This document shows, one piece after another, positions 1-28,390 of a stretch of 28,390 nt of DNA. The position numbers were made by a program, and so were the translations under genes. Source of the DNA: a virus. Below the pieces are notes generated by a model that saw nothing but the letters and a program-made list of their open reading frames with translations, did no database searches and had not been told where the DNA came from. The stretch is taken from the IMG/VR virus record IMGVR_UViG_3300010396_000001, positions 132,320 to 160,709 of that record. One strand, 5' to 3'. How positions within the stretch are numbered: position 1 is the first letter of the stretch; each line of letters starts with the position of its first letter.

Positions 1-227
1 ACGAGGGCATTCCCTACTCATTCCTGGACTATGACGCGATTGCCGCGCACCGGCTGCACATCCCGGCGCCGGGGCTGAAGCACTACATCGCCGACACCGG
101 GCACCAGATCTGCTCCCAGCTCACTGATCAGTGCTGCCTGGACCTGGGCTGGCACCTGTTCACCGACGGCCGCTGGCCCGGCTACGTCGATCCTGAGGAC
201 CTCGCCAACCTGGCCAGCCCGCGCTAG
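1..227 (+). CDS. C-terminal end of a permuted papain-like cysteine peptidase (YiiX / NlpC-P60 superfamily), partial
   Basis: An open frame enters from the left edge (codons in phase from base 3) and stops at TAG 225-227, giving the last 74 residues of a protein. The remnant reads GIPYSFLDY near the start, then GHQICSQLTDQ with a candidate catalytic Cys at bases 111-113, and ends PGYVDPEDLANL. That order (Tyr-Ser-Phe-Leu-Asp-Tyr, then Cys-Ser-Gln/Glu-Leu, then a 'P..v.P.dL' tail) is typical of circularly permuted NlpC/P60 or YiiX-like papain-fold enzymes, in which the Cys lies in the C-terminal half. Members hydrolyse amide bonds in peptidoglycan or lipids. In a phage this could serve lysis or cell-wall penetration, but the N-terminal half with the catalytic His is outside the window. 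The family call is from motif shape only. Confidence 0.6.
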   Translation, partial: EGIPYSFLDYDAIAAHRLHIPAPGLKHYIADTGHQICSQLTDQCCLDLGWHLFTDGRWPGYVDPEDLANLASPR

Positions 228-236
228 GATCCCGGC

Positions 237-602
237 ATGCTCCCGAGCGCCGTTCCCCTCAGTGCCCTGAACAGGGCCCGTGCTATTGCCTCAGCGTGCG
301 AGCCCGAGGACGAGACCTGGCCGCGTATCCCTGACGAGCAGCTGCGGCTGCTGATCGCGGGCGCGCTGTCCCCTGACCGGGATCCCTCGCAGCAGTACAC
401 GGCGGAGGAGCTGGAAGCCTCCCTGCGGTGCTTCCTGCACGAGGGCGGCGTCCTCGGCTCTGACCTCGGCGGCTCCAAGCTGGTCTTCCTCGATACTCCG
501 TTCGGCCAGCTGCCCCTCCAGCAGGTCGCCGTCGGCTTCAGCGCCCGCAGCCTGATCGTGCTGAAGCTGACGGGCGGCTTTGACGTTCCTGCGGTACCCT
601 AG
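237..602 (+). CDS. Hypothetical protein, 121 aa
   Basis: ATG at 237 lies nine bases after the preceding stop, with AGGA at 226-229 as a short ribosome binding site, so it is probably co-transcribed with the peptidase gene. The product is acidic in its first half (EPEDETWPRIPDEQL) and ends with a hydrophobic beta-like stretch (VAVGFSARSLIVLKLTGGF). No domain, signal peptide or metal-binding cluster is recognised. Third codon positions are strongly G/C, supporting real coding. The gene ends just before the tRNA pair. An antisense frame over 224-478 was judged a shadow. Confidence 0.6.
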   Translation: MLPSAVPLSALNRARAIASACEPEDETWPRIPDEQLRLLIAGALSPDRDPSQQYTAEELEASLRCFLHEGGVLGSDLGGSKLVFLDTPFGQLPLQQVAVGFSARSLIVLKLTGGFDVPAVP

Positions 603-609
603 GGACCTA

Positions 610-683
610 GGCGGGGTGGAGCAGTTCGGTAGCTCGACGGGCTCATAATCCGTAGGTCGTCAGTTCAAATCTGGCCCCCGCTA
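610..683 (+). tRNA. tRNA-Met (anticodon CAT)
   Basis: A full cloverleaf can be drawn by hand. The acceptor stem is 610-616 with 676-682 (first pair G-U). The D stem is 619-622/632-635 with an AGTTCGGTA loop. The anticodon stem is 637-641/649-653 with loop CTCATAA and anticodon CAT at 644-646. The T stem is 659-663/671-675 around TTCAAAT. The discriminator is A683 and no CCA is encoded. CAT could mean elongator Met, initiator Met, or Ile after lysidine modification; these cannot be separated here. Confidence 0.88.
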
Positions 684-731
684 CGAACCGCCCGGCGCTT
701 CGGGGCGGCATAGCAAGTACCGAGCGGGCGA

Positions 732-807
732 TCCCGCGTAGCTCAATTGGCAGAGCAGCGCCCTGTTAAGGCGCAGGTTACAGGTTCGATTCCTCTCGCG
801 GGAGCCA
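732..807 (+). tRNA. tRNA-Asn (anticodon GTT), with encoded CCA
   Basis: The acceptor stem TCCCGCG (732-738) pairs fully with 797-803. The D stem is 741-744/753-756. The anticodon stem is 758-762/770-774 with loop CTGTTAA and anticodon GTT at 765-767. The T arm, 780-784/792-796 around TTCGATT, has one C-C mismatch (781/795). Discriminator G804 is followed by a genomically encoded CCA at 805-807, unlike the tRNA-Met just upstream. The 3' acceptor strand also supplies a GGGAG that could act as ribosome binding site for the gene starting at 812. Confidence 0.9.
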
Positions 808-811
808 TTTA

Positions 812-1168
812 GTGATTGACGTCTGGATTATTCCCCGTATTTTCCCTCAGCAGTGGAGCTGGCACCAGTCCTTGGCATTCAGCATTGAGAAAGTACGTGA
901 GCTGGTAGCCCAGGACCCGGTTTTCGCCGAGGACATCCGCTCTCTTCGCGAGTCAATGCCTTTCGTCATCATGACCGGCGAGGCCAGTGCCCCGCTGGCA
1001 TGCCAGTACTGCAGTACCCCGATCCATGCGGTGCCCGAGCGCAACGTTGCCGACCCGGACCGGATCTGGCACCGCGCCCTGTGGGAGCCGGAGACGGGCC
1101 GCAAGCACACTGAGCGCCGGTGCAGGGTCCTGCGCGCCCCGGAGCCCTGTGGTAAGACAGGGCCGTGA
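812..1168 (+). CDS. Hypothetical protein with a CxxC motif, 118 aa
   Basis: The GTG start at 812 is five bases after the tRNA-Asn CCA. The only Shine-Dalgarno-like sequence, GGGAG 800-804, lies inside the tRNA acceptor stem at a spacing of seven. The N-terminal half looks globular (aromatic-rich MIDVWIIPRIFPQQWSW, then a helix). The middle has ACQYCSTPIH, a Cys-x2-Cys pair, followed by His and a late Cys that could complete a zinc site. The C-terminus is Arg-rich. It overlaps the next gene by GTGA (1165-1168), indicating translational coupling. An internal ATG at 957 or 972 is a possible alternative start; I favour 812 because the upstream segment has good coding character. Function unknown. 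Confidence 0.55.
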   Translation: MIDVWIIPRIFPQQWSWHQSLAFSIEKVRELVAQDPVFAEDIRSLRESMPFVIMTGEASAPLACQYCSTPIHAVPERNVADPDRIWHRALWEPETGRKHTERRCRVLRAPEPCGKTGP

Positions 1169-1455
1169 GCAGGAAGCTGGCCGGAGGGCCGCCGTCGGGC
1201 CGGGCGAAGGCGCTGTCCTTCCGGCTGCCGACGTCCCTCGATCAGGGCATCCGCGAGTGCGCGGACGCGCTGGGCATTGACGTCAGTGACTGGATCCGCA
1301 GCGCGCTGACCGACGCCGTGCGCGAGCAGCGCTCCCCGACCAGGGAGATCGCCGGGTGGCAGTGTGCTCATGTCTCCATCATCGGCACCCGGCTGCTGCC
1401 CCCCTGGTGCGAGCACGGCTGCGAGATGAAGCCGGTCTACCGCAGCATCGCCTGA
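1165..1455 (+). CDS. Ribbon-helix-helix-like small protein with Cys/His tail, 96 aa
   Basis: GTG at 1165 overlaps the previous stop (GTGA). Residues about 18-53 (LSFRLPTSLDQGIRECADAL, then GIDVSDWIRSALTDAV) match the pattern of CopG/Arc-type ribbon-helix-helix DNA-binding domains: a short alternating strand 'FRLP', a helix, a turn with Val-Ser, and a second helix. Such proteins dimerise and insert the strand pair into the DNA major groove. The C-terminal third carries QCAHVS and PWCEHGCEM, a Cys/His cluster that could hold a metal. It is the second gene in the tight 812-2760 run. Regulator is an inference; the operator is unknown. Confidence 0.62.
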   Translation: MSRKLAGGPPSGRAKALSFRLPTSLDQGIRECADALGIDVSDWIRSALTDAVREQRSPTREIAGWQCAHVSIIGTRLLPPWCEHGCEMKPVYRSIA

Positions 1456-1471
1456 GGTCCCCGGAAGCTAC

Positions 1472-1738
1472 GTGAGCGCCGTCATCCACATCGCCGGGCC
1501 TGACATCCAGGTCGGTCCTCAGCTGCGCCAGCGATGTGCCTGGTGCGGGGCCGTGCTGAACGACTACAACCTGGAGCTGATCGCCGTTCCCGCCGGCCAG
1601 GACCCGCGGCCGGGCATGTGGCCCGTCGGCGAGCTTGTGGCCGTTGACGGATCGCTCAGCTACGTCGTCGGGCACGAGGACGGGGCTCAGCTTCCCGAGG
1701 GCTCCTGCGGCCAGCTCGACCCCGCGGTGACGGCATGA
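1472..1738 (+). CDS. Small CxxC protein, 88 aa
   Basis: The GTG start at 1472 is preceded by GGAAG (1463-1467) at a normal spacing. The product has one CAWCGAVL motif near residue 22 (Cys-x2-Cys-Gly, half of a treble-clef or zinc-ribbon knuckle) and a third Cys near the end (EGSCGQL). The rest is beta-like (LVAVDGSLSYVVGHEDG). It ends in an ATGA overlap with the zinc-ribbon gene at 1735, so the pair is probably translated together. Function unknown. Confidence 0.6.
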   Translation: MSAVIHIAGPDIQVGPQLRQRCAWCGAVLNDYNLELIAVPAGQDPRPGMWPVGELVAVDGSLSYVVGHEDGAQLPEGSCGQLDPAVTA

Positions 1739-2760
1739 CAACCGCCGCCTTCCGCCGGACCGCCCACGATCCGGGCGACGCGCAGATCACTAGTCACTGC
1801 CCGTTCTGCGGTAGCGGCCAGGTCGTCGGCCGCTCGGACGGCAACATCGAGTGCTCGTTCTGCGGCATGACCTACCTGGTCCGCATCCAGCCGATGTTCA
1901 CCGGCATGCCCGGCAACCCGGCCCCCGGCTTCGGCGGCGAGACCAGCATGGCTCCGGACCTCATGGATCCCGCGATGGTCGGCCCGGACGGCATGCCGAT
2001 GGGCGAGGAGATGGGCGAGCCGCCGCCAGGCGAGGATGCGCCCCCCTTCGGTGACGAGGAGGCCGGGGAGGGCCCGCCTGACGACGAGGCACCGGATGAT
2101 GCGGCGGGACCGCCCCCGGCCGCAGACGACGATAGCGGGGCGCCCCCGCCCAAGGGCAGCGATACGAAGAAGAAGCCCTCCAAGAGCAAGAAGGGCGCAC
2201 GCACCGCTGAGGGGCGCCGGAAGACCGCGCGGGTCGAGGACAGCCACGAGGATATGTCCGAAGCTGAGCTGCGCGCTCACATGCGGCAGCAGCACGGCTA
2301 CTGGGACTCGCCGGATGACCCGGACGCGGTGATCGACCAGACGCACAAGGACGAGCACGCCGACTACAAGCATGATCATGTGCATCCGGACCTGGAGCAC
2401 GAGCATGACCTGGATCTCCACCTGGGCGACCGGGACTGGATGCACCAGAACGGCATCGAGGCCTCGCGTCGTATTGCCGCGAGCAAGGTCCGCCGGTGCA
2501 AGTTCCCTTCCGCTGACGGTAAGACCTGCGGAGAGCTGATCATCCAGGACCAGAGCAAGGGCCCGTATCGGCATCAGGATCCCGCACTGGACGAGCAGCA
2601 TGAGGCTCAGGCATGGTGGTCTGCGCCCGGAGCACAGCACGAGGGGCGCCGGTACCGCACCATCGCCGGGGACGTGCTGCCCGAGGCGGCTTACATGCGG
2701 CACCTGGCCGTGCTGCACGGCGGGACCGAGATTCTCCGGAGCGCAGGCCAGCGCCCCTGA
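1735..2760 (+). CDS. Zinc-ribbon protein with acidic/Pro linker and His-rich finger, 341 aa
   Basis: ATG 1735 overlaps the previous stop. Residues 22-43 form a zinc ribbon (C22-x2-C25-x14-C40-x2-C43). Residues 55-145 are a Met/Gly then Pro/Asp/Glu-rich linker, followed by a Lys-rich patch (KKKPSKSKKGAR) near 148-160. A His4 motif (H182, H187-G188, H204, H208) follows and runs into a strongly His/Asp-rich stretch. A second Cys pair (RRCKFPSADGKTCGELI) lies near residues 252-264, and the C-terminus repeats half of the His motif (MRHLAVLHGG). The short string FRRTA at residues 6-10 recurs in the portal. Position just upstream of the portal and shared motifs with the two giant head-region proteins suggest a virion-associated role. 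This is inference; no enzyme domain is seen. Confidence 0.68.
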   Translation: MTTAAFRRTAHDPGDAQITSHCPFCGSGQVVGRSDGNIECSFCGMTYLVRIQPMFTGMPGNPAPGFGGETSMAPDLMDPAMVGPDGMPMGEEMGEPPPGEDAPPFGDEEAGEGPPDDEAPDDAAGPPPAADDDSGAPPPKGSDTKKKPSKSKKGARTAEGRRKTARVEDSHEDMSEAELRAHMRQQHGYWDSPDDPDAVIDQTHKDEHADYKHDHVHPDLEHEHDLDLHLGDRDWMHQNGIEASRRIAASKVRRCKFPSADGKTCGELIIQDQSKGPYRHQDPALDEQHEAQAWWSAPGAQHEGRRYRTIAGDVLPEAAYMRHLAVLHGGTEILRSAGQRP

Positions 2761-2773
2761 GGAGAAGCGTCCC

Positions 2774-2790
2774 ACGGCCTTTCGGGCCGT
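2774..2790. terminator. Candidate bidirectional terminator hairpin between convergent genes
   Basis: A six-base-pair perfect stem, ACGGCC (2774-2779) with GGCCGT (2785-2790), closes a five-base loop in the 102-base gap between the plus-strand gene ending at 2760 and the minus-strand gene ending at 2863. There is no U-tract on either side, which is common in very GC-rich genomes but leaves the call uncertain. Confidence 0.4.
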
Positions 2791-2862
2791 ACTATCCGCG
2801 GGTGCCAATTCCGCGAGGGACTCTTGCGACCTGTTCCTCAGGGGCGCTGACGTCTTGCGGGG

Positions 2863-3291
2863 TCAGACGGCCGGCAGGGGCTCTACCCAGACGTGACCGT
2901 CCATGTGCCGGGGCTCGGTGCCGTACTTGGCCAGGAGAGCAGCCTCGCCCGGGTCGGCAGCGTAGTCCCAGCCCTCCTCCATCCGGGCCTGCGCGTCGAT
3001 GTGGTCATGGCCGACGGTGCACTCGTAGCCGATCTCGCGGCCCGCGGCATTGAACAGCTGGCGCGACCAGGCGCCGCACTCTGTCGGCGGGTGGCCGCCG
3101 TCCTCGCACATCCCGCACTCGGGCTGGCGGCAGAACGGGCGCTCGACCAGCCAGCTGCACTTCCAGGGGGCGCAGCGCTTGCCGGAGTGGTGCTCGGCCG
3201 CGCACTGGCGGACCTCGGCCAGGCTGGCGTGGGTGAAGCGGCAGTGGCCGCAGGCAATCGCGATGATGGTCTCGATCAGCGTGGTCGTCAT
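2863..3291 (-). CDS. Cys/His-rich protein, 142 aa, minus strand, own promoter
   Basis: The ATG at 3291 (complement) has a clear GAGAGGGA ribosome binding site and a promoter at 3322-3351. The product contains many potential ligands: ACGHCRFTH, RQCAAEHH, RCAPWKC, FCRQPECGMCEDGGH and TECGAW, at least ten Cys before residue 75, arranged like two or more zinc knuckles. The C-terminal half lacks Cys apart from one (YECTVGHDH) and is acidic (EEGWDYAADPGEAALL). It is transcribed against the flanking late genes, converging on 1735-2760 and diverging from the portal, so it is an independent unit probably expressed at another time. No named family is recognised; a small zinc protein acting on nucleic acid or a host factor would fit. 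Confidence 0.72.
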   Translation of the reverse strand: MTTTLIETIIAIACGHCRFTHASLAEVRQCAAEHHSGKRCAPWKCSWLVERPFCRQPECGMCEDGGHPPTECGAWSRQLFNAAGREIGYECTVGHDHIDAQARMEEGWDYAADPGEAALLAKYGTEPRHMDGHVWVEPLPAV

Positions 3292-3321
3292 GTCGGTCCC
3301 TCTCGTTGTGCTTACGCCACG

Positions 3322-3351
3322 AGCCTAGCAAGGAACATTGTATTTAGTCAA
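3322..3351 (-). promoter_or_regulatory. Sigma70-like promoter P1 with CAAGG-type inverted repeat, for the 2863-3291 gene
   Basis: On the minus strand, -35 TTGACT (3351-3346) and -10 TAGGCT (3327-3322) are separated by 18 bases. The predicted start is about 24 bases upstream of the ATG at 3291. The spacer holds the imperfect inverted repeat CAATG-TT-CCTTG (3340-3329) one base from the -10 box. P2 (7677-7705) and P3 (18516-18545) have the same arrangement. Confidence 0.7.
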
Positions 3352-3389
3352 CAAGTCCGGAGCATGCACGGAAGCTCTGGAGGCAAAAC

Positions 3390-5681
3390 GTGAAGATCAG
3401 CTACTCACCCCGTGCGGCCAGCATCTCGGACCGGCGCGTGTTCGGCGACATGAGCCGGGTTATCGCGCACGGCGCGAGGGACCTGCGCGAGGAAGACCCG
3501 CAGGTCACCGAGATGCGCAAGAACCGGCGCGTCTCCAGCCGACTGGCCCGCACGGCGTCCCTGGGGAGCCGGACGGCCTCCGGCGGCGGCTCGGGCGCGG
3601 GATCGGGCTTCTCCGACATCCAGTTCGCCACCGGCCGGCCGCGGGACCCGCTGTTCTACTGGCGGCAGAACAACCTGCCTTACGACTTCAGCCAGAACGA
3701 GGAGCTGGCCAAGGTCCGCGCATTCTGCCGCCTGCTCTACCAGACCGATCCGATCATCGGCGCGTGCATCGACATCTTCTCCAAGTTCCCGGTCATGGGC
3801 TGGGAGCTGGAATGCAAGGACAGCAAGCTGGAGGACTTCTACGGCGAGCTGTTCTTCGACGATGGGGACAACTCCCTCGACTATGACGAGTTTCTCGTCG
3901 ATATCGGCCGCGAGTACTTTATCGCCGGAGAGGCATGGCCTTTCGCCACCTTCGACGAGGACCTCGGAATCTGGTCAGACGAGGAACTGCTCAACCCCGA
4001 TGACATCAAGGTCGAGCGGTCGCCGTTCCTGAAGGAGCCCAGGTATTTCATCAGGCTGCCGTGGACGATCCGGCAGATCCTCCAGACGCGGCAGCCCGCC
4101 TGGGAGTACAACAAGCTCATCAAGGAATACCCCGAGCTGGCCGCCTATACCTCCGAGAATTCCTTCATGCCGGTCAGCAATGTCCTGCTGAAGCAGCTGA
4201 AGTTCAAGGGCGATACCTTTAATATCCGCGGCCTGCCGCTGCTGACCAGGGCCATGCGCTCCATGCTGCAGCAGGAGATGCTGAACACCGCGATGGACGC
4301 CATCGCCGACCGGCTGTACACCCCGCTGATCCTGTGCAAGCTGGGCGCCAGCGCCTCCGACCTCGGCACCTCGGTCCCGTGGATCCCGACCGACGACGAC
4401 CTGGAGAACTTCGAGCTGGCCCTGGATGCCGCGCTGGCCGCGGACTTCAGGGCCCTGGTGTACAACTTCGGCGTCGAGATGGCCCCGGTGCTCGGCCGGG
4501 AGAACATGCCCGACCTGACCCCGGACTTCGAGCGGATCGAGGACCGGGTGCTGATGGTCTTCGGCCTGTCCCGCTCCCTGCTGGTCGGCGCCGGAACGGG
4601 CCAGACCTACGCCGCGGACGCGCTGAACCGCGACCTGGTCACCATGCTGATGACGCGCTACCAGCGATTCCTGACCCGGCACTTCCGCCAGCGCGCCATG
4701 ATCGTTGCCGAGGCCCAGGAGCACTACGACTTCGAGGAGCGCAACGGGCGCCGGTACGTGATCATGGAAGAGGTCCTGGAGACCGACGAGGAGACCGGCG
4801 AGAAGCACATCGTCGAGCAGCCCCGGCTGCTGGTTCCTGACCTGCGGTTCAAGACCCTCAACTTCCATGACGAGGACACCCGGCGCCAGTTCATTGAGGG
4901 CCTGCGCGCTACCGGCGTGCCGATCAGCCAGCGCACCCGCACCCGTGACCTCGGCATCGACCTGGACGAGGAGACCGAGCGGTCCAAGGACGAGGCAGTC
5001 TCCCAGATCGTCGATGAGCAGGAGGTCCGCAAGCGCGCCTACGTGGCGCTGAAGGATGCCGGCCTGCCGCTCGCCCCGGACCTGGTCGCCGACTTCGCTC
5101 CCCAGGCCCAGGTCGAGAACATGCCGCCGGGCATCGCCGCCGAGATGCTGATGCAGGAGCGCTTCGGCACCGACCCGACCGACATCCCCGACATCGCCCC
5201 CACCCCCGAGGACATGGCCGAGGAGGTGCCGCCCGACGCCGAGATGGGCTCCGAGGCCCCTCCGGACGAGGGGATGTACGAGGAAGGGGGCGAGGACCAG
5301 GACCAGCGGCCTGACGAGTCCGATGAGCAGCGGGCCGACATGCCGAAGAAGGGCGCCAGGATGAAGGACTACAGGGGGCGCGGGCTGCCGTCGCAGGCGG
5401 CGCTGTTCCGCCGCACCGCCCGCGTCCGGGATATCATCGCCACCCGCCGGATCGAGGAGGCGACCCTGCAGGCCGAGGCCGCACGCGAGGCACTGCTGGA
5501 TGGCCGCGAGGTGAGCTGGGAGATGCAGGTCCATGCCAAGGAGCATCCCGAGGCCAAGGACTGGGTATCCGGGCCCGAGGTGCCCTGCTACGCCACGCCG
5601 CCCCACGTCGGCGCCCGGCGCGAGCTGACTATCACTGATGACCTGGCGGACAGGGATCGCTATCCGGCGGTGAGGCGGTGA
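3390..5681 (+). CDS. Portal protein, 763 aa
   Basis: The GTG start at 3390 follows GGAGG (3378-3382) at spacing seven. The portal forms the dodecameric ring at the capsid vertex through which DNA enters and leaves. Support: the segment after residue 85 (DPLFYWRQNNLPYDF, then LLYQTDPIIGACIDIFS) followed by the 'yfIAGEAW', 'LNPDDIKVE' and 'TYAADALNRDL' elements is characteristic of portals of large tailed phages. The length of about 760 residues exceeds a typical 450-600 because of a C-terminal extension: a Pro/Asp/Glu-rich region (about residues 585-655), KKGAR, then FRRTAR (673-678) and a helical tail. The extension resembles the linker and motif of the 1735-2760 protein. Its last 50 bases overlap the end of a convergent minus-strand gene. 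The family is clear; the subfamily is not assigned. Confidence 0.88.
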   Translation: MKISYSPRAASISDRRVFGDMSRVIAHGARDLREEDPQVTEMRKNRRVSSRLARTASLGSRTASGGGSGAGSGFSDIQFATGRPRDPLFYWRQNNLPYDFSQNEELAKVRAFCRLLYQTDPIIGACIDIFSKFPVMGWELECKDSKLEDFYGELFFDDGDNSLDYDEFLVDIGREYFIAGEAWPFATFDEDLGIWSDEELLNPDDIKVERSPFLKEPRYFIRLPWTIRQILQTRQPAWEYNKLIKEYPELAAYTSENSFMPVSNVLLKQLKFKGDTFNIRGLPLLTRAMRSMLQQEMLNTAMDAIADRLYTPLILCKLGASASDLGTSVPWIPTDDDLENFELALDAALAADFRALVYNFGVEMAPVLGRENMPDLTPDFERIEDRVLMVFGLSRSLLVGAGTGQTYAADALNRDLVTMLMTRYQRFLTRHFRQRAMIVAEAQEHYDFEERNGRRYVIMEEVLETDEETGEKHIVEQPRLLVPDLRFKTLNFHDEDTRRQFIEGLRATGVPISQRTRTRDLGIDLDEETERSKDEAVSQIVDEQEVRKRAYVALKDAGLPLAPDLVADFAPQAQVENMPPGIAAEMLMQERFGTDPTDIPDIAPTPEDMAEEVPPDAEMGSEAPPDEGMYEEGGEDQDQRPDESDEQRADMPKKGARMKDYRGRGLPSQAALFRRTARVRDIIATRRIEEATLQAEAAREALLDGREVSWEMQVHAKEHPEAKDWVSGPEVPCYATPPHVGARRELTITDDLADRDRYPAVRR

Positions 5682-5931
5682 CAGAGCCGAAACCCTGAAC
5701 CCAGGCGCGCACGATGGCGGCCAGCCGTCGCTCTATGCCGCCGACCGGTGCCTCAATATTGCCATTGTCCACCCGCTTGATGAACTGCAGGAGCCAGTAG
5801 CAGCCGCTGCCGTCGGCATACCGGCCGAAAGCGGCATGATGCAGGTCCAGCTTCTGCGGTTCTTTCATGGCATATACAAGAGCCTCCTGCAGGACCTCTT
5901 CCTCGGTCCGGGGCTTCTTAGAGCCAGTCAT
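5632..5931 (-). CDS. Hypothetical protein, 99 aa, last gene of the minus-strand operon
   Basis: The start chosen is the ATG at 5931 because it overlaps the upstream stop as ATGA (5928-5931), the typical coupling in this operon; a longer frame to 5970 exists but would overlap the upstream gene. The sequence begins MTGSKKPRTEEEVLQEALVYAM (read as two pieces) and has a compact middle (HHAAFGRYADGSGCYWLLQF) and a helix (GGIERRLAAIVRAWVQGF). No known domain. Its stop lies inside the portal gene, a 50-base tail-to-tail overlap, so the two genes share sequence on opposite strands. Confidence 0.62.
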   Translation of the reverse strand: MTGSKKPRTEEEVLQEALVYAMKEPQKLDLHHAAFGRYADGSGCYWLLQFIKRVDNGNIEAPVGGIERRLAAIVRAWVQGFGSVTASPPDSDPCPPGHQ

Positions 5932-6326
5932 ACCCTGATCCGGCCTTTCCGCGAGAACAGGCTGCGCCACCAGGGACGCTCCTCTGCTCGCTTTCTCTCG
6001 TTATTGACTGTCCGGTAGAGGAACAGGGAGCGCCGGATGATCTCGGCCGCCGTGCAGTCCTGCTCGGACGCCTCGCCCAGGAGCCAGTCGCGCTCTGTCT
6101 GCCCGAGCCCCACCGAGATCCGGTGCGTCGAGGGAGGACGCGAGTGCATGATCCGGCGCACGGCTCCCTGCAGCTGGTCCGAGAGGATGATCACCCCGAA
6201 GTCTCTCAGGGTGATCATGACACCCCCGGGCTCGCTGCGCTGGACCCCCTCGACCGGGTACAGCACGCCGTTGTGCAGGTAGTCATCGCCCTTGCGGACC
6301 TTGCCGATGCCGAGGATCTTATCCAC
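5928..6326 (-). CDS. Ribbon-helix-helix-type DNA-binding protein, 132 aa
   Basis: The start chosen is GTG at 6326 (VDKILGIGKVRKGDDYLHNG), eight bases inside the upstream gene's end, with GGAG just ahead; a longer frame to 6371 is less likely. The N-terminal half is beta-like (GVLYPVEGVQ, GGVMITLRDFGVIILSDQLQ). The C-terminal half contains HRISVGLGQTERDWLLGEA followed by CTAAEIIRRSLFLYRTV, the strand-helix-turn-helix order of CopG/MetJ/Arc regulators. It is the only clear DNA-binding candidate in the minus-strand operon, and thus a candidate autoregulator or repressor acting at the shared inverted-repeat promoters. That target is inference. The tail is basic (RKGRIRV). Confidence 0.68.
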   Translation of the reverse strand: MDKILGIGKVRKGDDYLHNGVLYPVEGVQRSEPGGVMITLRDFGVIILSDQLQGAVRRIMHSRPPSTHRISVGLGQTERDWLLGEASEQDCTAAEIIRRSLFLYRTVNNERKRAEERPWWRSLFSRKGRIRV

Positions 6327-6654
6327 CGGAGGGCTCCGGCCCCAGTGGCGGCCAGGGCAGCGGGAACGCATTCGTGAGCGCGCGGGCGCGCTCGGTGTAC
6401 AGCTCCCGCTGCCACCAGGACGGGAGGCCCTCGGCCGCTGCGGCCTCCAGGTAGGCCCTCCAGGCGCATGGCTCGATTACCAGGGCGAATTCCAGGGCCA
6501 CCCCGGCCTCGGCCTGCTGCTGCGGGGTTCCCGCAACGGCGGCGACGATGCTGGCCGCCCTGGCCCAGATGGTCGCGACGGAAACGTTCCTCGCGACCTC
6601 CAGGGTCAGCTGAGACGGCGTCTTCGGCAGGGTCTGCCGGGCGTGCCTGCCCAT
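6319..6654 (-). CDS. Hypothetical helical protein, 111 aa
   Basis: The ATG at 6654 directly abuts the preceding TAG (6655-6657) and has a strong AGGAGG just upstream. The product is Ala-rich and helical (ATIWARAASIVAAVAG, AEAGVALEFALVIEPCAWRA) with a Trp pair (LPSWWQREL) and a Pro-rich C-terminus. There is no predicted membrane span long enough to be certain and no recognised family. Its end overlaps the ribbon-helix-helix gene by eight bases (GTGGATAA on the minus strand). Confidence 0.6.
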   Translation of the reverse strand: MGRHARQTLPKTPSQLTLEVARNVSVATIWARAASIVAAVAGTPQQQAEAGVALEFALVIEPCAWRAYLEAAAAEGLPSWWQRELYTERARALTNAFPLPWPPLGPEPSGG

Positions 6655-6900
6655 CTACTCCTCCTGCGGGACCCTGGCCAGCAGGCGCTCCAGGGCGCTG
6701 CGGGCTGTCTTCCGGTCGGGATACCGGCCGCTGTCGGCGGGAATGCTCATCCCGCCGTGGGTGATCAGGAACAGGCCCCCGCCGGGACCGGGCCAGAAGT
6801 ACGGCGCGGGCAGCTGCTCGACCGTCCAGCGGACTCCGTAGCCGGCCTGCTCTTCCTCGGTCACGCGCTGGCCGGCGAGGACCATGTCCCTGGGATTCAC
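6655..6900 (-). CDS. Hypothetical protein, 81 aa
   Basis: The GTG at 6900 overlaps the upstream stop as GTGA (6897-6900), so I prefer it to the ATG at 6948, which would overlap the upstream gene by 50 bases. The protein has a central beta-like region rich in Gly/Pro/Trp (VRWTVEQLPAPYFWPGPGGG, LFLITHGGMSI) and a C-terminal helix (YPDRKTARSALERLLARV). This strand-rich plus helix layout is common in small phage proteins that adorn nucleotide- or DNA-binding partners, but no family is recognised. It is third in the minus-strand operon. Confidence 0.6.
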   Translation of the reverse strand: MNPRDMVLAGQRVTEEEQAGYGVRWTVEQLPAPYFWPGPGGGLFLITHGGMSIPADSGRYPDRKTARSALERLLARVPQEE

Positions 6901-7430
6901 CGGATGTAATCCGGGGCGGTCAGCGGCAGGTCGTTCTCGGTCAGCCACGTCCGGGCCCGGTCGGCGCCGATGCCGCCATCAGCCAGCATCCGGTAGGCCT
7001 CGCGCTCGGGGGTGGTGAAGCCGCCCTGGACCTCGACGGCATGCATGGCCGCAGTGACCGGCGAGTGGTAGTGCCCGTCGGCGTCCATGTACCTGTCGCC
7101 GTCTGCAGCTGGCACGAGGCTGGGCAGGGGCTGCGAGGCCAGGCGCTCCATCTTGCGCCGCTTCAGGACATTCTGGTACTGGATGCGCTCGATGTCGTTC
7201 ATGCCCATGATCCTCTGGTACCAGCGCAGCACCTCGTTGATCCCCGCCAGGAAGGCCACGGCCTCGCCCTTGCCGGTGATCGTGCGGATGGTGTCGCCGA
7301 TGCCGAGCACCCACTTCTCGCCGAGAGGGATGCTGGGCAGCACGTACTTGATGATCCCGGCGTCCTGGTGCTCCAGGAGCTTGTCGTAGACCTCCTGATC
7401 GGTCAGGACGTCCCCAGGCTCGTCAGCCAT
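6897..7430 (-). CDS. Hypothetical protein, 177 aa
   Basis: The ATG at 7430 overlaps the end of the first operon gene (stop at 7423). The product is predominantly helical and acidic at the N-terminus (DVLTDQEVYDKLLEHQDAG), with a Gly-rich turn (KWVLGIGDTIRTITGKGEAV), a helix (FLAGINEVLRWYQRIMGMND) and a basic region (NVLKRRKMERL). The tail contains DADGHYHSP. It is the longest gene of the minus-strand operon. There are no clear catalytic motifs and function is unknown. Confidence 0.65.
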   Translation of the reverse strand: MADEPGDVLTDQEVYDKLLEHQDAGIIKYVLPSIPLGEKWVLGIGDTIRTITGKGEAVAFLAGINEVLRWYQRIMGMNDIERIQYQNVLKRRKMERLASQPLPSLVPAADGDRYMDADGHYHSPVTAAMHAVEVQGGFTTPEREAYRMLADGGIGADRARTWLTENDLPLTAPDYIR

Positions 7431-7644
7431 TGCTCGTGATCCTTTCCGGGTGCGTTTCCTCGGCGAAGAAGTGCGGCATGCCCATCATGCGGCACCGGTA
7501 ATGCGGCAGCGCCCCGCAGAGAGGGCAGCCTTTCCTGAGGTCACCAAGCGGGCGGAAGCGGTCGCCGAGGCGCTCGCCGTCCCTGACGGCGACATCCATC
7601 CGCTGGGCGGACCTGCGGGCGCCGGCAGCGCCGCGACTCGTCAT
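7423..7644 (-). CDS. Small zinc-knuckle protein, 73 aa, first gene of the minus-strand operon
   Basis: I chose the ATG at 7644 because GGAGGAAA lies directly upstream and promoter P2 places the transcript start near 7670, leaving a leader of about 25 bases; the longer frame to 7686 would begin inside the promoter. The product is basic at the N-terminus (MTSRGAAGARRSAQRM) and carries KGCPLCGALPHYRCRMM: Cys-x2-Cys-Gly with a third Cys and nearby His, fitting a short zinc knuckle. Function unknown. It heads the six-gene operon that runs to 5632. Confidence 0.65.
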   Translation of the reverse strand: MTSRGAAGARRSAQRMDVAVRDGERLGDRFRPLGDLRKGCPLCGALPHYRCRMMGMPHFFAEETHPERITSNG

Positions 7645-7676
7645 GATCTTTCCTCCGGGCCGTCGATGTTGCCGCG

Positions 7677-7705
7677 AACCTATCAAGGTTCCTTGCAGTC
7701 GTCAA
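7677..7705 (-). promoter_or_regulatory. Sigma70-like promoter P2 with perfect CAAGG-N2-CCTTG inverted repeat, for the minus-strand operon
   Basis: On the minus strand, -35 TTGACG (7705-7700) and -10 TAGGTT (7682-7677) have the optimal 17-base spacing. The spacer contains the perfect 5+5 inverted repeat CAAGG-AA-CCTTG (7695-7684), one base from the -10 box. The predicted transcript start near 7670 leaves a 25-base leader with GGAGGAAA before the ATG at 7644. Confidence 0.75.
7684..7695. repeat. Perfect inverted repeat CAAGG-TT-CCTTG, candidate operator
   Basis: A twelve-base dyad lies inside the spacer of promoter P2. Near-copies with one or two changes lie in the same register in P1 (3329-3340) and P3 (18527-18538). 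A protein bound here would block RNA polymerase, so repression by a dimer is the simplest reading. This is inference from position. Confidence 0.6.
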
Positions 7706-7742
7706 GCGATTCGGCAGCCGCCCGGAAGCCTCGGGAGGATTC

Positions 7743-14299
<6,557 letters not shown>

Positions 14300-14303
<4 letters not shown>

Positions 14304-14731
14304 GCCAGCTCGCCTACCGTGCAGAGACGCTGACGCCCGAGGAAATAGCTGCTCAGGATCCATTTTGCGGAAATGGCGTGCGCCTGGAGCATGATTCTCA
14401 GGATCTTGCCGCAGTCGCTGAGCTGGTGCTCGGGATGCTCGGCACGCCATGCGTCGTTTTCCCCGGCTGCGCCTGGGCAGACTTGTCCGATCAGGAATTC
14501 GATGCCAGTGAGGCCCGGAAGCAGTGGCACGAGATCCTGGAAGGACAACATGACGGGATTGTCCCAGCTCCTGCTGACTTACGGGCCGCTGGGCGCACTG
14601 GTTCTCATGCTGCTGGTGCCAGTGCCCGGCGCAGGAGTGCCCGTCCTGGTTACCTACTGGTACGTTGTCAAGCAGCAGAAGGAGCTAGACCTGAAGCAGC
14701 AGGCGCTAGACCTGGAGCGCGAGGCGGCTAA
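14300..14731 (+). CDS. Hypothetical protein, 143 aa; C-terminal third overlaps the next gene
   Basis: ATG 14300 overlaps the stop of the giant gene (ATGA). The first 85 residues look like a real protein (MSQLAYRAETLTPEEIAAQD, then FDASEARKQWHEILEGQHD), with Cys at 'DPFCGNG', 'TPCVVFPGCAW'. After about base 14550, where the holin-like gene begins in another frame, third positions in this frame lose their G/C bias and the translation turns into Ala/Arg/Gly-rich text. Either the frame simply lacks a stop and has a disordered tail of about 60 residues, or the true product is different (see findings). Function unknown. Confidence 0.5.
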
Positions 14732-14846
14732 GCGAGCAGTCGGGGAGCTGGAGATGGCGAACCGGCTGGTCGGCGAGCTGCGCACGATCGCTGCTGCCCG
14801 CACCGGAGGGATTCCGGATGTCACGGCATCACGGAAAGATCCGTAA
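14550..14846 (+). CDS. Holin-like membrane protein with coiled coil, 98 aa
   Basis: ATG 14550 is preceded by GGAAGGA at a good distance; a longer frame starting at 14373 lacks coding character upstream and is rejected. Residues about 5-37 are hydrophobic (LLLTYGPLGALVLMLLVPVP, then VPVLVTYWYVV), giving one or two membrane spans, followed by a long charged helix (KQQKELDLKQQALDLEREAA) that predicts a coiled coil, and a short polar end. One or two N-terminal spans plus a charged cytosolic tail, in a protein of about 100 residues, fit small phage holins but also membrane anchors. No lysin gene is adjacent in this window, so the holin role is tentative. Confidence 0.65.
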   Translation: MTGLSQLLLTYGPLGALVLMLLVPVPGAGVPVLVTYWYVVKQQKELDLKQQALDLEREAAKRAVGELEMANRLVGELRTIAAARTGGIPDVTASRKDP

Positions 14847-15060
14847 CATGCTTGCGACCATTACCGGCCATCATCCCGCAGCAGGCGGCCTGGATGAGCG
14901 GATCGAGACAGCACACCAGGAAGTCGCCGAGGCTGCTGACCGGCTGGAGGCGGCCAAGAGGGAAGCCCGTCAGGCGCGCACCTATATCAATGAGAACCGG
15001 TTCGCTGCGCTGATCGCGGATTCACTGGGCATACAGCATCCCCGGCACAATTCTCACTGA
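14818..15060 (+). CDS. Small coiled-coil protein, 80 aa
   Basis: ATG 14818 lies inside the end of the holin-like gene and is preceded by GGAGGG, so it is translated from the same message. The core (LDERIETAHQEVAEAADRLE, AAKREARQARTYINENRFAA) is a continuous amphipathic helix with heptad-like spacing. The N-terminus is His/Lys-rich (MSRHHGKIRNML). It could partner the coiled coil of the preceding membrane protein, which is inference from adjacency and shape. No family recognised. Confidence 0.6.
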   Translation: MSRHHGKIRNMLATITGHHPAAGGLDERIETAHQEVAEAADRLEAAKREARQARTYINENRFAALIADSLGIQHPRHNSH

Positions 15061-15083
15061 CTGTCTCTACCGCCCGGTACGAT

Positions 15084-15095
15084 CTTCCCGGGAAG
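15084..15095. repeat. Twelve-base perfect palindrome CTTCCCGGGAAG
   Basis: It lies in the 53-base gap between 15060 and 15114, just ahead of the ribosome binding site of the four-span membrane protein. It could be an operator or a weak hairpin without a loop. No convincing promoter hexamers were seen at correct spacing. Confidence 0.4.
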
Positions 15096-15113
15096 TATCA
15101 GGGAGGGGTCGTG

Positions 15114-15605
15114 ATGATGGAGAACTCTGCAAAGCCGCGCGGACGTGCTCGCGCAATTTGGCGCGTGGCCTGGGCTCCGGGAATGAACCGGTCCTGGGTC
15201 ATTATCGGTGTTCTTATCGTCGCCTGGATCGTGTGCGGGTTTTTCCTTGACCGCACGCAGTTCGGGCCGGACCTGTATAATGTTTCCATTGTAGCGCTTC
15301 CGGCAGCAGCCCTGCTGTTCAGCCTGGAATACACGGTGATGGGATTCCGGGGATCAGCCAAGTGGTGGACGAATGACCTCGGCACCACGATCGTGATGAA
15401 GGACGTTGCCATCATCACCTCGAATATCGTCCTGGCCTGGGCCCAGCTGTTTAACCATGGCCTGATTGATACCCCGCTGCCTGCATGGATTTACGTCGGC
15501 GGCGTTACCGGGGCGGTGCTCATCCTGGTCTGGCGCATCCTGGTCTGGCTGCGCGTTTACCGCCAGGAGCGGATATCGGGCCGTCAGCCGGACGGCGGCG
15601 CCTGA
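15114..15605 (+). CDS. Four-span integral membrane protein, 163 aa
   Basis: Consecutive start codons GTG 15111, ATG 15114 and ATG 15117 follow GGGAGGGG (15101-15108); the middle one has the best spacing. After a basic N-terminus (KPRGRARAIWRV) there are four hydrophobic segments: SWVIIGVLIVAWIVCGFFL, VSIVALPAAALLFSLEY, VAIITSNIVLAWAQLF and WIYVGGVTGAVLILVWRILV. The C-terminus is basic and polar, so N- and C-termini are predicted to be cytoplasmic. Small multi-span phage membrane proteins serve as holins, superinfection-exclusion factors or unknown roles. Together with the holin-like gene it forms a membrane-protein cluster. Its stop lies 19 bases inside the end of a convergent minus-strand gene. 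Confidence 0.72.
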   Translation: MMENSAKPRGRARAIWRVAWAPGMNRSWVIIGVLIVAWIVCGFFLDRTQFGPDLYNVSIVALPAAALLFSLEYTVMGFRGSAKWWTNDLGTTIVMKDVAIITSNIVLAWAQLFNHGLIDTPLPAWIYVGGVTGAVLILVWRILVWLRVYRQERISGRQPDGGA

Positions 15606-15805
15606 TAAAGCTGCCGGCGCGCATCAAGCCACGCCTGGTAAGCCGTGTCGGCCACGGCCCTTGCCCGGAACGCCGCCCCGTAGGCCCGTCCCGCGGCCGG
15701 GGCGAAGCCGCCGGCCTGCATGATCTGCGCCCAGGTGACGAAAAGCTGCCGGGCTTGCGCCTCCGCTGCGGTGTAAGCGCTCCACAGGGCGTCGATCTCG
15801 GCCAT
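15584..15805 (-). CDS. Single-copy LW-x-AY...APP helical domain protein, 73 aa
   Basis: The ATG at 15805 (complement) has a weak GAGAG upstream. The whole protein is one copy of a domain found twice more nearby: IDALWSAYTAAEAQARQLF, W, then YGAAFRARAVADTAYQAW and a final LYQAPPSG. The pattern predicts two antiparallel amphipathic helices with conserved aromatics. Copy two is the adjacent minus-strand gene (15817-16053) and copy three is the C-terminus of the 16924-18465 protein. The presence of one copy at the end of a surface-like protein suggests a shared docking or assembly role. No known family recognised. Confidence 0.68.
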   Translation of the reverse strand: MAEIDALWSAYTAAEAQARQLFVTWAQIMQAGGFAPAAGRAYGAAFRARAVADTAYQAWLDARRQLYQAPPSG

Positions 15806-15816
15806 CGCGTGCTCTC

Positions 15817-16053
15817 TCAGCTCGGCGGCGCATTGTAGATCTGCTGGTAAAACGTCATCCAGGCGTCATAGGCGTCTCCGGCTGCGATCTGCGCCTGGTA
15901 AGCCGCCGAGAAGGCCGAGGCGCTGCGCCAGGAATGGCCGCCGAGCGTCGTCATGTGCTCTTCCCACTTGCGGCTCAGCTGGCTCGCGGTGGCCTGAGCC
16001 TGCTGGTAGGCAGCCCACAGGGTGCCGAGATCAGCGTCTGTCAGCTGGGCCAT
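15817..16053 (-). CDS. Single-copy LW-x-AY...APP helical domain protein, 78 aa
   Basis: I chose the ATG at 16053 because GGGAGAAA lies just upstream; an ATG at 16074 has poor spacing. The protein matches its 73-residue neighbour along its length: GTLWAAYQQAQATASQL, W, then AFSAAYQAQIAAGDAYDAW and IYNAPPS. The two genes are separated by 11 bases and are probably a tandem duplication. They lie between plus-strand late genes, diverging from 16122. Confidence 0.7.
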   Translation of the reverse strand: MAQLTDADLGTLWAAYQQAQATASQLSRKWEEHMTTLGGHSWRSASAFSAAYQAQIAAGDAYDAWMTFYQQIYNAPPS

Positions 16054-16121
16054 GAGTTTCTCCCGGGAGCGCATGGCTTCCCTGGAAGAGGCGAGACCAC
16101 CACGTCCTGGGGAGGGCCCCG

Positions 16122-16445
16122 ATGACAGAGCAGCCGGCAGGCGGCCGGGATGTCCTGGCTGAGCTGGACTCGCTGGGCGAGTACCTCCTCGCCCTGATCG
16201 GCGACAATCCGCAGCCGGGCCAGGACGCCAACAAGACCGACCTCGTATCCCGGCTGTTCCACCTCAAGACGGTGGCGCAGAACATCAGCGAGCTGCACGC
16301 GGTTTATGCCTCCGGCGTCACGCACGACCAGCTGGTACGCCGCAGCCGGGGCATGAGCGAGGCCGACACCGCTGCGCAGGAGCGCATCGCCGAACTGGAA
16401 CGCCAGCTTGCCGAGGCCCGAGGGAGTGCCAGTGCCCAGGTATAA
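16122..16445 (+). CDS. Hypothetical helical protein, 107 aa
   Basis: ATG 16122 has GGGGAGGG upstream. The product is helical and acidic: LAELDSLGEYLLALIGDNP, a middle SRLFHLKTVAQNISELHAVY, and a C-terminal coiled-coil-like segment (AAQERIAELERQLAEARG). It diverges from the LW-x-AY gene at 16053 and overlaps the next gene by 14 bases. The layout of a small helical protein followed by a beta-rich virion-like protein could suit a chaperone or connector, but no family is recognised. Confidence 0.65.
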   Translation: MTEQPAGGRDVLAELDSLGEYLLALIGDNPQPGQDANKTDLVSRLFHLKTVAQNISELHAVYASGVTHDQLVRRSRGMSEADTAAQERIAELERQLAEARGSASAQV

Positions 16446-16923
16446 CGCCCAGTGGCAGACGGCTGCCGCCCTGGCGAGTAACAGCGTGCTGGCCTGGATG
16501 GGCTTCACCGTGGTCCCCGCCCGGCTACGCCGGTGCACGATCGGCGTCGCGAACTCCGGCGGCACGATCACCAGCATGCAGTGCCAGGTGGGCCTGAACC
16601 TTGCCACCACCGGCAGTCCGGCCACTCCGGTGAACGTCACCTCGAACAACATGGCGCCGTTCGGCGGCACGCCAGTAGCCTCGACGAACAAGCTGATCAG
16701 CGCCTGGACCACGGCGCCGACGCTGGGTGCGCAGACCACCGACGCCTACACGATCACCTTCAATGACCAGCTGATGGGCGACCTGCCCTGGGAGCTGCTG
16801 GAGGAGTTCTGGTTCTCGGGAGCGGGCCTGGCCGCCAATGGCGGCATCGCCTTCGTGAACCGCAGCGGCGCCGCACTGCCCGGCTCGCACTACTTCACCA
16901 TCGCGGTGGAATGGGAAGAGTAA
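16432..16923 (+). CDS. Beta-rich probable virion protein, 163 aa
   Basis: I chose GTG at 16432 because AGGGAG (16421-16426) sits at the right distance; the frame also permits 16408 or 16426. The sequence is rich in Thr/Ser/Gly/Asn with alternating hydrophobics (TIGVANSGGTITSMQCQVGL, TDAYTITFNDQLMGDLP, SHYFTIAVEWEE) and few charges, as in jelly-roll or Ig-like virion proteins such as minor capsid, decoration or fibre-associated proteins. Its TAA stop (16921-16923) directly abuts the stop of the convergent gene, leaving no intergenic base. Structural role is inferred from composition and neighbourhood. Confidence 0.66.
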   Translation: MPRYNAQWQTAAALASNSVLAWMGFTVVPARLRRCTIGVANSGGTITSMQCQVGLNLATTGSPATPVNVTSNNMAPFGGTPVASTNKLISAWTTAPTLGAQTTDAYTITFNDQLMGDLPWELLEEFWFSGAGLAANGGIAFVNRSGAALPGSHYFTIAVEWEE

Positions 16924-18465
16924 TCAGTTCGTCGGAGGCGCCGGGTACAGCGCCTTTCTGGCGTCATCCCAGGCCTTCCAGGCTGCGTCCTTAGCCTGAT
17001 CCGCGGTATACAGCTGCGCGTAGATCGAGCCGGCCGTCCCGTCGGTCCGGGCGGCCGAGGCGATCATGCGCCAGTTGCGCTCCAGCTGCGCATGGCGCTC
17101 AGCTGCCGCCAGGTAAGCGATCCACAGAGTCGCCAGGTTGGTCTGGGCTGGCGCTGCAGTCGCGGTCAGCACCGAGGGAGCCGACAGGGCGGCCTGCGCC
17201 AGGGCAGCGCACACGGCGCTCGCCGTCAGCACCGACGAGGCGCTCAGGGCAGCCGAGCCGAAGACCGTGGCCGGGCCCGCCGGAGGCGGCGGGGGAAGCT
17301 GCGCCGGCCGGGTCTTCCTGAAGGCCAGCGACGGGCGCCGCTTCGGCGCCAGCAGGGTGATCCGGGCGAGGAGTCCCCGGTAAAGCCGCGAGCGTGACGA
17401 TATGACCTGCGGGCGCCCGGCGCGCCGCATGCCGGGCGGGAGTGCTGCCGGTGGCGGGACGCGCCGCAGGACCCGGCGCTCCCCCTTCGCAGCCAGCCGG
17501 GATGCCCGGCGCCCGGTCACGCCATGGGAAACCGCTGCCGGCAGGATGACGGCCGCGGGCACCGCCTGCTGCGTCCGGCTGCGGACCGGGGAGGACGCGG
17601 GCCGGCGCCGGGACACTGGGGCGCGCAGGATGACGGCCGCGGGCACGGCAAGCACCGGCGGGCGCCCGGGCTCTCGCGTGCGCCGCAGGTCCGCGGTGCG
17701 CAGCGGCAGCCGCCGCGCCTGGGGCAGCACGGGGACCACCAGGGAGCCCTGCAGCTGCGGCCTGCGGATCCTGGAGACAGCCGATGCCGTGCGAGGCCGC
17801 TGCGCCTGCGGGACGAGCGTCACCGTGGCGTTTCCCGGCGCGATGGCCATGCACAGGCCTATCCACTCGCCGGCGCTTCCCTGTGTTCCCGAGAAGGTGA
17901 ACGTGCCCGTGGACGAGCTGATCTGGTAGCCCAGGACGCTGTTGTTGGCGGCGCTGAGTCCCTGGCTGGTCCAGGGAGCGCCCGGGAGCGTGGGCAGGCC
18001 GTTGAACTGGACCAGCAGCCCGAGGATGAACTCGGCCAGCTGAGTGGTGAGGGAAGTGGGCCCGGAGGAGACCGCGGTGCTGTTGCCGGTGGCGATGCCC
18101 GCGGTGCCGTCCAGGAAGGGCGAGCTGCCCAGGCCCGATACCTCGGCATACATCAGGCCGACGACCGCAGCCAGGGACCCGTTGGGCACGGAGATCGACA
18201 CGGCGCTCTGGCCGCCCGCGATGGACGGCTTCATCCAGGCTGCGCCGTAGACCTCGTTGCTGCTGTAGCCCGACAGCTCGGCAGCCGGGTTCGTCCAGCC
18301 GGTGGTCACGCCGCCCAGGGACGGACCGGAGGAGCTGATCGCGACATTGGAGGTAGAGAAGCTGGTGGGCAGCAGGAACAGCGTGTTGCCTGCGCCGGTT
18401 GCCTGCGAGAGGCTGCCGGAGAAGGCATTGGGGATCGACCCCGACTGCACTACGGCGATCGCCAC
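16924..18465 (-). CDS. Three-part surface-like protein (beta domain, basic Pro-rich stalk, LW-x-AY domain), 513 aa
   Basis: The GTG at 18465 (complement) has GGAGGG upstream. Residues 1-215 are Ser/Thr/Gly-rich and beta-like (GNTLFLLPTSFSTSNVAIS, YGAAWMKPSIAGG, YAEVSGLG, WIGLCMAIAPGN), similar in pattern to extracellular beta-sandwich modules in phage and actinobacterial surface proteins. Residues 220-385 are extremely Arg/Pro/Ala-rich and low in complexity, with a repeated VPAAVIL. Residues about 385-435 are Ala/Ser-rich. The last 72 are a copy of the LW-x-AY...APP domain (LWIAYLAAAERHAQL to LYPAPPTN). This resembles a receptor-binding or decorating protein with a stalk. Its minus-strand location within plus-strand head genes is unusual. 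The Arg-rich middle might be partly an artefact of GC skew, but the frame is open across the whole gene. Confidence 0.68.
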   Translation of the reverse strand: MAIAVVQSGSIPNAFSGSLSQATGAGNTLFLLPTSFSTSNVAISSSGPSLGGVTTGWTNPAAELSGYSSNEVYGAAWMKPSIAGGQSAVSISVPNGSLAAVVGLMYAEVSGLGSSPFLDGTAGIATGNSTAVSSGPTSLTTQLAEFILGLLVQFNGLPTLPGAPWTSQGLSAANNSVLGYQISSSTGTFTFSGTQGSAGEWIGLCMAIAPGNATVTLVPQAQRPRTASAVSRIRRPQLQGSLVVPVLPQARRLPLRTADLRRTREPGRPPVLAVPAAVILRAPVSRRRPASSPVRSRTQQAVPAAVILPAAVSHGVTGRRASRLAAKGERRVLRRVPPPAALPPGMRRAGRPQVISSRSRLYRGLLARITLLAPKRRPSLAFRKTRPAQLPPPPPAGPATVFGSAALSASSVLTASAVCAALAQAALSAPSVLTATAAPAQTNLATLWIAYLAAAERHAQLERNWRMIASAARTDGTAGSIYAQLYTADQAKDAAWKAWDDARKALYPAPPTN

Positions 18466-18515
18466 GTGACCCTCCTCTGCTTCTGATTACCGAAGGCAGC
18501 ATGCAGGGTTTCCGG

Positions 18516-18545
18516 TTGACGTTATGCAAGAAACCTTGATAGTGT
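18516..18545 (+). promoter_or_regulatory. Sigma70-like promoter P3 with CAAGA-AA-CCTTG repeat, for the DUF6011-type gene
   Basis: -35 TTGACG (18516-18521) and -10 TAGTGT (18540-18545) are separated by 18 bases. The spacer holds CAAGA-AA-CCTTG (18527-18538), one base from the -10 box, as in P1 and P2. The predicted transcript starts near 18552. Confidence 0.7.
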
Positions 18546-18578
18546 TTTGGCATGAGCAGCGGACAGGCAGGGGCGGTC

Positions 18579-19133
18579 ATGAATCAGCGGATGGCTAGCG
18601 ATGACCTGATGACCGAGATCAGCCAGCTGGCTGCCGAGCGGCAGCACGTGCTGACTGCCGACATGACCGGATCGAGGCGCCTGACCCTGGCCAGCGCGCT
18701 GAGCGTGCGGTCCCACCTGCAGGGGCGCCCGGCCCGCCACCCTGCCCAGGAACCTGCCCCGGCTCCGGTGCGCAGTGCCCCGGCCGACGGTTCTCTTCCT
18801 CCCGTCACGGCCTTCCGGCACGTGCCGCCTGGCCGGTACGCCGTCGAGAGCCGGACCGGGAACAACGACCTGGACTTCTTCGAGGTGCGCCGGCCCGAGG
18901 AGGGCAAGTGGGCGGGCTACACCTTCGTCGAGCGGATCATCGGCGGCCATGACAACGCGCCGGTCCGCGGCATTGCCGCCCGGCGGGCACTGCAGGCCAT
19001 CGTGCGCGCGGGGTTCGATGAGTCCAGGCTGCGGGCCGCTCAGGAGCTGGGGCTGTGCAAGGAGTGCGGGCGCCACCTGACCGATGAGGAGTCGCGACTG
19101 GCGGGCATGGGGCCCTACTGCAGGAACAAGTAA
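18579..19133 (+). CDS. DUF6011-type protein, 184 aa, independent transcription unit
   Basis: Two starts are possible. ATG 18552 would give a nearly leaderless message from P3. ATG 18579 has AGGGG (18569-18573) ahead and gives a leader of about 27 bases, matching the leaders at P1 and P2, so I prefer it. After a helical N-terminus and a Pro-rich linker, the protein has a beta-rich core (VPPGRYAVESRTGNNDLDFF, GKWAGYTFVERIIGG), a helix (ARRALQAIVRAG), and ends LCKECGRHLTDEESRLAGMG with PYCRNK. The closing C-x2-C-G-R-x-L-T-D-E-x-S...G-x-G-x-x-C pattern is that of DUF6011, a small zinc-binding module frequent in actinobacteria and their phages, often attached to DNA-associated proteins. A hairpin follows the gene. 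Confidence 0.78.
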   Translation: MNQRMASDDLMTEISQLAAERQHVLTADMTGSRRLTLASALSVRSHLQGRPARHPAQEPAPAPVRSAPADGSLPPVTAFRHVPPGRYAVESRTGNNDLDFFEVRRPEEGKWAGYTFVERIIGGHDNAPVRGIAARRALQAIVRAGFDESRLRAAQELGLCKECGRHLTDEESRLAGMGPYCRNK

Positions 19134-19141
19134 CGACCACC

Positions 19142-19167
19142 GCGGGGCAGCCGGAGCGCTGCCCCGC
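19142..19167 (+). terminator. Strong hairpin after the DUF6011-type gene
   Basis: A ten-base-pair perfect stem, GCGGGGCAGC (19142-19151) with GCTGCCCCGC (19158-19167), closes a six-base loop eight bases after the stop codon at 19133. No U-tract follows, so it is a GC-only terminator type or an RNA-stability hairpin. With promoter P3 it frames the gene as a self-contained unit. Confidence 0.65.
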
Positions 19168-19187
19168 TGTCATGCGGGAAGGCAACC

Positions 19188-19934
19188 ATGAACTACAACG
19201 AGCCCTGGCTGTATGCCGTGATCGCCGGGCTGTTCCTGGTCCTGGTGCTCCTGGAGCGCCTCGGCCCGGTCAGCATCCGGCAGGAGATCACCAGCCGCCT
19301 GCAGCACCTGCATCATTCTCAGGAACGCCTGGTCGTTATCCACGAAACGGATGCTGAGCCTGCCCCGGAGCCCCCGGCGGTCCGGATCCTGCCGGGGCCC
19401 GGTTACGTGCTGCCTCCTGCCGCCCCGGCGGTCCCCGGTCACGAGCCCCTGCTGATGCCATCGCAGCCGACCGGCAAGCCCACCCTGCTGTCGGACGAGG
19501 CCCGCACGGAGCAGCTGGCGTCTCTTCGCGCCGACTGCGAGTACTGCGGCGAGGACCACGTCGGCGACTGCGAGAAGAGCCTCCTGGCCCGGGCGCTGCG
19601 CAAGCGCGGTGTCCAGCCCGGCTCGATCGCCTTCGAGAAGGCGCTCGGCCGCCCGGCGCCTCCTGGCGCCGAGGATACGATTCCGGACATGAAGCAGCCT
19701 CCTGAGCCCCGGCCCCCTGTCCGGGTGCGCCCCGGCGAGCAGGTCCGGATCGAGCTGCCGCCGCCGCCCGCCATCCCGGAGATCGATCTCCTGGGTGATT
19801 ACGACCCGGACTCAGTGGCCGCCCGGATCAGGGCCGCTTACGAGCGTGCCGAGGCTGACCAGCAGCTGCGGATCGACGAGGCGGCGCAGCTGAGCCGCCA
19901 GGTCTGGGCAGCGGAGCACCCGCCAGCAGGCTGA
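19188..19934 (+). CDS. Membrane-anchored Pro-rich protein with Cys/His knuckle, 248 aa
   Basis: ATG 19188 has GGAAGG upstream. Residues about 7-22 (WLYAVIAGLFLVLVLL) form a single N-terminal membrane anchor without an obvious cleavage site, followed by a helical stretch (IRQEITSRLQHLHHSQERL). The middle is Pro-rich. CEYCGEDHVGDCEKS near residue 116 gives Cys-x2-Cys...His...Cys, a possible zinc site. A second Pro-rich segment leads to a C-terminal helix (VAARIRAAYERAEADQQLRI). It lies directly upstream of the protease gene. A membrane-tethered assembly or lysis accessory factor is possible, but no family is recognised. Confidence 0.65.
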   Translation: MNYNEPWLYAVIAGLFLVLVLLERLGPVSIRQEITSRLQHLHHSQERLVVIHETDAEPAPEPPAVRILPGPGYVLPPAAPAVPGHEPLLMPSQPTGKPTLLSDEARTEQLASLRADCEYCGEDHVGDCEKSLLARALRKRGVQPGSIAFEKALGRPAPPGAEDTIPDMKQPPEPRPPVRVRPGEQVRIELPPPPAIPEIDLLGDYDPDSVAARIRAAYERAEADQQLRIDEAAQLSRQVWAAEHPPAG

Positions 19935-19973
19935 TCCTCTCGCGGCATGCAGGGAAGCCTAGAGGAGGCCCGG

Positions 19974-22900
19974 ATGCTGCGGAAGTACGCCAGTCTTGCT
20001 GTCCTGGATGCCTGGCAGGTCCCGGCGCGGCCGGGGCCTGCCTCGCTGCGCAAGACCGCTCACCGGGTGGACTTCGAGTACACCCCGCGGCCGGGCTACC
20101 TGTACGTGCGCTCGCGGGCGATCTCCAGCCGGGCCAACGACAACCACGACGAGTTCCCGGCCGCCGAGATCGAGAAGTCCTACAAGACCTTCCTCGGCAA
20201 GCCGGTCTTCGTCAACCACCACAACGCCAACCACCGCCGGGCCCGCGGCGTGATCGTCGCGGTCGCCCTGCACCGTGACCGCAACCCGGACGGCACTCCC
20301 GACACCTGGGCCGAGGTCCTGCAGGAGATCGACGCGCGCCGCTTCCCCAAGCTGGCCCAGGCCATTCTGGCCGGCCGGGTGGACCGCACCTCCATGGGCG
20401 TGGACGTCGAGGAGTCGCAGTGCACTGCCTGCGGCAACAAGGCCACCGACCCGGCTCAGTACTGCCGTCACCTGCCCGCCCTGAAGGGCCAGAAGATCCG
20501 CAGGCGCGGCAGCGACGGCAAGCTCCGCGAGGAGATCATCCGCGAGATCTGCCGGGGCCTGTCCTTCTTCGAGAACAGCCTGCTGGTCGAGGAGCCCGCT
20601 GACCCGACGGCCTACGTGCTCGGCACCCCTGATGACCGCGGCCTGAAGATGACCGCGGCGGCCCTGCCGAAGAGCCTGCGGTTCCGGTTCATGCACGCCA
20701 GCGAGACCATGTCCGGGTCCCACGAGCTGACTGCGCACGTGCCCGGCCGGGACAAGCCGGTCGGCGAGATCAAGTGGCACCCCGCCAGCGGCGCCGTGGA
20801 CCTTGTCGGCACCCATCCCTCTTATCAGGGCCGCGGGCTGGCCACCCACCTGTGGAACCGGGCTCACGAGATCTCGGCCGAGCGCGGCTTCCCGTTTCCC
20901 CGGCACACCGGCAGCGAGCCCGGAGACGCACCGGGCGTCCAGACCCCGGAGGGCGCCCAGTGGGCCCGGCACGCTCCTAACCCCGGCTACGTGCACGGCC
21001 AGGAGCCGATGATCCCCCGCCAGCGGGGCAACCAGACCCGCGACATCCGGCCCGAGCTGATCGACCCGGCCGCGACCGACATGGCCGAGCACATGATCAG
21101 CGACCACGGGTTCTACGACTCGGCCAGCCGGATCCGGGCCTCAGATCCTGAGGCCGTCGCAGCCATGCATGACGCCCAGCATGCCGGGCCCGTCCGGCGC
21201 CCGCACCGTCACGCGGCACTGCCGCCGCACGTCAACTGGGACGCCGTCACCGGCCTGCAGCATGTCGTTCCCGTGACATTCAGCGGCGACTCGTCAGAGC
21301 CCTATGAGTTCCCGATGGGCAGCCCGCATACTCACGACGTCTGCCGCGATCACCTTCCCTCAGTAATGTCGCTGCCGGAAGGCGAGGCGCGGATTCACCC
21401 GGAGAACCCGCGCCGGGGAACCTGCGTTTACTGCGGGCGCGGCCCCGAGGGCATCATCGGCAATCCCCAGAACCTGGACGTGCCGAGCCGCGAGGGCGGC
21501 GGCACTTATCCTTATTCTCAGCGTCACCTGCCGGAGATGCTGCGCCAGCTAGGAGAAGGTCAGCACGACTTGAGCCCCTACGACCCGCACAACCCGAAGT
21601 TTGATTACCATTCGGGAATCGACCAGCGGCTGCCCTACCGCATGAACTCGCTGCGCCGCGAGGCGATCACGGGCGAGGAGGCGGAGCCTGGCCACAGCAT
21701 CTGGGCCGTCCCGAACGGCGAGAGCCCGGCCGCCGACGAGGTCTACCAGAACATGCACACCCGCGATCCGGGCGAGCACGGCGAGGGCTGGTACAAGGGC
21801 ACGGCCTATCACGGGCCGTACCACATCATCCGGCACCCCGAGACCCGGTCCACCCACGTGGTGGACGCCCGCGGCCGGGACACCCGGCCCGGCAGCCCCG
21901 GCGGCTACGGCAACTGGGAGCGCGACGGCAACTGGGGCGAGAGCGCCGCCGAGGACCACTGGCGCGGCCTGGAGTCAGTCGGCCCCGACCACGCCCGGAC
22001 CGGCACTCACGAGGATCCCTCGTACGCCCTGCAGAAGGAGCGCACCCCAGCCTTCCCGCACTCGCGCATCGATCCCGAGGACCTGCGCCGGGCCGAGCGC
22101 CCGGACGCCCGCGTGCACAAGCCGGAAGGGCACAGTCCGGAGGATGAGTGGCACGGGCCCTATGAGGTCGTGAGGCACCCGGAGACCAGCAGGTTCCACG
22201 TGGTGGACAACGCCGGGCGCGTTGCCCCCCATGGGTGGCAGGGACACCCGACGCAGATGGGAGCAGAGCGCTCTCGCGATTACACTGACCGCCGCCAGCA
22301 GTCCAAGGACCGGGCCAAGGGCATCGCCGGCGCCATGTGGGAGGGCATGCAGCAGGTCTTCGACCCCGGCTCGACCCCCGACAGCCGGCAGTCCGACAGG
22401 AACCTGGCCGAGGGTCAGGAGCTGATGACCCGCTATGCGGGCGGGCGCGGGCGCGTGAAATTCGACCCGGATGAAGATGGCGGCGCGCCCTACTATCACC
22501 GCGAGCACTACCTGCCGAACGGGAATGAGTCCGGCTGGTACGTAAAGCATTACGGCGGCGCTCACGCGGACATTTATCATCACGCCACGGGTGATGAATC
22601 GGGTCATGACATGATCCGATTCCCCGAGCATCCTGATGACGAGAACTCAATGGCGCCGCGGATTCACCCGGACTTCGACGACATCAGCATGGGCAAGGCG
22701 CTGAAGGACTGGCACGACGACACCGAGGCCGGGGCACGCCGGCACTGGGAGGACGCGAGCCCCGGCTATGGCGGTCATCCGGTCGGGGACGCCCGGATCA
22801 TCCGCTGGAAGCGGCGCTACCCCAACGGGCGCCCTCCCCGCCCGCAGCAGCACGAGGGCGCCCGCTACGAGAGCCCGGCCGACCACCCGTTCTTTCAGGC

Positions 22901-24275
22901 CAACCCGGTCAGCAAGGAGCACCTCAAGCACGCCTTTTACGACTCGACGCCGGACGAGCACGAGCAGGGCAGCCGCTGGTACCCCGATGCCCACCACGTG
23001 GCTACGGCTATCGCCGGGGGCGACTCTGCCCGTGGAGCCGGCCTGGTAGCCGCTTACTCTCCGCGCACCGCGTGGCCATCCAACCTGTTTAACGCCTCGA
23101 AGGCTCATCGGGAGAACCGGGCCTTCGGCGGCCCCGGCGAGGGCGCCATGGGCATGCACCGCAACCTGGCCGCCCCGATTATCGCCGGAGTCCACCACTC
23201 CGAGGCCTTCTCCCGCTCCGCGCCCAAGATCCGGGCCTTTGCTCACCTGATCGAGCACGGCGGCGATCTTCCCGAGGACGTCGGCACCGACCGCGAGCAC
23301 GTTGTCATCGACCGGCATGCCCTGTCCGCCGCCATCGGCCGCCGGGTTACTGACGACGACCTCAGCCGGGTCCCGCTCGACCATCCGCGCTTCTACGAGC
23401 ACGTGGCCAGTACCTACCGTGCCGCGGCACGGGACCTGTCGGCTGATCTCGGCCTCCACATCCCCTCCCACCGGCTCCAGGCCACCGTCTGGAAGCGTCA
23501 GCTGCGCCTGAACGCTGCTGAGGACGCCGGGCAGCCCTGGGGTGGCCGAGGTCGTAACAAGCGCACGGAGAACGCCTGGACCCGCTGGAACCAGCACGCC
23601 CAGGAGCACCACCCCGAACTGGGGCCGGAGAACATGCACCGCCAGGGAGCCCAGCGCATGGCCTACGGGGAGACTCGCGTGCCGCCGCAGATTGACACGC
23701 TGCGGGCCGAGGAGTGCCCGGTCTGCGGCGAGGACCAGGTGTGGACCGGCCAGCGCTGCCCCGTGTGCGGATACGTCAGCCCGCCGGACCTGTTCCGGGA
23801 CCCGGACACCAGCCGGGCCATGCAGGTCCGCGAGCAGCTCGACAGCGGCGACGTGGACATCCCGCCGGAGGGCCAGGGCTCCTGGCCTGATGCCGACGCC
23901 CAGCTCTACCACCCCGACCAGATCGCGCCCAACGGCGTGCCCGGCCCGGATGCCACCGTCCAGGATCCCGGTGACGGCCAGCTGCCCCAGGAGGGCGGGG
24001 AGGGGGCCCTGGCCTGCCCCGAGTGCGGCGCTCAGTTCGGGCCCGAGGACGGCCTGGCCGAGGGTGACCCGTGCCCCGAGTGCGGCCAGGGCCAGCTGGT
24101 GGCCGCCGACTTCGCCGGGGACGAGGGCGAGCTGCCGCCGGACGAGGAGATGGCGGAAGAGGGCGAGGAGCTGCCGCCGGGCGAGGAGCTGCCTGAGGAT
24201 GAGGAAGAGCCGCCCGAGGAGGAGGATGAGGGCGAGGATGACGAGCCTGACCCCAGGGAGAAGAAGCGCAAGTGA
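19974..24275 (+). CDS. Prohead protease fused to a multidomain C-terminal array, 1433 aa
   Basis: I chose ATG 19974 because AGAGGAGG (19961-19968) precedes it; ATG 19947 lacks a site. Residues 30-220 are a capsid maturation protease: FEYTPRPGYLYVRSRAISS, KPVFVNHHN with candidate catalytic H82 (or H83), DRTSMGVDVEE with S140, and a zinc-like insert C150-x2-C153...C164-x-H166. Usual length is 200-300 residues, so about 1200 are extra. These are a GNAT-like motif A (Q285-G-R-G288-L-A290), a His4 finger (H373/H378/H399/H403), a duplicated module (GPYHIIRHPET from G614; GPYEVVRHPET from G728), and a region about 985-1180 (RWYPDAHH, AAYSPRTAWPSN, VIDRHALSAA with D1113) resembling HhH-GPD glycosylase-like phage domains. 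Zinc ribbons start at C1248 and C1348, and an acidic tail ends KKRK. Protease call firm; other domains tentative. Confidence 0.82.
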   Translation: MLRKYASLAVLDAWQVPARPGPASLRKTAHRVDFEYTPRPGYLYVRSRAISSRANDNHDEFPAAEIEKSYKTFLGKPVFVNHHNANHRRARGVIVAVALHRDRNPDGTPDTWAEVLQEIDARRFPKLAQAILAGRVDRTSMGVDVEESQCTACGNKATDPAQYCRHLPALKGQKIRRRGSDGKLREEIIREICRGLSFFENSLLVEEPADPTAYVLGTPDDRGLKMTAAALPKSLRFRFMHASETMSGSHELTAHVPGRDKPVGEIKWHPASGAVDLVGTHPSYQGRGLATHLWNRAHEISAERGFPFPRHTGSEPGDAPGVQTPEGAQWARHAPNPGYVHGQEPMIPRQRGNQTRDIRPELIDPAATDMAEHMISDHGFYDSASRIRASDPEAVAAMHDAQHAGPVRRPHRHAALPPHVNWDAVTGLQHVVPVTFSGDSSEPYEFPMGSPHTHDVCRDHLPSVMSLPEGEARIHPENPRRGTCVYCGRGPEGIIGNPQNLDVPSREGGGTYPYSQRHLPEMLRQLGEGQHDLSPYDPHNPKFDYHSGIDQRLPYRMNSLRREAITGEEAEPGHSIWAVPNGESPAADEVYQNMHTRDPGEHGEGWYKGTAYHGPYHIIRHPETRSTHVVDARGRDTRPGSPGGYGNWERDGNWGESAAEDHWRGLESVGPDHARTGTHEDPSYALQKERTPAFPHSRIDPEDLRRAERPDARVHKPEGHSPEDEWHGPYEVVRHPETSRFHVVDNAGRVAPHGWQGHPTQMGAERSRDYTDRRQQSKDRAKGIAGAMWEGMQQVFDPGSTPDSRQSDRNLAEGQELMTRYAGGRGRVKFDPDEDGGAPYYHREHYLPNGNESGWYVKHYGGAHADIYHHATGDESGHDMIRFPEHPDDENSMAPRIHPDFDDISMGKALKDWHDDTEAGARRHWEDASPGYGGHPVGDARIIRWKRRYPNGRPPRPQQHEGARYESPADHPFFQANPVSKEHLKHAFYDSTPDEHEQGSRWYPDAHHVATAIAGGDSARGAGLVAAYSPRTAWPSNLFNASKAHRENRAFGGPGEGAMGMHRNLAAPIIAGVHHSEAFSRSAPKIRAFAHLIEHGGDLPEDVGTDREHVVIDRHALSAAIGRRVTDDDLSRVPLDHPRFYEHVASTYRAAARDLSADLGLHIPSHRLQATVWKRQLRLNAAEDAGQPWGGRGRNKRTENAWTRWNQHAQEHHPELGPENMHRQGAQRMAYGETRVPPQIDTLRAEECPVCGEDQVWTGQRCPVCGYVSPPDLFRDPDTSRAMQVREQLDSGDVDIPPEGQGSWPDADAQLYHPDQIAPNGVPGPDATVQDPGDGQLPQEGGEGALACPECGAQFGPEDGLAEGDPCPECGQGQLVAADFAGDEGELPPDEEMAEEGEELPPGEELPEDEEEPPEEEDEGEDDEPDPREKKRK

Positions 24276-24321
24276 GCACCAACAATAGTGCGGGTACCCC
24301 AACTATCGTGGGTCCGCTCTG

Positions 24322-24753
24322 GTGAAGCCGCCAAGGTGGCGCCGGGGCGGCTGGGTGGACGAGCGCTGGCGCCATCGTGCGGCGCAGCGGACGCGAGCGG
24401 CAGACAAGGCGATCGAGATGGGACTGACGAGCGACCCGGCTGACCCCCGGCTCGGCCACGGCGAGGATAAGTCCCCGCAGCCGATGCAGGAGATGTACCT
24501 GATCCTGTCCGACCACGAGCGGGCCCGCGGCTTCGTGCGGCCGGTCCGGCGCTCCTACCGGCACCAGGACCCCGAGTGCGGCGTGGTGACGACGATGGCG
24601 CTGCCGCTGGCCGAGACCTACGCCGCCAACCCGGCCTTCTACGGGGCGACCTACTGCACCGGCTGCCGCATGCACCGGCCGGTCGGCCAGCACGGCGAGT
24701 TCACCTGGATGGACAACGACGGCAGCGATACCGCGGAGCTGGTGGGAACATGA
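24322..24753 (+). CDS. Zinc-knuckle phage protein, 143 aa
   Basis: GTG 24322 is used although no strong ribosome binding site precedes it; ATG 24418 is an alternative. The N-terminus is very basic (PPRWRRGGWVDERWRHRAAQ). The C-terminal half has SYRHQDPECGVVTTMALPLA, then NPAFYGATYCTGCRMHRPVG and EFTWMDNDG. A Cys, followed by Cys-x2-Cys and flanking His, predicts one zinc site. The 'P-x-F-Y-G-A-T-Y-C-x-x-C ... P-V-G ... E-F-x-W' signature is one I associate with small uncharacterised phage and plasmid proteins; its role is unknown. It ends in an ATGA overlap with the next gene. Confidence 0.65.
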   Translation: MKPPRWRRGGWVDERWRHRAAQRTRAADKAIEMGLTSDPADPRLGHGEDKSPQPMQEMYLILSDHERARGFVRPVRRSYRHQDPECGVVTTMALPLAETYAANPAFYGATYCTGCRMHRPVGQHGEFTWMDNDGSDTAELVGT

Positions 24754-25478
24754 GCGAGGGTTACGACCCGGCGCAGGACCCGGTTCACGGGAGCGGCTGG
24801 AACTCCGCGGCCCGCTGGGGCGGCTGGGACTGGCGCGAGCCCCGCGGGGCGCAGCACTACCGGACCTGCTCGTTCTGCGGCAGCATCAGCCCGCAGGACC
24901 TGGCCGCCGAGCCTGCGGGCACGGGCTGCGGGTTCCCCGGCTGTCCCGAGCCGCACAGCGAGCTGAGCAACGTCCACTTTCCTGGCCCGGAGGCCTACTG
25001 GAACACGGAGCTGCAGACCAGCGCGGGCCATCCGTTCCTGAACACGGGCTGGCGCGCCAGCTGGGCCGACCAGAAGTACGGCTGGCCGCACAAGTTCTAC
25101 GTCAAGGGCCTGGTCAACCGCCATCCTGAGATCAAGCGCATTGTCACCGCGCTGAGCGAGGATCAGTACCAGGCGATGCTGGCCGGAAAGGACTGGCCCG
25201 TCCGCCAGGACGCCTATGAGTGGCATCGCGCCAGCGATATCCCGGACGGCTATGACGCCTCCGGCTGGCGCCTGGAGGATGGCCGTTACGCCTGGGTGGG
25301 ATTCGGCTCCGACAAGACCCATCACGCGAAGTTCTACTCGGTTCACCTGGCCGATCCTGCGATCGGCGACGAGGTGCGGGAAACCGTCTCGCGAGTCTGC
25401 GGGCTGCGGTTCACGTTCACCGGCGGCAAGGTCAGCTGGAAGGCCTATGCGCCGCCTGAGGAGCCCGCGGCGGAGTAA
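24750..25478 (+). CDS. Hypothetical protein with N-terminal zinc-like cluster, 242 aa
   Basis: ATG 24750 overlaps the previous stop (ATGA); a longer frame from 24576 is a shadow of the upstream gene. Near residue 39 is TCSFCGSISPQDL followed by GCGFPGCPEPH, giving Cys-x2-Cys plus Cys-x4-Cys/His ligands. The remainder is compact and aromatic-rich (GWRASWADQKYGWPHKFYV, then KRIVTALSEDQYQAMLAG, YAWVGFGSDKTHHAKFYSVH, FTFTGGKVSWKAYAPP), suggesting a folded alpha/beta domain. No family recognised. It is the last gene before the scaffold/capsid block, and hairpins follow it. Confidence 0.65.
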   Translation: MSEGYDPAQDPVHGSGWNSAARWGGWDWREPRGAQHYRTCSFCGSISPQDLAAEPAGTGCGFPGCPEPHSELSNVHFPGPEAYWNTELQTSAGHPFLNTGWRASWADQKYGWPHKFYVKGLVNRHPEIKRIVTALSEDQYQAMLAGKDWPVRQDAYEWHRASDIPDGYDASGWRLEDGRYAWVGFGSDKTHHAKFYSVHLADPAIGDEVRETVSRVCGLRFTFTGGKVSWKAYAPPEEPAAE

Positions 25479-25491
25479 ATGCCACGGGATC

Positions 25492-25547
25492 GCAGCCGGG
25501 CAGAATGCGGCTGCAACCCCGGTCCGCCCCGGCGTGCACCGGCACGC
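25492..25547 (+). terminator. Two successive hairpins in the gap before the scaffold gene
   Basis: Hairpin one is GCAGCCG (25492-25498) with CGGCTGC (25508-25514), loop nine. Hairpin two is GCGTGC (25532-25537) with GCACGC (25542-25547), loop four. They lie in the 188-base gap 25479-25666, the longest gene-free stretch in the window. They may separate transcripts; no U-tract is present and no promoter was recognised after them. Confidence 0.4.
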
Positions 25548-25636
25548 TCCGCGCGCTGCCTGGTGGGGTGACGGCTGCGATCCCTGGATCAGGCCTGCAC
25601 GGGCCATCCCCGCGCTGAATCCTATCGGCCCCGGAA

Positions 25637-25650
25637 GGTGCAGTAGCACC
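25637..25650 (+). promoter_or_regulatory. Small hairpin just ahead of the scaffold gene's ribosome binding site
   Basis: GGTGC (25637-25641) pairs with GCACC (25646-25650) around an AGTA loop, three bases before GGAAGGGG, which serves the ATG at 25667. It could stabilise the 5' end of a processed message or affect initiation. Weak evidence. Confidence 0.3.
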
Positions 25651-25666
25651 GCCGGAAGGGGACTCG

Positions 25667-26581
25667 ATGGGTGGCGCCAAGTCAGCTGCTCGCGAGATGC
25701 AGGCGCAGCATGTTGCTGCCCTGATCCGCGAGAACCAGATCCTGCGCGCTCAGCTGCATTTCGTGGCCGACCTGGCCGGCGTGCGCCCGGAGCTGGAGCA
25801 GATCCGCCGCCAGGCGGACATGAACAACCCGGCGTCCCCGGTTCCGGACCCGCCGGAGGAGCCTCCGAGCGAGACCACCGAGGAGACCCTGGCGCCGGAC
25901 GCCAACGGGGACGCCTCGCGGCCCGGTGCCGAGCCCGGCTCGCTGACCCGCGTCCCGGCCGAGCAGATGACCACGTCGATGACCCCCGGCGTGGAGATCC
26001 AGACTCCCCCGGCGTCCAACCTGGTCTCGGTGACGGCCCCGGTCCAGGGCACCAACCCCGACCAGGACGGCGGGGTGCCGATCCAGCAGCGCCGCATCGA
26101 GACCGACGTGCGCATCGACCCGGATCCGCTCAAGGCCGGGGGCCCCGGTATCGGCGGCATCGGCGGCAACGGGGCCGCGTTCCCGTGGATGCTGGATGCC
26201 CGCGAGCCCGGCCAACAGGGCGGCCAGCAGAAGGCAGCGGCCCTGCAGCCGCCCGCCTCGGCTGAGGACGTCTCCGGGGCGCGCACGATGGCCTCTATCC
26301 GGCTGGCCCGGCTGCGGGTGCACGCGGGCCTGGCCCGCGGCGACGAGCTGGTCCTCGGCACGCAGATCGAGCGTGACGCCTCACTGTCCACGCCGGCGAT
26401 CGAGCACGAGATCGGCATCCTGCAGCAGGTGGCCGCCGTGCGCCCGCCGGAGCGCCCGCGGCCGATGGCCCGCCAGGCCGCCCGCAGCGCGCCCTCCCTC
26501 GCGCCGACGATGGCGCCGGTCTATGCCTCGGCCTCCGCGGCCGGGGACAGCGACGACCTCTCGGACCTGTTCAGTGACTGA
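25667..26581 (+). CDS. Scaffold-like head assembly protein, 304 aa
   Basis: ATG 25667 follows GGAAGGGG. The N-terminus is a coiled-coil-like helix (QAQHVAALIRENQILRAQLH). The middle is a long Pro/Glu/Gly-rich disordered region (DPPEEPPSETTEETLAPDAN; GGPGIGGIGGNGAAFPWM). The C-terminal part has helices (ASIRLARLRVHAGLARGDEL, AIEHEIGILQQVAAV) and an acidic end (DSDDLSDLFSD). Placement after the protease and before the capsid gene, a coiled-coil N-terminus and disorder are the usual marks of a scaffolding protein, which templates shell assembly and is then removed. No direct family match is claimed; a minor capsid protein is the alternative. Confidence 0.58.
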   Translation: MGGAKSAAREMQAQHVAALIRENQILRAQLHFVADLAGVRPELEQIRRQADMNNPASPVPDPPEEPPSETTEETLAPDANGDASRPGAEPGSLTRVPAEQMTTSMTPGVEIQTPPASNLVSVTAPVQGTNPDQDGGVPIQQRRIETDVRIDPDPLKAGGPGIGGIGGNGAAFPWMLDAREPGQQGGQQKAAALQPPASAEDVSGARTMASIRLARLRVHAGLARGDELVLGTQIERDASLSTPAIEHEIGILQQVAAVRPPERPRPMARQAARSAPSLAPTMAPVYASASAAGDSDDLSDLFSD

Positions 26582-26870
26582 CGCGGCGCGCGTCACGGCG
26601 CTGGAAGCGGAAATAGCCCGGCTGCGCGAGACCGTGGCGCAGCTGCAGTCCCGGGCAGTCAGCCAGGCAATTACCTGTCAGCCGTTCCCGCTGACCGCAT
26701 GCGCGGGCGTCATACCGCCGGTCTATTACCCCGCGATGGGGCCCGGCTGGATGACGTTCTCGCTGCCGCCCGCGGGCGCTGCGCCGGTGCCGGCGCTGCA
26801 GTGGGTCGAGTTCGGAAATTCCGGGAGCCGCGTCTCCCTGACGCCCCCGGAAACGGCGCCAGAAGGATGA
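26574..26870 (+). CDS. Small coiled-coil protein, 98 aa
   Basis: GTG 26574 overlaps the end of the scaffold-like gene by eight bases (GTGACTGA); a longer frame from 26196 is a shadow. Residues about 4-30 (ARVTALEAEIARLRETVAQL) form a leucine-heptad coiled coil. The rest is Pro/Gly/aromatic-rich (PPVYYPAMGPGWMTFSLPPA). It ends in an ATGA overlap with a 23-residue frame. It may assist or anchor to the scaffold, by adjacency only. Confidence 0.6.
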   Translation: MTDAARVTALEAEIARLRETVAQLQSRAVSQAITCQPFPLTACAGVIPPVYYPAMGPGWMTFSLPPAGAAPVPALQWVEFGNSGSRVSLTPPETAPEG

Positions 26871-26938
26871 CGCCCGGAAGAGTCAGCAGGCAGATGGCAG
26901 CGAGCCTGAGCCGGATGCAGAAGGAGATACCGGAATGA
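26867..26938 (+). CDS. Very short coupled ORF, 23 aa
   Basis: ATG 26867 overlaps the upstream stop (ATGA) and its own stop overlaps the next ATG (26935-26938, ATGA). AGAAGG lies directly upstream. The peptide is basic and amphipathic (MTPGRVSRQMAASLSRMQKE plus IPE). It may be a genuine small protein or only a coupling cistron that carries ribosomes from 26574-26870 to 26935. Too short for codon statistics. Confidence 0.42.
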   Translation: MTPGRVSRQMAASLSRMQKEIPE

Positions 26939-27618
26939 TCCGGACCTATCTGGCCAACGACTACATCAAGCGGACGATCCGCCCGCTGTACTCGTGGACC
27001 CAGGCGACGCCAAAGCCATGCTTCCTGGACCCGGCGTGGACCCGGGCCGTGCCGATCTGGCCCGGCATGGGCTTCATCCGCACCGGCGGCGACCTGGTCA
27101 CGCTCGCGGGCGCCAACAGCGTCCAGATGGGCAGCGCCAAGACCATGTACGGCACCGCGGGCAGCGGCAACAACGGCGTCGTGCTGAGCGCCAACGAGCC
27201 CTACCCGGTCTACGGCCTGGGCGCCCTGTACGTCGGCGGCGACGGCGTGGACGAGCTGCTCTACGCCGGCATCAACGCCTTCGCGGTGTGGGTCCTCGGC
27301 CCGGATGCCGAGTTCGAGATCCTCGCCCCGGCGTTCGACCCCACCTCCACGTGGACCGACCCGCCCGCGATGGGCACCGGTGCCACCAACTACCCCGGCT
27401 CGCAGCTGATCGGCGTCGCCACGCAGAACGGCGGCGGCACGGGCACCGGCCTGCAGACCGGCACCCTGCAGGGCCAGCTGGTGCCGTGGAGCAACGGCAC
27501 CGGCGTCTCCTCGCCGGTCGCCCGGCTGCTGAAGGTGAACTCCTCGACCAAGATCACCATCGGCGGCCTCAGCTTCACCGACCTGGCCAGCAACGCCAAC
27601 CTGGCGACCACCAACTAG
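26935..27618 (+). CDS. Probable virion protein next to the capsid gene, 227 aa
   Basis: ATG 26935 follows GGAG and overlaps the preceding short ORF. The sequence is beta-rich, Gly/Thr/Asn-rich and low in charge (WPGMGFIRTGGDLVTLAG, GNNGVVLSANEPYPVYGLGA, TGTGLQTGTLQGQLVPW, SSTKITIGGLSFTDLASN). Genes of this size and composition directly upstream of the major capsid gene often encode a capsid decoration or head-stabilising protein, which binds the outer shell after expansion. That role is inferred from composition and order, not from a recognised family. The gap to the capsid start is 55 bases with GGAAGG. Confidence 0.6.
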   Translation: MIRTYLANDYIKRTIRPLYSWTQATPKPCFLDPAWTRAVPIWPGMGFIRTGGDLVTLAGANSVQMGSAKTMYGTAGSGNNGVVLSANEPYPVYGLGALYVGGDGVDELLYAGINAFAVWVLGPDAEFEILAPAFDPTSTWTDPPAMGTGATNYPGSQLIGVATQNGGGTGTGLQTGTLQGQLVPWSNGTGVSSPVARLLKVNSSTKITIGGLSFTDLASNANLATTN

Positions 27619-27673
27619 CCCGGCCCGCCCGGGACGGACACGGCAGCTCGCACGCACGCGGAAGGACACCCAG

Positions 27674-28390
27674 ATGTCAACAGCACTGGCGCCGGTCACG
27701 GCAGGCCACCTGGCGCCCGCGCCGGCCTATGCGCCGGCCGAGGGGCTGCGGCGTGCGACCGCCCGCAAGTCCGACGACTACGTGGCGCAGATCGAGGCGC
27801 GCCGGTCGCGGACGGCCCCGCTTACCCGCGAGGCCAAGCTGCGCAAGATGGCGCTCGTCCTCTCGGACGAGATGCACGGCTTCCGGCGCCTGGGCGTCGG
27901 CATGGTCGGCCCGATCCAGCTCAAGCTCCGCTACCAGGGCATCGTGCGCAACGTCCTGGTCGAGGACCCGGTCACGCCGGGCACCCCGGTGGAGTACGAC
28001 GTCTGGGACGACCTCGGCCAGGCCTACATCCTGTCCGGGACTGAGGGCGAGGTCCGGGTCACTCCCTTCGAGGGCAAGCGGATCCCGGTGCGCTTCTTCC
28101 GCATCGCGGCCCGCCCGGCGCTGCGCAAGGAAGACCTGTTCTACCTGCGGATCAACGCGGTCGAGCAGGCGCAGGACGAGACCAAGCAGGCGATCCTCAA
28201 GCAGGAGGACGCCCGGCTGCTGGTCATCCTGCAGGCCGCGGTCACCGACTACGCCACCCGGCCCGATCACGTGGTCACCCCCAACCACAACATCACCGAG
28301 GCGTCGGGCTACCTGACCCCCGGCTCGCTCTACAGCGCGGTCGCGATGACCGACCTGCACGAGCTGCCCTCGGCCCGGATCCTGATCAAC
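27674..28390 (+). CDS. Major capsid protein, N-terminal 239 residues, partial at window end
   Basis: ATG 27674 follows GGAAGGA, and the frame is open to the last base of the window. The segment from residue about 60 (LVLSDEMHGFRRLGVG) through a beta arm (LVEDPVTPGTPVEYDVWDDL, GTEGEVRVTPFEG) to VRFFRIAARPALRKEDLFY and LRINAVEQAQDETKQAILKQ-EDARL fits the E-loop and long spine helix region of HK97-fold capsid proteins of large phages, where a strand leading to 'R/N-A-x-E/Q-x-A-Q-x-x-x-x-Q-x-I-x-x-Q-E-D' is characteristic. Its position after portal, protease and scaffold agrees. The C-terminal part lies outside the window. Confidence 0.76.
   Translation, partial: MSTALAPVTAGHLAPAPAYAPAEGLRRATARKSDDYVAQIEARRSRTAPLTREAKLRKMALVLSDEMHGFRRLGVGMVGPIQLKLRYQGIVRNVLVEDPVTPGTPVEYDVWDDLGQAYILSGTEGEVRVTPFEGKRIPVRFFRIAARPALRKEDLFYLRINAVEQAQDETKQAILKQEDARLLVILQAAVTDYATRPDHVVTPNHNITEASGYLTPGSLYSAVAMTDLHELPSARILIN

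Follow-up and report, generated by a model that had tools for sequence, protein, structure and literature searches.

Several described systems resemble parts of the arrangement reported here. Herpesvirus assemblin precursors (pUL26/pUL80a), which self-cleave at Ala-Ser, combine an N-terminal serine protease with a scaffold-like C-terminus, as does the phage protein considered below, but they lack a cargo insert and the similarity in fold is weak (E 0.07). In T4 (gp21), SPN3US (gp245) and phages of the phiKZ type, the protease within the prohead recognises a single short motif, at which it cleaves itself, the portal and those internal proteins that are ejected. There the protease and its substrates are distinct proteins, and SPN3US uses the motif A-x-E; the cargo considered here is instead joined covalently to the protease, with [KR]TA as the candidate motif. 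The SPN3US protease takes off its C-terminal propeptide itself and cleaves portal and ejection proteins at one motif (PMC10052503). Polyvalent proteins (Iyer et al. 2017) are phage-encoded and multidomain, with GNAT, ART, NUDIX, ParB and peptidase modules, and are fused to proteins of the head, for example MuF or portal (PMC5512222); the word 'prohead' occurs in that paper in the reference list only. The protein described here shares their module make-up and, like them, joins more than one enzyme module to a head component within a single phage chain, but its anchor is the head-maturation protease itself and the modules occupy a defined slot.

The protein, of 1433 residues, is encoded at 19974-24275 of the 28,390-nucleotide stretch of viral DNA that we analysed (the window; all features lie on its plus strand) and consists of a head-maturation protease followed by about 1200 further residues. 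It belongs to a family of large phages whose named members mostly infect actinobacteria. In mycobacteriophage I3 gp103, ScoobyDoobyDoo gp90 and the Rhodococcus phage proteins Finch gp17 and E3 gp77 (895-1408 aa), the protease, the junction motif and the capsid-side gene order are as in the window. The inserts differ from that of the window: E3 has none, I3 carries peptidase-like and L5 gp82-like parts, and the middle of the window protein (20655-22910) has no match in the named phages. E3 gp77, to which the window protease is related, is annotated 'prohead protease', and the other three are annotated as hypothetical; in the literature searched we found no description of a cargo slot or motif for these four proteins. 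The earlier note had treated the length of the protein as exceptional. Our survey of related phages corrects this, since long forms are the rule in the clade, and a long protease was already known, unannotated, as I3 gp103 (1408 aa), so length by itself is not new.

The surrounding genes are those of a head module. The protease gene sits between the genes for the portal (3390-5681; PHROG 2833, E 7e-142; a C-terminal extension and three [KR]TA sites) and the major capsid protein (27698-28390, cut at the contig end; 70% identity to that of the relative L057 and 54% to that of I3). Also present are a 2186-aa multi-module protein, the counterpart of I3 gp102 (7743-14303; tblastn matches at 12027-12353 and 13953-14240), and a gene in the position of the minor capsid protein (26935-27618), related by tblastn to Myrna gp98 and I3 gp104. 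The place of the protease near the minor and major capsid genes is conserved in I3, ScoobyDoobyDoo, Finch, E3 and the window. Myrna gp98 is a minor capsid protein, and the neighbouring gp97 goes unmentioned in the Myrna capsid paper (PMC7150772).

Judged by its sequence, the N-terminal domain is a head-maturation serine protease conserved across the family. Residues 30-216 or so (20061-20621) match the head-maturation protease families PHROG 2774 (E 1e-61) and PHROG 18299 (E 1.5e-19), and not Pfam S78. The catalytic histidine and serine, H82 and S140, are invariant in an alignment of 45 sequences, which also contains an invariant insert within the protease that resembles a metal site (C150-x2-C153 ... 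C164-x-H166; 20421-20471). The structure model is disordered up to residue ~28, and its top PDB match is pseudorabies assemblin (4v08, pUL26N; probability 0.96, TM 0.35 on target), with Foldseek E-values for this model being weak. Sequence searches of the PDB with the protease and DUF7178 domains found no homologs.

Across the family, 66 of 81 distinct homologous proteins have both the protease and a C-terminal junction, A-YGETxxPxxVDTLR. The stretch between the two ranges from -2 to 1501 aa among these 66 proteins and is 1003 aa in the window protein. The contents of this slot form a mosaic, drawn from DUF7178, GNAT, NUDIX, Arr-type ADP-ribosyltransferase, ParB, methyltransferase and peptidase-like domains, module types that are typical of injected polyvalent proteins (PMC5512222). 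The same module types are present in other giant proteins of the window's genome. Proteases that are 89-96% identical bear quite different inserts (199 versus 547 aa at 96% identity; 818 versus 231 aa at 89%), and slot modules are gained and lost fast. Such interchange of enzyme modules on a head protease suggests that proteins may be loaded into heads through attachment to the protease.

In the window protein the slot holds a GNAT part, a repeated module and DUF7178. Most parts named by the earlier note are borne out. The GNAT-like domain (residues 231-335, 20664-20978) scores at or just below the Pfam cut-off, carries YQGRGLA in agreement with the motif Q/R-x-x-G-x-G/A, has relatives in other contigs (L024, L038), where they sit at different positions, and has GNAT structures 4crz, 9mto and 5wje among its fold matches (probability 0.96-0.97, E 0.1-0.5). 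The four-histidine stretch (H..H / H..H, residues 370-403, 21081-21182) is there by direct reading and may form a small metal finger. The duplicated module is also seen on reading, as a segment of 24 residues (GPYxxxRHPETxxxHVVD; residues 612-635 and 726-749, at 21807-21878 and 22149-22220) with 15 of 24 positions identical. The one incorrect label was that of an HhH-GPD-type glycosylase at residues 985-1180. This region belongs to DUF7178 (PF23802, E 1.6e-30; 22827-23639), an all-helical domain with invariant K134 and D162-R163-H164 (domain numbering) in an alignment of 31 sequences; its confident model (pLDDT 93.5) matches phage polyvalent proteins in BFVD and shows no HhH-GPD fold against the PDB (best E 0.95), which rejects the glycosylase as a fold and leaves a resemblance in K...DxH only. 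Some solo DUF7178 relatives carry a glycosylase annotation, and we found no mention of 'DUF7178' in the literature searched.

We think it probable that the window protein is a self-processing protease-scaffold polyprotein with a cargo slot, whose cargo is packaged, cut free and delivered. Because such a protease acts inside the prohead, the fused modules would enter along with it. The protease would then cut sites of the [KR]TA or [KR]xA type flanking the slot, and the freed cargo would stay beside the DNA inside the head and pass into the next host, where it may act. More tentatively, and with a little less than even confidence, we propose that the head-maturation protease is a general loading device: slot modules flanked by [KR]xA would be carried in, cut free and injected, and the same [KR]TA code would mark the portal as well as further giant proteins of the head, such that the packaged set could be read from sequence. 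If true, this would account for the proteins of 900-3200 residues, mostly annotated 'hypothetical', in the well-studied cluster C mycobacteriophages and their relatives, allow processed and packaged proteins to be told from the rest by a rule based on sequence, and constitute a naturally occurring plug-in system by which phage heads are loaded with proteins. We found no virion proteome for any member of this phage group in the literature searched; phages of Mycobacterium smegmatis would allow a direct test of the reading.

The enrichment of KTA and RTA in head-module proteins is new here. In eight genomes they rank first and second in over-representation among 8000 tripeptides in head-module proteins (KTA 48 versus 9.9 expected, RTA 57 versus 18.2), and are at or near chance in the remaining proteins (57 versus 53.7, and 160 versus 130). 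The motif was first noticed by eye; in four genomes outside the discovery set, though homologous to it, [KR]TA[GAS] occurs 28 times in head proteins versus 4.3 expected and 29 times elsewhere versus 24.4. The control motifs [KR]SA, [KR]VA and [KR]TG showed no clear head specificity, and head proteins are barely richer in the A-x-E motif of the SPN3US type (6.8 versus 5.2 per 1000 aa), which we rejected. Under the common rule, the window's own genome is non-significant for [KR]TA[GAS] (3 versus 0.8, p 0.36) but significant for [KR]TA (10 versus 2.5, p 0.018).

It is plausible that cargo is released by self-cleavage, because the head-specific [KR]TA clusters at the boundary of protease and cargo, where it may be the scissile site. 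The window protein itself offers weak candidate sites only: RKTA at 26-29 (LRKTA↓H, 20046-20063), a possible N-terminal processing site before the ordered protease core; KMTA at 225-228 (GLKMTA↓AAL, 20640-20666), a K-x-T-A form from the junction survey, between protease and cargo; and QRMA at 1227-1230. Its remaining RTA falls within the DUF7178 fold. Alternatively, [KR]TA could be a core-targeting or scaffold-binding signal, for which T4 head targeting sequences, themselves non-catalytic signals, are a precedent, or could simply reflect composition or shared ancestry. We consider this unlikely, although it is the most serious of the alternatives: the expected counts took the composition of each individual protein into account, and in 27 of 67 non-redundant segments a [KR]TA follows the protease by no more than 40 aa (2.3 in shuffled sequences, 5.1 in random windows).

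The slot closes at a conserved junction (23652-23705), where QRMA precedes YGETRVPPQIDTLR. Among the 66 proteins there are 53 distinct junctions, 50 with alanine before YGE and 43 with K/R at P2-P4, counts that are inflated by shared ancestry. The two zinc ribbons and acidic tail that had been noted earlier are present on reading: two zinc-ribbon-like CxxC...CxxC modules (23715-24086; DZR E 0.005, under the cut-off) and a scaffold-like tail with 28 D/E in 51 residues (24120-24272). A separate gene (25667-26581) encodes what close relatives carry as a fused C-terminus; hhalign of the C-terminus of four distant phages against it gave nothing, and blastp to closer relatives was decisive (L017, L023, L018 and others; 52-63% identity, E to 1e-66). 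This C-terminal part, including the separately encoded piece, is conserved and scaffold-like.

Such a C-terminus would also suit a purely structural or scaffold polyprotein, in which neighbouring head genes have become fused to serve co-assembly and stoichiometry, while the modules act in prohead assembly or are degraded and expelled, with no delivery. SPN3US is a known case in which long propeptides are removed (PMC10052503). Fusion is also not obligatory, because some lineages, such as L057, have adjacent, overlapping genes that encode the protease, DUF7178, tail and C-terminus individually. We nonetheless hold this to be unlikely, as the inserts are enzyme-like and, unlike scaffold, swap quickly between near-identical proteases, and their module types recur in other giant proteins of the window's genome.

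Cytoplasmic enzymes borne on an abundant late protein could instead work in the infected cell before assembly, the fusion being neutral for packaging. I3 gp110, a further late protein, also contains DUF7178, as does a separate gene of E3, and thus its function does not need fusion to the protease. Expression with the head module, the expected recruitment of the protease to the prohead and the specificity of the processing-like motif for head-module proteins make this reading improbable.

The fusion itself, claimed from the outset, is real and conserved in the lineage. The frame runs for 1433 codons without a stop, with a GGAGG ribosome-binding site a short way 5' of its start codon (ATG, 19974), a GC content of 0.79-0.94 at third positions across all 600-base blocks, and mostly third-position changes relative to its relatives; it is therefore a single coding frame with no signs of frameshift. 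That an assembly or frame error joined separate genes, as the unusual length might hint, is ruled out to near certainty by this uniform coding signal and by the same arrangement in dozens of other genomes, both independent contigs and isolated phages, which therefore exclude a mis-join.

The protease and its long extension lie in one open frame, as the earlier note had observed. The window covers the final 28.4 kb of a viral contig 160,709 bases long. In it, a stop-free run of 1433 codons (19974-24275) starts at an ATG with GGAGG just upstream. GC at third codon positions is 0.79-0.94 in all blocks of the frame, and comparison with relatives reveals conserved coding changes. The N-terminal region, residues about 30-216, has matches to PHROG 2774 and to PHROG 18299, a head-maturation protease family; across 45 aligned homologs, H82, S140 and a C-C-C-H set never vary. 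The top solved-structure match of the predicted model is pseudorabies virus assemblin (probability 0.96, with a weak E value of 0.07); GNAT enzymes are among the next matches, for the domain adjoining the protease. A portal gene is nearby and minor and major capsid genes are close by, a placement near head genes common to the mycobacteriophages I3 and ScoobyDoobyDoo, the Rhodococcus phages Finch and E3, and the window.

The view that this protease is unusually long did not survive a survey of its relatives. Phage records with the family number 297, and 196 of these are mycobacteriophages; homologs in named phages span 895-1408 residues. The longest relatives seen, L025 and L026 from IMG/VR, are single frames of 3240 and 3116 residues with the protease first; short versions occur in phage G (300 residues) and Erwinia phage Alexandra (about 260 residues). 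Long forms are thus the rule in this group, not the exception.

Another conserved sequence, A-[YFW]GE-x-x-x-P-x-x-[VI]-[DN]-T-L, lies downstream of the protease in 66 of 81 distinct proteins, at a spacing of zero to 1501 residues (1003 in the window). Nearly identical proteases bear very different inserts in this slot: 199 versus 547 residues in the homologous loci L027 and L029 (proteases 96% identical), and 818 versus 231 in L040 and L044 (89%). Residues 569-962 of the window slot (1442-residue numbering) are shared at full length only with L010, and the GNAT region is seen again, at other positions, in L024 and L038. Among 59 inserts, Pfam and PHROG matches identified DUF7178 (31), tape-measure/endolysin-type peptidase-like modules (8), NUDIX (5), GNAT (5), L5 gp82 (3), DUF6582, Arr-ms and methyltransferase (2 each), and ParB. 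At L057 the protease, DUF7178, YGET tail and C-terminus are four separate neighbouring genes, and the window C-terminus is its own gene (25667-26581) but is fused in close relatives. The parts of this polyprotein can therefore be joined in one chain or encoded apart.

DUF7178, found in 34 of the 81 homologous proteins, had been described as resembling HhH-GPD-type glycosylases. Its model is confident and all-helical (pLDDT 93.5) and a PDB structure search with it gave no match, so that label fails the fold test. The model matches phage proteins, some large, named ART-PolyVal-like or large polyvalent protein associated, and other genes in I3, ScoobyDoobyDoo and E3 also encode the domain. Upstream of the window, at L092, two giant proteins have classic polyvalent architecture: one of 1879 residues (G000:C1:106136-111775, contig coordinates) with ParB and an Arr-type ADP-ribosyltransferase, and one of 2066 residues (G000:C1:111981-118181) with Arr, NUDIX and 2'-5' RNA ligase domains. 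The 2186-residue counterpart of I3 gp102 (window 7743-14303) has, by reading, a SWIM-like segment and recurring His-rich stretches that resemble fingers, a module style in common with the protease fusion.

Reading the relatives' sequences suggested a recurrent [KR]TA as a candidate processing motif. In large head-module proteins of eight genomes, KTA (48 versus 9.9 expected) and RTA (57 versus 18.2) are more over-represented than any other of the 8000 tripeptides. Both are at or near chance in all other proteins (57 versus 53.7 and 160 versus 130); genomes were ORF-called by a simple script, and the counts include homologous, non-independent sites. Four genomes outside motif discovery gave 28 [KR]TA[GAS] in head proteins versus 4.3 expected, and 29 versus 24.4 elsewhere, although the protease fusion and neighbours of one, ScoobyDoobyDoo, had been partly inspected for the motif. 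The other three gave 16 versus 3.5, and one of these, G005, is not enriched (4 versus 2.0). Of 67 non-redundant proteins, 27 have a [KR]TA within 40 residues past the protease, whereas shuffled sequences give 2.3 and random windows drawn from these proteins give 5.1. The other boundary of the slot has an Ala before [YFW]GE in 50 of 53 distinct junctions, and in 43 there is a basic residue at P2-P4. Under the common rule the window's own genome is enriched in [KR]TA (10 versus 2.5, p 0.018) but not in [KR]TA[GAS], and the candidate sites in the window protein, RKTA 26-29, KMTA 225-228 and QRMA 1227-1230, are all weak. A prime candidate for a protease substrate is the 1266-residue protein of L093 on the window's contig (G000:C1:125984-129784), in which [KR]TA occurs seven times and no domain was recognised.

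Assemblin likewise prefers Ala at P1, resembling the candidate Ala sites here. A direct precedent for such a scheme is phage SPN3US, whose prohead protease cuts off its own C-terminal propeptide and cleaves portal and ejection proteins at one motif (PMC10052503). The system is best described as a variation on the polyvalent/ejection-protein theme, the new element being that the carrier is the head-maturation protease. The earlier interpretation is partly supported; that cargo would be packaged, cleaved and delivered stays an inference, because the candidate sites in the window protein are weak, the motif counts include non-independent sites and the literature search turned up no proteomic data on this phage group.

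Several other features of the window deserve mention. A 513-residue frame on the minus strand (16924-18465) interrupts an otherwise forward gene block, and its first half resembles a genuine surface or adhesin-type protein. In relatives, the counterpart of the 193-residue gene with a DUF6011 C-terminus (18552-19133) lies upstream of the protease in either orientation, which suggests a mobile or invertible position. Genes for tRNA-Met and tRNA-Asn lie at 610-807.
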